From Thauera sp. 28 (GTDB lineage Bacteria > Pseudomonadota > Gammaproteobacteria > Burkholderiales > Rhodocyclaceae), in NCBI RefSeq assembly GCF_000310145.2, contig NZ_AMXA01000012.1:1-64000 (forward strand): a stretch of DNA of 64,000 nt. Reading direction: 5' to 3'. Under the pieces are notes generated by a model. That model ran no database searches. It was given only the letters and a program-made list of their open reading frames with translations, and had not been told where the DNA came from. Each line of letters starts with the position of its first letter. The first letter of the stretch is position 1. This document shows, piece by piece, positions 1-64,000 of the stretch. The position numbers and the translations under genes were made by a program.

Positions 1-1
1 G

Positions 2-343
2 CTGCGGGCGGGTGCGCGCTGGCGGGCGGCGGCTGTGGCCGCGCTCAGTGCAAAAGGGGGTGCGGTGGCCGACACCGACCCCGCGGACCAGGTTGCGCCA
101 CGGCTGGCGGCCGCGGCGCAGGCGCAGGTAGACGCCTGGGTGGCCAGCGCAGAGCAGTTGCTGGCAGACAACCCGGGCCTGGGGCCTGTCGAGATCCAGC
201 AGCGCCTGCTGGCACTCTATGGCGACCTGCCCACCGAACAGCTCGTCGAGCTCATGGCGCAGGGCTATGCGCTGGCCCAGCTCGTGGGCATGGACGATGT
301 GAACGCAGATGAGCTCGACCCCGACGCGGATGGGGCGCGCTGA
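2..343 (+). CDS. Mu gp29-like portal protein (DUF935), C-terminal end
   Basis: The reading frame is open from the left window edge, so only the last ~113 residues are present. The portal is the dodecameric ring at the head vertex through which DNA enters and leaves. The visible part is an acidic, Ala/Leu-rich helical tail ending in an Asp-rich stretch, as in the C-terminus of DUF935 portals. The assignment rests mainly on position: its TGA overlaps by one base the ATG of a Mu F-like gene, which directly follows the portal in Mu-like phages. An internal GTG at 35 is very unlikely to be the true start. Confidence 0.7.
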   Translation: MRAGARWRAAAVAALSAKGGAVADTDPADQVAPRLAAAAQAQVDAWVASAEQLLADNPGLGPVEIQQRLLALYGDLPTEQLVELMAQGYALAQLVGMDDVNADELDPDADGAR

Positions 344-1599
344 TGCCACGCTCGAGCGCCCTCGAAGGGGTGATCCACCTGCCGTTTGCAGAGCAGATTG
401 CGTTCTTCCGGCGCAAGCTGAACGTGCCCACCGAGCGCTGGGACGACCTCTGGCAGGCGGCGCATGACCGCGCGTTTGTCGTCGCAGGCGCGGCCAAGGC
501 CGACCTGCTGGAGGACTTGCGCGGGGCGGTGGACAAGGCGGTCAGCCAGGGCACGACCCTGGCCGAGTTCCGCCGCGACTTCCGCGCGATCGTGCAGCGG
601 CAGGGCTGGACCGGGTGGACGGGCGAGGGCAGCGCGCGGGGCGAGGCGTGGCGCACGCGCACCATCTACGAGACCAACCTGCGCACCAGCTACGCGGCCG
701 GGCGCTACGCCCAGCTGACCGACCCCGAGCTGCTGGCGCGCCGGCCGTACTGGCGCTACGTGCATTCGGACACCGTGCTGCGCCCACGGCCGCTGCACAA
801 GCGATGGGGGGATATGCGGCTCACGTTGAGGCACGACCACCCGTTCTGGGCAACGCACTTTCCGCCCAATGGCTGGGGGTGCCGATGCCGCGTGGTGGCG
901 GTGCGCGCGCCGGCCGAGGGCGACGCCACCGAGCCGCCGGCAGGCTGGGATGCGATCAGCGAGGCCACGGGTGCGCCCGCCGGCATCGACCGCGGGTGGG
1001 GCTATGCCCCGGGCGCCAATGCGGCAACCCCGCTGCTGGACCTGGTGGAGCAGAAGCTGCTGAACCTGGACGCGCCGATTGGCGCACAGATGTGGCAGCA
1101 CCTGCGCCCGGCTGTGCAGGTGGAGCAGCGGCTGGCGCTGGCCGACCTGGTCGACCGCGTGGCCGGCAGCCTGCGCGCCGGTGGCCGCGCGGCGCTGGTA
1201 ACGGTGGTTGCGCCAGCAACAGTCGCGGCGCTGGCCAGGCTGGGGCATGGGCTGGAGGCGGCCGAGGTGTGGCTGCGCGACGAAGAGCTGCTGCACGCGC
1301 TGCGCGACACCAAGGCGGCGCGCGCAGCCGCGCTGCCCGTGCAGACCTGGCGCGACCTGCCGCGCCTGCTGGAGACGGCCACGCCCTACTGGGACACCGC
1401 GGACCCGGCGCTGGTCTACGCCTTTGATGCAGACGGTGGGCAGGGCAAAGTGCTGGTGCGCGTCAACTACCGCGACAAGCTGCGCGTAGGCGACAAGCGC
1501 ACGCGGGTGACTTCGAACTTCGTGCGAACGGGGGGGATTGTGGATGCCGCAAACCTGCGGGATGGCTCGCAATACCTGAAGCTGCCAAAGGGGGAATGA
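343..1599 (+). CDS. Mu gpF-like minor head protein, possible C-terminal nuclease-like domain
   Basis: 418 aa. It belongs to the Phage_Mu_F / SPP1 gp7 family of minor head proteins, attached to the portal and needed for head assembly. The family region (about residues 30-190) ends in the diagnostic block HPFWATHFPPNGWGCRCRVV, with its Gly-Trp-Gly-Cys-x-Cys core. The last ~75 residues (YWDT...VRVNYR...NFVRTGGIVDAANL) resemble the barnase/EndoU/RelE-like nuclease domains that Mu F proteins often carry at the C-terminus; that part is inference. It starts on the TGATG overlap with the portal gene and is clearly part of the late head operon. Confidence 0.88.
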   Translation: MPRSSALEGVIHLPFAEQIAFFRRKLNVPTERWDDLWQAAHDRAFVVAGAAKADLLEDLRGAVDKAVSQGTTLAEFRRDFRAIVQRQGWTGWTGEGSARGEAWRTRTIYETNLRTSYAAGRYAQLTDPELLARRPYWRYVHSDTVLRPRPLHKRWGDMRLTLRHDHPFWATHFPPNGWGCRCRVVAVRAPAEGDATEPPAGWDAISEATGAPAGIDRGWGYAPGANAATPLLDLVEQKLLNLDAPIGAQMWQHLRPAVQVEQRLALADLVDRVAGSLRAGGRAALVTVVAPATVAALARLGHGLEAAEVWLRDEELLHALRDTKAARAAALPVQTWRDLPRLLETATPYWDTADPALVYAFDADGGQGKVLVRVNYRDKLRVGDKRTRVTSNFVRTGGIVDAANLRDGSQYLKLPKGE

Positions 1600-1673
1600 G
1601 GCGGCGCCGGATTCGAACCGGATCATAGGTGCAGCGGACTGCCTCTAACCATTCCCATTGGAAACAACCGCCT
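1598..1673 (-). other. tRNA-like element antisense in the phage head operon
   Basis: Read on the minus strand this 76-base stretch has tRNA length, a 7-bp acceptor-like stem (AGGCGGT with GCCGCCT, one G-U pair) and a T arm with a canonical TTCGAAT loop closed by four G-C pairs. The D and anticodon arms do not fold canonically: there is a TTCC/GGAA hairpin and a GCAG/CTGC hairpin with a TCCG loop. No CCA is encoded. It fills nearly all of the gap between two phage head genes. It is either a decayed phage tRNA, a tRNA with unusual arms, or a tRNA mimic; the anticodon cannot be assigned. Confidence 0.5.
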
Positions 1674-1703
1674 CATGCGCACAGTATAGACCGGAGCCTG
1701 ATC

Positions 1704-2252
1704 ATGGCCAGCGACAAGATCACCATCGAATACACCGGCGCCGACGTGGTCGAGCGCCTGCGCCGCCTGGCCGATGGCCTGGGCCCGGCAGGCTTGCGTC
1801 CAGCCTTGCGCGAGATCGGCGAGGATCTGGCCGAATCCACCAAGCGGCGCTTCGCCACCAGCACCGCGCCCGACGGCAGCCGCTGGGCGCCCAACGCGCA
1901 GGCAACCTACCTGGGCATGCTGGGGCGCGCGGACAGCCGCAGCGACGGCCGGCTCAACGCACACGGCAGCGCGCGGGTGATGGCCAAGCGGCCGCTGGTG
2001 GCCAGCGGCATGATGGGCGATCAGATCCTGTACCAGCTCATCGAGGGCGGCGTCGAGATCGGCAGCAACCTCGTGTATGCGGGCACCCACCAGTTCGGCG
2101 CCCGGCAAGGGGCGTTTGGCCGCACGTCGCGCGGGGCGCCAATCCCCTGGGGCGACATCCCTGCCCGCCCCTTCCTCGGGCTGTCTGCCGATGATGAGGC
2201 CGCCGTGCTGGACATCCTGGACGACCACTTGGCTGGGTTGCTTGGGGGCTGA
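1704..2252 (+). CDS. Mu gpG-like virion morphogenesis protein (Phage_tail_S family)
   Basis: 182 aa. It is related to Mu gp31 (G) and phage P2 S, which help complete virions and join head to tail. Supporting features are the N-terminal helical stretch (VERLRRLADGLG...LREIGEDLAEST), the central DGSRWAPN block after the KRRF segment, and the C-terminal YAGTHQFGA...IPARPFLGLS signature, all typical of the family. The start at 1704 is preferred because it lies just after GGAG at 1693-1696 and removes a spurious leader from an upstream in-frame ATG (1629) inside the tRNA-like element. Confidence 0.85.
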   Translation: MASDKITIEYTGADVVERLRRLADGLGPAGLRPALREIGEDLAESTKRRFATSTAPDGSRWAPNAQATYLGMLGRADSRSDGRLNAHGSARVMAKRPLVASGMMGDQILYQLIEGGVEIGSNLVYAGTHQFGARQGAFGRTSRGAPIPWGDIPARPFLGLSADDEAAVLDILDDHLAGLLGG

Positions 2253-2528
2253 CCCGGCCGGCGCGTTTACAGCCCCGTAGCGCCGCCGATGGGGTGCGGT
2301 GGGGTGTTGGTATGGGCGCGGAGGCGATCGGGGCGGGTAACGGGGTGGTAACGGGGTTTGCGGCGATGTGTCGCGCGCGCCCGCAGTTGCGCCCGCCTCT
2401 TCGCGCCCCTTCCCGCCCCTTCCCGCCTCTTCCCGCCTCTTCCCGCGTGGCACCCTGCCGTTGCCACCCGCCCCTGGCGCGCGCTGGTGCAGCCCCGCAC
2501 CCTGATCTGATGCCCGCAGCCGCCCATC
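2253..2528 (+). other. Non-coding gap in the head operon with a C-rich tandem repeat
   Basis: A 276-base gap inside an otherwise tightly packed late operon. It contains a 10-bp C-rich tandem repeat (2391-2450) and, at its right edge, a short palindrome CGCCCATCATGGGCG around the protease start. No convincing gene, promoter or terminator was seen. The longer overlapping frames here have no recognisable protein pattern. Confidence 0.5.
2391..2450 (+). repeat. 10-bp C-rich tandem repeat
   Basis: About five and a half copies of a 10-bp unit, best copies TCCCGCCTCT, with single-base variants in the outer copies. It is a plain non-coding tandem array in the gap before the protease gene. It is strongly strand-biased (C on the plus strand) and could arise by slippage. 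Confidence 0.75.
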
Positions 2529-3656
2529 ATGGGCGGCATGTCACACGCCTGCCCGCCCCGCCCTGTTGCCTCGCCCGCCATTGCTGCATGCGCCCTGCGC
2601 GTGCGGCCAGGGCAGCGCATGGTTCGCGTCATGCCGGCGGGCGAGTTCAGCGCGCCGCGTGGCGCATTCAAGGGGTCGGGCCCCTGGCGGCTGACGCCCG
2701 AGGCGGCCGCCAGCATCATCGCGATCAACCGCAGCCGGTCGGCGGACATCCTCGTCGACTTCGAACACCAGGCGCTGCTGGCCGAGAGTAACGGCAAGCC
2801 TGTGCCGGCGGCGGGCTGGGTCGATCCGCGCTCGCTCGAGTGGCGCGGCGAGGGTGATGAGCCGGGCCTGTACGGCGCGGTGACCTGGGTGGGCGACGTG
2901 CCCGAGATGATCGAGGCGGACCGGTACCGCTATCTCTCCCCGGTGTTCCCGTATGACACCGACGGCACGCCGCTGGATCTGCTGCACATCGCCCTGACGA
3001 ATTTCCCCGGGATCGACGAGCCGCTCTATGCGGCGCTCTCGGCGCGTTATCGCGTTCATGCCAGCGGAGGGGCCGCTGCCTCCGCACACCCACACCAGGA
3101 GGATTCCCAGATGGAGCTGCTCAAGAAGCTGCTCGTCGCCCTCGGCTTGCCCGAGGCGACGAGCGAGGCCGACGCGCTGGCCGGCGTGGCCGCGCTGAAA
3201 ACCAAGGCCGACGGCGCGCAAGCCGAGCTTGCCGCACTCAAGACACAGGTGGACGGCGCCACGGCCGAAGTGGCCGCGCTGAAGGCGGGCGGCGGCACGC
3301 CCGACCCGGCCAAGTACGTCCCCATCGCAACCTTCCAGGCCGAGCGCGACGAGCGACTGCGCCTGGCGGCGCTCTCCGGGCAGTCCGAGGTCAAGGGGCT
3401 CGTCGAGGCTGCCATCGCCGACGGCCGCCTGCTGGAGGCGCAGCGCGCCTACGCCGAGGACCTGGGGCAGGTCGATCTGGCCGCGCTCAAGGGGCTGATC
3501 GATAGCGCCGCGCCGCTGGCGGCACTCAAGGGCATGCAGAGCCAGGGCCGCGAGCCTGGGGCGCGCCAGGACGCGGCCTCCGATGCGCAGCTGGCGGTGT
3601 GCAAGGCGCTCGGCCTGTCTGCCGACGAGTTCAACAAAGCCAAGCTGGGAGCCTGA
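2529..3656 (+). CDS. Mu gpI-like head maturation protease with nested scaffold
   Basis: 375 aa. It matches the Mu-like protease family (Mu gp32, I), which cleaves scaffold and itself during head maturation. The block VDFEHQALLAE near residue 77 and the following GWVDP...YRYLSPVF region are characteristic of the N-terminal protease domain (residues ~20-180). The C-terminal half is Ala-rich with heptad-like KT/AALKT repeats and acts as scaffold. As in Mu, this C-terminal half also has its own internal start (see the next entry). ATG 2529 is the first in-frame start; ATG 2538 (MSHACPP) is an equally good alternative. Confidence 0.85.
   Translation: MGGMSHACPPRPVASPAIAACALRVRPGQRMVRVMPAGEFSAPRGAFKGSGPWRLTPEAAASIIAINRSRSADILVDFEHQALLAESNGKPVPAAGWVDPRSLEWRGEGDEPGLYGAVTWVGDVPEMIEADRYRYLSPVFPYDTDGTPLDLLHIALTNFPGIDEPLYAALSARYRVHASGGAAASAHPHQEDSQMELLKKLLVALGLPEATSEADALAGVAALKTKADGAQAELAALKTQVDGATAEVAALKAGGGTPDPAKYVPIATFQAERDERLRLAALSGQSEVKGLVEAAIADGRLLEAQRAYAEDLGQVDLAALKGLIDSAAPLAALKGMQSQGREPGARQDAASDAQLAVCKALGLSADEFNKAKLGA
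3111..3656 (+). CDS. Mu gpZ-like scaffold protein, internal in-frame start
   Basis: A strong ribosome site AGGAGGA (3097-3103) precedes an in-frame ATG at 3111 inside the protease gene. The product would be 181 aa (MELLKKLLVALGLPEA...), the Ala/Lys/Glu-rich coiled-coil half of the larger protein. In Mu, scaffold gpZ is made in exactly this way from within gene I, so the nested gene is well supported by sequence and precedent. It would form the internal scaffold around which the major head protein assembles and would be removed by the protease. Confidence 0.75.
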   Translation: MELLKKLLVALGLPEATSEADALAGVAALKTKADGAQAELAALKTQVDGATAEVAALKAGGGTPDPAKYVPIATFQAERDERLRLAALSGQSEVKGLVEAAIADGRLLEAQRAYAEDLGQVDLAALKGLIDSAAPLAALKGMQSQGREPGARQDAASDAQLAVCKALGLSADEFNKAKLGA

Positions 3657-3657
3657 C

Positions 3658-4068
3658 ATGGCCGCACTGATTTCCCCCCGCAATACCGTGCAACGCGTGG
3701 GCGACGTGATCGCCTTCCCGGTGAAGGCGGCGACAACGATCCATCAGGGCGGTCTGGTGGTGCTCGATGCCGGCCATGCCGCCCCAGGGCGCGTGGCGAC
3801 TGGGCTGGTGGCCGTGGGCCGCGCCGAGCACAGCGCGACGGCGGTGGCCGCAGGCGATGCGCTCGTCGAGGTGCGCTGCGGCATCTTCAAGTTTGCCAAC
3901 AGCGCAGCGGCCGACCTGGTGGCGCAGGCCGACGTGGGGGCCGACTGCTATGTGGTCGATGACCAGACCGTGGCCCGGACGAGCGCCACCAACACCCGTT
4001 CGCGCGCCGGCATCGTTGTCGCCGTCGAGCCCGATGGGGTGTGGGTGCAGATCGGCCTGGGCCTGTAA
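3658..4068 (+). CDS. DUF2190-like capsid decoration protein
   Basis: 136 aa, between scaffold and major head genes, where Mu-like and other tailed phages carry a head decoration (cement) protein. The sequence is beta-rich and Gly/Val/Ala-rich with the pattern AATTIHQGGLVVL...GDALVEVRCGIF...GADCYVVDDQTVA, like DUF2190 proteins that sit on the outside of the shell. ATG 3658 overlaps the preceding TGA by one or two bases; a longer in-frame leader upstream lies within the protease gene and is discarded. The family call is by pattern and position only. Confidence 0.65.
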   Translation: MAALISPRNTVQRVGDVIAFPVKAATTIHQGGLVVLDAGHAAPGRVATGLVAVGRAEHSATAVAAGDALVEVRCGIFKFANSAAADLVAQADVGADCYVVDDQTVARTSATNTRSRAGIVVAVEPDGVWVQIGLGL

Positions 4069-4093
4069 CGCTTCACCTACCGGAGTTACCGCT

Positions 4094-5113
4094 ATGAAAT
4101 CGAGTATCAAGCTGGCCTATGTGTGGGCCTTTGCGCTGGCCGCGATTGGCGTGGGCTTTGCCTGCGGCTTGTCGCCGAGTCCGAGCGAAGGGGTTGCGTT
4201 GCTGGGGTTCGGTGGCCTGATCGTGAGCAACGCCACGCTGACCGCGCTCGCCCAGGGCTTCAATGCGGCTTTCCGTCGCGGATTCGAGGGGGTGGCATCG
4301 ACCTACCAGCAGGTGGCGATGGTGGTGCCGAGTACGTCGGACGCCGAGAACTACGGCTGGCTGAAGGACTTGCCGGGCGTGCGCGAGTGGATTGGTCAGC
4401 GCCAGTACAACAACCTGGAGGCCACCGTTGCGCAGCTCAAGAACCGCAAGTGGGAGCACACGATTGCGGTCAAGCGCGACAACGTCGAAGACGACAAGCT
4501 GGGGATGTACACGAACTTGTTCGCAATCCAGGGCGAGATCGTGGCGCGCCACCCGGATGACCTGGTGTGGGGGCTGCTGGCGCAGGGCTTCAATACCAAG
4601 GGCTTCGATGGCCAGTATTTCTTCGACACCGACCACCTGAGCCACAGCCGCGCCGGCGTGGAGACGAGTTGGAGCAACACCGGTGGCGGCACGGGGGCAC
4701 CGTGGTTCTTGATGGACCTGTCGCGAGCGTACATGAAGCCGCTGATCTTCCAGGAGCGCCGGAAGCCGCAGTTCGTGAGTCGCACGCGCCCGGATGACCC
4801 GCGCGTGTTCGACATGGACGAGTTCGTGTATGGCGCCGATGCGCGTTACAACGCGGGCTTTGGCTTCCATCAGCTGGCCTACGGCAGCCGCCAGGCCCTC
4901 GACGCCGACACCTACGATGCGGCCCGCCAGCGCTTGGCTGGGCAGTTCCGCCCCGATGGCAGCCCGCTGGGCGTGCGCGGCACCCACCTGGTGGTGGGGG
5001 CCAGCAACGAGGCCGCGGCGCGCGAGCTGCTCGAGGCTGAGCGCAATGTGGCCGGTGCGAGCAACATCTGGCGCGGCTCGGCGCAGTTGATCGTGAGCCC
5101 GTGGCTGGAGTGA
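4094..5113 (+). CDS. Mu gpT-like major head (capsid) protein with N-terminal hydrophobic extension
   Basis: 339 aa. From about residue 42 it aligns with Mu gpT: LIVSNATLTALAQGF, then QQVAMVVPS...ENYGWLKDLPGVREW, the KRDNVEDDKLGMY block, and the LLAQGFN...YDGQYFFDTDH region (here FDGQYFF). This is the HK97-fold shell subunit. Ahead of it sits an extra ~41-residue segment, MKSSIKLAYVWAFALAAIGV..., hydrophobic enough for one membrane segment. The start at 4094 follows a reasonable CGGAG ribosome site, whereas the family-like starts at 4217/4223 have none, so the extension is probably translated. It ends on a TGATG overlap with the next gene. Confidence 0.88.
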   Translation: MKSSIKLAYVWAFALAAIGVGFACGLSPSPSEGVALLGFGGLIVSNATLTALAQGFNAAFRRGFEGVASTYQQVAMVVPSTSDAENYGWLKDLPGVREWIGQRQYNNLEATVAQLKNRKWEHTIAVKRDNVEDDKLGMYTNLFAIQGEIVARHPDDLVWGLLAQGFNTKGFDGQYFFDTDHLSHSRAGVETSWSNTGGGTGAPWFLMDLSRAYMKPLIFQERRKPQFVSRTRPDDPRVFDMDEFVYGADARYNAGFGFHQLAYGSRQALDADTYDAARQRLAGQFRPDGSPLGVRGTHLVVGASNEAAARELLEAERNVAGASNIWRGSAQLIVSPWLE

Positions 5114-5496
5114 TGGCGATGACGGCCAGTCCGAAAGGCAAGGGGCAAGCGAAGCCCCCCGCAGCCGGGGGCGGTCGCCCCGGCACCACAGGCCCCGATG
5201 GCGCGGCCGACGAGCCCGCCCGTGAGGCGCTGGCGCGCGCTGCGGAGGCCGTTGTGCAGCCGGGCGAAGATGCGGGCGAGCTCTATCAGGCGACGCTGGA
5301 GGCGGCCGAGCCCGTGGTGACGCACCTGCGGGTGCGCGCACTGCAGGACGGGTTTCGGCGCTGCGGGCGGGCGTGGCCGGCAGCGGGCGTGGAGGTGAGT
5401 GTCGATGAGTTCGACCACGCCGAGCTGATGCGCCTGATGGCGGACCCCGAGCTGGTGGTGGAGTCGGTGTGCCGACCGCTGCCCGAGATCGAGTAA
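5113..5496 (+). CDS. Mu gp35/HI1506-like phage protein
   Basis: 127 aa. The N-terminal ~40 residues are low-complexity Gly/Pro/Ala/Lys. The C-terminal half (LRVRALQDGFRRCGRAWPAA...FDHAELMRLMADPELVVESV) has the 'refinement of a residue then LxxDPxLxVxxV' pattern of the HI1506/gp35 family found immediately after the major head gene in Mu-like phages. Its molecular role is not established; the place in the operon suggests a head-completion or connector component. The gene begins on a TGATG overlap with the capsid gene. Confidence 0.65.
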   Translation: MAMTASPKGKGQAKPPAAGGGRPGTTGPDGAADEPAREALARAAEAVVQPGEDAGELYQATLEAAEPVVTHLRVRALQDGFRRCGRAWPAAGVEVSVDEFDHAELMRLMADPELVVESVCRPLPEIE

Positions 5497-5501
5497 TCGC
5501 C

Positions 5502-5924
5502 ATGCCCTACGCCACGCTGCAGGACATGATCGACCGCTTTGGCGAGCGCGAGCTCGGCCAGATTGCACAGGGCGTTGCGCTCGAGGTGATCGACGCCGAC
5601 CGTGTCGAGCGGGCGCTGGCCGACGCGAGTGCGGAGATCGACGGCTACGTCGGTACGCGCTACCCGCTGCCCTTGGCGCCAGTGCCGGCGTTACTGGCGC
5701 GGGCGGCGTGCGATGTGGCGCGTTACCGGCTGTACGACGACGCCGCGCCGGAGGAGGTGCGCCGGCGCTACGAGGATGTGGCGCGCATGCTGCGCCACAT
5801 CGCCGAGGGCACGGTGAGCCTGGGCGAGCGCCCGGGTACGCCGACCGTGCCGCAGGTGGTGCAGATGGTGGAGCGCAGCGGCAACGCGGTGTTCCGCCGG
5901 CGCACGGATGGGGGGCTGCGATGA
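5502..5924 (+). CDS. Mu gp36-like protein (DUF1320), head-tail connector
   Basis: 140 aa. The start MPYATLQDMIDRFGERELGQI, the central ASAEIDGYVGTRYPLP block, and the following ARAACDVARYRLYDD helix are the recognisable pattern of DUF1320, Mu gp36. These proteins are small helical connectors added to the portal vertex. It sits directly before the gp37-like gene, as in Mu, and its TGA overlaps the next ATG by two to four bases. Confidence 0.85.
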   Translation: MPYATLQDMIDRFGERELGQIAQGVALEVIDADRVERALADASAEIDGYVGTRYPLPLAPVPALLARAACDVARYRLYDDAAPEEVRRRYEDVARMLRHIAEGTVSLGERPGTPTVPQVVQMVERSGNAVFRRRTDGGLR

Positions 5925-6406
5925 GCGGCACGCCGTGCGATACGCCGCAGCGCCCGACCTTCCTGGGGCTGGAGCCGCTGATCGTGGCACGCCTCGAGGC
6001 GACGGTGCGCAGCTCCCTGCAGGTGCCGGTGCTGAGCACGGCTGACATTGCCGGGGCCACCGAGGCGAGTCTGCCCAAGCCGAGCGTGCGCGTTGCCTAC
6101 GGCGGGCACCAGGTGGTACAGGCCGGCGCGCAGCTGCCGGCAGGCTGGGCGCTGATCGAACAGACCTGGATCGTGGTGCCCGCCGTGCGCAATGTGCGCG
6201 ACATCCGCGCCGGCGCGGCGCCGCGGGCAGACGCCAGCCCGTTGTGCGACGCGGTGCTCGATGCGCTGGACGGCTGGGCGCCGGGCTGCGGCTACGGCCC
6301 CTTGAAGAGTGTGACCCCCGGGCTACGCCCGGCAACCCTGGACGGCTGCACCTATGTGCCGCTGGCCTTTACGTCCCGATTCCGGAGGACTACGCAATGC
6401 ACGTGA
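5921..6406 (+). CDS. Mu gp37-like protein (DUF1834)
   Basis: 161 aa. The order after gp36 and the pattern EPLIVARLEATV...PSVRVAYGGHQVV...WIVVPAVRNVRD...SPLCDAVLDALDGWAP fit DUF1834, Mu gp37, a probable tail-terminator or joining protein near the head-tail interface. The start at 5921 is an ATGA overlap with the DUF1320 gene; its 3' end overlaps the next small gene by ten bases. Confidence 0.78.
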   Translation: MSGTPCDTPQRPTFLGLEPLIVARLEATVRSSLQVPVLSTADIAGATEASLPKPSVRVAYGGHQVVQAGAQLPAGWALIEQTWIVVPAVRNVRDIRAGAAPRADASPLCDAVLDALDGWAPGCGYGPLKSVTPGLRPATLDGCTYVPLAFTSRFRRTTQCT

Positions 6407-6582
6407 AACTGTTGCGCCCCCATACCCATGCCGGCCGTGAGTACCCGGCCGGCGCGGAGCTCAAGACGCTGCGCCCTGCCCAGGCCGAATGGCTGGTAGC
6501 GGTCGGCACGGCCGAGCCGACCAGCCCCGAGCCGGCCCCCATCCCCCACACTGAGCCGGCCAAGGCCGGCAAGAAGGAGTAA
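6397..6582 (+). CDS. Mu gp38-like small protein (DUF7210-like)
   Basis: 61 aa. MHVKLLRPHTHAGREYPAGAEL followed by QAEWLVAVGTAEP is the typical short family found between gp37 and the tail tube or sheath gene in Mu-like phages. The ATG at 6397 has a good ribosome site CGGAGG nine bases upstream, inside the end of the gp37-like gene. The last 20 residues are a Pro/Glu/Lys-rich tail. Function unknown. Confidence 0.7.
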   Translation: MHVKLLRPHTHAGREYPAGAELKTLRPAQAEWLVAVGTAEPTSPEPAPIPHTEPAKAGKKE

Positions 6583-6585
6583 GCC

Positions 6586-7383
6586 ATGGCGATGACGCCC
6601 GGAACCCCGATGATCTGGACCGGCCAAGGCCCGGTGCAGATTGGCACGTTCGACCTGGTGCGCGGCCGCCCCGACCAGGCCTACCTGGTGGATGTCTATC
6701 GTGTGGGCTGCGGCAACAGCTCGCTGACGACAAACGTGACACGCGAGACGCGAGACCTGCGCGAGACGTGCAGCGGCCAACGCATGACGCTCAAGCAGTT
6801 CGAGACCGGCAAGCAGATGGCCGTGTCGCTGTCGATGTTCCAGTTCAGCGGCCGCAGCCTGGCGGCGGCGCTGTTCGGCGAGGCGCTGGTGAAAGCGCCG
6901 GGCACGGTGACGGGCGAGGTGTTGCCCCAACTGGCCGCGGGCGACTACTTCAACCTGCGCTACCCCAAGGCGAGCAGCATCGTGATCAGTGATGGGGCCG
7001 ATCCGACACCGGCCACGTATGTGGAAGGCACCCACTACGCGGTGGAGGATGCGGCACACGCGCGCCTGCGCCTGCTGGCCCACCCGGCTGGCCATGTCGA
7101 GCCCCTGGCGGTGGATTACGCGTACGGCGAGTCGGTGAACATCCGGGCCTTCAGTAAGACGAACGTTGAACGCGGGCTGATCTTCAACGGGGTGAACCAG
7201 GACGGGCAGCGCGCACGCCTGATCATCCCGCGTACCTCGCTGGCGCTGGACGGCGACTTCGGTTGGATCGCTGAGGAAGAGGCCACGCTGACCTTGTCGG
7301 GGCAGGCGCTGTTCGTGTCCGAGCTCGAGAGCGACGACGACTATGGCGGCTTCGCTCGTGTGACGCTGTTCGATAACGCTTGA
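6586..7383 (+). CDS. Phage major tail tube protein (long-tail type)
   Basis: 265 aa. Comes right after the gp38-like gene, where phage Mu itself has the contractile sheath. It is not a sheath: length and beta-rich style (VQIGTFDLVRGRPDQAYLVDVYRVGCGNSSLTTNV..., then ETGKQMAVSLSMFQFSGRSLAAALFG) resemble the tail tube proteins of siphovirus-type Mu relatives such as B3/D3112. No sheath gene is present in the window, which supports a non-contractile tail. Ribosome site AAGGAG upstream of ATG 6586. Exact family not confirmed. Confidence 0.65.
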   Translation: MAMTPGTPMIWTGQGPVQIGTFDLVRGRPDQAYLVDVYRVGCGNSSLTTNVTRETRDLRETCSGQRMTLKQFETGKQMAVSLSMFQFSGRSLAAALFGEALVKAPGTVTGEVLPQLAAGDYFNLRYPKASSIVISDGADPTPATYVEGTHYAVEDAAHARLRLLAHPAGHVEPLAVDYAYGESVNIRAFSKTNVERGLIFNGVNQDGQRARLIIPRTSLALDGDFGWIAEEEATLTLSGQALFVSELESDDDYGGFARVTLFDNA

Positions 7384-7388
7384 TTGCC

Positions 7389-7712
7389 GTGAGCGCATAC
7401 GAGCACAAGATTGGCGCCACCCTGGACCTGGTCGGCCAGCTGACGCTGAACGGCCAAGCTCAAGATATGGCGGGCTGGAGCGCGCGCAGTCAGATGCGCG
7501 GGCCGGCCGGCGAAATCGATCTCGAGTGCGTGTGGCTCGATGCCGGGGCGGGCGTGCTGGCTGTGCGCGCGGCGCCCGATGCACAGGGAGATTGGCGGCC
7601 CGGGCGCTATGGCATTGATGTGCGCCTGGAGTCGCCGTCCGGTGAGGTGTTGATCTCAAGCGCAGACCAGGTCCAGTTGGTTGCGCCCGTTACTCGGCCG
7701 GCTCAGCCATGA
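7389..7712 (+). CDS. Small phage tail protein, function unknown
   Basis: 107 aa from GTG 7389 (a TTG at 7380 overlapping the previous stop is the alternative). The pattern LDLVGQLTLNGQ...WSARSQMRGPAG, then W...GRYGIDVRLESPSGEVL, is beta-rich and looks like a small structural domain. It follows the tail tube gene and overlaps the next gene by four bases. I do not recognise the family with confidence. In lambda-like phages a tail assembly chaperone would sit here, but the sequence does not look like one. Confidence 0.5.
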   Translation: MSAYEHKIGATLDLVGQLTLNGQAQDMAGWSARSQMRGPAGEIDLECVWLDAGAGVLAVRAAPDAQGDWRPGRYGIDVRLESPSGEVLISSADQVQLVAPVTRPAQP

Positions 7713-8200
7713 GCCGGCGAGCGTTGACGCTGACGCTCGCGCCGGCCGGGGCCGGCCTCCAGTTGGCGGTGCGCGCTGGCGCTGAAGGTTGCCTGCGGCT
7801 GGACCTTGCGCCCGTGCTGCGCGGCGAGCCGGGCCCGCCGGGGGCCGCTGGCAGCGAGCTGTTGCAATTGACCGCAGCCGTGGCGCTAAGCGGGCACCGG
7901 GTAATCGCACAGGACGGCGACGGGCATGCGATCTATGCCGATAGCGGTGACGGGTCGGCTTTGGTGGCGCTGGGGGTCTCCGAGCATGCGGCAACGTCGG
8001 GCGGGCCGGTGACGGTGCGCCAGTTTGGCGCCTTAGCCTGGCCAGCAGGAGGGTTGACGCCCGGTGCGCCAGTGTTTCTCGGGGCTGCGGGCCAAGTCTC
8101 GCATCTTCCCCCGGTAACGGGGTTCGTGCGCCAGGTCGCGGTGGCGCTGTCCGCGAATCGAATCCAGGTCGGCATCGGGCCGGCATTTGACCAGGAGTAG
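7709..8200 (+). CDS. Fibre-like protein with a short collagen-like stretch
   Basis: 163 aa. An N-terminal beta segment is followed by a short collagen-like run, GEPGPPGAAG (residues ~34-43), common in phage fibres. The C-terminal half (PGAPVFLGAAGQVSHLPPVTGFVRQVAVALSANRIQVGIG; given here only as an outline of the pattern) is the small repeated beta domain seen at the end of many fibre and head-decoration proteins. The next gene (8206) ends in a related domain. Probable virion surface or adsorption part. Confidence 0.5.
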   Translation: MSRRALTLTLAPAGAGLQLAVRAGAEGCLRLDLAPVLRGEPGPPGAAGSELLQLTAAVALSGHRVIAQDGDGHAIYADSGDGSALVALGVSEHAATSGGPVTVRQFGALAWPAGGLTPGAPVFLGAAGQVSHLPPVTGFVRQVAVALSANRIQVGIGPAFDQE

Positions 8201-8205
8201 CCAGA

Positions 8206-8712
8206 ATGGCAGACAAGTATCTGAAACTGATCGCAGGGGTCCCCACTCAGGTGGAGGGTTCGACAGCATCGGCAGGTGTGGGCGATGCGGGAAAGCTCGT
8301 CGCACTCAACGCACAGGGCAAGCTCGATGAGACGATGATGCCCACCGGCATTGGAGCCGACGTGGCGATCATCCAGGCCAGCGAGAACCTGGTTGCAGGT
8401 GATTTCGTGAACGTGTGGAGCGACGCTGGCGCGGCGCGGGTACGCAAGTGCGACGGCAGCGCTGCCGGGAAGGAAGCTCACGGATTCGTGCTGGCCGCTG
8501 TGGCATCCGGCAACCTCGCCACGGTGTACTTCGAGGGCACCAACAACCAAGTCAGCGGTCAGGTGCCAGGCCCGGTGTACATGAGCGCGGCCGCGGCCGG
8601 CGCCGCGGCGTCAGTGGCGCCCGTTGGCGCGGGCCAGGTTGTGCAGCGTATCGGCGTCGCGACCAGCGCAAGCGCTATCAACGTTGAGTGCGGACAGCAC
8701 TACGTCTTGTAA
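8206..8712 (+). CDS. Probable phage fibre protein, related to its upstream neighbour
   Basis: 168 aa. N-terminus MADKYLKLIAGVPTQVEG... then LNAQGKLDETMMPTGIGAD, a phrasing common in the shaft-to-head linker of phage fibres. The C-terminus PGPVYMSAAAAG...GQVVQRIGVATSASAINV matches the layout of the C-terminus of the 7709 gene product, so the two look like paralogous tip domains. Ribosome site is weak. Likely a surface-exposed tail or fibre component; the exact role is inference. Confidence 0.5.
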   Translation: MADKYLKLIAGVPTQVEGSTASAGVGDAGKLVALNAQGKLDETMMPTGIGADVAIIQASENLVAGDFVNVWSDAGAARVRKCDGSAAGKEAHGFVLAAVASGNLATVYFEGTNNQVSGQVPGPVYMSAAAAGAAASVAPVGAGQVVQRIGVATSASAINVECGQHYVL

Positions 8713-8724
8713 GGCGCCGCCATC

Positions 8725-9117
8725 ATGGCTTTGCATAGGCCGCTGGTGTTGATCAACGGGGCGCCGGTGCAGCTTCAACCGGGCGGAGGGCTTGATCTCG
8801 GGCCGGTAGTGGCATTAGGCGCTTTCGGCGTAACGCAATCGATAGACCTCAGTGCGGGTGCCGTGCAGTCGGGCTCGGTGAGCGCGAACTGCACCATCGT
8901 ACTGCAGGCGCTGCCCTACGCGGGCGCGACCAGCTTCACCACGCTGCTGCTGGAAAAGACGGCCGGGGTTGCGATTATATGGCCGGTCGCGATGCAATGG
9001 GTTGGCGGGGAGGCGCCAGACATGGCGGCCGCTGGCCTCTACGTTGTTCTTCTGCGCGCCGTGCGAACGGGTGCGGAGACAGTGTTCGTGGCTGACGGCG
9101 CAGCGGTGGAGACATGA
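8725..9117 (+). CDS. Phage structural protein, function unknown
   Basis: 130 aa, beta-rich and small. The centre reads VTQSIDLSAGAVQSGSVSANCTIVLQALPYAGATSFTTLL in outline, reminiscent of small fibre-end modules. It sits in a run of fibre-like genes and its stop overlaps the start of the DUF4376 gene by four bases, so it is co-translated with it. No family recognised. Confidence 0.45.
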   Translation: MALHRPLVLINGAPVQLQPGGGLDLGPVVALGAFGVTQSIDLSAGAVQSGSVSANCTIVLQALPYAGATSFTTLLLEKTAGVAIIWPVAMQWVGGEAPDMAAAGLYVVLLRAVRTGAETVFVADGAAVET

Positions 9118-9728
9118 TGGACTGGTATATCCGGCTTGCCGATGGCGAGCTCACTCCTAGGCTGAAGGTGCTGCTGCCTCATGTGTCGAGTCCTGAGCAT
9201 CTCGATGACGCGGCGCTAGCAGGCATGGGGGTCGCACGTTGCGTAGTGCATGATGCACCACTGCAGTGGTGGCAACTGCTTGGCGCACGCACCGTCGACA
9301 CCACGACGATACCGGTCACAGTGCGTTGGGCTGTGTTTGAGCGCCCGTTGGACGAGGTCAAGGTGCTGGCCTGGGCGCGCGTGAAGGACGAGCGCGCACG
9401 CCGACAGCAGGCCGCTATGCCCTATGCTTACCCGGATGGGTCGATACACCACAATGTGATGAGCGACCGCACAGTACGCGATTTATCGGCATCGACCACT
9501 GTCGCTCTGGCGCTGGCTGCGGCCGGCGTGAGCGACCCCCTTATGCCGTGGACCGTCGATGAGAACGTGACGCACATGCTGACGCCACAGCAAATGATCT
9601 CATTCGGCGTGGCCGCCACGCAGTGGTATAGCTCGATTCATTTGCAGTCGCAGACGATTCGTGAGCAGATCGAAGCGGCTGGAACCGTCGACGAGGTAAT
9701 CTCGCTCGCGGCATGGCCGGAGAGCTAA
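9114..9728 (+). CDS. DUF4376 protein, tail-fibre associated
   Basis: 204 aa. The second half has the DUF4376 layout: DEVKVLAWARVKDERARRQQ, then ...GSIHHNVMSDRTVRDLSAS, a conserved W near 'PWTVDEN', and TPQQMISFGVAATQWYSSIH. DUF4376 domains are found at the end of, or next to, tail fibre genes and in fibre assembly proteins. The first ~85 residues form a separate beta-rich part. Base composition from here to 10413 looks less GC-rich than the neighbouring head and tape measure genes. Confidence 0.68.
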   Translation: MMDWYIRLADGELTPRLKVLLPHVSSPEHLDDAALAGMGVARCVVHDAPLQWWQLLGARTVDTTTIPVTVRWAVFERPLDEVKVLAWARVKDERARRQQAAMPYAYPDGSIHHNVMSDRTVRDLSASTTVALALAAAGVSDPLMPWTVDENVTHMLTPQQMISFGVAATQWYSSIHLQSQTIREQIEAAGTVDEVISLAAWPES

Positions 9729-9729
9729 G

Positions 9730-10413
9730 GTGGCGCAGTATTGGACCGATTTTGCACCTGGAGCGAGCATGACGCAGATGCTGACCGCACCGTTCTGGTC
9801 TGCACAGCAGCCAAGCTCTGACGCAACCGACGGCCAAGCCTGGTTCACGTACCTGATGAGTGCAGCACGGTCATTTCTCAGGCCAAATGAGTTTCCAGAG
9901 GTTTCGTCATCGAACGGCTTGGAGCTGTTTTTCTCGTTGAAGCAGCATACTGGAACCGTCGCGAACGGCTTTGGCGTCGGCGTTGGTGTTTCGAATGGGG
10001 CCAACGGTTTCGTGCTAGGTCTGACTACCGAAACATTCGTTAAGTACCACTTGGTGCGGTGGCAAAGCTCCGGAGCGAACTCGCAGCTAGCAAAATTCGC
10101 CGCCGCAGCGAATCCATTTAGCTCGGCACCTGCGACCGTCTACAAGCATGGGCGGCTCCAGTTCCTGAGCGATGGGACCGTGCGTGGGCGCATGTGGAAT
10201 CGTGATACTCAAGTCGAGCCTGTCAGCTGGCCACTTTCGGTAGGGGGGCAGTCCAGTATCACAGGCTTTGTCGGCATGTTTTCATTCGCGGCTGGTTTAC
10301 AAGAGTTTTGCGACTTCATCGGTGTCGGAACTCACGGCGACCCGGCCCCCTCCGGTCCGCCTGTCCCCCCCTCCGCGCGTCTGCGCGTGCCCTTGCTGCT
10401 AGGCTCCTTCTGA
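9730..10413 (+). CDS. Phage tail/fibre protein of unknown family
   Basis: 227 aa from GTG 9730, one base after the upstream stop. Rich in Phe, Ser, Asn and Gly, with a single-domain beta style (NGLELFFSLKQHTGTVANGF..., RMWNRDTQVEP, FCDFIGVGTHGDP) resembling lectin-like or fibre tip domains. The end is a short Pro-rich tail. It is visibly lower in GC than the genes around it and has rarer codons, as expected of a recently exchanged host-range gene. No family is recognised. Confidence 0.5.
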   Translation: MAQYWTDFAPGASMTQMLTAPFWSAQQPSSDATDGQAWFTYLMSAARSFLRPNEFPEVSSSNGLELFFSLKQHTGTVANGFGVGVGVSNGANGFVLGLTTETFVKYHLVRWQSSGANSQLAKFAAAANPFSSAPATVYKHGRLQFLSDGTVRGRMWNRDTQVEPVSWPLSVGGQSSITGFVGMFSFAAGLQEFCDFIGVGTHGDPAPSGPPVPPSARLRVPLLLGSF

Positions 10414-10463
10414 GCCTCGGGTGCGGCATCGCACCCTGATCCCCCCGCCCCGCCAGGCGCAGC

Positions 10464-13400
10464 ATGGCGGGTATGGCAAACAAGCTGCGCACTTCCCTAC
10501 ATGTTGGTATCGAGGTCGATGACCGCCGGCCGCTGACTGACGCGGCCGATGCGGTAGAGGCCGTGTCGGAGGCTGCGCGCACGTCGGCGCCGGGGCTCGA
10601 TGCGCTGGCCGAGGCGCAGCAGCGCGTGGCACATGAGAGCGAGGCGGCTCAGGCCGCGCTGGACAAGATCGAGCTCGATGCGCTGGCGGCCGATATCGAC
10701 CGCGTAGGGTTGGATCGCTTTGCCGATGAACTCGAGCGCCTCGCGGTCGAAGGTGGCGCGATGGCGCCGCAGTTTGCCCAGGCAGCGCGCGAGCTGCGCG
10801 CCCTGCAGGCTGGCGCCGACGTGGGCGCGGCGGCCGTGGGGCGCATGGGGGGCGAGGCGCGCGATACTCAGAGCGAGCTCGGCGCACTCGGTAACGCGGC
10901 GGCCGACTTGCAGACCCGGCTGAGCGGTGTGGCCAAGGCGGTGGCCGGGGTGTTTGCAGTGGGCAAGCTGCAGGGCTATGCGCGTGATGCGATTGCGGTG
11001 GCCGATGCCTATGGGCAGATGGCCAGCCGCATCGAGATGGCCACGCGTTCCTCCGAAGAGTACGACCTGGTTCAGGCCCGCCTGCTGGCGACCGCGAGCG
11101 CAACATACCGGCCTCTGGCTGAGGCGCAGGAGTTGTACATCCGCACGGCGGATGCGCTGCGCAGCATGGGTTACGAGACCGAGCAGTCGCTCGACATTAC
11201 CGATTCGTTCAGTTACTTGCTGGTGAATAACGCTGCGAGCGCCGATAAGGCTGCGGCGGCAGTGGATGCGTACAGCAAGAGCATCCAGCGCGGCAAGGTG
11301 GATGCGGATGCTTGGGCAACGATCATGGCGGCGATGCCCACCGTGGTGGATGCGATCGCGAAGGCAACAGGCCGCAGTGCCGCTGAGATCCGCGCGCTGG
11401 GCGTGACCGGCAAACTCGCTGTGCAGGAGCTGAACGAGGGCCTGCGCCAGACCGTTGAGGCGAACAAGGCGGTGGCAGACAGCATGCCGACGACGGTGGC
11501 TGATGCGCTGACGCGGCTGTCGACGGTGTGGGGCGCGTATATCGGCGAGGCGAACCGCGCGAGCGGCGCAACGCAACGCGTGGTTGGGCTTATCAATGCA
11601 GTGACCGACAACCTGGATGCGCTGGTGAGCACCGCCATGAAGGCGGGCAACGTGCTGGTGGCGGTGTTCGCTGCGCGCGCGGTACTGGCGGTTCAAGGCT
11701 ACGCGGCTGCGGCCTTGGCGGCAGGCAAGGCGGTGCAGGCGACGGCGGCGGCGACCGCGGGCCAGGGGGCAGCAGCCGCAACGGCAGCGCCCCAGGTGGC
11801 GAGCGCTGCGGCCGCGACTGCTGCCCACGGGCGGGCGGCGGCCGGTGCCGCTGGCGCGGTAGGGGCGAGTGCGGCAGCAACCGAGCGGCAGGGCGCTGCG
11901 GCTGCCGCTGCCTCGCGTGGTGTGGGCGGGCTGGCCAGGGTGTTGGGAGCGCTACGCTTCACGGGGCTGACGCTGGCGGTGTCGGTGGTGATCGAGCTGG
12001 CGTCGAAGCTCTTGTTCGCCAAGAGCGCGGCCGAGCAGGCCGCCGAGGCGGTCACGCGCGTGGTGGAAGAGGCTGATTTCTCGGATGCTGATGGCGTTGG
12101 CGCGTTTATCGAGCAGCTCGAGGAGGTTGGCCGTGCGGCCGACGCCTCTGGCGAACAGGTCGAGCAGGCATTGTCGGCCCGTATCAAGACCTTGTCGGGT
12201 GAGCAGCTGGCCGCACTGCGCGATGGCCTGGTCGAGGCGTTCAGGGCGGGGGGTGAGCAGGCCGCGGCACTCGGCGTGGCGCTGGGTGCGGTGGATGCGC
12301 GCTTGGCCGATGTCGCCGAACGCGCCAACTGGGGGCGTACCGTTGCAACCGATGCAGCGGCTGCGCGCTTCGAGCTTACAGCGCTGCAGCGGACGCTGCG
12401 CGATGTTGCGGGCGATGCTGCGGGTGTTGGCAAAGCGCTGGGCGAGGCGCTGACGAAGGCGGACTTTGGCAGCGCCGATGGGGTCCGCGCGATCCTGGCA
12501 GACCTGCAGCTGGTGCAGGATTCGGCGCTGGCGACGGGGGCTCAGATTGAGCAGGCGCTGGGCGACCGGCTTTCACAGCTTTCAGCCAAGGGGCTACGCG
12601 AACTGGCCTTGCAGGCCGAGGTGGCGCTGGGGCGGGTGCAGGCCGATGCGCAGGCGGTGGCCGTTGCGTTTGCGCAGGGGGAGGTGTCGGCCGACGAGCA
12701 TGGCCAGGCGCTGGCGCGCTTGGCGGCCGAAAGCGCGAACCTGGCGCGCATCAATGACCAGGTGCTCAATGCGTCGTTTGCGCGCCTGGGGGTGAATGCG
12801 GCGCAGGCGATGGGGCGTATCAGCCCGGCCGCGAAGGATGCCATCGATAGCGTAGAGAACATTGTGGCGGCGCTGACCGCTGCTGGGACGTCGGCGCAGC
12901 AGGCGGGCGAGGCGATTGCCGCGGCGCTGGATCAGGCGGTGGTGCGGGCCGATAGCGCGCAGGCGCTGGAGGTGCTGCGTGCCAAGGTGGAGGCGTGGGG
13001 CCGCGCGGGGACGCTGTCGGGCGCGCAGGTCGCCGCAGCACTGGACCAGATCAAGTCAAAGTCGGATGCACTGACGCCCGGTATCAACAGCGCAGCCGAG
13101 GCAATGAAGCGGCTGGGCGTGGTGTCGGACACTGAGTTGCGGCGCGCGGCCGACGCGGCGCGCGAGTCCTACGAGGCCGTGCGCGACATGGGCGGCAGCG
13201 TGCGAGAGCAGGCCGAGGCATTCCGGGTGTATGCAGAGGCGGCCATTGCGGCCAATGGCGGCGTTGCCACGGCGGCGTTGCAGGTGCAGGCGGCACAGCA
13301 TGGGCTGCGTATCGAGGCCGATGAGGCGGGCAAGACGGTGGTGCGCAGCATGAAGGAGGCGGCCGAGGCGACTGCGAAGCTGCGCGAGCAGGCCGAGGGG

Positions 13401-14096
13401 TCTGCAACGGCTATGAAGGGGGTGGCCGAGGCGGCCGAGGGGGTGTCGGTTTCGCTGGTGCAGGCTGCGCGTACGCACAACTCGTCGCTGGGGGCCGTTG
13501 CGGGTTCGTGGCTCGATGCTCGCATGGCTGCGAGCCGCTATGCCGATGAGGCGCGCCAGGCGGTGTTCGATGCAACGAAGTCGGTCGATGAGCTGCGCGC
13601 GGCCTTTGCGGGCTATGTGGCGCAGATGGACGCGCTCGATGCGCGCCAGCGTGCGCTCGATGGCGGGGCTCAGCGCGGGGTCGCGGATCTGCGGTTGCGC
13701 TTGCTGGAGCTGGAAGGCACTCAGGAGCAGGTTGCGCAGGCTCGCTATGCACGCGACAAGGAGGAGCGCGCGGCGCAGCTGGCACTGCTGGAGATCGAGA
13801 TCGAGCGGGCACAGCTGCGCGGCGACGGTGCAGCGGCCGAGCAAGCGCGGGCGCGCGTGGCGGCACTGCATGAGGAGCTGCGCCTGCTGGGCCGGATCCA
13901 TGAGGCGGAGCAGCGCCAGGTGTCTGCAGCGCGCGTGGCGCAGACAGGCGCCCCCTCGGGCACGCCTACTGCAGCGGCGGGTGATGTGCATGTGCACATT
14001 GCGGGGGTGCTGGATGTGAATGATCCGGTCACGCTCGATGCGCTGACGCGGAAGATCCGGCCGGTGCTGGGCGAGCTGGCGCGCAGGGGGGCGTGA
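10464..14096 (+). CDS. Phage tape measure protein
   Basis: 1210 aa, mostly helical. Residues ~150-370 are the conserved tape measure domain: AVAGVFAVGKLQGYARDAI, then AYGQMASRIEMAT, ASATYRPLAEAQELY and MPTVVDAIAKATGRSAAEI. An Ala-rich stretch and one hydrophobic segment (LTLAVSVVIELASKLLF, near residue 505) follow, then long coiled-coil-like repeats and a C-terminal VHVHIAGVLDVNDP module. It sets tail length and probably helps DNA entry. By the rough rule of 0.15 nm per residue it implies a tail of about 180 nm. ATG 10473 is an alternative start. Confidence 0.88.
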   Translation: MAGMANKLRTSLHVGIEVDDRRPLTDAADAVEAVSEAARTSAPGLDALAEAQQRVAHESEAAQAALDKIELDALAADIDRVGLDRFADELERLAVEGGAMAPQFAQAARELRALQAGADVGAAAVGRMGGEARDTQSELGALGNAAADLQTRLSGVAKAVAGVFAVGKLQGYARDAIAVADAYGQMASRIEMATRSSEEYDLVQARLLATASATYRPLAEAQELYIRTADALRSMGYETEQSLDITDSFSYLLVNNAASADKAAAAVDAYSKSIQRGKVDADAWATIMAAMPTVVDAIAKATGRSAAEIRALGVTGKLAVQELNEGLRQTVEANKAVADSMPTTVADALTRLSTVWGAYIGEANRASGATQRVVGLINAVTDNLDALVSTAMKAGNVLVAVFAARAVLAVQGYAAAALAAGKAVQATAAATAGQGAAAATAAPQVASAAAATAAHGRAAAGAAGAVGASAAATERQGAAAAAASRGVGGLARVLGALRFTGLTLAVSVVIELASKLLFAKSAAEQAAEAVTRVVEEADFSDADGVGAFIEQLEEVGRAADASGEQVEQALSARIKTLSGEQLAALRDGLVEAFRAGGEQAAALGVALGAVDARLADVAERANWGRTVATDAAAARFELTALQRTLRDVAGDAAGVGKALGEALTKADFGSADGVRAILADLQLVQDSALATGAQIEQALGDRLSQLSAKGLRELALQAEVALGRVQADAQAVAVAFAQGEVSADEHGQALARLAAESANLARINDQVLNASFARLGVNAAQAMGRISPAAKDAIDSVENIVAALTAAGTSAQQAGEAIAAALDQAVVRADSAQALEVLRAKVEAWGRAGTLSGAQVAAALDQIKSKSDALTPGINSAAEAMKRLGVVSDTELRRAADAARESYEAVRDMGGSVREQAEAFRVYAEAAIAANGGVATAALQVQAAQHGLRIEADEAGKTVVRSMKEAAEATAKLREQAEGSATAMKGVAEAAEGVSVSLVQAARTHNSSLGAVAGSWLDARMAASRYADEARQAVFDATKSVDELRAAFAGYVAQMDALDARQRALDGGAQRGVADLRLRLLELEGTQEQVAQARYARDKEERAAQLALLEIEIERAQLRGDGAAAEQARARVAALHEELRLLGRIHEAEQRQVSAARVAQTGAPSGTPTAAAGDVHVHIAGVLDVNDPVTLDALTRKIRPVLGELARRGA

Positions 14097-17000
14097 TGCA
14101 GTCAAGTTCGGCCAGCCGCATTTTGTGCAACCGCGACAACCTGGCGCGGGAGGCGACGATTACGGCCTCGGCGCAGCGCGCGAGTGACGACATCCGGTTG
14201 GAGGCGCAGGCGCGCCGGGGCGGCGGGCGCATGGCGCTGTCCGGCCCGTACCTGGGGGCAGAGGATGGCGTGATCGACGTCGAGGTGCTGAGCGGTACCG
14301 GTGGCGAGCTGGTGGCGTCTATGCCGGTGGTGCGCGGGGTGGGTAGTGGCGCGCTGACGGTGGAGTCGGTGGATGTGACGGCGGTGCCCGATACGGTGAC
14401 GTTCGCGTTGGTCGATAAGGGCACGCCGCCGGTGCCGGCGCAGCTGGAGTTCTACGGCGTGACGCTGGCCGCGCGTACACCGGGCCTGGTGGGTAACGCG
14501 CTGTCTGTGACGGTGACGCGAAACGTGGTGGCGACGCCGACGTCGTACGCGACGCTGGAGCCGATCAGCGCGGGCACGCCGCAGCTTGAGGGGGCGCAGT
14601 GGGACTGGGCGCAACCGGCAGCGGTGGATGCGGGGATTCCGCCTGGGGCGTTGCGGGTGCAGTTCGAGGGGTTTCCGGTCGTGCACCGGGCGTGGAAGGT
14701 GTGGGATCAGGGGCGCTTTGTGTTCCGTCTGGATCCGGTTCCGCCATATGACATTCCAGCAAACACGAGGGTGCTTGCGGTAAGCGGCGACTACACGCTG
14801 ACGCTGAGCGACGGCGTGCAGAGCGAGGTGTTTGCCGGGGTTGTGACGGTGTATGACTTCCTGGTGGCGGTCGATACGCGCAGTACGCTGGCGGAGGTGC
14901 GCGGGGTGGTTGCGCGCGATACGGCGCCGGGCGGGATGGCGGTAACGGAGATGCCGCTGCGCACCGATGCGCACCACCTGCCGCCGTCTGGGGGACAGGT
15001 GGTGGTGCATGGCGTGTCGCCGTCCGCCCCGACAGAGAACCTGGTGCTGGAGTATCTGGGTGCTGCGGCGCCTGGGCGGTGGCGGGTGTCGGGGTCGGTG
15101 AGCGGGGTGTTGCCGCAGGCGGCGACCGGGACGCTCTACGCCCATGGGCCCGTGTCGTTCACAGTTCAGGCGCTGGCGTCGGCCAGTCTGGGGGCGCGAA
15201 TCGATGCGCGCGCCCGCTTTGCGCCTCGCAGCGACGGCGAGGCGCTGCCCGCGGTTTGCTTCAAGCCCGTGATGCTGGGGGTGAGCGCCGTCGACAAGAC
15301 GGTGACTTTTAAGTGGACGCGGCGACCGAAGTCGAATTGCCGCTGCGACAACTTGCCGGCGCTGCGCTTGCCGGCGCTGTGCCTGGGCTTGGAGCCTGAT
15401 GGAGGTGGGATGATGCTGGAGCCGGAGTATCAGAGTCGGCTGCAGGGGCTGTACCAGTGGCGCGCTGCGTTTGCAGCAGCCAATACGTCGACGGGGCCTG
15501 ATGCCGTTGCCGTGGTGCAGGACCTGGATATGGCCGACCAGGTGGTGGCGCTGTTTGCGCGGACCTTGGCAGAAGTGCATGGCGATACGGGTGCCCGCGA
15601 TCTGTGGGACGCGTACCGTGTGACGATGCAGTCCGAGCTGGCGACGTTGCATGGCGTAGCGGGCTACCTGCCTGCACCGGAGGGGGCTGGCGACTCGACC
15701 GAACTCACGGCCTGGCGCGCGATCGTCGCTGCGGCGACGACTATCCAGGGTGGTGCGAAGGGCAGCGTGTACTACAACGCGGCCAACCAGCGCTACTACA
15801 GGCTAGAGCTGAGCCAGGTGGAGTTCTCACCGGCCGTGAGCGTGGGGTACCCGTGGGAACAGCCAACCGCCGGCCTGGTGCTGCCGTTCGGCTACTACTA
15901 CGAGACGACGACCGGTGTCGTGCCTACGGAGTGGGAATCCAGAACCTTTGAGCCCTTCGCGGATGCGGGGTGGGCGACGTCGGCGTCGCACATGCTGGAG
16001 CGTGCTGTGCCGCTATCGGCTTCGCGCGGTGGTCAGTTGCGGGTGAGGCTGTGGTACACGGACCTGGGGGCGCCGCCGGCGGGCCTGACAGGCAGCACTG
16101 ACGATGGGCCTCAGCATAACCTGAAGGTGGATTCGCCCGAACAGCTCGTGCGCCGTTACTCGGCGCAGATGGATCACGTCCTGACTGCGGCGGGCATCGT
16201 CCCAAAATCTGACGCCAGCAACAACACGGTAGCCGGGGACGGTTGCTGGCGCGACCCCGGCCACGATTTTTGGTGGGTCGATGAGTCCGGCGAGTATCTG
16301 CCGATCTTCAACAACACCCCGTACGTCTCGGCTGTCGTGCGCGATGGCGTCCCGGTGTCGACGCGCGAGTGGGGCGTGGGCGTGGTAACGCAGTGCGAAC
16401 ACCGCTTGCGTGAGGGCGATGAGATCACAATCAGAATCCGCGGGACCGGGCAGTCACTGCAGGCCGGTGACCGCATCGTGATCCCCGTTGTTGCGGCAGC
16501 GGCAGCTGCGTTCGGTGGTGGTGACGCCGGCGATGATACCCAGCGCTGGTCGGTGCGCAGTGCGGTGCTGGGCGTGTTGCCCGATTGGCTGAGATCGCCA
16601 GGCGACGGCGCGCCGCATTCGGCAGGGGCGCTGACCGTGCGCCTGGCAGATGGCGCGCTGCCGTGGGAGGTGGGTGACACGATTCGGGTGGAGCTCGAGG
16701 GCGGGCGCCTGCGCTGGCGGCGAGACGGGGGCACATGGGTCGAGGCCGACATCTTCGGGCCTGCGCTCGATCTGGGCGACGGCCTGCTGCTCGATGCGGC
16801 CCCCGGGGCGGCCCCTAGCTTTGCGGCCGGCGACTCCTGGCAGTTTCGGGCGCTGGCGACACACGGGGTGTCGCGGCTGCGTCAACCGCGAGTGGGGCGT
16901 GGCTTCGCGTGGTTGGGCGATACGGTGACGCTGGACCTGGACCTGGGCGCGTTGCATGACGTGGAGTGCGTCATGCTGGGGCTGCACACGCTGCCTGCCG

Positions 17001-17548
17001 GCGCGCGAGTGGATGTCTGGGACCCCGATGATCCGAGCTGGGAGGTGTTTCTCGATGCGCGCGAGGGGCCACTGCTGGCGATGCTGCCGAACGGCACGCG
17101 GGTGCGCTACCTGAAGGTGCGGGTTACCCATGCAGGCGCGGGTGCGGCGATTGGCTGGCTGTTCGTCGGCCGCGGCTGGCGTCCCAGCGTGGGGGCCTCG
17201 GCGCTGACAATGCAGCGTCAGTATGGTCTGGCGCGCGGCCAGGGCCTGAACCCAGCGGCACTGTACCGCGGTCGTGGCACCGGCGGGCGGTGGCAGTGGG
17301 ACATCGACCGCGGCGCAGCGCTGCTGGGCGCCAACGCCGATGAGCTTGTTGACCTGGTCGACTACGTGGCACGCAACGGCCTCGAGCCGGTATGTCTGGT
17401 GCCCGATGTGCGCGACCCAGGCCGTGCGGCCCTGGCCATTCTGGATGCCGATGAGCTGGCGTTGAGTGAGTTGAGCGAGTGGCAGGCCAGCGGTGTGGCG
17501 CAGGCAGTGGTGTCCGTAGATTTGCCCTTCCGCGCTGTGCTGTCGTGA
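14096..17548 (+). CDS. Large phage tail-tip protein, family unknown
   Basis: 1150 aa, starting on the TGATG overlap with the tape measure gene. The N-terminal ~400 residues are a series of beta-rich, Ig-like stretches. A Cys-rich patch near residue 414 (SNCRCDN followed by Leu/Pro repeats and another Cys) precedes a helical section, then further beta domains; near the end is a W-rich region and an LVPDVRDP block. Position right after the tape measure suggests a distal tail or tail-tip protein. I do not recognise a family. Size is large for a gene in this slot. Confidence 0.55.
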   Translation: MQSSSASRILCNRDNLAREATITASAQRASDDIRLEAQARRGGGRMALSGPYLGAEDGVIDVEVLSGTGGELVASMPVVRGVGSGALTVESVDVTAVPDTVTFALVDKGTPPVPAQLEFYGVTLAARTPGLVGNALSVTVTRNVVATPTSYATLEPISAGTPQLEGAQWDWAQPAAVDAGIPPGALRVQFEGFPVVHRAWKVWDQGRFVFRLDPVPPYDIPANTRVLAVSGDYTLTLSDGVQSEVFAGVVTVYDFLVAVDTRSTLAEVRGVVARDTAPGGMAVTEMPLRTDAHHLPPSGGQVVVHGVSPSAPTENLVLEYLGAAAPGRWRVSGSVSGVLPQAATGTLYAHGPVSFTVQALASASLGARIDARARFAPRSDGEALPAVCFKPVMLGVSAVDKTVTFKWTRRPKSNCRCDNLPALRLPALCLGLEPDGGGMMLEPEYQSRLQGLYQWRAAFAAANTSTGPDAVAVVQDLDMADQVVALFARTLAEVHGDTGARDLWDAYRVTMQSELATLHGVAGYLPAPEGAGDSTELTAWRAIVAAATTIQGGAKGSVYYNAANQRYYRLELSQVEFSPAVSVGYPWEQPTAGLVLPFGYYYETTTGVVPTEWESRTFEPFADAGWATSASHMLERAVPLSASRGGQLRVRLWYTDLGAPPAGLTGSTDDGPQHNLKVDSPEQLVRRYSAQMDHVLTAAGIVPKSDASNNTVAGDGCWRDPGHDFWWVDESGEYLPIFNNTPYVSAVVRDGVPVSTREWGVGVVTQCEHRLREGDEITIRIRGTGQSLQAGDRIVIPVVAAAAAAFGGGDAGDDTQRWSVRSAVLGVLPDWLRSPGDGAPHSAGALTVRLADGALPWEVGDTIRVELEGGRLRWRRDGGTWVEADIFGPALDLGDGLLLDAAPGAAPSFAAGDSWQFRALATHGVSRLRQPRVGRGFAWLGDTVTLDLDLGALHDVECVMLGLHTLPAGARVDVWDPDDPSWEVFLDAREGPLLAMLPNGTRVRYLKVRVTHAGAGAAIGWLFVGRGWRPSVGASALTMQRQYGLARGQGLNPAALYRGRGTGGRWQWDIDRGAALLGANADELVDLVDYVARNGLEPVCLVPDVRDPGRAALAILDADELALSELSEWQASGVAQAVVSVDLPFRAVLS

Positions 17549-17802
17549 TCCTGTACATCCATGCAATTCCGCCATTGGTGCTCGAGGTGCTCGAGGCCGG
17601 TGCCCAGCGGTCAACGCTGGGCGGTGAGGTGCCCACGATGAGCGTGAGCATCGATAACGCGCGCGGTGAGGCGGCTGCGCTGCTGAGCGTGCCGCCGCTG
17701 CGCGCGAGGGTAACCTTGGTGAGCGGCGGCACGACGGTTTTTTCGGGTCGGGTGCAGTCCGTTGCGCTGGCCGAGGTTGCTGTTTTGATTCTGGAGATTT
17801 GA
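17545..17802 (+). CDS. Small phage tail protein, function unknown
   Basis: 85 aa from GTG 17545, which overlaps the preceding stop by four bases. The sequence begins VILYIHAIPPLVLEVLEAG and continues PTMSVSIDNARGEAAALLSV..., VTLVSGGTTVFSGRVQSV. The 'SVSIDNARGE...RARVTLxxGGxxxFxGRV' pattern is like the hub or gp5-type beta domain found in long-tail tip proteins, here as a free-standing small gene. Family not confirmed. Confidence 0.5.
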   Translation: MILYIHAIPPLVLEVLEAGAQRSTLGGEVPTMSVSIDNARGEAAALLSVPPLRARVTLVSGGTTVFSGRVQSVALAEVAVLILEI

Positions 17803-17803
17803 C

Positions 17804-18190
17804 ATGAACGTCGATGCGTACCAATGGCTACCCGCTGCGCTAATTCCAGCGCAGACGGCGCTGCGCGACCGGATTGACCAGGGTGGCCTGCCTGGCCGCT
17901 TCAAGGTGTACGACGTGGACGACACCTTGCTTGCAACTCTGGCGCTGAGCCATCCGTGCGGCTCGCTCGACGCAGCGGGGGCACTGACGCTGACGCCGGG
18001 TGCGCCCGAGAGCAGTGCACCAGCGGGCGGTGCTGCGGCATACGCGGTCATGGAGGCGGGAGACTCAACGCCGCTGCTTTTGCTCCCGGTGGTTGAGGGC
18101 GCTACGCCGCTGCCCGGATACCTGGTGATCAGCTCGGCCAACATCGTCGCCGGTGGGACGGTGTCGATGGTGAGCGCGCAGGTCGGTTGA
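17804..18190 (+). CDS. Phage tail protein, function unknown
   Basis: 128 aa. Begins MNVDAYQWLPAALIPAQTALRDRID; the middle is KVYDVDDTLLATLALSHPCGSL; the remainder is small-residue-rich and beta-like. It starts one base after the previous stop (TGACATG context), so it belongs to the same tail operon. No recognised domain; a collar or tip component is a guess from position only. Confidence 0.5.
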   Translation: MNVDAYQWLPAALIPAQTALRDRIDQGGLPGRFKVYDVDDTLLATLALSHPCGSLDAAGALTLTPGAPESSAPAGGAAAYAVMEAGDSTPLLLLPVVEGATPLPGYLVISSANIVAGGTVSMVSAQVG

Positions 18191-18215
18191 GCCGGCGGAC
18201 AAGCGAGACGTAATC

Positions 18216-20204
18216 GTGTCGGGCTGGGGTAACTTCGTATGGGATAACGGCTACGGCGACACTGCGCCCTGGGCCGAGGATACGGCTGTTCCGTACGATG
18301 GGCGCCCGAGCCTGCGTTCCGCGCCGATCGCGCAGAATGAATCGTCATCGCTGGCGTCCGGTCTGTTCGACAACACCGCCGGGACGATCACCTGGGCCTG
18401 GCGCGTCGATAGCAGGCTCAACTACGACAAGCTGCTCGTGCATCTGGATAGAGAAAGCGGCGAGCGGTATCTGCAGGGGTTTGAAGGCATCTCGGGCAAC
18501 GAGGGCTGGGCGGAATACTCGATCTCTGCGGGCACGTTGCCTCCAGGGCAGTTTCGGCTGGTCTTCAGCTATACAAAGGAGGCTGCCGGCGGTGTAGGGA
18601 GCGATGCTGCCTGGATTGCGCCGATCAGTGGATTCCCAGTGCTACCGCCAGCGGGCAGCGAGGTCGCCGTCGCCGTACGAGCCCCCTTGGCCGTACCGGG
18701 AGCTTATGCTCAGGTGTGGCCGTGGGCAACGATGCGCGCGACGTCGCCGCTGTCGGTTCCGAGAGCGCAGGCGATGACGTGGATCGATGCGAGAGTATCG
18801 GCTCGCTCCGCACTCGGCCGCCCAGGGGGAGTGGCTGCTCAGCCGGCAGTCGCAGACATTGCCGTCCCGTCGCCCCTTGGTCAGCCTACGCTCCAGGTTC
18901 GCCGAGTTCGCCTTGCGCCTGTGCCGGCCTACGCTCCCGCGCCGGGCCGATTGCTGGCTGACCCCCTACCGTTGCGCAAAGGCAGCGATCTGCCCCACTA
19001 CCGCACCAATCGTGAGCTCCCGTGGGTTTATGGCCGAGTCTGGATATCGCCCGTGCCCTTGGACTCGGCGGGGCTGCTCTGGCTGGTGGCCGATCACCCG
19101 GTGACAGCAGTGGAGCGTGTGACCGTCGCAGGCGTGCAGATTGACGGCTGGCAGTTGGTGCAGCAGGTCGATGCGACTGGGCAGGCTGTGGCGCTGCTGC
19201 GATTGACGCGCCCCCCTGCCGATGGCGGGGCGATCGCGGTGCGGGTGGTGGGTCGTCGCCACCCGGTGACAGGCCAGGCGATCGAGCACCCCGCTGATAT
19301 CGTTGCAGACCTGTTGCGCCAATGTGGCTGGGTCGTTGCGGCAGATGCGTTTCAGGGCTTGCGGGAGGCGTACCCGGCCCTGGCTCTGGGTATGGTGTTT
19401 GGGGCGCCCGTCCCGCTTCGAGATGCAATCGGAGCAGTCATCGAGCCGATCGGTGCAGTGTGGTCGGCGCCCCGTGTGGACGCGTGGGCGCGCCGCCCAC
19501 GCAATCCCGTGGCGACCCTGGACGCAAGTGCGGCCGAGCGAGTCAGCGCCCGTGCCGCGGCTGAGTTGGCGTCCGTCGCGCGCATATCCTACGCCTACGA
19601 CTGGGCGGCCGGCGCCGCACGTGAAACGCTGACGGTGGAGGCGCCCGAGGCTATTGAGCGGTACGGCCGTATGGTCGTGGATATCGCAATGCCTGCGGTG
19701 CGCACTGCCCGCGACGCGCTCGAGATCGGATCAGCCAGGCTCGCCGACATGGCCCGCCCGCAGTGGCAGATCGAGATCTCCGTTGCCGGTGCAGATGCAC
19801 CGATCGATGCCGGAGATACCGTTTTTCTGGCGCACCCCCGCATCCCTGGGGGCTCCGCGCTCATTACCGCCGCTGCACGAGACCGCACTCGCGATATGCT
19901 CGACCTGACCGCGTGGTTGCCCGCCGGTGGCGCTCCGCGCGTCGTCCTGGCTCAACGCGGGCTGATGGTCGAGGCTGATCGCGCAGCCCCCAGCGCAGTG
20001 GTTTACCGGGACGGCGTGGCGACCTTCACCGTAACGGACGATTCAGGTATGCCTCTGGCCGGCGCGGCCGTGGTGCTGGACGGCCAAGCCATGCGAAATA
20101 CCGATCGCTTTGGCCGCGTGCAATTCACCACCAGCCGCGGGGCACACACATTGTCCGTCTATATGGATGGTTACGCGCCCTTCCAAATGGATGTCACCGT
20201 ATGA
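18216..20204 (+). CDS. Phage tail-tip/hub-like protein with C-terminal Ig-like domain
   Basis: 662 aa from GTG 18216. The N-terminal ~150 residues look like a carbohydrate-binding or jelly-roll beta domain (GLFDNTAGTITWAWRVDS..., EGWAEYSISAGTLPPGQFRL). The central part (LPHYRTNRELPWVYGRVWI..., then HPADIVADLLRQCGWV) has the layout of tail hub proteins that contact the tape measure end. The last ~75 residues (TFTVTDDSGMPLAGAAVVLDG...YMDGYAPFQM) are a carboxypeptidase-regulatory-like Ig domain, a fold often displayed on virions. Roles are inferred from pattern. Confidence 0.55.
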   Translation: MSGWGNFVWDNGYGDTAPWAEDTAVPYDGRPSLRSAPIAQNESSSLASGLFDNTAGTITWAWRVDSRLNYDKLLVHLDRESGERYLQGFEGISGNEGWAEYSISAGTLPPGQFRLVFSYTKEAAGGVGSDAAWIAPISGFPVLPPAGSEVAVAVRAPLAVPGAYAQVWPWATMRATSPLSVPRAQAMTWIDARVSARSALGRPGGVAAQPAVADIAVPSPLGQPTLQVRRVRLAPVPAYAPAPGRLLADPLPLRKGSDLPHYRTNRELPWVYGRVWISPVPLDSAGLLWLVADHPVTAVERVTVAGVQIDGWQLVQQVDATGQAVALLRLTRPPADGGAIAVRVVGRRHPVTGQAIEHPADIVADLLRQCGWVVAADAFQGLREAYPALALGMVFGAPVPLRDAIGAVIEPIGAVWSAPRVDAWARRPRNPVATLDASAAERVSARAAAELASVARISYAYDWAAGAARETLTVEAPEAIERYGRMVVDIAMPAVRTARDALEIGSARLADMARPQWQIEISVAGADAPIDAGDTVFLAHPRIPGGSALITAAARDRTRDMLDLTAWLPAGGAPRVVLAQRGLMVEADRAAPSAVVYRDGVATFTVTDDSGMPLAGAAVVLDGQAMRNTDRFGRVQFTTSRGAHTLSVYMDGYAPFQMDVTV

Positions 20205-20722
20205 GCGTCATTCAGCGCACGCCGGACCTGGCTGTCGGTATCCGGCTACAACGTTCCCCCGAACCGCCCGCGCCCGCTATTGGCGGCGCCTGTGATGCAG
20301 ACGCCTTGGCATGGACCGGGCTTGGGTTCGTGGATGCCTATGGCGGCGTGAGTCACCCGTTCATCGGCAGAGGCGTCTCGTCCCCGGGCGGCAGCTCAGG
20401 CGTGCCGGTGGCGGTCTTCGCGGGGATGGACCTGGCCGACTGGGTCGGCACCCGCAGATTGATCGGCATGCCTCTGGGCGAGGCGTGCGGTGTGCGCTGG
20501 GAGTGGGAATGGAGCATCCCGCCGACCCCCAGCACCGCCGGGGACAGCGACGTGTGGTGGGAAGGGCACGTAACGCGAACCCTGGGCACGCTCCTGTTGG
20601 TCGAGATCCTGCCGGGCTATCGACGCTACGAAGTGTCATGGCTGGCGACGCTGACCGCGGTCGCATGGTGCGGTAACCGCCGCATCGGCGAGTTGGTGCT
20701 CGAACTTGGGCAGCGTGAGTAA
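20201..20722 (+). CDS. Phage tail-tip accessory protein, function unknown
   Basis: 173 aa, four-base overlap with the hub-like gene. Notable for a Trp-rich section (VRWEWEWSIPPTPS...DVWWEGHV) and a Gly-rich loop (SSPGGSSGVPV). No family recognised. Being last of the structural genes and just before the glycosyltransferase, it may be an exposed tip or adsorption protein, but this is only positional inference. Confidence 0.45.
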   Translation: MSVIQRTPDLAVGIRLQRSPEPPAPAIGGACDADALAWTGLGFVDAYGGVSHPFIGRGVSSPGGSSGVPVAVFAGMDLADWVGTRRLIGMPLGEACGVRWEWEWSIPPTPSTAGDSDVWWEGHVTRTLGTLLLVEILPGYRRYEVSWLATLTAVAWCGNRRIGELVLELGQRE

Positions 20723-20742
20723 CCCCCGCCCCGTATACCGGC

Positions 20743-21321
20743 ATGCACCGTATCGATTGTCATGTTCTGACGCTGCACGATAGCAATCCGCAGTGGTTGA
20801 GGTTGATGCAGGCCGACCTCGATCAAGCCGCGGTCAATCAGCATTGGTTGCCAGGGGTGCCAGGTAACATCGGGGCTGCTCGTGCAGCAGGATTTCGTGC
20901 CGGGTCAGCCGAGTTCGTCACGTTCGCGGACCCCGACGATCGCTATGACCCCACGGTGTTCGGCGCACTGGCATCGCTGTTGGACGATCTGCCGACAGCC
21001 CCATTCGCGTTCGCTGGCGAGCAGCAAATCGACCCGCGCGGCAATGCAATCTCAGCGCCGCTCTTGCATCCTTATGATCCAGCGGGCCACCTCGACAGCC
21101 CGTGTCACGTTCATGGCGTCATCGTCATGCGGAGGCGGTTGGTGGAACCTCTGCTAACGCTGATCACGTCCATTCACATCGCCCCGGAGTGGCACTTGAC
21201 CCTCAAGCTAACCAATCATGGCATGCCCGTCAGCATGCCTCGTATTGGGCGATGGTGGCGGCGACACGGCAGTCAAGCAACCATATCAGCACCACCTAGA
21301 CCAGACGCTTTCAGGCGCTAG
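20743..21321 (+). CDS. Phage-encoded family 2 (GT-A) glycosyltransferase
   Basis: 192 aa. Shows a compact GT-A core: an N-terminal strand HRIDCHVLTLHDSN, PGNIGAARAAGFRAGSAEFV, and FADPDDRYDP with the metal-binding D-x-D-D style motif (residues ~64-71), then HVHGVIVMRRRLVEP and a late basic tail. GT2 enzymes transfer a sugar from a nucleotide donor; the acceptor cannot be told. It is short for the family (usually 230-300 aa), so it may be a minimal or trimmed enzyme. It is the last gene of the prophage; phages use such enzymes to alter host surface sugars or to decorate virion proteins. Confidence 0.7.
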   Translation: MHRIDCHVLTLHDSNPQWLRLMQADLDQAAVNQHWLPGVPGNIGAARAAGFRAGSAEFVTFADPDDRYDPTVFGALASLLDDLPTAPFAFAGEQQIDPRGNAISAPLLHPYDPAGHLDSPCHVHGVIVMRRRLVEPLLTLITSIHIAPEWHLTLKLTNHGMPVSMPRIGRWWRRHGSQATISAPPRPDAFRR

Positions 21322-21407
21322 AACTGCCTGCCGGGGCTACGACAAAAGCAGTCCAAATCCGTGCCAAAACGAGCGCGCCGTTACACTCGCACCAGCCGGT
21401 TTCGACA
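21322..21407 (+). other. Candidate right end of the Mu-like prophage
   Basis: Non-coding tail of the prophage. Mu-family ends finish with CA on the right. TTCGACA at 21401-21407 would give a minus-strand terminus TGTCGAA..., and TTTTGTCG occurs again on the minus strand further in, like a subterminal transposase site. Downstream sequence (from ~21,411) already looks like the host tRNA terminator region. The left end is outside the window, so the pairing and a target duplication cannot be tested here. Confidence 0.3.
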
Positions 21408-21427
21408 AGACCCGGCAGAAAAGCAAA

Positions 21428-21461
21428 GGGGCTTGCATCGCTGCAAGCCCCTGAATTTTTT
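21428..21461 (-). terminator. Intrinsic terminator of tRNA-Met, probably bidirectional
   Basis: A perfect 10-bp stem GGGGCTTGCA/TGCAAGCCCC with a four-base loop (21428-21451). On the minus strand, downstream of the tRNA, it is followed by a T-rich TTTGCTTTTC. On the plus strand it is followed by a T run (21455-21461), so it can also stop read-through from the prophage. Confidence 0.8.
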
Positions 21462-21537
21462 GGTGGTGATGGGCAGAATCGAACTGCCGACCTACGGGTT
21501 ATGAATCCGTCGCTCTAACCGTCTGAGCTACATCACC
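21461..21537 (-). tRNA. tRNA-Met (CAU), elongator type
   Basis: A 77-base cloverleaf including an encoded 3' CCA. The acceptor stem GGTGATG/CATCACC has a G1-C72 pair, so it is not an initiator tRNA. D arm GCTC...GAGC, T arm GGCAG/CTGCC with TTCGATT loop, and anticodon loop TTCATAA give anticodon CAU (Met; a lysidine-modified Ile tRNA cannot be excluded from sequence alone, but the body looks like elongator Met). The loop-adjacent pair 31-39 is an A-C mismatch, which is unusual. Confidence 0.93.
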
Positions 21538-21740
21538 AACCGAGCTCGCGAATATAGCGGTTCAGGTGAGTGGGCGTCAACAGGTTTGATGGCTTGGCGT
21601 GTCCGGGGGTGTTGTCGGGGCGGTGGCGTCAGGGTCTCATCGAAGTCTTGATTTATAAGGCTTTTGCATTGACAGGGCAGGGGGGATCGGGGATCATTCG
21701 ACGCCTGTCCTTTTCGGTTCCGGCTCGTTCCGGTCTGTCC

Positions 21741-22091
21741 TTGCGCCCGTTATCTCTTCCTGCCCTGCTGTTCCTGGTGCTCGGTGTATTGCCCGGCCTG
21801 GTGTCTGCGGCGCTACCGCGCAACATTCCCGAGGCTGCGTTCCTGGTGAAGATGGCGTTCGCCCAGCCTGGTAAGGTCCAGGTGAAGGGCAAGGTCAATG
21901 GCAAGGACGTTGAGGCGGTGCTGCTGCTGAGTCCCGGTGCGCAGATCCGCGACATTCACAACCGAATCGTGCTCCCCTCGCACATCGGTGGTGAATACAT
22001 CGTGCGGATGCTGCTCGACAACAACGGCCAGGTGCACCGGGTGTGGGTCCTCACCCCGCAAGAGGTCGCGGCGTCCGCGCCCACACGCTGA
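21741..22091 (+). CDS. Conserved-looking secreted hypothetical protein
   Basis: 116 aa from TTG 21741. This start gives a clean signal peptide (basic N-terminus, LPALLFLVLGVLPGLVSA, probable cleavage after VSA), which is why it is preferred to a GTG at 21570. The mature part (FLVKMAFAQPGKVQVKGKVN..., PGAQIRDIHNRIVLPSHIGG, MLLDNNGQVHRVWVLTP) is a small beta-rich domain of unknown function, expected in the periplasm. A TTGACA lies at 21669-21674 but the matching -10 is weak. It precedes miaB. Confidence 0.6.
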   Translation: MRPLSLPALLFLVLGVLPGLVSAALPRNIPEAAFLVKMAFAQPGKVQVKGKVNGKDVEAVLLLSPGAQIRDIHNRIVLPSHIGGEYIVRMLLDNNGQVHRVWVLTPQEVAASAPTR

Positions 22092-22148
22092 GCGGCCCGC
22101 GATGTTCGCGCCGCTCGCATCCCGCCCCGCAGTGATTTCCCTCTCATC

Positions 22149-23513
22149 ATGAAAAAGCTCTACATCCGCACCTTCGGGTGCCAGATGAACGAGTACGACT
22201 CCGACAAGATGGCGGACGTGCTCGGCGCCCACGAAGAACTGGTCAAGACCGATAACCCGGAAGAGGCCGACGTGATCCTCTTCAACACCTGTTCGGTGCG
22301 CGAGAAGGCGCAGGAGCGGGTGTTCCACGACCTCGGCCGCGTGCGCTTGCTCAAGCAGCAGAAGCCGGGGCTGATCATCGGCGTGGGCGGCTGCGTGGCC
22401 AGCCAGGAAGGCGAGGCCATCGTCAAGCGTGCGCCTTATGTGGACGTGGTGTTCGGGCCGCAGACCCTGCACCGTCTGCCCAAGCTCATCGAGGCGCGCA
22501 AGCAGACCGGGCGCTCGCAGGTGGATATCTCCTTCCCCGAGATCGAGAAGTTCGACGCCATGCCGCCGGCACGTGTCGAGGGCGCGAGCGCCTTCGTGTC
22601 GATCATGGAAGGCTGTTCCAAGTACTGCACCTTCTGCGTCGTGCCCTACACCCGAGGTGACGAGGTGTCGCGCCCGCTCGAGGATGTGCTGGCCGAGATC
22701 GCTGGCCTGGCCGCTCAGGGCGTCAAGGAGGTGACCCTGCTCGGCCAGAACGTCAACGCCTGGCGCGGCGTGCTGACGCGCGAGGATGGCGAGGACGGTG
22801 CCGACGTTGGAGATTTCGCCTTCCTGCTCGAATGCGTGGCCGAGATCCCCGGCATCGAGCGTATCCGCTATACCACCTCGCATCCGCGCGAGATGACGCA
22901 GCGCCTGATCGACTGCTATGCGAAGATCCCCAAGCTGGTGTCGCAGCTTCATCTGCCGGTGCAGTCGGGCTCGGACCGCGTGCTGGCGGCAATGAAGCGT
23001 GGCTACTCGGTGATCGAGTTCAAGTCCGTCGTGCGCAAGCTGCGCGCGGCACGGCCGGACCTGTCGCTGACCTCGGACTTCATCGTCGGCTTTCCGGGCG
23101 AAACCGAAGAGGACTTCGACAAGACCATGAAGCTGATCGACGATATCGGCTTCGACGGCTCCTTCAGCTTTGTCTACAGCGCCCGCCCCGGCACGCCTGC
23201 GGCCGACCTCGAAGACCCCGTGCCGCAGGAGTCCAAGCTCGCCTGGCTGGCCCGCCTGCAGAAGCGCATCGACGAGCAGTACCAGGCCAACAGCGAGGCC
23301 ATGGTCGGCACGGTGCAGCGCATCCTGGTCGAGGGTGCGGCGAAGAAGAACGCCGAGGTCGAGATGATGGGCCGCAGCGACAATAACCGCGTGGTCAACT
23401 TCCCTTCCGATTCGCCCAATCGTGACCGCCTGATCGGCCAGTTCATCGATGTGCGCATCACCGCTGCGCTGCCGCATAGCCTGCGCGGCGAGATCATCGT
23501 TCGGGAATCCTGA
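22149..23513 (+). CDS. miaB: tRNA-2-methylthio-N6-dimethylallyladenosine synthase MiaB
   Basis: 454 aa. A radical-SAM methylthiotransferase that adds a methylthio group to i6A37 in tRNAs reading U-starting codons. The N-terminal domain has the three cluster Cys in [18 protein letters not shown] and GGCVASQEG. The radical SAM core has CSKYCTFC (residues ~156-163). The C-terminal TRAM domain is present ([20 protein letters not shown]... to the end). Full family length. Its stop is immediately followed by the start of phoH, as in many proteobacteria where miaB-phoH-ybeY-corC-lnt form one operon. Confidence 0.97.
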
Positions 23514-24539
23514 ATGGCGAAAACCCTGGAAGTCTTCTTCGAGCCGGTGGACAACCCCCGGCTGGCCCGCTTGTGCGGCGTGCTGGACGAGAACCTGCGC
23601 CAGATCGAGAACGCCTTTGACATCACAGTCAGCCGGCGCGGCGAGCACTTCACCCTCAACGGCCACCCCAGCCAGGTGCTGCGCGGCGAGATGGCGCTCA
23701 AGCACTTCTACGAGCGCGCCGACAAGGACCTGTCGCTCGACGATGTGCAGCTCGGCCTGATCGAGATCGGCAGCCGTGGCGCCGGCGCCGATCCGCTGCA
23801 GCCCGCCCCCGTGCTGATGACGCGGCGCACCGAACTGCACGGCCGCACCCCGCGCCAGGTGGAATACCTGAAGAACATCCAGGAGTTCGACATCACCTTC
23901 GGCATCGGCCCGGCCGGTACCGGCAAGACCTATCTTGCGGTGGCGAGCGCGGTGGACGCCTTCGAGCGCGACCTGGTCGAGCGCATCATCCTCACCCGCC
24001 CGGCGGTCGAAGCCGGCGAGCGCCTGGGTTTCCTGCCCGGCGATCTGGCGCAGAAGGTCGACCCCTACCTGCGCCCGCTCTACGACGCGCTCTACGACCT
24101 GATGGGATTCGACCGCGTCGGCAAGCTCTTCGAGCGCAGCCTGATCGAGATCGCGCCGCTCGCCTTCATGCGCGGGCGCACGCTCAACAACGCCTTCATC
24201 ATCCTCGATGAGGCGCAGAACACCACGCCCGAGCAGATGAAGATGTTCCTTACCCGCATCGGCTTCGGTGCCAAGGCGGTGGTGACCGGCGACCTCACCC
24301 AGGTCGACCTGGCGCGCGGCCAGCGCAGCGGCCTCAAGGAGGCGCGCAAGGTGCTGGCGGACGTGCGCGGCATCGCATTCACCGAGTTCGCCAAGGAAGA
24401 CGTGGTGCGTCATCCGCTTGTCGCACGCATCGTGGATGCTTACGACCGCGAAAGTGCGCGTATCGAGCAGGCCAGGGTGGCGGCACGCGCCCAACAACAG
24501 CAGGACAAGGAATCACAGGATGCCGAAGACGGGGAGTAA
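23514..24539 (+). CDS. ybeZ: PhoH-like ATPase (YbeZ)
   Basis: 341 aa. A PhoH-family P-loop ATPase; YbeZ works with the endoribonuclease YbeY in rRNA maturation and ribosome quality control. Walker A is [11 protein letters not shown] (residues ~130-140), Walker B is [17 protein letters not shown], and an N-terminal KH-like region precedes it. The start directly abuts the miaB stop, and the 3' end overlaps the start of ybeY by 20 bases, so the three are translationally coupled. Length is usual for the family. Confidence 0.93.
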
Positions 24540-25329
24540 GCAGGACGCAGGGCAGGACAAGGGGATCGCGGCGACAGCAGGCAAGCCGAAGCTTGTCGCC
24601 ATCGACGCCGAAGGCAAGGTCACGCGCTTGAAGGCGGAGCGGCTCGAGATCGACTTTGGCGATGGCCGCAAGCTGGTGCTCGCTTTCCCAGAGCGCGCCT
24701 GGGGCGATCTCGAGATCGAGGCCGATGCCGACGACGCGGCCGCGGTGCCGATGCTGTCGCTGCAGCCCGGCGCCTGCAATCTGCTCACCTTGCGTGTCGA
24801 CGTGCATCATGACATGAGCTTCGTCGATGTGCCCGGGTTGCCCGAGCACGCCCGCCCGCCGGCGCTCCGGCTGTCCGTGCAGAAGGCGGTGGAGGGCGAG
24901 GACAAGGCCAACGCCCCCAAGAAGAACCACATCCGGCGCTGGGCGCAGGCCGCGCTGCAGCGGGATGCCGAGGTCACCGTGCGCCTGGTCGGCGAAGAGG
25001 AGGGGCGCGAGCTCAACCGTGCCTACCGCGGCAGGGACTACGCTACCAATGTGCTCACCTTCGCCTATGCTGACGGTGAGGATCTGTCGCTGCCGGCGCA
25101 GGACAACAGCGCCGTGCTCGCGGGCGATCTCGTGCTGTGCGTACCGGTGGTGATGCGCGAGGCAGCGCTGCAGGGCAAGACGCCCGAAGCTCACTTCGCG
25201 CACTTGGTCGTGCATGGCATGCTCCACCTGCAGGGCCATGACCACGAGAATGAGGCTGAGGCAGCGGTGATGGAGCGGCTCGAAACCGACGTCCTGCGCG
25301 GGCTGGGCTATGCAGACCCCTATGCCTGA
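24520..25329 (+). CDS. ybeY: Endoribonuclease YbeY with N-terminal extension
   Basis: 269 aa. The C-terminal ~155 residues are YbeY, a zinc endoribonuclease for 16S rRNA 3' end maturation. The zinc motif HGMLHLQGHDH (near residue 231) is intact, and the GRDYATNVLTFAY block is present. Ahead of it lies ~115 extra residues: a Lys/Gly-rich start then a beta-rich part (RLEIDFGDGRKLVLAFP..., MLSLQPGACNLLTLRVDVH) that is not part of normal YbeY (about 150-160 aa). No ATG for a standard-length protein is visible near residue 115, so the long form appears real. It overlaps phoH by 20 bases. Confidence 0.9.
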   Translation: MPKTGSKQDAGQDKGIAATAGKPKLVAIDAEGKVTRLKAERLEIDFGDGRKLVLAFPERAWGDLEIEADADDAAAVPMLSLQPGACNLLTLRVDVHHDMSFVDVPGLPEHARPPALRLSVQKAVEGEDKANAPKKNHIRRWAQAALQRDAEVTVRLVGEEEGRELNRAYRGRDYATNVLTFAYADGEDLSLPAQDNSAVLAGDLVLCVPVVMREAALQGKTPEAHFAHLVVHGMLHLQGHDHENEAEAAVMERLETDVLRGLGYADPYA

Positions 25330-25393
25330 GCGCGGTGTGCGCGAGGCTGACTTGCACGACCCCTGGGCTTGAGTGGAGACCCCGACCCAAAAA

Positions 25394-26233
25394 ATGGACA
25401 GTTCCCCTAAACCGTCGTTACTTGAGCGACTTTCGGCCTTTCTCTCGCGCGAGCCGGAAGATCGCGAAGAACTCCTCGCGCAATTGCACGCGGCCTTCGA
25501 TCGCAACCTGATCGACGCCGATGCCCTTTCCATCATCGAAGGCGCCCTGCAGATGTCCGACATGCAGGTGCGTGACGTGATGATTCCGCGCGCGCAGATG
25601 GACTGCGTGCACCTGGACGATCCGATCGACGCGATCGTCAATTTCGCCATCGACACCGCGCATTCGCGCTTCCCCGCCATTGGTGATGGCAAGGATGATG
25701 TCGCCGGCATTCTGCTTGCCAAGGACCTGCTGCGCTACTTTGCCGGGCGCGAATTCGACCTGCGCGACATGTTGCGTCCGGCCGTGTTCGTGCCCGAGTC
25801 CAAGCGCCTCAACGTGCTGTTGCGCGAGTTCCGCGTGTCGCGCAACCACATGGCGATCGTGGTCGACGAGTACGGCGGCGTGGCCGGGCTGGTCACTATC
25901 GAGGATGTGCTCGAACAGATCGTCGGCGATATCGAGGACGAGTACGACTTCGACGAGGTCGGCGACAGCATCCGCCTCGATCACAGCGGTCGCTACCGTG
26001 TGAAGGCCACGACCGAGATCGAGGACTTCAACGAAGCGTTCGCAACCCACTTCAGCGACGAGGAGTACGACACCGTTGGCGGTCTCGTCATACGCCACTT
26101 CGGGCGTCTGCCCAAGCGCGGTGAAGCCGTGGAGCTCGAGGGTCTGAAGATCCAGGTACTGCGCGCCGACAGCCGGCGGGTCTACACCCTGGTCGTCGAG
26201 CATCTGCCGCAGCCCGAGCCCGCCGCCGAGTGA
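25394..26233 (+). CDS. corC: CorC/TlyC-family protein, CBS pair plus CorC_HlyC domain
   Basis: 279 aa. Soluble CorC type: two CBS domains (MQVRDVMIPRAQMDCV..., then DMLRPAVFVPESKRLNVLL...DEYGGVAGLVTIEDVLEQIVGDI) and a C-terminal CorC_HlyC transporter-associated domain (DSIRLDHSGRYRVKATTEIEDFN...GGLVIRHFGRLPKRGE). Linked to magnesium and cobalt efflux. Start ATG 25394 (MDSSPKPSLLERL) is preferred to an upstream GTG at 25373. Stop overlaps the lnt start. Operon context miaB-phoH-ybeY-corC-lnt is classical. Confidence 0.93.
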   Translation: MDSSPKPSLLERLSAFLSREPEDREELLAQLHAAFDRNLIDADALSIIEGALQMSDMQVRDVMIPRAQMDCVHLDDPIDAIVNFAIDTAHSRFPAIGDGKDDVAGILLAKDLLRYFAGREFDLRDMLRPAVFVPESKRLNVLLREFRVSRNHMAIVVDEYGGVAGLVTIEDVLEQIVGDIEDEYDFDEVGDSIRLDHSGRYRVKATTEIEDFNEAFATHFSDEEYDTVGGLVIRHFGRLPKRGEAVELEGLKIQVLRADSRRVYTLVVEHLPQPEPAAE

Positions 26234-27723
26234 TGCGTGTCGCCCTGCTTGCCGCGTTGCTCGCGGGCGGCGCGTCGGTATTCGCGTTTGCGCCCTTCGG
26301 GCTGTTCCCGCTTGCCTTCGCGAGCCTGGCCGTGCTGGCCTGGCTGCTCGGGCGTGCCGGGTGCTGGCGCCAGGGCTTCGCGCTCGGCTTTGCCTGGGGT
26401 TTCGGTGCATTCATCGGTGGCGTGTCGTGGCTGTATGTCGCGCTCGAGCGCTATGGCGGCATGCCGATCCCGCTCGCTGCGCTCGCCATTGCGCTGTTCT
26501 GTGCCTACCTCGCGCTTTATCCCGCACTGGCAGGTGGCGTCTTCGTCGCCCTGCGTCGGCGGCTGGGCTTGGCGCACGGGCTGGTCCAGGCCGTGTTGTT
26601 CGGCGCCTTGTGGCTGCTTGCGGAATGGTTGCGCGGCGTCGTATTCACCGGCTTCCCGTGGCTGGCCATCGGCTATTCGCAGACGCCGCCCAGTCCGCTC
26701 GGCGGCTGGCTGGCGGTGGTCGGCGTGTACGGTGTGGGCGGGCTCGTTGCCTTCCTGGCGGCGCTTGTCGCCAGCGCGGCCAGCGCTGTGCGTGCCTGGC
26801 CGGCCGTGTTGGCCGCGGTCGTGGTGCTCGCCGCCGGGGCTGGCCTGCAGGGGCGGCCTTGGACACAGCCCGTTGGCGAGCCGCTCGAGGTCGCGCTGGT
26901 GCAGACCAACTTTGCCCAAAGCCTGAAGTGGGATCCCGATCATTTCGCTGATGTGCTGCAGGTCAACCTTGATCTCGTACGCGAGCAGTTTGGCCGACCG
27001 GCGCCTCCCGCGATCACGGTGTTGCCTGAGACCACCTTGCCCACCTTGCTCGAACGCCTGCCTGCGGGCTACCTGGAGGTGCTCGCACAGCTTGCACGCG
27101 AGGCCGGTGGAGACCTTGTGCTCGGCGTATTCCGGCGTGACGAGGCGGGACGGATCTACAACGCCGCGATGAGCCTGGGGCGCGCGCCGGAGCAGCACTA
27201 CGCCAAGCAGCACCTGGTGCCGTTCGGTGAGTACTCGCCGCCCTTGTTCGGCTGGTTCTACCGCCTGGTCGACATCCCCATGGCGGACCAGACTCGTGGC
27301 GCGTCCGATCAGCCGCCCATGCTGATCGATGGGCAGCGGGTGGCGATCAATATTTGCTACGAGGACCTGTTCGGCGCGGAGCTGATCCGCGCCCTGCCAC
27401 AGGCCACACTGATGCTGAACCTCTCCAATCTGGCCTGGTACGGCGATTCGCTTGCCCAGCCGCAGCACCTGCAGATCGCGCGCGTGCGCGCGCTCGAGAC
27501 CGGGCGGCCGATGCTGCGCGCGACCAACACCGGCATGACCGCATTGGTCCAGCCCGACGGCCGGGTCGCCGGCGTGCTGCCCGAGTTCGAGCGTGGCGTG
27601 CTGCGCGTGCAGGTTCAGGGCTTCAACGGTATGACCCCCTACGCCCGCTGGGGCGATGGCCTTGCCCTGATTGTCGCGCTCCTCGTCATTGCCGCGCTCC
27701 CTCTTTCCCGCCGGAGGGTTTGA
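26233..27723 (+). CDS. lnt: Apolipoprotein N-acyltransferase Lnt
   Basis: 496 aa inner-membrane enzyme that adds the third acyl chain to lipoproteins. Several N-terminal membrane helices (residues 1-210) are followed by a nitrilase-like periplasmic domain with the catalytic Glu (LPETTLPTLL, ~265), Lys/Glu loop (AKQHLVPFGEYSP, ~325) and Cys (NICYEDLFG, ~375). A final membrane helix ends the protein. Start on a TGATG overlap with corC. Last gene of the miaB operon; REP-like repeats follow it. Confidence 0.97.
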   Translation: MRVALLAALLAGGASVFAFAPFGLFPLAFASLAVLAWLLGRAGCWRQGFALGFAWGFGAFIGGVSWLYVALERYGGMPIPLAALAIALFCAYLALYPALAGGVFVALRRRLGLAHGLVQAVLFGALWLLAEWLRGVVFTGFPWLAIGYSQTPPSPLGGWLAVVGVYGVGGLVAFLAALVASAASAVRAWPAVLAAVVVLAAGAGLQGRPWTQPVGEPLEVALVQTNFAQSLKWDPDHFADVLQVNLDLVREQFGRPAPPAITVLPETTLPTLLERLPAGYLEVLAQLAREAGGDLVLGVFRRDEAGRIYNAAMSLGRAPEQHYAKQHLVPFGEYSPPLFGWFYRLVDIPMADQTRGASDQPPMLIDGQRVAINICYEDLFGAELIRALPQATLMLNLSNLAWYGDSLAQPQHLQIARVRALETGRPMLRATNTGMTALVQPDGRVAGVLPEFERGVLRVQVQGFNGMTPYARWGDGLALIVALLVIAALPLSRRRV

Positions 27724-28032
27724 GCGCACAGCCGCCCGCCGCGACCCTCGGTAGGCGCGGCGCCAGCCGCGAGGGTTTTGAAGGTGACGGGCGTGGTCGG
27801 CTGTGACGAAAAGCTCGCGGCTCGCGCCGCTCCTACAGCAGGGCGTCGTGCGCTCGATTCCCCCGTAGGCGCGGCGCCAGCCGCGAGGGGTTGAAGGCGA
27901 TCGCGCTCGCGCCGGGTCGAGCGGGTGAGGGCTTCGGCGCGATTGCGCCGAGCCGAAGCCCCCGCACTTGCCGAAGCCCGGTAAAATCACGGTCTTTGCG
28001 TGCGCTGCGCAGCCCGGAGGCTGCCCGAGACC
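27724..28032. other. 309-base intergenic region holding REP-like repeats
   Basis: The gap between lnt and glyQ holds three REP-like units (27751-27888, listed as a repeat). A short CCGAAGCCC direct repeat and the sequence AAAATCACGG lie near the glyQ side. No gene is supported; no clear promoter box was seen, although glyQ must start transcription near here or be read through. Confidence 0.5.
27751..27888. repeat. REP-like element cluster (three units)
   Basis: Two direct copies of GTAGGCGCGGCGCCAGCCGC plus GAG (27751-27774 and 27865-27888) flank an inverted copy, GCTCGCGGCTCGCGCCGCTC plus CTAC (27813-27836). Each unit is an imperfect palindrome that would fold into a hairpin. This is the layout of REP/BIME elements. 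Related units occur at 32,492-32,623. Confidence 0.82.
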
Positions 28033-28959
28033 ATGACCACCGAATCCCGACTCGTGAAACCGACCTTCCAGCAAGTCATCCTCACGCTCCAGCACTTCTG
28101 GGGCGAGCGCGGCTGCGTGCTGCTGCAGCCCTACGACCTCGAGGTGGGCGCCGGCACCAGCCATACCGCCACCTTCCTGCGCGCCATCGGCCCAGAGCCC
28201 TGGAACGCCGCCTACGTTCAGCCCTCGCGCCGCCCCAAGGATGGCCGCTATGGCGAGAACCCCAACCGCCTGCAGCACTACTATCAGTTTCAGGTGGTGT
28301 TGAAGCCCTCGCCGCTGAACATCCAGGAACTCTACCTCGACAGCCTGCGCGCGCTCGGCATCGACCCGATGGTGCACGACATCCGCTTCGTCGAGGACGA
28401 CTGGGAGAACCCCACCCTCGGCGCCTGGGGCCTGGGCTGGGAAGTGTGGCTGGATGGTATGGAAGTCACCCAGTTCACCTATTTCCAGCAGGTCGGCGGC
28501 CTCGATTGCAAGCCGGTGCTGGGCGAGATCACCTACGGCATCGAGCGCCTGGCGATGTACCTGCAGGGCGTTGAAAACGTCTATGACCTGGTGTGGTCGA
28601 TCGCGCCGGACGGGCGCAAGGTGACCTACGGCGACGTCTATCACCAGAACGAGGTCGAGCAGTCGACCTTCAACTTCGAGCACAGCAACGTCGACTTCCT
28701 GTTCTCGCTGTTCAACAACTACGAATCCGAGGCCAGGCGCGTGATGGAAGTCGGCCTCGCGCTGCCGGCTTACGAGATGGTGCTGAAGGCCGCGCACACC
28801 TTCAACCTGCTCGACGCCCGCGGCGCCATCTCGGTCACCGAACGCGCCGCCTACATCGGCCGCATCCGCAACCTGTCGCGCGCCGTCGCCCAGGCCTATT
28901 TCGAATCCCGCGAAGCCCTCGGCTTCCCGATGCTGAATACCACCAAGGAGGCCGCGTGA
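28033..28959 (+). CDS. glyQ: Glycyl-tRNA synthetase alpha subunit
   Basis: 308 aa. Bacterial heterotetrameric GlyRS alpha chain, carrying the class II core for glycine activation. Begins [19 protein letters not shown], then [20 protein letters not shown] and the [19 protein letters not shown] block, all highly characteristic; the C-terminal part has the [16 protein letters not shown] helix. Full length for the family. ATG 28033 gives the standard N-terminus. The TGA overlaps the ATG of glyS. Confidence 0.97.
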
Positions 28960-31046
28960 TGACCAGCGCGACCCTGCTCGTTGAACTGCTCACCGAAGAA
29001 CTGCCGCCCAAGGCCCTGCCGCGCCTGGGCGAGACTTTCGCCACCAGGATCGCCGATGGCCTCAAGGCCAAGGGGCTGGCGCCTGCCGACGCCGCCTTCC
29101 GCACCTTCGCCAGCCCGCGCCGGCTGGCGGTGACGGTTGCGAAGGTGAGCTCAGAGGCCGCTGCCAAGGAGGTCACCGAGAAGCTGATGCCCGTGTCCGT
29201 GGCACTCGACGCCGAGGGCAAGCCGACGCCGGCGCTGCTCAAGAAGATGGAAGCCAAGGGCATCCCGGTGGGGGCCGTCGCCGGCTTCGAGCGCCGCATG
29301 GACGGCAAGGCCGAGGCGCTGTTCCACACCGCCATGGTGCCGGGCGCCAAGCTCGCCGACGTCCTGTCGGCGATCGTGCAGGACGCGATCAAGGCGCTGC
29401 CGATTCCCAAGGTCATGCGCTGGGGCGACGGCGACGCGACCTTCGTGCGCCCGGTGCATAAGCTCACCTTCCTGCACGGCGCCGATGTGGTGCCGGGCCG
29501 CGTGCTCGACCTGGACTCGGGGCGCACCACGCGTGGCCACCGCTTCATGAGTCGCGGCGACATCGACATCGCGACTGCGGATGCTTACGAGCCCACGCTG
29601 CTCGCCGAGGGCAAGGTCATTCCCAACTTCGCCGAGCGCCGCGCCAACATCGAGCGCCAGCTTCTCGCCGAGGCCGCTAAGCAGGGCGCGCTGCTCAACG
29701 AATATGCCGACCTGCTCGACGAGGTCGCGGCGCTGGTCGAGCATCCGACGGTGTATGTGGGCGAGTTCGAGGCCGAGTTCCTTGCCGTGCCGCAGGAGTG
29801 CCTGATCCTGACGATGCGCGCCAACCAGAAGTATTTCCCGCTCTTCGACGGCGCCGGCAAACTGCTCAACCGTTTCCTGATCGTCTCCAATATGCAGGTG
29901 GCCGACCCGAGCAACATCGTCGCCGGCAACGCCCGTGTGGTGCGCCCGCGGCTGTCGGACGCGCGCTTCTTCTTCGAGCAGGACAAGAAACAGAAGCTCG
30001 AGGCTCGCCTGCCGCGCCTGGCGCCGGTGGTGTATCACAACAAGCTCGGCAGTCAGCTCGAGCGTGTCGAGCGCCTCGAAGCCCTGGCCGGCGCGATCGT
30101 CGCCCAACTGCACGGCGACGTCGCCGCGGCCAAGCGCGCCGCACGCCTGGCCAAGGCCGACCTCGTCACCGACATGGTGGGCGAATTCCCCGAGCTGCAG
30201 GGCATCATGGGCCGCTACTACGCGCTCGCCGACGGCGAGGGGCAGGTGGTGGCCGATGCCATCCAGGCCCATTACCAGCCGCGCTTTGCCGGCGATGAGT
30301 TGCCCGCGGGCAATGTCGCCGCTGCGGTGGCACTGGCCGACAAGCTCGACGCCCTGGTCGGCTTCTTCGGCATAGGCATGGTGCCGACGGGAGACAAGGA
30401 CCCGTTTGCGCTGCGCCGCGCAGCCCTCGGCGTGCTGCGCATCCTCATCGAAGCGCCGCTGCCGCTCGAGCTGCCCAAGCTCATCGACACCGCTGCCGCC
30501 GGCTTCAAGCCCGGCCTGCTGACCGCCGAGGGTTTCGTCGCGCAGTTGCAGGACTTCATGTTCGAGCGCCTGAAGAACCTGCTGCGAGAGACAGGGCGCG
30601 ACGGCGCGGTGGTCGACGCCGTGCTCGCGCTCAAGCCGGTACGCATCGATCTGGTGCCCGCCAAGCTCGCCGCGGTGGAGGCTTTCCGCGCGCTGCCCGA
30701 GGCCGAGGCTCTGGCGGCCGCCAACAAGCGCATCGTCAACATCCTGAAGAAGGCCGAGGGTGCGCCGGGCGAGCCCGATCTCGCACTGCTGCAGGAGGAG
30801 GCCGAGAAGGCGCTCTTCCGTCAGGTGGTCGAGGTCGCGCCGCTGGTGCGCTCACATGTCGCCAACGAGGACTACACTGCAGCGCTGTGTGCGCTCGCCG
30901 GCCTGCGTGCGGCGGTCGACCAGTTCTTCGAGGACGTCATGGTGATGGCAGAAGAGCCGCTGACCCGTGCCAACCGCCTTGCGCTGTTGGCGCAACTGGC
31001 TGGCCTGATGAACCAGGTCGCTGATATCTCGCGCCTGTCGGCCTGA
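28959..31046 (+). CDS. glyS: Glycyl-tRNA synthetase beta subunit
   Basis: 695 aa. Partner of GlyQ; binds and positions tRNA-Gly. Starts [20 protein letters not shown], the invariant GlyS beginning, then [24 protein letters not shown] and [19 protein letters not shown]. The HD-like and anticodon-binding C-terminal domains follow, ending in [24 protein letters not shown] style residues. The ATG shares bases with the glyQ TGA (GTGATGA context), giving tight coupling and a 1:1 supply. Confidence 0.97.
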
Positions 31047-31056
31047 GCGTCACGAG

Positions 31057-31081
31057 ACCCGCGGCGCGCGCCGTCGCGGGT
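31057..31081 (+). other. Stem-loop between glyS and gmhB
   Basis: ACCCGCG (31057-31063) pairs with CGCGGGT (31075-31081). There is no T run after it, so it is a weak terminator candidate or a processing hairpin. Confidence 0.3.
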
Positions 31082-31107
31082 ATGTATGCATCCCAGGGAG
31101 TCTGCAG

Positions 31108-31641
31108 ATGAAGCTCATCATTCTCGACCGCGACGGCGTCATCAACGTCGACTCCGAGCAGTTCATCAAGTCGCCCGAGGAATGGAAGCCGATCCCCGGC
31201 TCGCTCGAGGCGATCGCGCGCCTCAATCAGTGGGGCTGGCGCGTGGTGGTGGCGTCCAACCAGTCCGGCGTGGGGCGCGGCCTGTTCGGCATGGATACGC
31301 TAAATGCCATCAATGACCGCATGGTGCGCAGCCTGGCGCAGGTCGGCGGTCGCCTGGATGCGGTTTTTTTCTGTCCGCATGCGGCGGACTCCACCTGCGA
31401 CTGCCGCAAGCCCAAGCCCGGCCTGTTCCTGCAGATTGCCGAGCGCTTCAATGTCGCGCTGCAGGACGTACCCTGCGTGGGCGACAGCCTGCGCGACCTG
31501 CAGGCGGGGGTGGCCGCAGGTTGCCAGCCCTTCCTCGTGTTGACGGGCAAGGGGCTGCACACCAAGGACAGTCCCGAACTGCCGCCCTCGACCCGGATCT
31601 TCCCCGATCTCGACGCCGTGGCCGCTACGCTCACGGCCTGA
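31108..31641 (+). CDS. gmhB: D-glycero-D-manno-heptose-1,7-bisphosphate 7-phosphatase GmhB
   Basis: 177 aa HAD-family phosphatase that removes the C7 phosphate in ADP-heptose synthesis for the LPS inner core. Motif I is ILDRDGVIN (residues ~4-12), the zinc-binding Cys/His loop is CPHAADSTCDCRKPKPG, and motif IV is VGDSLRDLQAG. Good ribosome site (CAGGGAG). It lies between glyS and plsC, a common betaproteobacterial order, and links this block to envelope synthesis. Confidence 0.95.
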   Translation: MKLIILDRDGVINVDSEQFIKSPEEWKPIPGSLEAIARLNQWGWRVVVASNQSGVGRGLFGMDTLNAINDRMVRSLAQVGGRLDAVFFCPHAADSTCDCRKPKPGLFLQIAERFNVALQDVPCVGDSLRDLQAGVAAGCQPFLVLTGKGLHTKDSPELPPSTRIFPDLDAVAATLTA

Positions 31642-31704
31642 AACTCATGGCAGGCGCACCGTCAGGGCGGTGCGATCTGCGCCCAATGACGCCTGGACCA
31701 CACC

Positions 31705-32478
31705 GTGCATCTCATCCGCTCATTCCTGTTCGCAATACTGCTCACACTGATCACCGTGCCCTATGCGATCTTTGCCACGCTGATCTTCTGGCTACCCCCG
31801 ATGACCCGCCATCGCCTGATCACGTCCTGGGTGCCGGTGATGATGTGGGTGATCCGCCATGTTCTCGGTATCCGCTACAGGGTGATCGGTGCCGAGAACA
31901 TGCCTGCCGGCCCGGCCGTGGTGCTGTCCAAGCATCAGTCCGCATGGGAAACGATCGCGCTGCAGCAGATCTTTCCGCCGCTGTGCTTTGTGCTCAAGCG
32001 CGAACTGTTGCGCGTGCCATTCTTTGGCTGGGGTTTGGCAAGCATTCCGGGCATTGCGATCGATCGCAATGCGGGCAAGGATGCGCTCGCCCAGGTTGTC
32101 GAGCAGGGCCGCGAGCGCCTGAAGGAGGGCCTATGGGTTGTCGTCTTCCCCGAGGGTACGCGTGTTGCCCCGGGGACGGTGAAACGCTACAAGCCGGGCG
32201 GCGCCATCCTCGCCAAGCGTGCGGGCGTGCCTGTGGTCCCGGTGGCGCACAATGCGGGCGAGTTCTGGCGGCGCAATGCCTTCGTCAAGCGCCCTGGTGA
32301 GATCATCGTCAGCATTGGTCCGGTGATCGACGTCAAGGGCGTGAAGGCAGAGCAGATCAACGCGCGCGCCGAGGCCTGGGTCGAGAGCGAGATGCAGAGG
32401 CTTTTCCCTCATCACTATGCCGGCGAGGCGTCGGCTGTGCATGACCAGGACGGTGGCACGGGCGCGCCTGAAGCCTGA
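31705..32478 (+). CDS. plsC: 1-acyl-sn-glycerol-3-phosphate acyltransferase (PlsC family)
   Basis: 257 aa from GTG 31705. Membrane-bound acyltransferase making phosphatidic acid from lysophosphatidate. N-terminal hydrophobic helix (LIRSFLFAILLTLITVPYAI), acyltransferase motif I written as KHQSAWET (His-x4-Glu in place of the usual His-x4-Asp, a common variant in this subfamily), motif III FPEGTR (~148) and a later VPVVPVAHNAG block. The C-terminal tail is polar. Follows gmhB. Confidence 0.9.
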   Translation: MHLIRSFLFAILLTLITVPYAIFATLIFWLPPMTRHRLITSWVPVMMWVIRHVLGIRYRVIGAENMPAGPAVVLSKHQSAWETIALQQIFPPLCFVLKRELLRVPFFGWGLASIPGIAIDRNAGKDALAQVVEQGRERLKEGLWVVVFPEGTRVAPGTVKRYKPGGAILAKRAGVPVVPVAHNAGEFWRRNAFVKRPGEIIVSIGPVIDVKGVKAEQINARAEAWVESEMQRLFPHHYAGEASAVHDQDGGTGAPEA

Positions 32479-32491
32479 TCTGGTTACACGT

Positions 32492-32623
32492 CAGCCGCGA
32501 GGGTTTGAAGGCGATAGTCTTTTGTGGCGTGCCCGAAAAGCTCGCGGCTCGCGCCGCTCCTACAGCAAAGCCCGCCGCCGCGGGTCTCTCCACCGGTGGG
32601 AGCGGCGCCAGCCGCGAGCTTTT
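32492..32623. repeat. REP-like element cluster (second site)
   Basis: A partial unit (CAGCCGCGAGGGTTTGAAGG, 32492-32511), an inverted unit (32540-32563) and a direct unit (GGAGCGGCGCCAGCCGCGAG within 32595-32623). Flanking words such as GAAAAGCTCGCGG and TTGAAGGCGAT are also shared with the cluster at 27,751-27,888, so the repeat extends beyond the core hairpin. Confidence 0.78.
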
Positions 32624-32719
32624 CGTCGTCACGGGGGGCTTCGACGGCCTCTCGTCTACGCCTTGGACGTGCGCTGCACCGCGGGCTACATTGAAAGCCC
32701 GAACCCGCAGGAGGTCGAT

Positions 32720-33094
32720 ATGAGCGACACACTGCCCGCGCTGGGCGAGGATGAGATTCGCCAGCGCCTGGCGCGCGAACTGCCGCATTGGTATTACGAA
32801 AATGGCTGGATCCGGCGCAAGTACCGCACGGAAGGCTGGAAGGGCACGCTGATGGTCGTCAATGCCGTCGGCCACCTTGCCGAAGCGGCCTGGCACCACC
32901 CGGACCTTGCTGTGTCCTATGCCTTCGTGATCGTGAAACTATGCACCCATTCCGCGAAAGGGGTGACCGAGCGCGACTTCGCGCTCGCCAGCAGGATCGA
33001 GGCGCTGATCCAGTGGCAACCCGGCCGCGAGGGGGGTGTGCTTGAAGGCACTCCCAATGATGACCAGCGCTTCCGCTACATCAAATACGACTGA
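32720..33094 (+). CDS. phhB: Pterin-4a-carbinolamine dehydratase (PCD/DCoH family)
   Basis: 124 aa. Regenerates tetrahydropterin cofactor by dehydrating the 4a-carbinolamine formed by aromatic amino acid hydroxylases. Family signature AEAAWHHPDLAVSYAFVIVKLCTHSAKGVTERDFALA is present (shown here in outline: HHP at ~58, THxxxGxT at ~78). ATG 32720 has a strong ribosome site GCAGGAGG. No hydroxylase gene is near, so its partner or alternative role is unknown. Confidence 0.88.
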   Translation: MSDTLPALGEDEIRQRLARELPHWYYENGWIRRKYRTEGWKGTLMVVNAVGHLAEAAWHHPDLAVSYAFVIVKLCTHSAKGVTERDFALASRIEALIQWQPGREGGVLEGTPNDDQRFRYIKYD

Positions 33095-33120
33095 TGCATC
33101 GGCGGGCGGTAAACGCAAAA

Positions 33121-33141
33121 CGGCCCCTCGATGAGGGGCCG
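33121..33141 (-). terminator. Intrinsic terminator of the phasin gene
   Basis: A perfect 9-bp stem CGGCCCCTC/GAGGGGCCG with a three-base loop. On the minus strand it is followed by TTTTGCGTTT (33111-33120). It lies about 27 bases after the phasin stop codon and between two convergent genes. Confidence 0.85.
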
Positions 33142-33167
33142 CTTCGTCAGACCTTTACCGAGGAAGC

Positions 33168-33734
33168 TTAGGCAGCCTTCTTGGAGGTGGTCTTGGCGGT
33201 GGTGCTGACGGCCTTGACGGTGGCGTTGGTCGCGGCAGCCACGTTGGCTTCGGCGATCTCGGCGACTTGCTTGGCAGCCTTGCTCATGCTGTCGTAGGCG
33301 CTGTTGGCGGCGGCGATGGCCGACTTGACGGCGGCGACGGCGACGTCCGAACCGGCGGGAGCCGACTTGGCAGCCTTGTCGAGGGCGGTAGCGACGCCCT
33401 TGTTCAGCTCGGCGACCTGGCCTTCGAAGACCTTGGACATTTCTTCCTGGCTCTGCGAGGCGATCTCATAGACGCTGCGAGCGTAGGCGACGGCCTTCTC
33501 GACGATCGGCTGGGCCAGCGAAGCCTGCAGGCTCACCAGTTCCTGGACGTCCTTGGCGGCGAGCAGGGTCTTGGTGTTGGCAACGCCGTCCTCGAGGATC
33601 GAGCGGGCGGTGTTCAGGTTCAGGGCAGCGAGGCGCTCGGCGCTGGCGAAGGCGGTGTTGGCCAGGGTCAGCAGGGTCTCGATGTTGGCCTTGTTGGCGG
33701 CGGCGAACTGCTCGGGGGTGGTGAAGTTGCTCAT
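33168..33734 (-). CDS. phaP: Phasin family protein
   Basis: 188 aa. Coats polyhydroxyalkanoate granules and controls their size and number. Starts MSNFTTPEQFAAANKANIET and has the phasin_2 layout: LLTLANTAFASAERLAALNLN, then LLAAKDVQELVSLQ, and long amphipathic helices. The C-terminus is Ala/Thr/Lys-rich (TAKTTSKKAA), as in other betaproteobacterial PhaP proteins. Monocistronic: its own near-consensus promoter upstream and a strong terminator downstream. No PHA synthase is in the window. Confidence 0.93.
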   Translation of the reverse strand: MSNFTTPEQFAAANKANIETLLTLANTAFASAERLAALNLNTARSILEDGVANTKTLLAAKDVQELVSLQASLAQPIVEKAVAYARSVYEIASQSQEEMSKVFEGQVAELNKGVATALDKAAKSAPAGSDVAVAAVKSAIAAANSAYDSMSKAAKQVAEIAEANVAAATNATVKAVSTTAKTTSKKAA

Positions 33735-33792
33735 TTGAATCTCCTGTAATCAAGCCCGGATTGCATGCACATCGTGGTTTCATGCCACATGT

Positions 33793-33801
33793 TGCGTTGC
33801 A
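33793..33801. promoter_or_regulatory. TGC-N3-GCA site at the phasin transcription start
   Basis: TGCGTTGCA, just downstream of the expected start of the phasin transcript. It has the TGC-N3-GCA form reported for the phasin repressor PhaR (known for Paracoccus). A matching site lies upstream of the -35 box (33849-33863). Operator function is inference. Confidence 0.45.
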
Positions 33802-33811
33802 GCATGGTTCG

Positions 33812-33840
33812 AATTATACGGAGGCGCCTTAAGCTGTCAA
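33812..33840 (-). promoter_or_regulatory. Sigma-70 promoter of the phasin gene
   Basis: On the minus strand TTGACA and TATAAT, both perfect consensus boxes, are 16 bases apart. The predicted start near 33805 leaves a leader of about 70 bases before the phasin ATG at 33734. Such a strong promoter fits an abundant granule protein. Confidence 0.88.
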
Positions 33841-33848
33841 GCGAAAAT

Positions 33849-33863
33849 TTGTGCATCGCACAA
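33849..33863. promoter_or_regulatory. Palindrome upstream of the phasin promoter, candidate PhaR site
   Basis: TTGTGCATCGCACAA, a perfect 6-bp inverted repeat with a three-base spacer, nine bases upstream of the -35 box. Its core is TGC-ATC-GCA, the same form as the site at the transcription start. Regulator identity is inferred. Confidence 0.5.
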
Positions 33864-34030
33864 TCGCTATTCGATTGCTTTATCCAATCATGTGCGCCGC
33901 TGTCCGGCCCAGCAAACGCTTGGTCTGCCGAGCGATCCACATGCAGTGTGCAACACCCTTGTTGCGGGCCGATGACCAAGGCACTGCGGCGTGGTATGGC
34001 CTTGCCGCAGTGCAGGAGGGGGGTGAGCGA

Positions 34031-34807
34031 TCAGTCGTGGGTGAAGTTGGCCTTGCGCTTTTCGACAAAGGCGGCCATGCCTTCCTTCTGGTCGTTGAGG
34101 GCGAAAGCGGCGTGGAAGACGCGGCGCTCGAACAGCAGGCCTTCGTTGAGGCTGCTTTCGAAGGCGCGGTTGACCGATTCCTTGATCATCATCACCACCG
34201 GCAGCGAGAAGCTGGCGATGGTCTCGGCGGCGGCCAGGGCCTCGTCGAGGAGTCTGTCGGCCGGCACCACGCGCGACACCAGACCGGCGCGCTCGGCTTC
34301 GGTGGCATCCATGAAGCGGGCGGACAGGCACAGGTCCATGGCCTTGGCCTTGCCGACCGCGCGCGGCAGGCGTTGCGTGCCGCCTGCACCCGGCAGGATG
34401 CCGAGCTTGACTTCGGGTTGGCCGAACTTCGCGCTGTCGGCGGCAATGATGATGTCGCACATCATCGCCAGCTCGCAGCCGCCGCCCAGGGCGAAGCCCG
34501 CCACTGCAGCGATGACCGGCTTGCGGCAGGTCTTCACGCGTTCCCAGTTGCGGGTGATGTATTCGCTCTTGTAGGCGTCCATGTAGGAGAAGGTAGCCAT
34601 CGCGCCGATGTCGGCACCAGCGGCGAACGCCTTTTCGGAGCCGGTGATGACGATGGCGCCGATGCCTTCGTCGGACTCGAAGTCGTTCAGCGCGGCGGTG
34701 ATCTCGTCGACGACCTGATCGTTGAGGGCGTTGAGTGCCTTGGGGCGATTCAGGGTGATGAGGCCGACGCGGCCGCGCTTCTCGGCGATGATCAGTTCAA
34801 AGCTCAT
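34031..34807 (-). CDS. Enoyl-CoA hydratase
   Basis: 258 aa crotonase-family hydratase of fatty acid beta-oxidation. The oxyanion-hole segments AFAAGADIG and [15 protein letters not shown] and the catalytic segment [15 protein letters not shown] (containing the second Glu region with EVKLG ahead of it) are intact. Ends in the family tail [15 protein letters not shown] ribosome site AGGAG precedes ATG 34807. It follows lptA, with a ~50-base gap, at the place where lptB is usual, and may be in the same transcript. Could also feed PHA synthesis, but that is speculation. Confidence 0.95.
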
Positions 34808-34860
34808 GGGTTCTCCTGTTGTCGGGGTGCTGCGTGTCGGTGGAAGAAGGTCGAGTGCGC

Positions 34861-35418
34861 TTACTGTTGGCCGTCCGACTTGGGCTGGATCACGGCACGC
34901 ACCCGGCTGGATGGTGCGCCCGGCTGGCTGCCGGGGGCGTTGGTGACCAGGTAGTTCTCGGTGATGGCGTCGTATTCGATGTAGTGGCCGCTGACCTGAT
35001 CGCCGCCGCTGGTGACGCGGGCGCGGTTGAACAGGCGCGCTTTCTCGCTGCGGCTGTCGTATTCGATGCGCTCGGCTTCGCCTTCGACGTACTGATCCGT
35101 AGTGCCTTCGCGGCGCTGACGGAAGGTGGCCAGGCGGTTGCCGGTGGCGGTGGCGACGCCGTTCTGGAAGCCCGCGGCGTCCTGGGTCACGACCAGCTTG
35201 TCGCCACGGATCGTCAGTGAGCCCTGCGACAGGATCACGTTGCCCTCGAACACGTGCACCTTGTTGCGGTCGTCCACCGTCAGGCGGTCGGCCTCGATAT
35301 TGACCGGCTGCTCGCGGTCGGCCTTCTCGGCGATGGCAGGGGCGGAAAATGCGGCGAGCGCTGCCACCCCCAGGGTGGCCAGGCAACGGGTGAGGGATAT
35401 GCGATGAGTGTGCTTCAT
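34861..35418 (-). CDS. lptA: LPS transport periplasmic protein LptA
   Basis: 185 aa. Bridges the periplasm carrying LPS from LptC to LptDE. The start at 35418 gives a signal peptide ([29 protein letters not shown]). The mature domain has the OstA pattern [23 protein letters not shown] and ...[16 protein letters not shown], then [25 protein letters not shown]-terminal tail is Pro/Ser rich. Overlaps lptC by four bases. Confidence 0.93.
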
Positions 35419-35990
35419 GAGGAGGGTCCTTGGCGGCGAGGCATGTGGGTGCGGACCTCGCCGGTCAGTTCGAGCGTGCCGAACAGGTTGTCGGCGCGCA
35501 TGCCCTGGGCGGTGGCCCGGCTGTCGCCGCGCATCAGGACCACCGGGGAGTCGGTCTGGGCGCGGTGGGCGTCGGGCCACACCGTCAGCGTTTCGGAGTC
35601 GAGTGCGAGTGGCAGGGCGTCCGCGGAGCCAGGACGGCGGACCTGCACCTTGCCTTCGAGATCGACGCGCTCGCCCCCTGGGGAGACGTCGCCGCGCGTG
35701 GCGCTGATGTGGGTGTCGCGTTGTGCGTCCTGCATGTGCAGGCGCGGTTCGTGGAGTCGGGTGATGTCGCTGCCAGGGAAGTGCTCGAGGCGCTCGGCGA
35801 GCAGTTCGTAGCGCTGCCGGCCGTCTTCACCGAACCCCACCAGGCGGGTGTGTTCGGCGACGAAGTCCGGACCGCCATGCTCGACCGCGGCAACCGGCTC
35901 TTCGATGCGGGTGATGCGCTCGAGCCAGAGCGAGGCGCCTGCCAGTGCGGCGAGGGCGAGAACCGGGTAGAGGCGCCAGGTGTCGATCAC
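35415..35990 (-). CDS. lptC: LPS export protein LptC
   Basis: 191 aa bitopic inner-membrane protein, periplasmic beta-jellyroll, that receives LPS from LptB2FG. One N-terminal membrane helix ([17 protein letters not shown]), then [32 protein letters not shown], a characteristic opening of LptC, and a beta-rich remainder. It starts one base after the end of kdsD and overlaps lptA by four bases, so kdsD-lptC-lptA are co-translated. Confidence 0.9.
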
Positions 35991-36980
35991 TCAGATCACC
36001 TTGGCGCGCATCAGGTCGTGAGTCGTGAGCGCGCCGACGAGACGGTTGTCGCCGTCGACCACCAGCAGCTGGCTGATGCGCAGGCGCTCCATGACCTCGG
36101 CGGCTTCGGCCGCCAGGGCCTGGGGGCCGATGTTGCGCGGATTGTGGCTCATCACCGCGGTCACGTGCGCGCTGCGCACGTCGCAGCCTTTCTCGAGCGC
36201 GCGGCGCAGGTCGCCATCAGTGAAGATGCCCTGCGGCCGATCGTCGCTGTCAACGATGGCGGTCATGCCCATGCCACCGGCTGTCATCGCCAGCAGGGCG
36301 CTGCTGAGCAGGGCGTCGGGGCGCACGCGCGGTACGGCGTCGGCGGGGCGCATCACGTCGGCGACGTGGGTGAGCAGGCGACGACCGAGTGCACCGCCCG
36401 GGTGCGAGCGTGCAAAGTCCTCCGCGGCGAAACCGCGCGCGTCGAGCAGGGCAACTGCGAGTGCATCGCCAAGTGCGAGTGCGGCGGTCGTGCTGGCGGT
36501 GGGGGCGAGGTTGAGCGGGCAGGCTTCCTCGGCGACGGCGGCGTCGAGGTGGACGTCGGCCTGTACCGCGAGCGGCGACTCCGGTCGTCCCGTCATCGAG
36601 ATCAGGCGTGCGCCCTGGCGCTTGACCAGCGGCACGATGGTGAGCACCTCCTCGCTCGTCCCCGAGTTCGACAGGGCGATGACGACGTCTTCGGGGGTGA
36701 TCATGCCGAGGTCGCCGTGTGCAGCTTCGGCGGCATGCACGAAGTAGGCGGGCGTGCCGGTGCTCGCGAGCGTAGCCGCGAGCTTGCGTGCGATGTGCCC
36801 GGACTTGCCGATACCGGTGACGATCACGCGCCCGTGGCGCTGGCGGATGATGTCGACGGCACGCTCGAAGTCTGCGCCGATGCGGTCGGCAAGGGCGGCG
36901 ACTGCATCGGCCTCGATGCGCAATACCCGGCGGGCGAGGGCGACGGCGCGGCTGTCACCCGTTTCTGGAGTTGAGTCCAT
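35991..36980 (-). CDS. kdsD: Arabinose-5-phosphate isomerase KdsD
   Basis: 329 aa. Makes arabinose-5-phosphate for Kdo synthesis. N-terminal SIS domain (RVIVTGIGKSGHIARKLAAT, HGDLGMITPEDVVIALSNSG) then two CBS domains (VADVMRPADAVPRV..., VTAVMSHNPRNIGPQALAAE...). The pattern matches the KdsD/GutQ family and the length is usual. Start ATG 36980 (MDSTPETGDS) is chosen; ATG 36989 is possible. The partner phosphatase kdsC, often next to it, is absent here. Confidence 0.93.
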   Translation of the reverse strand: MDSTPETGDSRAVALARRVLRIEADAVAALADRIGADFERAVDIIRQRHGRVIVTGIGKSGHIARKLAATLASTGTPAYFVHAAEAAHGDLGMITPEDVVIALSNSGTSEEVLTIVPLVKRQGARLISMTGRPESPLAVQADVHLDAAVAEEACPLNLAPTASTTAALALGDALAVALLDARGFAAEDFARSHPGGALGRRLLTHVADVMRPADAVPRVRPDALLSSALLAMTAGGMGMTAIVDSDDRPQGIFTDGDLRRALEKGCDVRSAHVTAVMSHNPRNIGPQALAAEAAEVMERLRISQLLVVDGDNRLVGALTTHDLMRAKVI

Positions 36981-37089
36981 GCGGTCCATGCTTGAGACTG
37001 GCGGGGGCGGGGTGCGACGCGCATGGAATGTATCGCTGCGCGCAGCACCGTGTGCGAGCCCCCGATTGTATATCAAGCGCTACCCGTGC

Positions 37090-37728
37090 TCAGAGACTGG
37101 CGCAGACGGTGTGGCTGGCGCTGTCGTCGAGCGGATTGGTTGCCGAGATCGGCACCAGTGCGCCTTCGCCAGCCGTGCCGGCGCGCATTGATCCAGTTGC
37201 CGGGTTGCCATCGTCGAGCGCGATGTCGAGTTGGCGCACCAGCTTGCCGACGATTGCGTCCGAGCACACGACCATCGCGCCGGGGATGCCCAGCACGGTG
37301 CCGCCGCGCTGGACGCCGACCCTGCCGCCGACCGCATTGCGCGGCAGGAAGCCGGCATCGTCTGGGTCGGTGCTGCCGCTGGCGACGTTGGCGAGGCGCA
37401 AGTGCTGCCAGAAGCGCACGCTCTCGCTGCCGCTGCTGTCGTCCCAGTTGCCATCGATGACGCCGTTGCCGTTGCCGAGGGCTGTGCACTCGCTGCTGCT
37501 TGGGCACAGATGCATGCGTGCATTACGGTCGTCGCCGGGCAGGGCGCGGTACTTGTCCTGGTAGGCATGGACCATCGCGGGGATGCTGCGGAAATCCTGG
37601 CCGAGGTTCTTCACCTTGGCACTGTCGATCAGTTCCTGCCCCTTCATGACGCCGCCGAGCAGCAGGCTGACGACGAGCAGCACGATGGCGATCTCGACGA
37701 GGGTGAATCCGTCCTGTTTGGTGTTCAT
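37090..37728 (-). CDS. Prepilin-type protein, probable major pseudopilin
   Basis: 212 aa. Short basic leader then the prepilin cleavage site and methylation motif GFTLVEIAIVLLVVSLLLGG. The globular part has conserved-looking Cys pairs (CPSSSECTALGNGNGVIDGNW..., VVCSDAIVGKL) and repeated Asp/Gly loops, like type II/IV pilin-like proteins that bind calcium. Last gene of the minus-strand secretin operon, 45 bases after the previous pilin gene. The classical GspG calcium-binding signature is not clear. Confidence 0.85.
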   Translation of the reverse strand: MNTKQDGFTLVEIAIVLLVVSLLLGGVMKGQELIDSAKVKNLGQDFRSIPAMVHAYQDKYRALPGDDRNARMHLCPSSSECTALGNGNGVIDGNWDDSSGSESVRFWQHLRLANVASGSTDPDDAGFLPRNAVGGRVGVQRGGTVLGIPGAMVVCSDAIVGKLVRQLDIALDDGNPATGSMRAGTAGEGALVPISATNPLDDSASHTVCASL

Positions 37729-37773
37729 GGTGGTCTCCTTCGATGGTGGATGAAAAACACGGATATCCTTGCC

Positions 37774-38490
37774 CTACAGTCGTCCGCCCTGTGCCAGGCG
37801 GGCAATCAGCAACGGCCGGCCGAGCCAGGCGAGCAGGTCGTCGTAGTCGGGTGTGGGCGGGCCTGCCTGGTAAAGAGGGGCGGTTACGGTGTAGCTGGCG
37901 TTGAGGCCGTCGGCTCGCCGGTTGGGGCCGGTGGAGTAGACGATGGCGACGGCCTGCGAATCGGAGGTCGTGATGCGGCTGCCGTCGTGGCCGCGGATCT
38001 GAAGGTTGGCCGATGGCAGGGTGGCGGCGGTGATCGGGGCCTCGGCGAAGCGCGGGTCGACGCGGTAGTGCCAGTGCCCGCCCCAGTCGTCGCCCACCGC
38101 AGTGCGTAGTGAGCCCCACGCGTCGGTGGCGGGCACGGCCAGGCTGCGCCAGGGCAGGCGGCCTTCGCTTGCGAAGCTGCACGGCGCCGGGTCCTCGATG
38201 CCATAGAGCGGACTGGCGGGGTCGGTGGTGGTACTCGGGCAGGGCAGACGGCCGTGGATGAGTGCGAAGCCGATGAGGGCGTGCTGGATGTCGCCGAGGC
38301 GTTCGAGGCTGGCCTGGCGGTCGCGGGCGTCCATCCGGCTGCCCAGTGGCACCAGCAGGCCTGCACCGAGTACGGCGAGGATGACGAGGACCATGGCCAA
38401 CTCCACGAGGGTGAAGCCGCGGCCTCGGGGGTGTCGCGCAAGGGCTCGCTTCGGCCTCTCGATAGCGCGGAGCGGGGGCGTCTGTGTCAT
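37774..38490 (-). CDS. Prepilin-like protein with LPCP/GRLPWR domain (first copy)
   Basis: 238 aa. Prepilin N-terminus GRGFTLVELAMVLVILAVLGAG follows a 24-residue basic leader. The globular part has FALIHGRLPCPSTTT..., SEGRLPWRSLAVPATDAWGS and a later SRITTSDSQAVAIVYSTGP block. The neighbour at 38487-39722 has the same blocks in the same order, so they are related passenger domains. Four-base overlap with the upstream gene. Minor-pilin role in the operon is inferred. Confidence 0.8.
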   Translation of the reverse strand: MTQTPPLRAIERPKRALARHPRGRGFTLVELAMVLVILAVLGAGLLVPLGSRMDARDRQASLERLGDIQHALIGFALIHGRLPCPSTTTDPASPLYGIEDPAPCSFASEGRLPWRSLAVPATDAWGSLRTAVGDDWGGHWHYRVDPRFAEAPITAATLPSANLQIRGHDGSRITTSDSQAVAIVYSTGPNRRADGLNASYTVTAPLYQAGPPTPDYDDLLAWLGRPLLIARLAQGGRL

Positions 38491-39722
38491 GACAGGCAGC
38501 GGACGATGTCTTGCACTGCCGGTTGTCCGCGCTCGTGGGCCGCGAAGCGCTCGGCGCCCTCGAAGCGAGGAACGCCGGCCTTGAGGTGGAGCGCGTTCGT
38601 GCCCTCGAAGTACTGTGCGGGATCGGCGCGCTGGGCGGCGGTTGCGCGCAGTTGGCGGCCAGCGCCGTGACGGATGCGTTCGCCGGCGAACAGCAGCGCC
38701 GCGCGGCAGTGCCGGGTGGTGGCAGTGTCTGAGGAGGTGATCTCGATGCAGGCGTCGCTGTCGGTGCAGATGGCGACGCGGATCTGGTCGCGCCAATGGT
38801 CGATGCGCGCCCGCTCGGCCGCGGGCAGTCCCAGGTCGGCGGCGTTGGGCAGGACGCCGGAGCGCAGTGCGCCGACCTCCGTGTCGAAATGGCGGTGAGT
38901 GAAGTCAGGTTCGGCGAGGCGAGCATCGAGCGCGGAGGCGATGTCCGAGATGAGCGCGTCGATCCGTGCCGCGTGGTCGGCGCGTCGGCGCAGGGCGTCG
39001 AAGATGTCGTCGATGCCGATCCAGGCGATCAGGTCGGCGCCCGGCAGATTACCCCCCGAGAACACGTCGAGTGTGCCATCCACCGTGGCCGGATAGTCGC
39101 CATCGAGGTAGTGCGCGAGATCGGCGACGGCCGAGTCGCCGCCGGGGCAGGTGCGACCGCTCGCAGGTGCGCGCACTTGGCCGGCCATTGCGGGCCCTGG
39201 GGCGAAGACGATCGCGACGGCGCGCCCGTCCGGTCCGGCGGCGGCGATCCGGTGGCCGTCCGCGCCGTGCACGACGAACTGGCCCGGACTGTCCCAGTTC
39301 AGCATGAGCGCCTTGGGGTTGTGCTTGACGCTGCCGGCGACGGCGTACCACAGGCATTCCCCCCAGCCGTCGCGCAGGTCCGGGAGGCCGAGCGTCCGCC
39401 AGGGCAGGCGGCCGATCGCGCCCTGACCGCGGGCGCCGCAGGCGCCGATCGGTGTCGAGCCGGTGTTGCCGCTGTCCGGGCAGGGCAGGAATCCGTAGCC
39501 CTCGCCCGGGTGGCTCTCGTCATAGCTGACGGCGTAGCCGATGAGCGCTGCGCGCGCCTGGGCGAGAGCGATGACGCTGCGGGCGTGGGTGAGCATGGTG
39601 GCACGCGTGCGCAACTCACCAGCGCCGAGCAGGGCGCCCGCTCCCAGTACCAGCAAGAGCACGAGTGCTGCGAGCAGGGCCTGCCCACCGTGCGCTCGAG
39701 GTGGTGATGGATGTGCGCTCAT
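38487..39722 (-). CDS. Large pilin-like protein with LPCP/GRLPWR domain (second copy)
   Basis: 411 aa. N-terminal hydrophobic segment GGQALLAALVLLLVLGAGALL occupies the pilin helix position, but the canonical G-F-T-L-x-E site is missing, as in MshP/PilX-type or tip pilins. The globular part repeats the neighbour's blocks: GFLPCPDSGNTG..., AIGRLPWRTLGLPDLRDGW, and DGRAVAIVFAPGP, then an extra C-terminal half with ITSSDTATTRHC and several Cys. Probable tip or minor component. ATG 39722 overlaps the previous stop. Confidence 0.72.
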   Translation of the reverse strand: MSAHPSPPRAHGGQALLAALVLLLVLGAGALLGAGELRTRATMLTHARSVIALAQARAALIGYAVSYDESHPGEGYGFLPCPDSGNTGSTPIGACGARGQGAIGRLPWRTLGLPDLRDGWGECLWYAVAGSVKHNPKALMLNWDSPGQFVVHGADGHRIAAAGPDGRAVAIVFAPGPAMAGQVRAPASGRTCPGGDSAVADLAHYLDGDYPATVDGTLDVFSGGNLPGADLIAWIGIDDIFDALRRRADHAARIDALISDIASALDARLAEPDFTHRHFDTEVGALRSGVLPNAADLGLPAAERARIDHWRDQIRVAICTDSDACIEITSSDTATTRHCRAALLFAGERIRHGAGRQLRATAAQRADPAQYFEGTNALHLKAGVPRFEGAERFAAHERGQPAVQDIVRCLS

Positions 39723-41095
39723 TGTCGTGCGTCCTCGTCGGAGGTGTCGTGTGCGGTCGTGGCGGGGGCAGGCCAGAGGTCGCCGACGCGCAGCCGGGGG
39801 GCGCTGAGGCCGCTGGGAGCAAGCGCGGGTTCGTTGCCCGGCACCATCCTCAGGCCGGCCTGCGCAGGCTCGATGGGTTTGCCGTCGAGCCATATGGTGT
39901 GACGGCCGTCGGGGCGCCTGAGAACGCCGTCGATGCGTTTCGGCTCGGGCACTTGCACGCGTGCGGCGGGGGCTGGCGTGGGCGCGGCTGGCAGGGGGGG
40001 CTGCGGCGCGGCGGTTGCGACCGGCTCGGGTGGTGGGGCGAGGTCGTCGGGAGGCGCAGACGCGGCGTCGTGTGTCGGCTGCGCGGGCACAGCTTCGAGG
40101 GGGGACGGGCGTGCGCTGTGCTCGGCACCGGCACGCGCTGCAGCCTGGGCGTGCAGCCAGTATCCGGCGCCCAACGCCAGGCAGGCTGCGAGCAGCCCGC
40201 CACCGAGCAGGAGCCCGCCTGGGCGGCGTGGCGCCGACGCTGCGGCCCAGCCCAGGCGGGCGGGTGCCCGGCGCAGGGCGTGCAGCAGTAGCGGCGCGAG
40301 TTCGTCGGCTGTGGTCGGTGCATCCGTGTCGTCGCGCATCCGGTTGGGGCCGAGGCGCTCGGATGGAATGAAGGTGATTGACGGGTCATCTTCGGTGACG
40401 GCGGCCGTGGTGTGGAACTGCTCGGGGGTGCCGATGACGAGTGCGTCGAGTGCGTCTTTGCTGGCCACACGATGCTGGGCGCGCAGGTAGTTGCGTGTGC
40501 GTGCGAGTTCGTCCTGCCACGCTGCCGAATGGCCTACGATGCGCGAGAACAGCGCCTGGCCGTGCATGAGGAGGCTGATGCGCAGGCCGGCGCGCGTGCG
40601 GCCGAGCACCATCACCTGTGCTCGCGTACCGACGGCCCGGGCGTGGAGATGGGCCAGCAACTCCGCCGCGGGTACGATGCGTTCGACGCGACGGCCGGTT
40701 GCGCGCAGGGGGTCTATCCAGGCCTGCAGCGTTGCGGGTTGGTTGAGGCCGGAGAACAGCATGCGTTCGCGACCGGGCGTTGTCTGGCCGCTCGTGTCGT
40801 CGAGCCTGATGGCACGTGCGTAGGCGGGGTCTGGGAACCAGGCGGCCAGCCTGCGCGTGATCAGTGCGCGTCGATCGGCTCCGCGAACGCGCGGGATGTC
40901 CTCGCTCTCGTAGGCCTCATCGGCCAGGTCGACCAGAAGCCTGCATGGGGCGCGGGTGGGGCGCTCTTCCAGCCAGGCTCGGAATGCGGGCTGTGCAGTG
41001 CTGTCGAAGACGGCGACCCGGATGACTTCGTTTTCATGCACTTGCCATGCGTCGAGGCCGAGTTCATCGATGCGGAGCAGCAGTGGTGTGCGCAT
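39719..41095 (-). CDS. GspL/MshI-like assembly protein with extra C-terminal GspC/MshK-like domain
   Basis: 458 aa bitopic inner-membrane protein. Residues 1-~270 look like the cytoplasmic actin-like domain of GspL/PilM/MshI (MRTPLLLRIDELGLDAWQV..., LLVDLADEAYESEDIPRV, RAQVMVLGRTRAGLRISLL). A membrane helix (GGLLLGGGLLAACLALGAGY) follows at ~295. After a Pro-rich linker the last ~65 residues (KRIDGVLRRPDGRHTIWLDG...LRVGDLW) resemble the homology region of GspC or MshK. Such a fusion could replace separate GspL/M/C proteins. Domain calls are by pattern. Confidence 0.65.
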   Translation of the reverse strand: MRTPLLLRIDELGLDAWQVHENEVIRVAVFDSTAQPAFRAWLEERPTRAPCRLLVDLADEAYESEDIPRVRGADRRALITRRLAAWFPDPAYARAIRLDDTSGQTTPGRERMLFSGLNQPATLQAWIDPLRATGRRVERIVPAAELLAHLHARAVGTRAQVMVLGRTRAGLRISLLMHGQALFSRIVGHSAAWQDELARTRNYLRAQHRVASKDALDALVIGTPEQFHTTAAVTEDDPSITFIPSERLGPNRMRDDTDAPTTADELAPLLLHALRRAPARLGWAAASAPRRPGGLLLGGGLLAACLALGAGYWLHAQAAARAGAEHSARPSPLEAVPAQPTHDAASAPPDDLAPPPEPVATAAPQPPLPAAPTPAPAARVQVPEPKRIDGVLRRPDGRHTIWLDGKPIEPAQAGLRMVPGNEPALAPSGLSAPRLRVGDLWPAPATTAHDTSDEDARQ

Positions 41096-41101
41096 CGCGG
41101 A

Positions 41102-42298
41102 TCAGACCGGCAGGCGGGTGATGATGTCGTAGATCGGCCCCAGCACTGCGCTGGCGATCCAGAGCAGCAGGCCACCCATCAACAGGGTGAGTGCGGGTTC
41201 GGCCACCGCCTGCAGGCGAGCCGTGCCCTCGCTGACGTCGCGCTGGTAAAGCTCGCCGAGCTTGTGGAGGGCGTTGTCGAGGCTGCCTGTCTGTTCGCCG
41301 AGGGCCAGCATGCGGGTGACCAGAGGCGGGAAGATGCCTGCGGCCTCGAAGGCGGTCGAGATGGGGCGGCCGCGCTCGATGGCGTCCCGCGCGCTGCGCA
41401 GGCCTTCGCGCAGGGCCAGGTTGCCGGTGGCGCCCTCACTCGCGCGCAGTGCGTCAATGACGTTGATCCCGGCGGTGTAGAGGGTTGCGAAGAGGCCGGC
41501 AAAGCGTGCAAGCGCGAGTTTGCGCAGGATGTCGCCGACTACGGGCAGGCGCAGGATGAGTGCGTCGGCGTGGGTGCGCAGCCTTGCCGAGAGGGCCAGC
41601 ACCTGCCATGACGCACCCATGCCGGCACATAGCGCCAGCAGCGCGTAGCCGCCCCAGTCGCGCACCGCCTGTGACAGGCCGACGAGCAGCCGTGTCTGCA
41701 GCGGCAGTACTTGCCCACTGCTGCGCAGCAGCTTCTCCAGTTCGGGTACGACCTGGGTGAGGGCGACGACCACGGCCAGCAGCAGCACGCTGGCGACGAT
41801 CGCCGGGTAGATCGCGATCCGGCGTGCGTGCGCGGCGAGCGCCTCGTCGCGCGCCAGGGCGCTGCCGATGTCGCGCACGGCCTCGGGCAGGCGCCCGGCT
41901 TCTTCGCCCGCGCGCAGCAGGCTGACGGCGACGGCCGAGAACGCGCCCGGCTGGCGGGCCGCCGCTTGCGACAGGGGGCAGCCGTTCTCGATGTCGTCGA
42001 GCAGCCCCGAAACCATATTCTTGACCCGGCTGTCGGGGTGTGAATCGCGCAGCACGGCGAGGCTCTCGAACGGGGGGACACCGGCACCAAGTAGCTGTTC
42101 GAGCTGGTAGCAGAAGGGGATCAGCTCGCGCCGCGGCAGGCGCCGCCGTGGCAGCATCATGCGGCAGGGCTCGCCGTTGATGAGTTGGAGCCCGCTTGCG
42201 TGCAGGCGCTGCTCGAGGTCGCGCAGGTCCGTGGCTTCCATGCGGCCGCGTTGACGCGTGCCGGAGAGGGTGAGCGCACGGTATCTGAAGAGGGTCAT
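41102..42298 (-). CDS. GspF/MshG-type inner-membrane platform protein
   Basis: 398 aa. Polytopic platform of type II secretion and type IV pili, which couples the ATPase to pilin assembly. Two GspF domains: IPFCYQLEQLLGAGVPPFESL...RVKNMVSGLLDDI and LARFAGLFATLYTAGINVIDAL...RMLALGEQTGSLDNAL. Three main hydrophobic helices (IAIYPAIVASVLLLAVVVAL; YALLALCAGMGASW; LTLLMGGLLLWIASAVLGPI). ATG 42298 overlaps the ATPase gene stop by four bases. Confidence 0.92.
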   Translation of the reverse strand: MTLFRYRALTLSGTRQRGRMEATDLRDLEQRLHASGLQLINGEPCRMMLPRRRLPRRELIPFCYQLEQLLGAGVPPFESLAVLRDSHPDSRVKNMVSGLLDDIENGCPLSQAAARQPGAFSAVAVSLLRAGEEAGRLPEAVRDIGSALARDEALAAHARRIAIYPAIVASVLLLAVVVALTQVVPELEKLLRSSGQVLPLQTRLLVGLSQAVRDWGGYALLALCAGMGASWQVLALSARLRTHADALILRLPVVGDILRKLALARFAGLFATLYTAGINVIDALRASEGATGNLALREGLRSARDAIERGRPISTAFEAAGIFPPLVTRMLALGEQTGSLDNALHKLGELYQRDVSEGTARLQAVAEPALTLLMGGLLLWIASAVLGPIYDIITRLPV

Positions 42299-43995
42299 GC
42301 GCACGCCCCGCGCGCGGCCGCCTTGCCTGCCTGGCCCAGATCGACCACGCGCGCCAGTTCGTGAAGGGAGGTGGTGCCGTCGGCCACGCGGCGCAGACCG
42401 TCTTCGAGCAGGCTGCGATGCCCTGCCTCGCGCGCCGCGGCCTGGAGCATGCCGGGGCTGGCTTTGCGCGCAATGAGCTCGTCGAGCTCGGGCGTGAGAT
42501 GCAGGATCTCGAAGATGGCGCGCCGCCCGCGATAGCCGCGGAAGTCGCAGGCCGGGCAGCCTGCGGCGCGGTACAGAGCGGGGGTGGCGGTGTCGGTGGC
42601 GAGGCCGAGCAGTGCGCGCTCGGCCCCGTCCGCGACATGGGCTGTGCGGCAGTGGGGGCACAGGCAGCGCACCAGGCGCTGGGAGAGGATGCCGGCGAGG
42701 TTGCCTGCGAGCAGTTCGGCGTTGAGTCCGATGTCCAGCAAGCGCGGCAGGGCGCCGAATACCGAGTTCGCATGCAGGGTGGCAAACACCTGGTGGCCGG
42801 TGAGTGCCGCGCGCAGGGCCATTGCGGCGGTGTCGGCGTCGCGGATCTCGCCGACCAGGATCACGTCGGGGTCCTGACGCAGCAGGGCGCGCACGCCGTC
42901 GGCAAAGCCCAGGCGGGCGGCATCGCCGATCTGCGTCTGGCGGATCATGGCGAGCGGATACTCGACCGGATCCTCCAGGGTCATGATGTTGACCGCCTCG
43001 GTGTTGAGGTGGTTGAGGATGGAGTAGAGCGTAGTGGTCTTGCCGCTCCCGGTTGGCCCGACAACGAGGGTGAGTCCGTCGGGGCGGCCGAGGATGCGCG
43101 CGAGCGTGGCCGCCTGGTCCTTGTCCAGGCCGAGCGCGGGAAGGGGGACGATGCCCTTGTCGCGGTCGAGAATGCGCAGCACGATGTTCTCGCCATGCAA
43201 GGTCGGCTGGGTGGCGACGCGGAAGTCGATGGCGCGGCCGCCGACGGCGACGCTGATGCGGCCGTCCTGGGGGCTGCGCGATTCGGCGATGTCCAGGCCG
43301 GCCATGACCTTCAGGCGCACGGCGAGCTCCGGCCAGCATGCCTTGTGGATTGCCCGTACCTGGCGCAGTGTGCCGTCGATGCGGTGGCGGATGCGCAGAA
43401 ATGCGGGTTCGGGCTCGAAGTGGAGGTCGGATGCGCCGCGCGCGGCAGCGTCGGCGAGGAGCGCATCGACGAGGCGCACGACCAGCTGTCCGTCGCGCAC
43501 CTCGGACGGTGTGCGCGATTCGAGCGCCCGCACAAGATCCTCGATCGAGCCTGCTTCACCGTAGTGGTGGTCGATTGCGCGGCCCAGCTCGGTGTCGCCG
43601 GCCAGCCGGAGTTCGATGTGCACGTCGGGGCCCAGCTCGCCACGCAGGCGGTCGAGGGCGACGATGTCATGCGCATCGGCCATGGCGACGATCAGGCGGT
43701 GGCGAGCGGCATCGTATTGCAGTGGAAGCAGGCGGTGGCGGCGGGCAAGTGCCTGCGGTACGCGAGCGACGGCGTCGGGGTCGGCGAGTGCAACCGAGAG
43801 ATCCACGAAGGGCAGCCCGCTGCGTGTGGCGAGGGTCTCACGCAGGGCTGCCTCGCTGACGAAGCCCATGTCTACGAGCACCCGACCGAGCGGCTGGCGG
43901 CGCGCGGGCTGTTCGCGCAGGGCGATGCGCAGCTGATCCTCGCCGATGAGGCCGGCGGCGAGCAGGGTCTGGCCAATGGATTGGGGTGCGTTCAT
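42295..43995 (-). CDS. GspE/MshE-type assembly ATPase
   Basis: 566 aa hexameric ATPase driving pilus or pseudopilus assembly. Residues ~1-150 are an MshEN domain (PLGRVLVDMGFVSEAALRETL, SGLPFVDLSVAL), a fold known to bind c-di-GMP. The core has Walker A GPTGSGKTTTLYS (~315), Asp box, Walker B (DPDVILVGEIRDADTAAMAL) and a zinc-binding CPHC...CPAC pair (~465-500). Complete and intact. Four-base overlaps on both sides with the secretin and platform genes. Confidence 0.93.
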   Translation of the reverse strand: MNAPQSIGQTLLAAGLIGEDQLRIALREQPARRQPLGRVLVDMGFVSEAALRETLATRSGLPFVDLSVALADPDAVARVPQALARRHRLLPLQYDAARHRLIVAMADAHDIVALDRLRGELGPDVHIELRLAGDTELGRAIDHHYGEAGSIEDLVRALESRTPSEVRDGQLVVRLVDALLADAAARGASDLHFEPEPAFLRIRHRIDGTLRQVRAIHKACWPELAVRLKVMAGLDIAESRSPQDGRISVAVGGRAIDFRVATQPTLHGENIVLRILDRDKGIVPLPALGLDKDQAATLARILGRPDGLTLVVGPTGSGKTTTLYSILNHLNTEAVNIMTLEDPVEYPLAMIRQTQIGDAARLGFADGVRALLRQDPDVILVGEIRDADTAAMALRAALTGHQVFATLHANSVFGALPRLLDIGLNAELLAGNLAGILSQRLVRCLCPHCRTAHVADGAERALLGLATDTATPALYRAAGCPACDFRGYRGRRAIFEILHLTPELDELIARKASPGMLQAAAREAGHRSLLEDGLRRVADGTTSLHELARVVDLGQAGKAAARGACA

Positions 43996-45740
43996 GGCGT
44001 GGTGATTGGCATCGCCGTGGCGGCTGGGGAAGCAGCCGGCAGCACTGTGGGGCGCAGCGGCATGGTGGGAAAGTTGCGCTGACCGGGCGAGGGGGCGCGG
44101 GTGAAGAAGTCGTCGGCGGGGAGGTGTGTGGCGTAACCGGCGTAGTCGCCGTGAATTCCGGGTTCGGAGATCAACAGCGGACGCAGGAAGATGAGCAACT
44201 CGGTGCGGCGCACTGCGTTGGCGCGGCGAGTGAATAGTTCGCCGACCACGGGTAGGTCGCCGAGCAAGGGGATACGGCCGGTATCGAGGTCGACGCGGTC
44301 TTCCATGAGGCCGCCGAGCACGGCGGTTTCGCCGCTGCGCAGGCGCAGCATGGACTCGATCTCGCGCGTGCGGATCTGCGGCACGCGATTTGGAATGCTG
44401 CGCAGCGAGGGGTTGGGGTCGTCCTTGAAGCCCGAGATGCCGGAGATGGTGGGGCGCACGTTGAGGGTGATCTCGCCGTTGGCACTGATCTGTGGCGTGA
44501 CCGACATCACCATGCCGACCGAGACCGACTGCGGGGTGGTGGTTGCGGTGATGCGCGATTGTTGGCGGTCGTCATACTCGGTGGTCGTGCTGTCGACCAG
44601 GAAATACACCACTTCCTCGACCACCTTGAGCATGGCCGTCTGGTTGTTGAGCACAGAAAGGCGCGGGCTGGAAAGGACCTTCACCGTGCCGAAGGTCTCG
44701 AGCAGCTCGATCTGCACGTCTGCACTCGATGACAAGTAGCTGAGCGTGGGCAGTCCGCTTGCGGCATCGCCCGTGCCGCGCGGGCGCACGTTCCAGCCCG
44801 GCACGCCGATACGCGTCCAGTCGATGCCTTGGCGGTAGCCGTCCGCAAGCGTGACCTCGACGATGGTGGCTTCGATCATGACCTGTCGGCGCGCTGCTTG
44901 CTGGACCTGGTCCAGGAAGGCCTTCAGGTGTGCGTGCTGGCGTGCACTTGCACGTGCGGTGACGACGCCGCTCTCGCGGTTGACCATGACGTCGGCGCTG
45001 CACGGACCGGCGCTGTTGGTGCGGCAAGGACGGGGCGTGCCGCCAGCCTCCTCGAGGATTGCGCCCAGGCTGATCTCGAGCGAGTTCCAGAAGTCGTTGC
45101 TGGCGCGGGTCTCGATCTGGGTCACCGAGGTGTTCCCGGCGGTGTTGGCAGCGCCCTGCTGGTGGGCGCCCGTGGTGGCGATCTGCGTGCTGGTGGCGAC
45201 CGAGCCGCGCATCTCGCGGCTGAGGTTTACGTAGTCGAGGGCGTAGCTGCGGATGAATGGGGTGTCGGGACGGACCGAGAGATGGCGACCGCGCAATTCG
45301 TAGCGGATCTCTGCCTGTGCCGCGATGCGTTCGAGCAGCAGACCGAGTGGCTGGCCGGCCGCATGGATGGTGACCCGGCCCTCGATGCCCGGGTGGAGGT
45401 CGAGTTCGAGCCCGGCGTCACGGCCGATCGCGAACAGCAGTTGGTGTACGGGCAGGTCGTTGACCGACAGGGAGTAGGTTTCGACAGGCTCGGGTGCTGC
45501 CGCGTCGATGCCGGGGGTGGAGGTGCCCGTCCAGCCCGTGGCGGGCGTCGGCTCATGCGTTGGCGCTGTTTCTTCGGCGGTCTGCGTTGCTGCAGGGGAG
45601 GTGGCGAGCGCAGCCGTACCCGTGGCGTGGAGGTGCCCCGGTGGCAGCCGGGCGGGGGCGAGTGGGGTGCATCCGGCGATCAGCGCGGAGACCATGGCCA
45701 TGCCAGCGAGACGAGCAGGGGCGAAGGTGCATCGGGTCAT
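43992..45740 (-). CDS. MshL-like outer-membrane secretin
   Basis: 582 aa. Signal peptide with a lipoprotein Cys (MAMVSALIAGCTPLAPA; outline), then an STN/N0-like domain (LSVNDLPVHQLLFAIGRDAGLELDLHPG...), an N1-type part, and the secretin pore domain: RRQVMIEATIVEVTLADGYRQ, GTVKVLSSPRLSVLNNQTAMLKV, TLNVRPTISGISGF and a C-terminal TELLIFLRPLLI. MSHA MshL proteins have this layout. First gene of the operon. Confidence 0.9.
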   Translation of the reverse strand: MTRCTFAPARLAGMAMVSALIAGCTPLAPARLPPGHLHATGTAALATSPAATQTAEETAPTHEPTPATGWTGTSTPGIDAAAPEPVETYSLSVNDLPVHQLLFAIGRDAGLELDLHPGIEGRVTIHAAGQPLGLLLERIAAQAEIRYELRGRHLSVRPDTPFIRSYALDYVNLSREMRGSVATSTQIATTGAHQQGAANTAGNTSVTQIETRASNDFWNSLEISLGAILEEAGGTPRPCRTNSAGPCSADVMVNRESGVVTARASARQHAHLKAFLDQVQQAARRQVMIEATIVEVTLADGYRQGIDWTRIGVPGWNVRPRGTGDAASGLPTLSYLSSSADVQIELLETFGTVKVLSSPRLSVLNNQTAMLKVVEEVVYFLVDSTTTEYDDRQQSRITATTTPQSVSVGMVMSVTPQISANGEITLNVRPTISGISGFKDDPNPSLRSIPNRVPQIRTREIESMLRLRSGETAVLGGLMEDRVDLDTGRIPLLGDLPVVGELFTRRANAVRRTELLIFLRPLLISEPGIHGDYAGYATHLPADDFFTRAPSPGQRNFPTMPLRPTVLPAASPAATAMPITTP

Positions 45741-45930
45741 GTCGTAATGCTAAATGCATTCGGTGCCAATTGGAATACGATATTGGGATAATTCGGGAAC
45801 GCCTGCAGCCTTGGGTGGTCTGTTGCAAGTGCCTGCGGCAGAAGCGCTCTTTGTCTGGTCACGCTCTCGGTGCGGGGCCAGGCGATGGTGTTGCGTTGCA
45901 GCACCATCGCCGCTCAGTCGCGGACCGCTC
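45741..45930. other. Divergent promoter region between the secretin and mla operons
   Basis: About 190 non-coding bases feeding two divergent operons. The secretin side is AT-rich (TTATCCCAATATCGTATTCC on the minus strand). No clear consensus promoter was found for the secretin side; see the separate mla promoter entry for the other side. Confidence 0.5.
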
Positions 45931-45939
45931 TGATACAAT
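45931..45939 (+). promoter_or_regulatory. Extended -10 promoter element of the mla operon
   Basis: TGATACAAT has the extended -10 form TG-N-TACAAT. Transcription would start near 45946, leaving a short leader before GTG 45971. No good -35 box is visible at 16-18 bases upstream, consistent with an extended -10 promoter. Confidence 0.55.
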
Positions 45940-45970
45940 GCGAAGCTTTTTTCAGTCCCGTCTACCTCTC

Positions 45971-46792
45971 GTGTCCCTTCCCCCCGAGCCCTCCGCCCCG
46001 CTGGTTTCGCTGCGCGACGTGCGTTTCGCCTATGGCGAGCGTCAGGTCCTGCGCGGCATCGATCTGAGCGTGCACCGCGGCCAGGTGGTGGCCATCATGG
46101 GGGGCAGCGGTTGTGGCAAGACCACGCTGCTGCGACTGATCGGCGGGCAGCTGCGCGCTTCGTCGGGTGCGGTCGAGGTCGAAGGGCGCAACATGGCGAG
46201 CCTCTCGGGTGCGGAGCTTTATGCGCTGCGCCGGCGCATGGGCATGCTGTTCCAGTTCGGTGCGTTGTTCACCGACATGAGCGTGTTCGACAACGTCGCT
46301 TTTCCGATGCGCGAGCACACCAGCCTGCCCGCAGGCATGATCCGCGACCTGGTGATGATGAAGCTGCAGGCCGTTGGGCTGCGCGGCGCGGCGACACTCA
46401 GCCCGGGCGAGCTTTCGGGCGGCATGGCACGTCGCGTGGCGCTGGCGCGGGCGGTGGCGCTCGATCCGATGCTGATTCTGTATGACGAGCCCTTCGCCGG
46501 CCTCGACCCGATCTCGCTGGGCATCATCGGCCAGCTGATACGGCGGCTCAATGACGCGCTCGGAGCAAGCTCCGTGATGGTTACCCACGACGTGCATGAG
46601 TCGCTCGAGATCGTGGACTACATCTACTTCGTCTCCGACGGCCGCATCGTCGCGCGCGGAACGCCGGATGAGATTCGTGCTTCCAGCGACCCCTTCGTGC
46701 ACCAGTTCGTCAATGCCGAGGCCGACGGTCCGGTGCCTTTCCATTACCCGGCGCCACCGATCGACAGCCTGCTCGGCGGGAGGGGCGTATGA
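45971..46792 (+). CDS. mlaF: Phospholipid transport ABC ATPase MlaF
   Basis: 273 aa from GTG 45971. Energises the Mla system that keeps the outer-membrane lipid balance. Walker A GGSGCGKTTLLRL (~43), Q-loop LFQFGALFTDMSVFDNV, signature LSGGMARRVALARA (~152), Walker B LILYDEPFAGLDPIS and H-loop VMVTHDVHESLEI. A longer start at ATG 45938 falls inside the -10 promoter element and would not be in the transcript. Four-base overlap with mlaE. Confidence 0.93.
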   Translation: MSLPPEPSAPLVSLRDVRFAYGERQVLRGIDLSVHRGQVVAIMGGSGCGKTTLLRLIGGQLRASSGAVEVEGRNMASLSGAELYALRRRMGMLFQFGALFTDMSVFDNVAFPMREHTSLPAGMIRDLVMMKLQAVGLRGAATLSPGELSGGMARRVALARAVALDPMLILYDEPFAGLDPISLGIIGQLIRRLNDALGASSVMVTHDVHESLEIVDYIYFVSDGRIVARGTPDEIRASSDPFVHQFVNAEADGPVPFHYPAPPIDSLLGGRGV

Positions 46793-47592
46793 ACGGCATG
46801 TTCGCTGCGCTGGCCAGCGGCCTGCGCCACATCGGCGCGCTCACCATCGGCGGTATCTGGCGGCTCGGTTTTGCGGCCCGCTTCCTGCTCGCCGTGTTGC
46901 TCGCCTCCGGACAGTCGATCCGGCGACTCCATCTCACGATCCGCGAGCTCTACTTCAGCGGCGTACTGTCGCTGCTGATCATCGCGGTGTCGGGATTTTT
47001 CGTTGGCCTGGTGCTGGGGCTGCAGGGCTACGACATCCTGCAGCGCTTCGGCTCGGCCGATGCGGTCGGGGTGATGGTGGCGCTGTCGCTGTTGCGCGAG
47101 CTGGGGCCGGTCATCGCCGGCCTGCTGTTCGCGAGCCGGGCAGGTTCGGCAATCGCCGCCGAGATCGGCCTGATGAAGACCACCGAGCAGCTCAAGGCGA
47201 TGGACATGATGGCGGTAGACCCGATCGCCCGTGTGGTGGCGCCACGGTTCTGGGGCGGCGTGCTGTCGATGCCGCTGCTCGCGGCCCTGTTCTCGGCAAT
47301 GGGCATCTTCGGCGGCTGGTTGATCACCGTCGTGGTGATCGGCGTCGACGACGGCGCCTTCTGGTCGCAGATGCAGGCGACCGTCGAGTTTCGCTATGAC
47401 GTGGTCAATGGTGTGATCAAGTCCTTCGTGTTCGGCGCGGTGGTGTCTTTGATCGCGGTGTTCGAGGGGTACGACTGCCAGCCCACGGCCGAGGGCGTCT
47501 CGCGGGCGATCACCCGTACCGTGGTGACCTCCGCGCTCGCCATCCTGGCGCTGGACTTTGTCCTCACTTCCTTCATGTTCCGGGGGCTATGA
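46789..47592 (+). CDS. mlaE: Phospholipid transport permease MlaE
   Basis: 267 aa MlaE permease. Contains the MlaE block: LYFSGVLSLLIIAVSGFFVGLVLGLQGYDIL (outline), ELGPVIAGLLFASRAGSAIAAEIG, EQLKAMDMMAVDPIARVVAPRFW, and a C-terminal hydrophobic end. Forms the membrane core with MlaF, MlaD and MlaB. Overlaps mlaF and mlaD by four bases each, giving strict coupling. Confidence 0.95.
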   Translation: MNGMFAALASGLRHIGALTIGGIWRLGFAARFLLAVLLASGQSIRRLHLTIRELYFSGVLSLLIIAVSGFFVGLVLGLQGYDILQRFGSADAVGVMVALSLLRELGPVIAGLLFASRAGSAIAAEIGLMKTTEQLKAMDMMAVDPIARVVAPRFWGGVLSMPLLAALFSAMGIFGGWLITVVVIGVDDGAFWSQMQATVEFRYDVVNGVIKSFVFGAVVSLIAVFEGYDCQPTAEGVSRAITRTVVTSALAILALDFVLTSFMFRGL

Positions 47593-48059
47593 TGAGCCGT
47601 ACGACGCTCGACTTGTGGGTCGGCATTTTCGTGGCGCTGGGCTTTGCAGCGCTGATCTTTCTGGCGATGCGGGTGGCGAATTTTTCCGGTTTCGATGCCT
47701 CCACGGCCTATCGCGTAGAGGCGCCCTTCGACAACATCGGCGGGCTCAAGGTGCGCGCGCCGGTCAAGAGTTCGGGCGTGCTCGTCGGGCGGGTTGCAAG
47801 TATCCGCTTCGATACCGAGATCTATCGCGCCGTCGTGGTGCTCGAACTCGATGCGCGCTACCCTTTTCCTGCCGACACCACGGCCTCGATCCTGACCTCC
47901 GGCCTGCTTGGCGAGCAGTATGTGGGCCTGGAGGCTGGGGCCGACATCGACATGCTCAAGGACGGCGATCGCGTCCTGATCACCCAGTCGGCCGTCGTGC
48001 TCGAGAAGCTCATCGGTCAGTTCCTCTTCGACCGCGCGGCCGATGCGCCGGCGCAGTAA
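47589..48059 (+). CDS. mlaD: MCE-domain protein MlaD
   Basis: 156 aa. One N-terminal membrane helix (TLDLWVGIFVALGFAALIFLA) and a single MCE domain: YRVEAPFDNIGGLKVRAPVKSSGVLVGRV, then TASILTSGLLGEQYVGLEAG. MlaD hexamers form the periplasmic lipid channel of the transporter. Start ATG 47589 overlaps the mlaE stop; ATG 47592 is as likely. Usual family length. Confidence 0.95.
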   Translation: MMSRTTLDLWVGIFVALGFAALIFLAMRVANFSGFDASTAYRVEAPFDNIGGLKVRAPVKSSGVLVGRVASIRFDTEIYRAVVVLELDARYPFPADTTASILTSGLLGEQYVGLEAGADIDMLKDGDRVLITQSAVVLEKLIGQFLFDRAADAPAQ

Positions 48060-48086
48060 GCAAACATCGTTCGGGAGAAAACAACA

Positions 48087-48920
48087 ATGCGTACCAGACC
48101 CGTTCCCGGCCAGCGTGGCCTTGCCGTGCTTGCCGCGTCCATCGTGCTGACGACTGGCTGTGCGACCACCGCCAATCCCGACGATCCGCTCGAGGGTTAC
48201 AACCGCGCGATGTTCGCCTTCAACGAGCAGGTCGACAAGGTGGTGGTCAAGCCCGCGGCCGAGGTCTATCAAGCGGTCTTGCCGCGTCCAGTGCGCACCG
48301 GCGTCGGCAACGTGCTGGGTAACCTCGCCGACCCCTGGATCGGGCTCAACAACCTGTTGCAGGGCAAGGTGGCAGAGGCGATGAGTGACTTCATGCGGTT
48401 CGCCTTCAACTCTACCTGGGGGCTGTTCGGTCTGCTCGATATCGCCAGCGAGGCCGGCCTCGCCAAGCACGATGAGGATTTGGGCCAGACGCTTGGCCGC
48501 TGGGGGGTGGGCGAGGGCGCTTACGTCGTGCTGCCCTTCTTCGGGCCGCGCACCGTGCGTGACACTGTGGCCATGCCGGCTGACATGATGGGCAACATGC
48601 CGCTGCGCATGGATCACGTGCCGACGCGCAACACGGTGCGCGCCACGCAGATCGTGCATCAGCGCTCCACCCTGCTCGGCACCGAGCGCACCCTGGATGA
48701 AAAGGCGGTCGACCGCTATGCCTTCGTGCGCGACTTCTATCTCCAGCAACGCCGTTACAAAGTCAGTGATGGACAGGTGGAGCGGGTGTACGAAGATTTC
48801 GATGAGCAGTCGGCGGTGCCGCTTGGTGATGAGGTCGACACCGCCGCAGCGGCCGCGGTCGAGCGCCTCGAGTTCGCCGAGCTCGATGCGCCGGCCTTGT
48901 CCTCAACCGATATCCGATAA
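48087..48920 (+). CDS. mlaA: Outer-membrane lipoprotein MlaA (VacJ)
   Basis: 277 aa. Lipoprotein signal ending in LTTGCATT (Cys ~25), then DDPLEGYNRAMFAFNEQVDK and GVGNVLGNLADPWIGLNNLLQGK, typical of VacJ. MlaA sits in the outer membrane with porins and passes mislocalised phospholipids to MlaC. It lies within the mla operon, as in other betaproteobacteria, whereas in E. coli it is separate. C-terminal tail is acidic. Confidence 0.95.
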   Translation: MRTRPVPGQRGLAVLAASIVLTTGCATTANPDDPLEGYNRAMFAFNEQVDKVVVKPAAEVYQAVLPRPVRTGVGNVLGNLADPWIGLNNLLQGKVAEAMSDFMRFAFNSTWGLFGLLDIASEAGLAKHDEDLGQTLGRWGVGEGAYVVLPFFGPRTVRDTVAMPADMMGNMPLRMDHVPTRNTVRATQIVHQRSTLLGTERTLDEKAVDRYAFVRDFYLQQRRYKVSDGQVERVYEDFDEQSAVPLGDEVDTAAAAAVERLEFAELDAPALSSTDIR

Positions 48921-48929
48921 AGCAAGCAC

Positions 48930-49583
48930 ATGAACAAGTTCATCACCCTCGTCTGTTTCCTCTTCGCTGGATTGCTGCCGGGCGTGGCCGCGGCGGCGGA
49001 GCCCAAGGCCCCCGATGTGCTCATCCGCGACGTCACCAACGAAGTCCTCGAGATCGTGCGCACCGATGTCGCGTTGCGCTCGGGTGACATCCGACGCGTG
49101 GTCGAACTGGCCGAGGCGCTCGTGCTGCCGCACTTCGACTTCCGTCGCATGACCATGCTCGCCGTGGGGCGCGATTGGCGTGACGCTTCGCCCGAGCAGC
49201 AGGCGCGCCTGATCGAGGGCTTCCGTACCCTGCTCGTGCGTACCTATGCCAATGCCTTCACCCAGTACCGTGACGAGCGTGTGGTGTTCCCGCCGTCGCG
49301 CTTTGCAGCGGCCGATACCCGCGTGCAGATTCGCACCGAGGTCGTGCGTCCGGGTGCGCAGCCGATCGGTATCGATTACATGCTCGAGAAGGGCGAGCAG
49401 GGCTGGAAGGTGTTCGACGTCGTCGTCGCCGGCGTCAGCCTGGTGACCAATTACCGCAGCAGCTTCAGCCAGGAGGTCCGCAGCGGTGGCATCGACGGCC
49501 TGATCCGCGCGCTCGAATCTCGCAACAACGCGCTCGCCACCGAGCAGGGCCTGGCGCCCGCGGGCGCGGGAGCTGCCTCGTGA
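48930..49583 (+). CDS. mlaC: Periplasmic phospholipid-binding protein MlaC
   Basis: 217 aa with a signal peptide (ITLVCFLFAGLLPGVAAA). Family pattern: VLPHFDFRRMTMLAVGRDWRDASPEQQARLIEGFRTLLVRTYANA in outline, and VDYMLEKGEQGWKVFDVVVAGVSLV (here IDYML). It shuttles phospholipids between MlaA and MlaFEDB. Ten-base gap from mlaA and four-base overlap with mlaB. Confidence 0.94.
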   Translation: MNKFITLVCFLFAGLLPGVAAAAEPKAPDVLIRDVTNEVLEIVRTDVALRSGDIRRVVELAEALVLPHFDFRRMTMLAVGRDWRDASPEQQARLIEGFRTLLVRTYANAFTQYRDERVVFPPSRFAAADTRVQIRTEVVRPGAQPIGIDYMLEKGEQGWKVFDVVVAGVSLVTNYRSSFSQEVRSGGIDGLIRALESRNNALATEQGLAPAGAGAAS

Positions 49584-49873
49584 GTGGAGAGGCGGCGGTG
49601 CGCGTGTTCGCACCCGTTGGTGAGCTGACCATGCAGTCGGCGCCCGCGCAGCTCGAGGAGGGGCGGCGGCTGGCGGCGGCGGGCGACCTCGTCGTCGATT
49701 TCTCTGCCGTCACCGCGGCCGATTCGTCAGCGCTCGCCTTGCTGCTCGAGTGGATGCGCTGCGCGCGGGCGGAGGGGTATGCGCTCTCGGTTCGTGGTCT
49801 GCCTGCCGGGCTGGCCAGTCTGTCACGGTTGTACGACATCGATGCATTGCTGCCTGTAGAGGGTAGCGCTTGA
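49580..49873 (+). CDS. mlaB: STAS-domain protein MlaB
   Basis: 97 aa. STAS fold: AGDLVVDFSAVTAADSSALALLLEWMRCAR, with the Asp-Ser-Ser loop, then LSVRGLPAGLASLSRLYDID. MlaB binds MlaF and supports assembly of the transporter. Translationally coupled on both sides. Usual length. Confidence 0.88.
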   Translation: MSGEAAVRVFAPVGELTMQSAPAQLEEGRRLAAAGDLVVDFSAVTAADSSALALLLEWMRCARAEGYALSVRGLPAGLASLSRLYDIDALLPVEGSA

Positions 49874-50766
49874 GCCTGCCTGCGATTCGCATCAGCGGCG
49901 TTGCCAAGCGCTACGGCACGCTTCAGGCCTTGGGTGGCGTTGACCTCGAGATCGGGCAGGGCGAGTTTTTCGGCCTGCTCGGGCCCAACGGTGCCGGGAA
50001 GACGACGCTGATCTCTGCGCTGTCCGGCCTGGTGCGCCCCGATGCGGGTAGCCTGGAGATCATGGGGCACGATGTGGTGGCCGATTACCGCAATGCTCGC
50101 CGCAACCTGGGTGTGGTGCCGCAGGAACTGGTTTTCGATCCATTCTTTTCGGTGCGTGAGCTGCTGCGCATGCAGTCGGGCTATTTCGGCATCCGCAACA
50201 ACGACGACTGGATCGACGAAATCCTCGCCAGTCTGGACCTCAGCCATAAGGCGCAGGCCAACATGCGCGCGCTGTCAGGCGGCATGAAGCGACGTGTGCT
50301 GGTGGCGCAGGCCCTGGTGCACCGGCCGCCGGTGATCGTGCTCGATGAACCGACCGCGGGCGTCGACGTCGAGCTGCGCCAGGGGTTGTGGCAGTTCATC
50401 CGCAAGCTCAACCGCGACGGCCACACCATTGTCCTCACCACGCACTACCTCGAAGAGGCAGAGACCCTGTGCGGGCGCATTGCGATGCTCAAGGCGGGCA
50501 AGGTGGTGGCACTCGATACCACCGGAAATCTGTTGCGGCGTTTTGCCACGCATAGCCTGCGTGTGCGGGTCGATCAGCCCGGTGCGGCACTTGCTGCCGG
50601 GGGGCGAACGGACGCAGAGGGTTGGATCGTATTCGAGTTCGACGCCTACGCCGAGGTCGAGGGGCTGCTTGCACGCCTGCGCGAGGAGGGCGCCGGCGTG
50701 CGCGAGCTGCAGCTCGGCGAGCCTGATCTCGAGCGCGTCTTCGTTGAGGTAATGAATCGTGCCTGA
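49870..50766 (+). CDS. yadG: ABC-2 transporter ATP-binding protein (YadG-like)
   Basis: 298 aa from TTG 49870. ABC ATPase with Walker A GPNGAGKTTLISAL, signature LSGGMKRRVLVAQAL, Walker B VIVLDEPTAGVDVELRQGL and H-loop IVLTTHYLEEAE. The YadG-type sequence is most like exporters paired with a YadH-type permease, the next gene. Substrate unknown. Four-base overlap with mlaB and eight-base overlap with the permease gene, so it belongs to the same run of genes. Confidence 0.9.
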   Translation: MSLPAIRISGVAKRYGTLQALGGVDLEIGQGEFFGLLGPNGAGKTTLISALSGLVRPDAGSLEIMGHDVVADYRNARRNLGVVPQELVFDPFFSVRELLRMQSGYFGIRNNDDWIDEILASLDLSHKAQANMRALSGGMKRRVLVAQALVHRPPVIVLDEPTAGVDVELRQGLWQFIRKLNRDGHTIVLTTHYLEEAETLCGRIAMLKAGKVVALDTTGNLLRRFATHSLRVRVDQPGAALAAGGRTDAEGWIVFEFDAYAEVEGLLARLREEGAGVRELQLGEPDLERVFVEVMNRA

Positions 50767-51577
50767 TGTCGAGCCTCGCGCCGTGCGTGCGCGCATCGAG
50801 CCGATGGTGGCCGAGTCGCCGCTTACCGGTTTCCGCACCCTGCTGTACAAGGAAACGCTGCGCTTCTGGAAAGTCAGCTTCCAGACCGTGGCCGCACCGG
50901 TGCTCAATGCGCTGCTGTTCCTGCTCATCTTCTCGCATGTGCTCGACCGCCATGTGACCGTGTATGGCGACGTCGCCTACACCAGCTTCCTGGTGCCCGG
51001 GCTGGTGATGATGTCGGTGCTGCAGAACGCCTTCGCCAACAGCTCGTCGTCGCTGATCCAGAGCAAGATCACCGGCAACATCATCTTCGTACTGCTGCCG
51101 CCGCTGTCCTATCGCGAGTTCTTTGCCGCTTACGTGATCGCCTCCATCCTGCGCGGGCTGATGGTCGGCGCCGGGGTCTTGCTGGTGGCAACGCCCTTCG
51201 TCGAACTGCCGATGGCTCACCCTTTGTGGGTGCTCGGCTTTGCCGTGCTGGGTGGCGCGATCCTCGGATCGTTCGGCGTGATCGCTGGCATCTGGGCCGA
51301 CAAGTTCGACCAGCTCGCCGCATTCCAGAACTTCCTGATCATGCCGCTGACGATGCTGTCGGGCGTGTTCTACTCCATTCATTCGCTGCCGCAGTTCTGG
51401 CAGGACGTGTCGCATTTCAACCCGTTCTTCTTCATGATCGACGGGTTCCGCTATGGGTTTTTCGGTCAATCGGACACTTCGCCCTGGCTTTCGCTCGGCG
51501 TGGTGAGCACCTGTTTCGTCGTACTCGCGGCGCTAACCCTGGCGATGCTGGCCAGGGGGTACAAGCTGCGTTCGTAA
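50759..51577 (+). CDS. yadH: ABC-2 transporter permease (YadH-like)
   Basis: 272 aa from GTG 50759. ABC-2 permease with six membrane helices: GFRTLLYKETLRFWKVSFQT, APVLNALLFLLIFSHVLD, LVPGLVMMSVLQNAFANSSSS, and later TMLSGVFYSIHSLPQFWQ plus a conserved FNPFFFMIDGFRYG. The last block is characteristic of YadH/NodJ-type permeases. Works with the upstream ATPase; substrate unknown. Confidence 0.9.
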   Translation: MPDVEPRAVRARIEPMVAESPLTGFRTLLYKETLRFWKVSFQTVAAPVLNALLFLLIFSHVLDRHVTVYGDVAYTSFLVPGLVMMSVLQNAFANSSSSLIQSKITGNIIFVLLPPLSYREFFAAYVIASILRGLMVGAGVLLVATPFVELPMAHPLWVLGFAVLGGAILGSFGVIAGIWADKFDQLAAFQNFLIMPLTMLSGVFYSIHSLPQFWQDVSHFNPFFFMIDGFRYGFFGQSDTSPWLSLGVVSTCFVVLAALTLAMLARGYKLRS

Positions 51578-51589
51578 AGGATTCAAGAC

Positions 51590-53105
<1,516 letters not shown>

Positions 53106-53168
53106 TCCGCGCGCCAAGGCAGCTCTGCTTGCGCGCCCTTGGACCTGGATCAATGGTCTGTGGGCGCT

Positions 53169-53243
53169 GCGGTCGAAGCTCGCACGGTCGAAGTTCGCGC
53201 GGTCAGAGTTCGCGCGGTCAGAGTTCGCGCGGTCAGAGTTCGT
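53169..53243 (+). repeat. 15-bp tandem repeat at the 3' end of rnk
   Basis: Five consecutive 15-bp units (best unit GCGGTCAGAGTTCGC; copies at 53169, 53184, 53199, 53214, 53229). The last copies overlap the final codons and stop of rnk. Read on the minus strand each of the three best copies contains GAACTCTGA, so the end of the gene with its stop codon is repeated. Confidence 0.9.
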
Positions 53244-53640
53244 ATTCGCCGTTCGCCTCGGGCTGCCACGTAACCTCGAGTACCTTGAGGTGCAGCGCCT
53301 TGCCGTCGGGTGTGATCCAGTCGATCGACTGCCCGGCGGACAGACCGAGGAGTGCGCTGCCAGCGGGCGAGAAGATCGATACGCGCTGTGCCTCGGCGTT
53401 GGCGTCCTTGGGGTAGGCGAGCGTCAGTTCGTACTCACGGCCCGTGCCTTCCTCGCGGAAACGGGCGCGGCTGTTCATGGTGATGACGTCGGCCGGCATG
53501 TCCTGCGGTTCGCGCACGTCGGCACGCTCGAGCTCCGCGCGCAGGCCGTCCAGGTCGCTGCGGCTGCGGAAGGCGGGGAGGGTAAGCAGGCCCTCGAGGC
53601 GTTCGAGGTCGTTGCTGGAGACGATGATCGACGGTTTCAT
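53233..53640 (-). CDS. rnk: Nucleoside diphosphate kinase regulator Rnk
   Basis: 135 aa, GreA/GreB C-terminal-domain family. Begins [19 protein letters not shown], the Rnk-type coiled-coil is short, and the FKBP-like domain has [22 protein letters not shown]. Rnk binds RNA polymerase and influences Ndk and exopolysaccharide levels. Start 53640 chosen; upstream in-frame ATGs give unlikely leaders. It interrupts the common murA-hisG order and is on the opposite strand. Confidence 0.9.
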
Positions 53641-53804
53641 GGTACGGGCTTCCTGCAAGCGGGGTTCGCCGGCCATACGGCTGTAATGGAGGCGAAGCAA
53701 AAGAAAAGGCCGAACCGCCACTTGCGGTTCAGCCAGTCGAGGCAGAGGTTAACAGATGCGGCGCCGGGTTACAATGCGCACTCGACCAGACCAAGGCTTT
53801 TCAC

Positions 53805-54449
53805 GTGTCCAGCATCACGCTCGCCCTGTCCAAGGGGCGCATCTTCGAAGAAACCCTGCCGCTGCTCGCTGCAGCCGGCATCGTACCAACCGACAATCCG
53901 GAGTCTTCGCGCAAGCTCATCATCGGTACCAACCGGCCCGACGTGCGCCTGGTCATCGTGCGCGCGACCGACACGCCGACCTACGTCCAGTATGGTGCAG
54001 CCGACCTCGGTATCGCGGGCAAGGACGTGCTCATCGAGCATGGCGGTGCAGGACTCTACCAGCCGCTGGATCTCAATATCGCCAGGTGCCGCCTGTGCGT
54101 TGCGGTACAAAAGGGCTTCGACTATGCGGCGGCCACGCGTCCAGGAGGGCGCATCCGCGTTGCCACCAAGTACATCAATGCCGCCAAGGCGCACTTTGCC
54201 GGCAAGGGCATGCATGTTGACCTGATCAAGCTCTACGGTTCGATGGAGCTTGCGCCCCTGGTCGGGCTGGCCGATGCCATCGTCGATCTGGTGTCGACTG
54301 GCGGCACGCTGCGTGCCAACAATCTGGAAGAGGTCGAGGACATCATGCCGATCAGCTCGCGCCTGATCGTCAATCAGGCCTCGCTGAAACTCAAGCGCGA
54401 TCTGCTGCAGCCGGTACTCGAAGCGTTTTCCGGCGCGATCAAACCGTAA
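53805..54449 (+). CDS. hisG: ATP phosphoribosyltransferase, short form HisG
   Basis: 214 aa from GTG 53805. First step of histidine synthesis: ATP plus PRPP. The short HisG form lacks the C-terminal regulatory ACT-like domain and needs HisZ, which is not in the window. Signature blocks: [43 protein letters not shown], and [23 protein letters not shown]. Ten bases before hisD. Confidence 0.95.
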
Positions 54450-54459
54450 GGACTGTTTC

Positions 54460-55767
54460 ATGAGCCAGACGCCCATCCGCCGCCTCGATGCGCGCGAGCC
54501 CGAATTCCTGTCCACGCTCGATGCCCTGCTCGCTTTCGAATCCGAGGCCGACGAGCGCATCGATGCCGCGGTGACCGAGATCCTGCGCGCGGTGCGCGCT
54601 ACCGGCGACGCTGCGGTGGTGGAGTACACCCGACGCTTCGATAGCCTGGATGTGCATTCGATGGGGGCGCTGGAGTTGCCGCGGACGGAGTTGCATGCGG
54701 CCCTGGACAGTCTGGCGTCCGCGCAGCGCGAGGCGCTCACCATCGCCGCCGATCGCGTGCGCATCTACCACGAGCGCCAGAAGGGCGAATCCTGGGAGTT
54801 TGCCGAAGCCGATGGCACTCGCCTGGGACAGAAGGTGACACCGCTCGATCGCGTTGGTCTTTATGTGCCGGGTGGGCGTGCGTCCTACCCGAGCTCGGTG
54901 CTGATGAACGCGATCCCGGCCAAGGTGGCTGGCGTCGGCGAGCTGATCATGGTGGTGCCCACGCCGCGTGGCGAGAAAAACCCGCTGGTGCTGGCTGCTG
55001 CGGCCATTACCGGCGTGGATCGTGTCTTCACCATCGGCGGCGCGCAGGCAGTGGCGGCGTTGGCCTATGGCACGCAGACCATCCCGCAGGTGGACAAGAT
55101 CGTCGGTCCGGGAAACGCCTATGTGGCCGAGGCCAAGCGTCGGGTGTTCGGTACCGTCGGCATCGACATGGTCGCAGGGCCCTCGGAAGTGCTGATCATC
55201 TCGGATGGCTCGGGGCATGCGGACTGGGTGGCGATGGATCTCTTCGCCCAGGCTGAACATGATGAGCTTGCGCAGTCCATCTTGCTGTGCACCGATGTGG
55301 CCTTCATTGACGCGGTGCATGAAGCGATCGATCGGCTGCTGCCGACCATGCCGCGCCGCGATACGATCGCCAAGTCGCTGGCCAATCGTGGTGCACTCAT
55401 TCACGTTGATAGCCTGGAGCAGGCCTGCGCCATCGCCAACCGGATCGCGCCCGAGCATCTCGAGCTGTCGATGGATAACGCCGAGGTCTGGATCGACCGC
55501 ATCCGTCATGCTGGCGCGATTTTCGTCGGCCATTGGGCGGTGGAGGCGCTGGGTGACTACTGCGCCGGCCCCAATCATGTGCTGCCGACCATGCGGAGTG
55601 CGCGCTTCTCGTCGCCGCTCGGCACCTACGACTTCCAGAAGCGCACCAGCATCGTGAATATCTCGCAGGCCGGGGCGCAGCACCTGGGCAAGGTCGCGTC
55701 CATTCTTGCTCATGGCGAAGGCCTGCAGGCGCATGCGCGCTCGGCGGAGATGCGGCTGAAGGTTTGA
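54460..55767 (+). CDS. hisD: Histidinol dehydrogenase HisD
   Basis: 435 aa. Final two oxidations, histidinol to histidine. Conserved blocks: [48 protein letters not shown](M)[12 protein letters not shown] with the Pro-Ser-Glu core, and [12 protein letters not shown] late. Zinc site His residues (AEHDELAQS) are present. Complete. Convergent with hisC after it. Confidence 0.97.
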
Positions 55768-55772
55768 CCCCG

Positions 55773-55819
55773 GCGGCGGCTCCAGGCCGCCGGCCTGGTT
55801 CAGGGCCGCTTCAGCGGCC
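55773..55819. other. G/C-rich hairpins between convergent hisD and hisC
   Basis: GGCGGC...GCCGCC (near 55777-55795) and GGCCGC-TTCA-GCGGCC (55804-55819, overlapping the hisC stop) could act as weak bidirectional ends of transcription. No T run follows either one. Confidence 0.35.
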
Positions 55820-56884
55820 GAGAATGTCCCTCAGCGCGTCGACCAGAATACCGCACTGTTCGTCCGTGCCGATCGTGATGCGCATGAACTGATCGATGCG
55901 CGCAGCCTTGAAGTGGCGCACGATGATTGCGCGCTTGCGTAGCTCCGCGGTCAGCTCGGCGCCGTCGCGACCGGGATGGCGGGCGAAGATGAAGTTCGCC
56001 GCTGATGGCAGCACCTCGAAGCCCAGTGCCTGCATGCTGGCCACCAGCTTCTCGCGAGTTGCGATCACCTTGGCGCAACTGTCCTGGAAGTGGGCCTCGT
56101 CCGCTACCGATGCCACTGCGCCCGCCGTCGCCAGGCGGTCGAGCGGGTAGGAGTTGAAACTGTCCTTGACCCGCTCCAGGCCCTCGATCAGGTCGACATG
56201 GCCTACGGCGTAGCCGACGCGCAGGCCTGCCAGAGAGCGGCTCTTGGAGAAGGTGTGGGTGACGAGCAGGTTGGGGTGGCGGTCGATCAGCGTGATCGCG
56301 CTCTCGCCGCCGAAGTCCACATAGGCTTCGTCCACGACCACCACGACGTCCGGGTTGCCGGCGACGATGCGCTCGACGTCGACGAGTGCGAGCGGCATGC
56401 CGGTGGGTGCATTGGGGTTGGGGAATATGATTGCTCCCGGACGCTCGTCGCCCTGGGGCAGGTAGTCCTCGACTCGGATCGAGAAATCGTCAGCAAGCGG
56501 GATGGTGCGTTGTGCGATGCCATACAGCCCGCAATACACCGGATAGAAGCTGTAGGTGATATCCGGGAACCACAGCGCGCGCTCGTGCTTGAGCAGCGCC
56601 ATGAAAGCGTGTGCCAGCACTTCGTCCGAGCCGTTGCCGACGAAGATCTGTTGCGGCTGCACGCCATGACGACGGCCGAGCGCCGACTTGAGCGCATCGC
56701 TGTTGGGGTCGGGGTAGAGGCGCAGGCCGTCGCCGGTCGCCGCGCGGATCGCCTCCAGCGCCCTGGGTGAGGGGCCGTAGGGATGCTCATTGGTGTTGAG
56801 CTTGACCAGGTTGTCGAGCTTGGGCTGTTCGCCCGGAACGTAGGGGGTCAGGCCGTGGACGACGGCGCTCCAGAAGCGGCTCAT
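55811..56884 (-). CDS. hisC: Histidinol-phosphate aminotransferase HisC, inverted in the operon
   Basis: 357 aa PLP enzyme, imidazole-acetol-phosphate to histidinol-phosphate. Blocks: [71 protein letters not shown], and the PLP lysine region [20 protein letters not shown]. Full length and intact. Unlike all other his genes here it is on the minus strand, so it needs its own promoter in the gap before hisB. Start ATG 56884 ([11 protein letters not shown]). Confidence 0.95.
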
Positions 56885-56993
56885 GCGGATTGGGCTCGGT
56901 GCAGGCGGCAAGCCTGTTGGATCTGCGGGCGGATTGGGCTGCGTCTGGCTGCGTCTGCCATAGCCAGGCGCCATCACGGCGATGGATTGTGCA

Positions 56994-57024
56994 TTGCAGC
57001 CAAGTTGTCGGGCGATGTTATCAT
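56994..57024 (+). promoter_or_regulatory. Weak candidate promoter before hisB
   Basis: TTGCAG (56994-56999) and TATCAT (57019-57024), 19 bases apart. This divergent gap must promote hisB-onward genes after inversion of hisC. Spacing is longer than ideal, so support is modest. Confidence 0.3.
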
Positions 57025-57060
57025 GCTCCGAACCTTACATTCTCCAGCCTCCAGTCAGTC

Positions 57061-57648
57061 ATGCGGCAAGCCGAAGTCACTCGCAATACACTCGAAACGA
57101 AGATCACCGTGCGCATCGACCTCGATGGCAGCGGCAAGGGTAAGCTCGACACCGGCGTGCCCTTCTTCGATCACATGCTCGACCAGATCGTGCGCCATGG
57201 CCTGATCGATCTCGACATCCATTGCGAAGGCGATACCCATATCGACGACCACCACACCGTCGAGGATGTCGGTATCACGCTCGGCCAGGCCTTTGCCAAG
57301 GCGCTGGGTGACAAGAAGGGGTTGCGTCGCTACGGGCACGCCTACGTGCCGTTGGATGAGGCCTTGTCGCGCGTGGTGGTGGATTTCTCCGGGCGCCCGG
57401 GGCTGCACTACTTCGTCGAGTACACCCGTGCCCGCATCGGCAACTTCGATGTGGATCTGGCGCGCGAGTTCTTCCAGGGCTTCGTCAATCATGCCGGGGT
57501 CACGGTGCACATCGACAACCTGCGTGGCGACAACGCCCACCATCAGTGCGAGACCGTGTTCAAGGCCTTTGCGCGTGCCCTGCGCATGGCAGCCGAGCAC
57601 GACGAGCGTGCCGCCGGCACCATTCCCTCGACCAAGGGCGCGCTCTGA
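57061..57648 (+). CDS. hisB: Imidazoleglycerol-phosphate dehydratase HisB
   Basis: 195 aa, single-domain HisB. Dehydrates IGP to imidazole-acetol phosphate. Metal motifs [16 protein letters not shown] and [17 protein letters not shown] early and [28 protein letters not shown] late. Starts [20 protein letters not shown]. Complete. First gene of the right-hand part of the his operon. Confidence 0.97.
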
Positions 57649-57715
57649 GTCGCTTTCGCATCGCTTCGCGGCCCACGGCAGCGGCCGCCCACCCGTTCAA
57701 CTGCGAGTCAAACCG

Positions 57716-58354
57716 ATGACCATCGTGGCCATCCTCGATTACGGCATGGGTAATCTGCGCTCCGTCGCCAAGGCGATCGAGCATGTGGCGCCCGGCCATG
57801 AAGTCTTCGTTACGTCCGATCCCGCGCGCGTCGCTGCTGCAGAGCGCGTCGTCTTTCCCGGTCAGGGAGCCATGCCCGATTGCATGCGTGAATTGGATGC
57901 CCGCGGTTTGCGTCCCGCGGTGATGCAGGCTGCTGCCAGCAAGCCCTTCCTGGGGATCTGCATCGGCCAGCAGATGTTGTTCGATCACAGCGCGGAAGGC
58001 GACGTCCCTGGGCTCGGCATTCTGCGCGGCGAGGTCGTCCGCTTTCCCGATGCGGCCATGCAGGGGGCGGACGGCTTGCGCCTGAAGGTTCCGCACATGG
58101 GCTGGAACGAGGTCTGGCAGCGCCAGCCGCACCCGATGTGGGACGGCATTCCCGATGGTGAGCGCTTCTATTTCGTGCACAGCTATTTCGTTGCGCCGGC
58201 CGATGACGACATCGTTGCTGCCCAGACCGATTACGGCCTTCGCTTTACCAGTGCGGTAGCGCGGGCTAATATCTTCGCCGCCCAGTTCCACCCGGAAAAG
58301 AGCGCCGCAGCGGGCTTGCGCCTGCTCGCCAATTTCATCCGCTGGCAGCCCTGA
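57716..58354 (+). CDS. hisH: Imidazole glycerol phosphate synthase glutaminase subunit HisH
   Basis: 212 aa class I amidotransferase. Supplies ammonia to HisF. Start [17 protein letters not shown]; nucleophile Cys in [12 protein letters not shown]; His/Glu of the triad in [14 protein letters not shown]. Preceded by a 67-base gap after hisB. Full length. Confidence 0.96.
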
Positions 58355-58397
58355 GCGCCGGATCCGACCCACTTTCAGTCACACTATATCTCCCGGT

Positions 58398-59147
58398 ATG
58401 CTGCTCATTCCCGCCATCGACCTCAAGGACGGTCACTGCGTGCGCCTGAAGCAAGGCGAAATGGACGACGCCACGGTCTTCTCCGAAGATCCGGGCGCCA
58501 TGGCGCGCCACTGGCTCGACGCCGGTGCCCGTCGTCTGCACCTGGTGGACCTCAACGGCGCCTTTGCCGGCAAGCCCAAGAACGGCGCTGCGATTCGTGC
58601 GATCACCGACGTGGTCGGCGAAGACATTCCCGTGCAGCTCGGGGGTGGGATTCGTGATCTCGATACCATCGAGCACTACCTCGACAACGGCATCAGCTAC
58701 GTCATCATCGGCACTGCCGCGGTCAAGAATCCCGGTTTTCTGCACGACGCCTGCAGTGCCTTTCCAGGGCACATCATCGTCGGTCTGGATGCCAAGGACG
58801 GCAAGGTGGCGGTCGACGGCTGGTCCAAGCTCACGGGGCACGACGTCGTCGATCTGGCGAAGAAGTTCGAGGACTACGGTGTCGAGTCGGTGATCTACAC
58901 CGACATCGGCCGCGACGGCATGCTGTCGGGCGTCAATATCGAGGCCACCGTGCGGTTGGCACGTGCGCTGCGCATACCGGTCATCGCCAGCGGCGGCATC
59001 ACCGACATGCGCGACATCGATGCGCTGTGTGCGGTCGAGGAGGAAGGCATCCTCGGCGCCATTACCGGGCGGGCGATCTACGAAGGCACGCTCGACTTCG
59101 CTGCCGCCCAGGCGCGTGCAGACGAGCTCAACGGTGTGACCGAATGA
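58398..59147 (+). CDS. hisA: Phosphoribosylformimino-5-aminoimidazole carboxamide ribotide isomerase HisA
   Basis: 249 aa TIM barrel. Amadori isomerisation in the histidine pathway. Begins [20 protein letters not shown], with the Asp in IPAIDLKDG, the phosphate loops [10 protein letters not shown] and [11 protein letters not shown], and a [10 protein letters not shown] catalytic Asp region. Complete. Confidence 0.97.
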
Positions 59148-59169
59148 TTCTTCCGAGCGAGCGCAGCTG

Positions 59170-59928
59170 ATGTTGGCCAAGCGCATCATTCCCTGCCTGG
59201 ACGTGAAGTCCGGGCGTGTGGTCAAGGGCGTAAATTTCGTTGAGCTGCGCGATGCAGGCGATCCTGTCGAGATCGCCCGCCGCTACGACGAGCAAGGCGC
59301 GGACGAGATCACCTTCCTCGACATCACGGCCAGTTCCGACGATCGCGACATCATTCTCCACGTCGTCGAGCAGGTCGCAGAGCAGGTGTTCATTCCGCTC
59401 ACTGTCGGCGGCGGTGTACGTGTGGTCGAGGACGTGCGTCGCTTGCTCAATGCCGGTGCCGACAAGGTGAGCATGAACACTGCGGCCGTCAACAACCCCC
59501 AGCTCGTGCACGACGCTTCGAGCAAGGTGGGCAGCCAGTGCATCGTGGTCGCAATCGACGCCAAGCAGACGGCGCCGGGCAGATGGGAAGTGTTCACCCA
59601 TGGCGGGCGCAACAACACCGGGCTGGACGCCATCGAATGGGCGCGCAAGGTCGAGGCCCTGGGGGCGGGTGAGATCCTGCTCACCAGCATGGACCGCGAT
59701 GGCACCAAGAGCGGCTTCGATCTGGCCTTGACACGGGCAGTGTCCGATGCGGTCCGCATTCCGGTGATCGCCAGCGGAGGCGTCGGCAGTCTCGAGCACC
59801 TTGCCGAGGGCGTTTCCGAGGGGCGTGCGGATGCGGTGCTGGCGGCGAGCATCTTCCATTTCGGACAGCACACCGTGCGCGAGGCCAAGGAATTGATGCG
59901 TGCGCGAGGTATCGAGGTGAGACTGTGA
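59170..59928 (+). CDS. hisF: Imidazole glycerol phosphate synthase cyclase subunit HisF
   Basis: 252 aa TIM barrel paired with HisH. Begins [22 protein letters not shown] with the catalytic Asp in [34 protein letters not shown] with the second Asp, and [14 protein letters not shown]. Four-base overlap with hisI. Confidence 0.97.
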
Positions 59929-60320
59929 GTGAGCACACGCGCTGGTTGAACGAGGTGCAGTGGGATGAGCATGGCCTGGTGCCGGTGATCGCCCAGGAGG
60001 CCGCAACGGGCGACGTGCTGATGTTCGCCTGGATGAACCGCGAAGCGCTGCAGCGTACCGCGGAGACCGGCGAAGCCATCTACTGGTCACGTTCGCGCCG
60101 TAAGCTGTGGCACAAGGGGGAAGAGTCCGGGCATGTGCAGAAGGTGCTCGACATCCGCATCGATTGCGACAACGACGTCGTGTTGTTGAAGATCGAGCAG
60201 GTTGGCGGGATCGCTTGCCATACCGGCCGGCACAGCTGCTTCTTCCAGAAGTATTTCGCAGATGGCCGCTGGGAGGCTGTCGAACCGGTTTTGAAAGACC
60301 CGCAGGAGATCTACAAATGA
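59925..60320 (+). CDS. hisI: Phosphoribosyl-AMP cyclohydrolase HisI
   Basis: 131 aa, stand-alone HisI (not fused to HisE). Opens the purine ring of PR-AMP. Blocks: [28 protein letters not shown] in outline, metal ligands [13 protein letters not shown] and [12 protein letters not shown] start 59925 in an overlap with hisF; the stop overlaps the start of hisE. Confidence 0.96.
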
Positions 60321-60640
60321 TCGATATCGAAGTGCTGCATCGTGTGTCCGACACCCTGGCCGCGCGCAAGAAGGCCGATCCTGACTCCTCCTACGTCTCC
60401 AGCCTGTACCAGAAAGGGACGGATGCGATCTGCAAGAAAGTTGCCGAGGAGGCTGCAGAGACCATCATGGCGGCCAAGGACAAGGACATGCTGCACCTTG
60501 TTTGGGAAGTGACCGACCTGTGGTTCCACTCCATGGTCCTGCTTGCCCACAACGGCCTGTCCGTGGACGACGTGCTCGCCGAGTTCCGTCGTCGCGAGGG
60601 CGTGTCCGGCATCGACGAGAAGAAGTCGCGGACGGCTTGA
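60317..60640 (+). CDS. hisE: Phosphoribosyl-ATP pyrophosphatase HisE
   Basis: 107 aa, stand-alone HisE, all-alpha MazG-like. Removes pyrophosphate from PR-ATP. Signature [20 protein letters not shown] and [16 protein letters not shown] with the metal-binding Glu pair EEAAE, then [14 protein letters not shown]. It ends the his operon, followed ten bases later by the HIT gene. Confidence 0.96.
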
Positions 60641-60649
60641 GGGGGCGCG

Positions 60650-60997
60650 ATGAGCGAGTGCATCTTCTGCCGTATCGTCCGCGGCGAGATTCCGTCGAAG
60701 AAGGTGTATGAAGACGAGCACGTCTACGCCTTTCACGACATCAATCCGGTTGCTCCCGTGCATGTTCTGGTCGTCCCGAAGCAGCATGTCGACTCCATGG
60801 CCCACCTGACGGCGGAACATGAGGTGGCAATGGGGCGTCTGATGGTTGCGGCCGGGCAGATTGCCCGTGATCAAGGATGCACCGACGGCTTCCGGACCAT
60901 CATCAACACCGGAAGGGTTGGTTTGCAGGAGGTGTATCATCTGCACCTTCATATTCTGGGCGGCGCGGATCCCCTGCCGCCCATGTTGAAGCGTTAA
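60650..60997 (+). CDS. hinT: HIT-family purine nucleoside phosphoramidase HinT-like
   Basis: 115 aa. Zinc-less HIT hydrolase for nucleoside phosphoramidates. Start [35 protein letters not shown], and the His triad HLHLHILGG (residues ~100-108). Very common between hisE and tatA in betaproteobacteria. Short gap to tatA with ribosome site AAGGAG. Confidence 0.94.
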
Positions 60998-61007
60998 GGA
61001 GAGCGGT

Positions 61008-61238
61008 ATGGGTTCTTTCAGCATCTGGCACTGGCTGATCGTGCTGGTCATCGTCCTGCTGGTGTTCGGCACCAAGAAGCTGCGCAACATCGGCTCTGAT
61101 CTCGGTGGGGCAGTCAAGGGCTTCAAGGACGGCATGAAGGAAGGCGATGCCGACGCAGCTTCGCAGCAGAAGATTGCTGGCGATGGCAGGACGATAGAAG
61201 GCGAAGCGCGGGAGAAGGTCGACAAGACCCAGTCCTGA
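61008..61238 (+). CDS. tatA: Sec-independent translocase TatA
   Basis: 76 aa. One N-terminal helix [23 protein letters not shown] followed by the amphipathic [21 protein letters not shown]. Forms the variable-size pore of the Tat export system for folded proteins. Acidic C-terminal tail. Followed by an intrinsic terminator-like hairpin before tatB. Confidence 0.95.
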
Positions 61239-61258
61239 GCTTCGCGACTCGAAGCAGG

Positions 61259-61292
61259 AGGGGCGCCCTGACGGGAGCGCCCCTTCGTTTTA
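61259..61292 (+). terminator. Terminator-like hairpin between tatA and tatB
   Basis: AGGGGCGC (61259-61266) pairs with GCGCCCCT (61277-61284), loop of ten, followed by TCGTTTTAC. Probably a partial terminator lowering tatB/tatC relative to tatA, since no separate promoter for tatB is obvious. Confidence 0.6.
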
Positions 61293-61334
61293 CTGCGGTG
61301 CGCATCCGGTGCGCCGCGTATCGAGCGGGCGGAC

Positions 61335-61796
61335 ATGTTCGATTTCGGTTTTACTGAACTCATGGTGATCGGCGTCGTGCTGCTGGTCGTGGTCGGGCCT
61401 GAGCGCCTGCCCAAGGTCGCGCGCACGGCGGGTCATGTGCTCGGACGAGTGCAGCGCTACGTGTCGGACGTGAAATCCGACATACAGCGCGAAATGCAGC
61501 TCGAGGAGCTCAAGAAGCTGCAGGAGCAGGTCAAGCAGCAGGCGCAGGAGCTCGAGTCCTCGGTGCGCTCCGGGGTCGCGGGTGTCGAGTCCGAGGTCGG
61601 GCGTACCGCGGAGGAGTTGCGCACGATGCTGCCCGACGGCAATCCGGTGGCGCCTGCGGACAGCGCGACAGCGCCGCCATCGGTGGCCGGCGGTGACACG
61701 TCGCCTGTCGCGGGTGCAGAGGCCGGACCGCAACTCGAGCTTGGCCTGGATGCCGCAGCGCGTGAGTCAGCCAACGCAGACAAGACAAAGGCATGA
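61335..61796 (+). CDS. tatB: Sec-independent translocase TatB
   Basis: 153 aa. Starts MFDFGFTELMVIGVVLLVVVGPERLPKVAR with the single membrane helix and Gly-Pro hinge; then a long Gln/Glu-rich helix (LEELKKLQEQVKQQAQELES) and a disordered, Ala/Pro-rich tail. Works with TatC as substrate receptor. Four-base overlap with tatC. Confidence 0.94.
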   Translation: MFDFGFTELMVIGVVLLVVVGPERLPKVARTAGHVLGRVQRYVSDVKSDIQREMQLEELKKLQEQVKQQAQELESSVRSGVAGVESEVGRTAEELRTMLPDGNPVAPADSATAPPSVAGGDTSPVAGAEAGPQLELGLDAAARESANADKTKA

Positions 61797-62614
61797 GCGC
61801 ACAACAGGAAACTTTCATCGCCCACCTCATCGAGCTGCGCGACCGGCTGATCCGCGCGCTGCTTGCGGTGATCGTCGTCTTCGTTTGCCTGATGCCCTGG
61901 GCGGGAGACATCTACGACATCCTCGCGCGACCGATGATGAATACCCTCCCTGAGGGGACCAACATGATCGCCACCGGCGTGGTCACGCCGTTCTTCGTTC
62001 CGGTGAAAGTGACGATGATGGTCGCTTTCGTGTTTGCACTGCCATGGGTGCTCTATCAGGCGTGGGCCTTCATCGCCCCGGGCCTGTATGCGCATGAAAA
62101 GCGCATGGCGCTGCCTCTGGTGCTGGGTAGCACGCTGCTGTTTCTCATCGGCATGGCGTTCTGCTACTTCTTCGTGTTCGGCATGGTGTTCAAGTTCATC
62201 GCCGAGTTTGCGCCGAAGAGCATCGTGCCCGCGCCGGACATCGAACAGTACCTGTCCTTCGTGATGTCGATGTTCCTCGCTTTCGGCATCACCTTTGAGG
62301 TGCCGGTGGCGGTGATCCTGATGGTGAAGGCCGGCATTGTGGACGTCGCCAAGCTCAAGGAGGCCCGCCCCTATGTCATCGTGGGCGCGTTCGTGATCGC
62401 AGCGATCGTCACGCCGCCCGATGTGATTTCGCAGTTCATGCTGGCAGTGCCGATGTGCCTGCTCTACGAACTCGGGATCATCCTCGCCGGCTGGATGAGC
62501 AAATCTTCGCCGCAGGCCGCAGCCGCAGCGGATTACGTGCCGCCGTCGATTGCGGGCGGGGACAGCGAGGTGGGCCGAATCGAGGCCAAGGACGGCGAGC
62601 GCGACAAGGGTTGA
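61793..62614 (+). CDS. tatC: Sec-independent translocase TatC
   Basis: 273 aa with six membrane helices. Blocks: FIAHLIELRDRLIRALLAVI, the central PFFVPVKVTMMVAFVFALPWVLYQAW, GLYAHEKRMALPLVLGST, and SFVMSMFLAFGITFEVPVAVI. TatC recognises the twin-arginine signal. Complete. The tail after residue ~245 is disordered. Convergent with the DegS-like gene. Confidence 0.96.
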   Translation: MSAQQETFIAHLIELRDRLIRALLAVIVVFVCLMPWAGDIYDILARPMMNTLPEGTNMIATGVVTPFFVPVKVTMMVAFVFALPWVLYQAWAFIAPGLYAHEKRMALPLVLGSTLLFLIGMAFCYFFVFGMVFKFIAEFAPKSIVPAPDIEQYLSFVMSMFLAFGITFEVPVAVILMVKAGIVDVAKLKEARPYVIVGAFVIAAIVTPPDVISQFMLAVPMCLLYELGIILAGWMSKSSPQAAAAADYVPPSIAGGDSEVGRIEAKDGERDKG

Positions 62615-62655
62615 TCCGGGCTGCACACCCCGCCCAGCCAGGACGCTGAAAGTTC

Positions 62656-63813
<1,158 letters not shown>

Positions 63814-63901
63814 AATTGAGACTCTTGGAACGACGGCCTCCTGGAGGCCGGGACGGTTGTGGTGGGGGCGCTGGCCAGCCCCTTCCACCAAAGGAGATTG
63901 C

Positions 63902-64000
63902 ATGCAACTGTCGGAGCTCAGGGATTACCTCGATACCCTGCTCGATGCGCCGCGGCTGAAGGATTATTGCCCAAACGGTCTGCAAGTGGAAGGACGCGCC
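63902..64000 (+). CDS. NIF3/YbgI-family dinuclear metal centre protein, 5' end
   Basis: Partial: only 33 residues, cut by the right edge. MQLSELRDYLDTLLDAPRLK followed by DYCPNGLQVEGRA is the typical start of the NIF3/YbgI family (YCPNGLQVEG is near invariant). Ribosome site AAAGGAG at 63,890. These proteins bind two metals and their cell role is still unclear; divergent arrangement with the DegS-like gene is frequent in betaproteobacteria. Confidence 0.88.
   Translation, partial: MQLSELRDYLDTLLDAPRLKDYCPNGLQVEGRA

Follow-up and report, generated by a model that had tools for sequence, protein, structure and literature searches.

Background

The described machines closest to the locus reported here are the MSH (mannose-sensitive haemagglutinin, T4eP) pili. 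In a passage of Denise et al. 2019 (PMC6668835), the MSH model has MshA, MshE, MshG, MshL and MshM as mandatory genes, with a quorum of three mandatory genes and four in all, and all MSH loci are stated to be without a prepilin peptidase. According to a passage of the 2023 review PMC10191384, MSHA was derived by the loss of PilT and the gain of MshN; in the same source, Com pili, which belong to monoderms, do without PilMNOP-like proteins, TcpR and TcpD are non-homologous replacements, and PilMNOP-like proteins may only stabilise the ATPase and the platform protein. The Thauera case bears on the question of what evolved type IV machines require PilMNOP-like proteins for. In the type II secretion system (T2SS), GspL joins an actin-like domain to a transmembrane helix, and GspC has a small secretin-binding domain after its transmembrane helix.

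The Thauera sp. 28 locus resembles MSH loci in bringing together MshL, MshE with its MshEN domain, MshG, MshI-like and MshK-like parts and pilins, with no peptidase gene among them (PMC6668835, same passage). However, it differs from them in that no MshM, MshN or MshJ was found, in an MshI that is joined to MshK after losing its periplasmic part, and in its three prepilins. As in the T4a PilMNOP set, there is a PilM-like actin domain, and MshK stands in the PilP position, but four proteins of the T4a pilus are set against one chain here, and no pair of the PilN-PilO type was found in the locus. Compared with GspL, GspM and GspC of the T2SS, both functions would here sit on one chain around one transmembrane helix, and the model of this chain (protein P0001) contains no ferredoxin-like periplasmic domain. 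The T4b machines with TcpR/TcpD and the Com pilus also have fewer inner-membrane connector proteins (a passage of PMC10191384), whereas the Thauera reduction can be traced within one genus from separate MshI, MshJ and MshK. Among the papers listed by full-text searches of open-licence PMC, none was described as dealing with a fused MshI-MshK or with MSH pili in Thauera.

Layout of the locus

The window, that is, the whole stretch of 64,000 nucleotides that was analysed, contains seven minus-strand ORFs at 37090-45740, all of them intact according to the ORF list and the sequence. These and the flanking genes are as follows.

45938..46792, plus strand: mlaF-like flanking gene, outside the machine (ORF; adjoins kdsD in the operon-less genome G347)
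43992..45740, minus strand: MshL-like secretin, 582 aa (PF00263, 137.8 bits; TIGR02519, 238.7 bits)
42295..43995, minus strand: MshE-like extension ATPase, 566 aa, with an N-terminal MshEN c-di-GMP-type domain (PF00437, 406.4; PF05157, 60.7)
41102..42298, minus strand: MshG-like inner-membrane platform protein, 398 aa (PF00482, 145.9 bits, in two stretches)
39719..41095, minus strand: bitopic MshI-K fusion, 458 aa, P0001 (outside-genus MshI and MshK profiles in one ORF)
38487..39722, minus strand: pil1 (P0002), large prepilin-like protein, 411 aa (N-terminus GG/QALLAALVLL; orthologues aligned)
37774..38490, minus strand: pil2, minor prepilin, 238 aa, with the motif G/FTLVE (N_methyl 27.1, cut-off 21.2)
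37735..37740, minus strand: AAGGAG, likely ribosome-binding site of pil3 (sequence)
37090..37728, minus strand: pil3, likely major pilin, 212 aa, with its own ribosome-binding site (N_methyl 25.8, cut-off 21.2)
35991..36986, minus strand: kdsD-like flanking gene on the other side, outside the machine (82-83% identical copies in G347 and G348)

Four-base overlaps can be read from the sequence at four junctions (MshL/MshE, MshE/MshG, bitopic gene/pil1 and pil1/pil2), and the description of seven minus-strand genes, several of them overlapping, in the initial annotation therefore stands. So does its naming of a secretin, an ATPase, a platform protein, a bitopic protein and three pilin-like proteins, which agrees with the Pfam matches to Secretin, T2SSE plus MshEN, T2SSF and, on two of the three pilin-like proteins, N_methyl. 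The N_methyl score of pil2 was obtained with an ORF one codon short (37774-38487), the start given above being taken from the sequence. No Pfam or NCBIfam family scored over its cut-off on the bitopic protein P0001 or on the 411-residue pil1. The latter has no Glu5 after the presumed processing Gly (slash in the list), and its AlphaFold model has a mean pLDDT of 54 (N-terminal helix about 50-64; confident stretches only after about residue 250); it is likely a tip or minor pilin, whereas we infer that pil3 is the major pilin. The set of seven genes is not a product of chance, because the bitopic gene occurs in 26 of the 29 genomes of the genus and the pilin end of the operon in two others.

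Affiliation with the MSH pili

The secretin is closest to the MshL model of NCBIfam, TIGR02519, although its 238.7 bits lie below the equivalog cut-off of 250.2, which the secretin of a relative (G246) clears with 261.7 bits. The ATPase scores 57.2 against NF053729 of NCBIfam, over the cut-off of 38, and the best PDB match of its N-domain among N-domain entries is V. cholerae MshE (5htl, 58.5 bits), compared with 40.2 for the N-domain of PilB (9g1w). A tree of the ATPase had been proposed in the initial annotation; in this tree, the ATPase groups with MshE of related loci, apart from the PilB and GspE of its own genome, with support of 82/97 on a branch that is not starred, in a set of 22 rows with long branches among the non-MshE rows and with related loci, rather than full-length Vibrio MshE, as MshE references. 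Both MshEN motifs are recognisable, with Arg replaced by Ser in the first, and Arg by Pro and the last Gln by Arg in the second; the relaxed search motif given in a passage of PMC5013675 permits Pro and Arg at those positions, but not Ser.

Models of the T2SS all score below their cut-offs (GspE 481.6, cut-off 630.25; GspF 273.6, cut-off 424; GspD 153.3, cut-off 351.35), as does the T4a PilB model (469.8, cut-off 675.65), and the locus has one fused protein and no separate PilM, PilN, PilO or PilP. Even below the cut-offs, GspE and GspF are the best-scoring models for the ATPase and the platform protein; no PilT-type gene is present among the seven; and pil1, like GspK, has no Glu5. These three features would suit a small type II-like secretion machine, in which a short pseudopilus drives some protein out by way of the MshL-like gate without a long pilus being made. 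We regard this as unlikely, since the genome has its own T2SS cluster at C18 (secretin, ATPase, platform protein and Pfam T2SSL, T2SSM and T2SSC), the seven proteins include no Pfam match to T2SSC or T2SSM, and the MshL and MshE affinities given above point elsewhere. Further machines of the genome are a PilMNOP set with a secretin at C4 (PilM_2, PilN, PilO and PilP over the Pfam cut-offs) and, at C15, a Tad-type RcpC/CpaB, a platform protein and a secretin.

The whole genome contains a single match to the prepilin peptidase family PF01478, of PilD type, at C2:148900, outside the locus. The expectation that the peptidase is encoded elsewhere is thus confirmed, but its absence from the locus, which had been counted as a reduction, is normal for MSH loci (PMC6668835, in the passage cited above). 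From the mandatory set of Denise et al., the locus has MshE, MshG and MshL, plus the likely major pilin. Neither the AAA (MshM-like) profile nor those for MshN, cyclase-type and HATPase-type proteins matched either strand of the 27 loci of the genus (among which L130 and L151 break off upstream of MshI), whereas MshN was detected in 20 of 23 loci outside the genus. Genome-wide, all 29 genomes of the genus gave partial MshN matches in the TPR region, of at most 62.2 bits, and none of those listed reaches the first 129 positions of the profile.

The MSHA-like identity proposed initially is thereby upheld, with the secretin closest to MshL and an MshEN-bearing ATPase that groups with MshE. Because MshL scores under the NCBI cut-off and MshN and MshM were not found, we class the locus as one that descends from the MSH lineage and has been reduced, rather than as a standard member. 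To judge from its sequence, it would build a pilus.

The fused MshI-MshK protein

P0001 matches positions 1-327 of 510 of the MshI profile and positions 76-150 of 171 of the MshK profile in the same ORF. The earlier statement that the locus has no MshK is thus incorrect: an MshK-like domain makes up the C-terminus of the bitopic protein, behind the truncated MshI to which it is fused. In the AlphaFold model (mean pLDDT 83), an actin-like domain extends to about residue 280 and is followed by a helix, a disordered tether and a beta domain.

40256..41095, minus strand: PilM/GspL-like actin-fold cytoplasmic domain, residues 1-280 (AlphaFold model; Foldseek)
40115..40219, minus strand: predicted membrane-spanning helix within residues 293-327 (model helix; hydropathy peak 1.76 at 293)
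39941..40108, minus strand: Pro/Ala-rich tether, residues 330-385, disordered in the model (pLDDT block means 43-52 over 331-380)
39761..39940, minus strand: MshK-like beta domain, residues 386-445 (pLDDT block means 85-93 up to residue 440; hhalign)

Foldseek placed PilM structures (5eox, 5eou and 2ych) at the top for the actin-like domain, with E-values from 3.7e-12 and TM scores of 0.34-0.41 by query length, followed by the cytoplasmic domains of EpsL, PulL and GspL. The tether consists of 27% Pro and 30% Ala in P0001; in the 12 fused proteins in which it can be measured, it has 46-92 residues and 18-38% Pro. Lys and Arg number three in the 15 residues before the transmembrane helix of P0001 and one after it; among 13 fused rows, positive residues are more numerous on the N-terminal than on the C-terminal side in 10, equal in two and fewer in one, and on the whole this charge bias would suit an N-in, C-out topology.

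The C-terminal domains of eight fused proteins aligned with 11 separate MshK proteins at an hhalign probability of 99.4 (E 6.6e-22). An N-terminal MshK segment resembling GRLFxTPxxR is present in all 13 separate Thauera MshK proteins and in 20 of 22 outside the genus, but in none of the 13 fused proteins (that of G366 being visible only to residue 367). Because the MshK profile gave no match beyond chance level among PDB sequences, a PilP/GspC-like role of the domain is proposed from its order and name. For the C-terminal region of outside-genus MshI, the two best of 177,635 PDB sequences were PilN (E 0.016) and periplasmic GspL (E 0.15), a faint hint that the MshI region missing from the fused chain may be PilN-like. 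The MshJ profile gave only chance-level matches in the PDB, hhalign of the MshI and MshJ profiles with the genome's own single GspL, PilN and PilO sequences gave nothing significant, and Pfam PilN and PilO did not match the MshI and MshJ tested.

With a pilM-N-O-P cluster and a secretin at C4, the genome could in principle supply PilN and PilO from its T4a pilus in place of the missing periplasmic dimer, and the fused connector would then not be self-sufficient. Such borrowing appears decidedly improbable to us: the fused chain itself has lost the PilN-like part needed for pairing with PilO, and MshJ is retained in the corresponding position in sister species. No match to P0001 was found on plasmids.

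Fused and separate arrangements in Thauera

With its own genome counted, the bitopic protein has relatives in 107 of 200 genomes from the order, in 117 of 150 from the family and in 26 of 29 from the genus. Profiles for MshI, MshJ, MshK and the other proteins, built only from outside-genus sequences, were run on these 26 genomes of the genus (27 loci), which fall into two halves. Thirteen have separate MshI, MshJ and MshK (G333, G344, G346, G349, G350, G354, G355, G357, G359, G360, G362, G363 and G368), and 13 have a fused MshI-K (Thauera sp. 28 itself, G000, with G245, G345, G351, G352, G353, G356, G358, G361, G364, G365, G366 and G367). The fused ORFs match only about the first 228-369 of the 510 MshI positions and then continue into the K domain, which the MshK profile itself detects in 10 of the 13, and which in G364, G353 and G356 was recognised by alignment and motif only. 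In G366, the two halves are separated by a contig break, and the fusion is therefore inferred. Over the 29 whole genomes of the genus, the MshJ profile matched all 13 of the separate type and none of the fused type, the one exception being a 20-bit fragment interrupted by two stops in G361 that we took for a chance match.

Three genomes of the genus gave no match to P0001. In G347, mlaF stands beside kdsD, a clean empty site from which the whole operon has been lost. The pilin end of the operon is present at contig ends in G297 and G348, and MshI is unseen in both because their loci end there; their pil1 pieces are closest to those of two fused species, G353 and G356. The initial annotation had described the gene set as reduced. 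This is so as regards MshM, MshN, MshJ and the possibly PilN-like part of MshI, the stepwise loss of which can be followed by comparison with sister species, but not as regards MshK, which has been kept in fused form.

Origin and selection of the fusion

In a tree of MshL, MshE and MshG, which excludes the fused gene itself and G358 (whose short contig is without these genes), a branch with a bootstrap of 100 and an SH-aLRT of 100 sets the 12 fused rows apart from all others, and a quick tree agrees. The fusion gene thus looks, by this sequence comparison, to have had one origin. The flanking genes neither reject nor support one fused clade once G348 and the outgroup G246 are excluded: in the resulting kdsD plus mlaE tree, one clade is not rejected (p-AU 0.47) and appears in 36% of bootstrap trees, and the best tree needs two changes. 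With G348 included, it sits beside the fused G353, and when this genome, whose state is unseen, is counted as unfused, one fused clade is rejected (p-AU 0.0015). The kdsD gene lies in the same stretch in 22 of the 27 loci of the genus, and mlaE follows mlaF in 24; a single stretch contains both flanks in 21 loci (presence only, not order), and G366 has them on two contigs, consistent with a fixed position in the chromosome.

Pairwise dN/dS is 0.36-0.52 for the fused gene (five pairs) and 0.29-0.47 for separate MshI (three pairs), in a set in which some MshG, MshE and MshK rows use over-long starts and the MshG row of G245 is spoiled by a split frame. On these ratios, purifying selection evidently acts on the fused gene about as strongly as on separate MshI. 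Stepwise loss of parts, loss of the whole operon in G347 and an MshG split over two frames in the fused G245 would be expected if the operon were decaying and the fusion were a deletion scar. This we consider highly improbable, because the fused chain reads through without interruption in the 12 genomes in which a single contig carries it, aligned fused proteins down to 40-43% identity with P0001 have an unbroken frame, and selection is near the level just given. The seven ORFs of Thauera sp. 28 are themselves intact and the bitopic gene recurs across the genus, in agreement with the initial view that the genes are not fragments of a decayed operon. The locus looks like a secondarily reduced MSH-type pilus locus that is not decaying.

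Proposed working of the one-chain connector

We consider it probable that the locus encodes a secondarily reduced MSH-type pilus machine, the inner-membrane connector of which has collapsed into one chain. Sequence comparison shows that mshI-mshJ-mshK became one gene in an ancestor of a single Thauera clade. MshI kept its actin-like cytoplasmic domain and transmembrane helix, and the periplasmic part of MshI (perhaps PilN-like), the whole of MshJ and the MshK N-terminus (a signal peptide, as judged by eye, and the GRLFxTPxxR segment) were lost, leaving the MshK beta domain tethered through the Pro/Ala-rich linker. By family resemblance, the MshE ATPase would be the docking partner of the actin-like domain, as GspE is for GspL. 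The PilD-type peptidase encoded at C2 would process the prepilins; MshE and MshG would polymerise pil3 beneath a tip of pil1 and pil2, which would prime the fibre; and the fibre would leave through MshL. The MshK domain, carried on the chain that holds the ATPase, would bind the periplasmic end of MshL, so that one chain would align motor and gate without a heterodimer of the PilN-PilO type. By analogy, the role of the pilus is probably surface attachment, and c-di-GMP may tune it through the MshEN domain, although the motif arginines are replaced.

The novelty lies in a single chain that would take the place of the PilMNOP-type connector. We lean slightly towards the broader view that this single chain replaces the PilM/N/O/P set in a diderm machine, and that the PilN-PilO dimer, thought to be central in pili and the T2SS, would be dispensable for the link between motor and gate. 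Thauera offers a matched pair within one genus, 13 genomes with MshI, MshJ and MshK separate and 13 without MshJ and with MshI and MshK fused, and the necessary contacts (motor to chain, chain to gate) can therefore be asked by swaps between close relatives. The locus thus provides a natural experiment on the pilus components that are really required. Annotation that relies on separate MshJ/K or GspC/M/N genes will label such machines incomplete.

Loci outside the genus

The 23 loci examined in other genera were picked from matches, many for a separate match to the C-terminal piece of P0001, and are thus biased towards loci with a separate MshK. They show the order MshL-E-G-I-J-K-prepilins and fuller forms of it. 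In the fullest (L073), an MshM-like AAA protein, MshL, an MshN-like TPR protein, MshE, MshG, MshI, MshJ and MshK are followed by pil1, pil2, a cyclase, a HATPase protein on the other strand and pil3. MshI, MshJ, MshE and MshG are each present in all 23 loci, MshK in 22, MshL in 21, MshN in 20, AAA in 13, HATPase-type proteins in 11 and cyclase-type proteins in 10, some loci being truncated where the contig or the stretch ends. Both AAA and MshN are absent from L076, MshN is short and AAA missing in L077 and L078, and L084 has no MshN, its stretch starting just before MshL; losses of MshM and MshN therefore occur outside Thauera too.

In the sample of the order, MshI was found in 192 of 399 genomes and MshJ in 189. 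Ten genomes had MshI without MshJ, namely, Thauera sp. 28 (G000), G052, G091, G101, G134, G190, G341, G377, G432 and G516. As candidates for independent fusions, G052, G091 and G516 were set aside because their stretches run out at a contig edge or close to one, G101, G134, G190 and G377 because a local MshJ-like ORF is present, and G341 because, as judged by eye, its MshI keeps the PilN-like tail and an MshJ-like ORF is present. Among the eight candidates so examined, no second, independent fusion was found within these samples.

One of the outside loci, L075 (G233), has no MshK and no prepilin within its stretch. The initial annotation had described a reduced operon with three pilins; exactly three prepilin-like ORFs occur in 12 of the 23 outside loci, with four in one and fewer in 10 (several of them cut by ends). 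Three prepilins are thus common in the relatives, beside which the filament part of the Thauera sp. 28 locus does not look reduced.

Variation among MSH-type loci

In fuller MSH-type loci an adenylate/guanylate-cyclase gene and a gene for an HATPase_c protein lie between the prepilin genes pil2 and pil3, as recognized by a Pfam search that was run on one such locus, L073, only:

L073 12904–14217, adenylate/guanylate-cyclase gene
L073 14193–15986, HATPase_c gene

Genes like these two are present in 10 and 11, respectively, of the 23 loci from other genera, and a profile search for both types gave no match in the 27 Thauera loci. The family's MSH loci encode an MshM-like AAA protein (L073 866–2341) whose best-scoring model is TIGR03015, the XrtA/PEP-CTERM system ATPase, at 208.9 of 324.5 bits.

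Some relatives carry the orthologue of pil1, the large prepilin, within an ORF of about 890–1290 amino acids, and these proteins are possibly tip adhesins:

L099 5677–, long-ORF pil1 orthologue
L101 4271–, long-ORF pil1 orthologue
L187 5391–8078, long-ORF pil1 orthologue

An MSH-type locus in genome G233 (L075) holds MshL, N, E, G, I and J, and neither MshK nor a prepilin was found within its 20-kb stretch. G347 has lost the operon altogether and has a clean empty site (L177 9485–11518) where the matches to the flanking genes mlaF and kdsD are about 250 bases from each other.

An orphan ATPase and a divided MshG

Beyond the window, 6–10 kb past its end on the same contig (about 69813–73862), there is a T2SSE-type ATPase that carries GAF and MshEN domains and is an orphan, with no recognized platform or secretin gene adjoining it:

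L091 6813–7544 and 8265–10862, orphan ATPase and the FHA-domain gene just before it

MshG of G245, a Thauera genome with the MshI-K fusion, occupies two frames (L071 12230–13479), and that of its sister G345 a single frame; the division in G245 reflects either a frameshift or a sequencing error.
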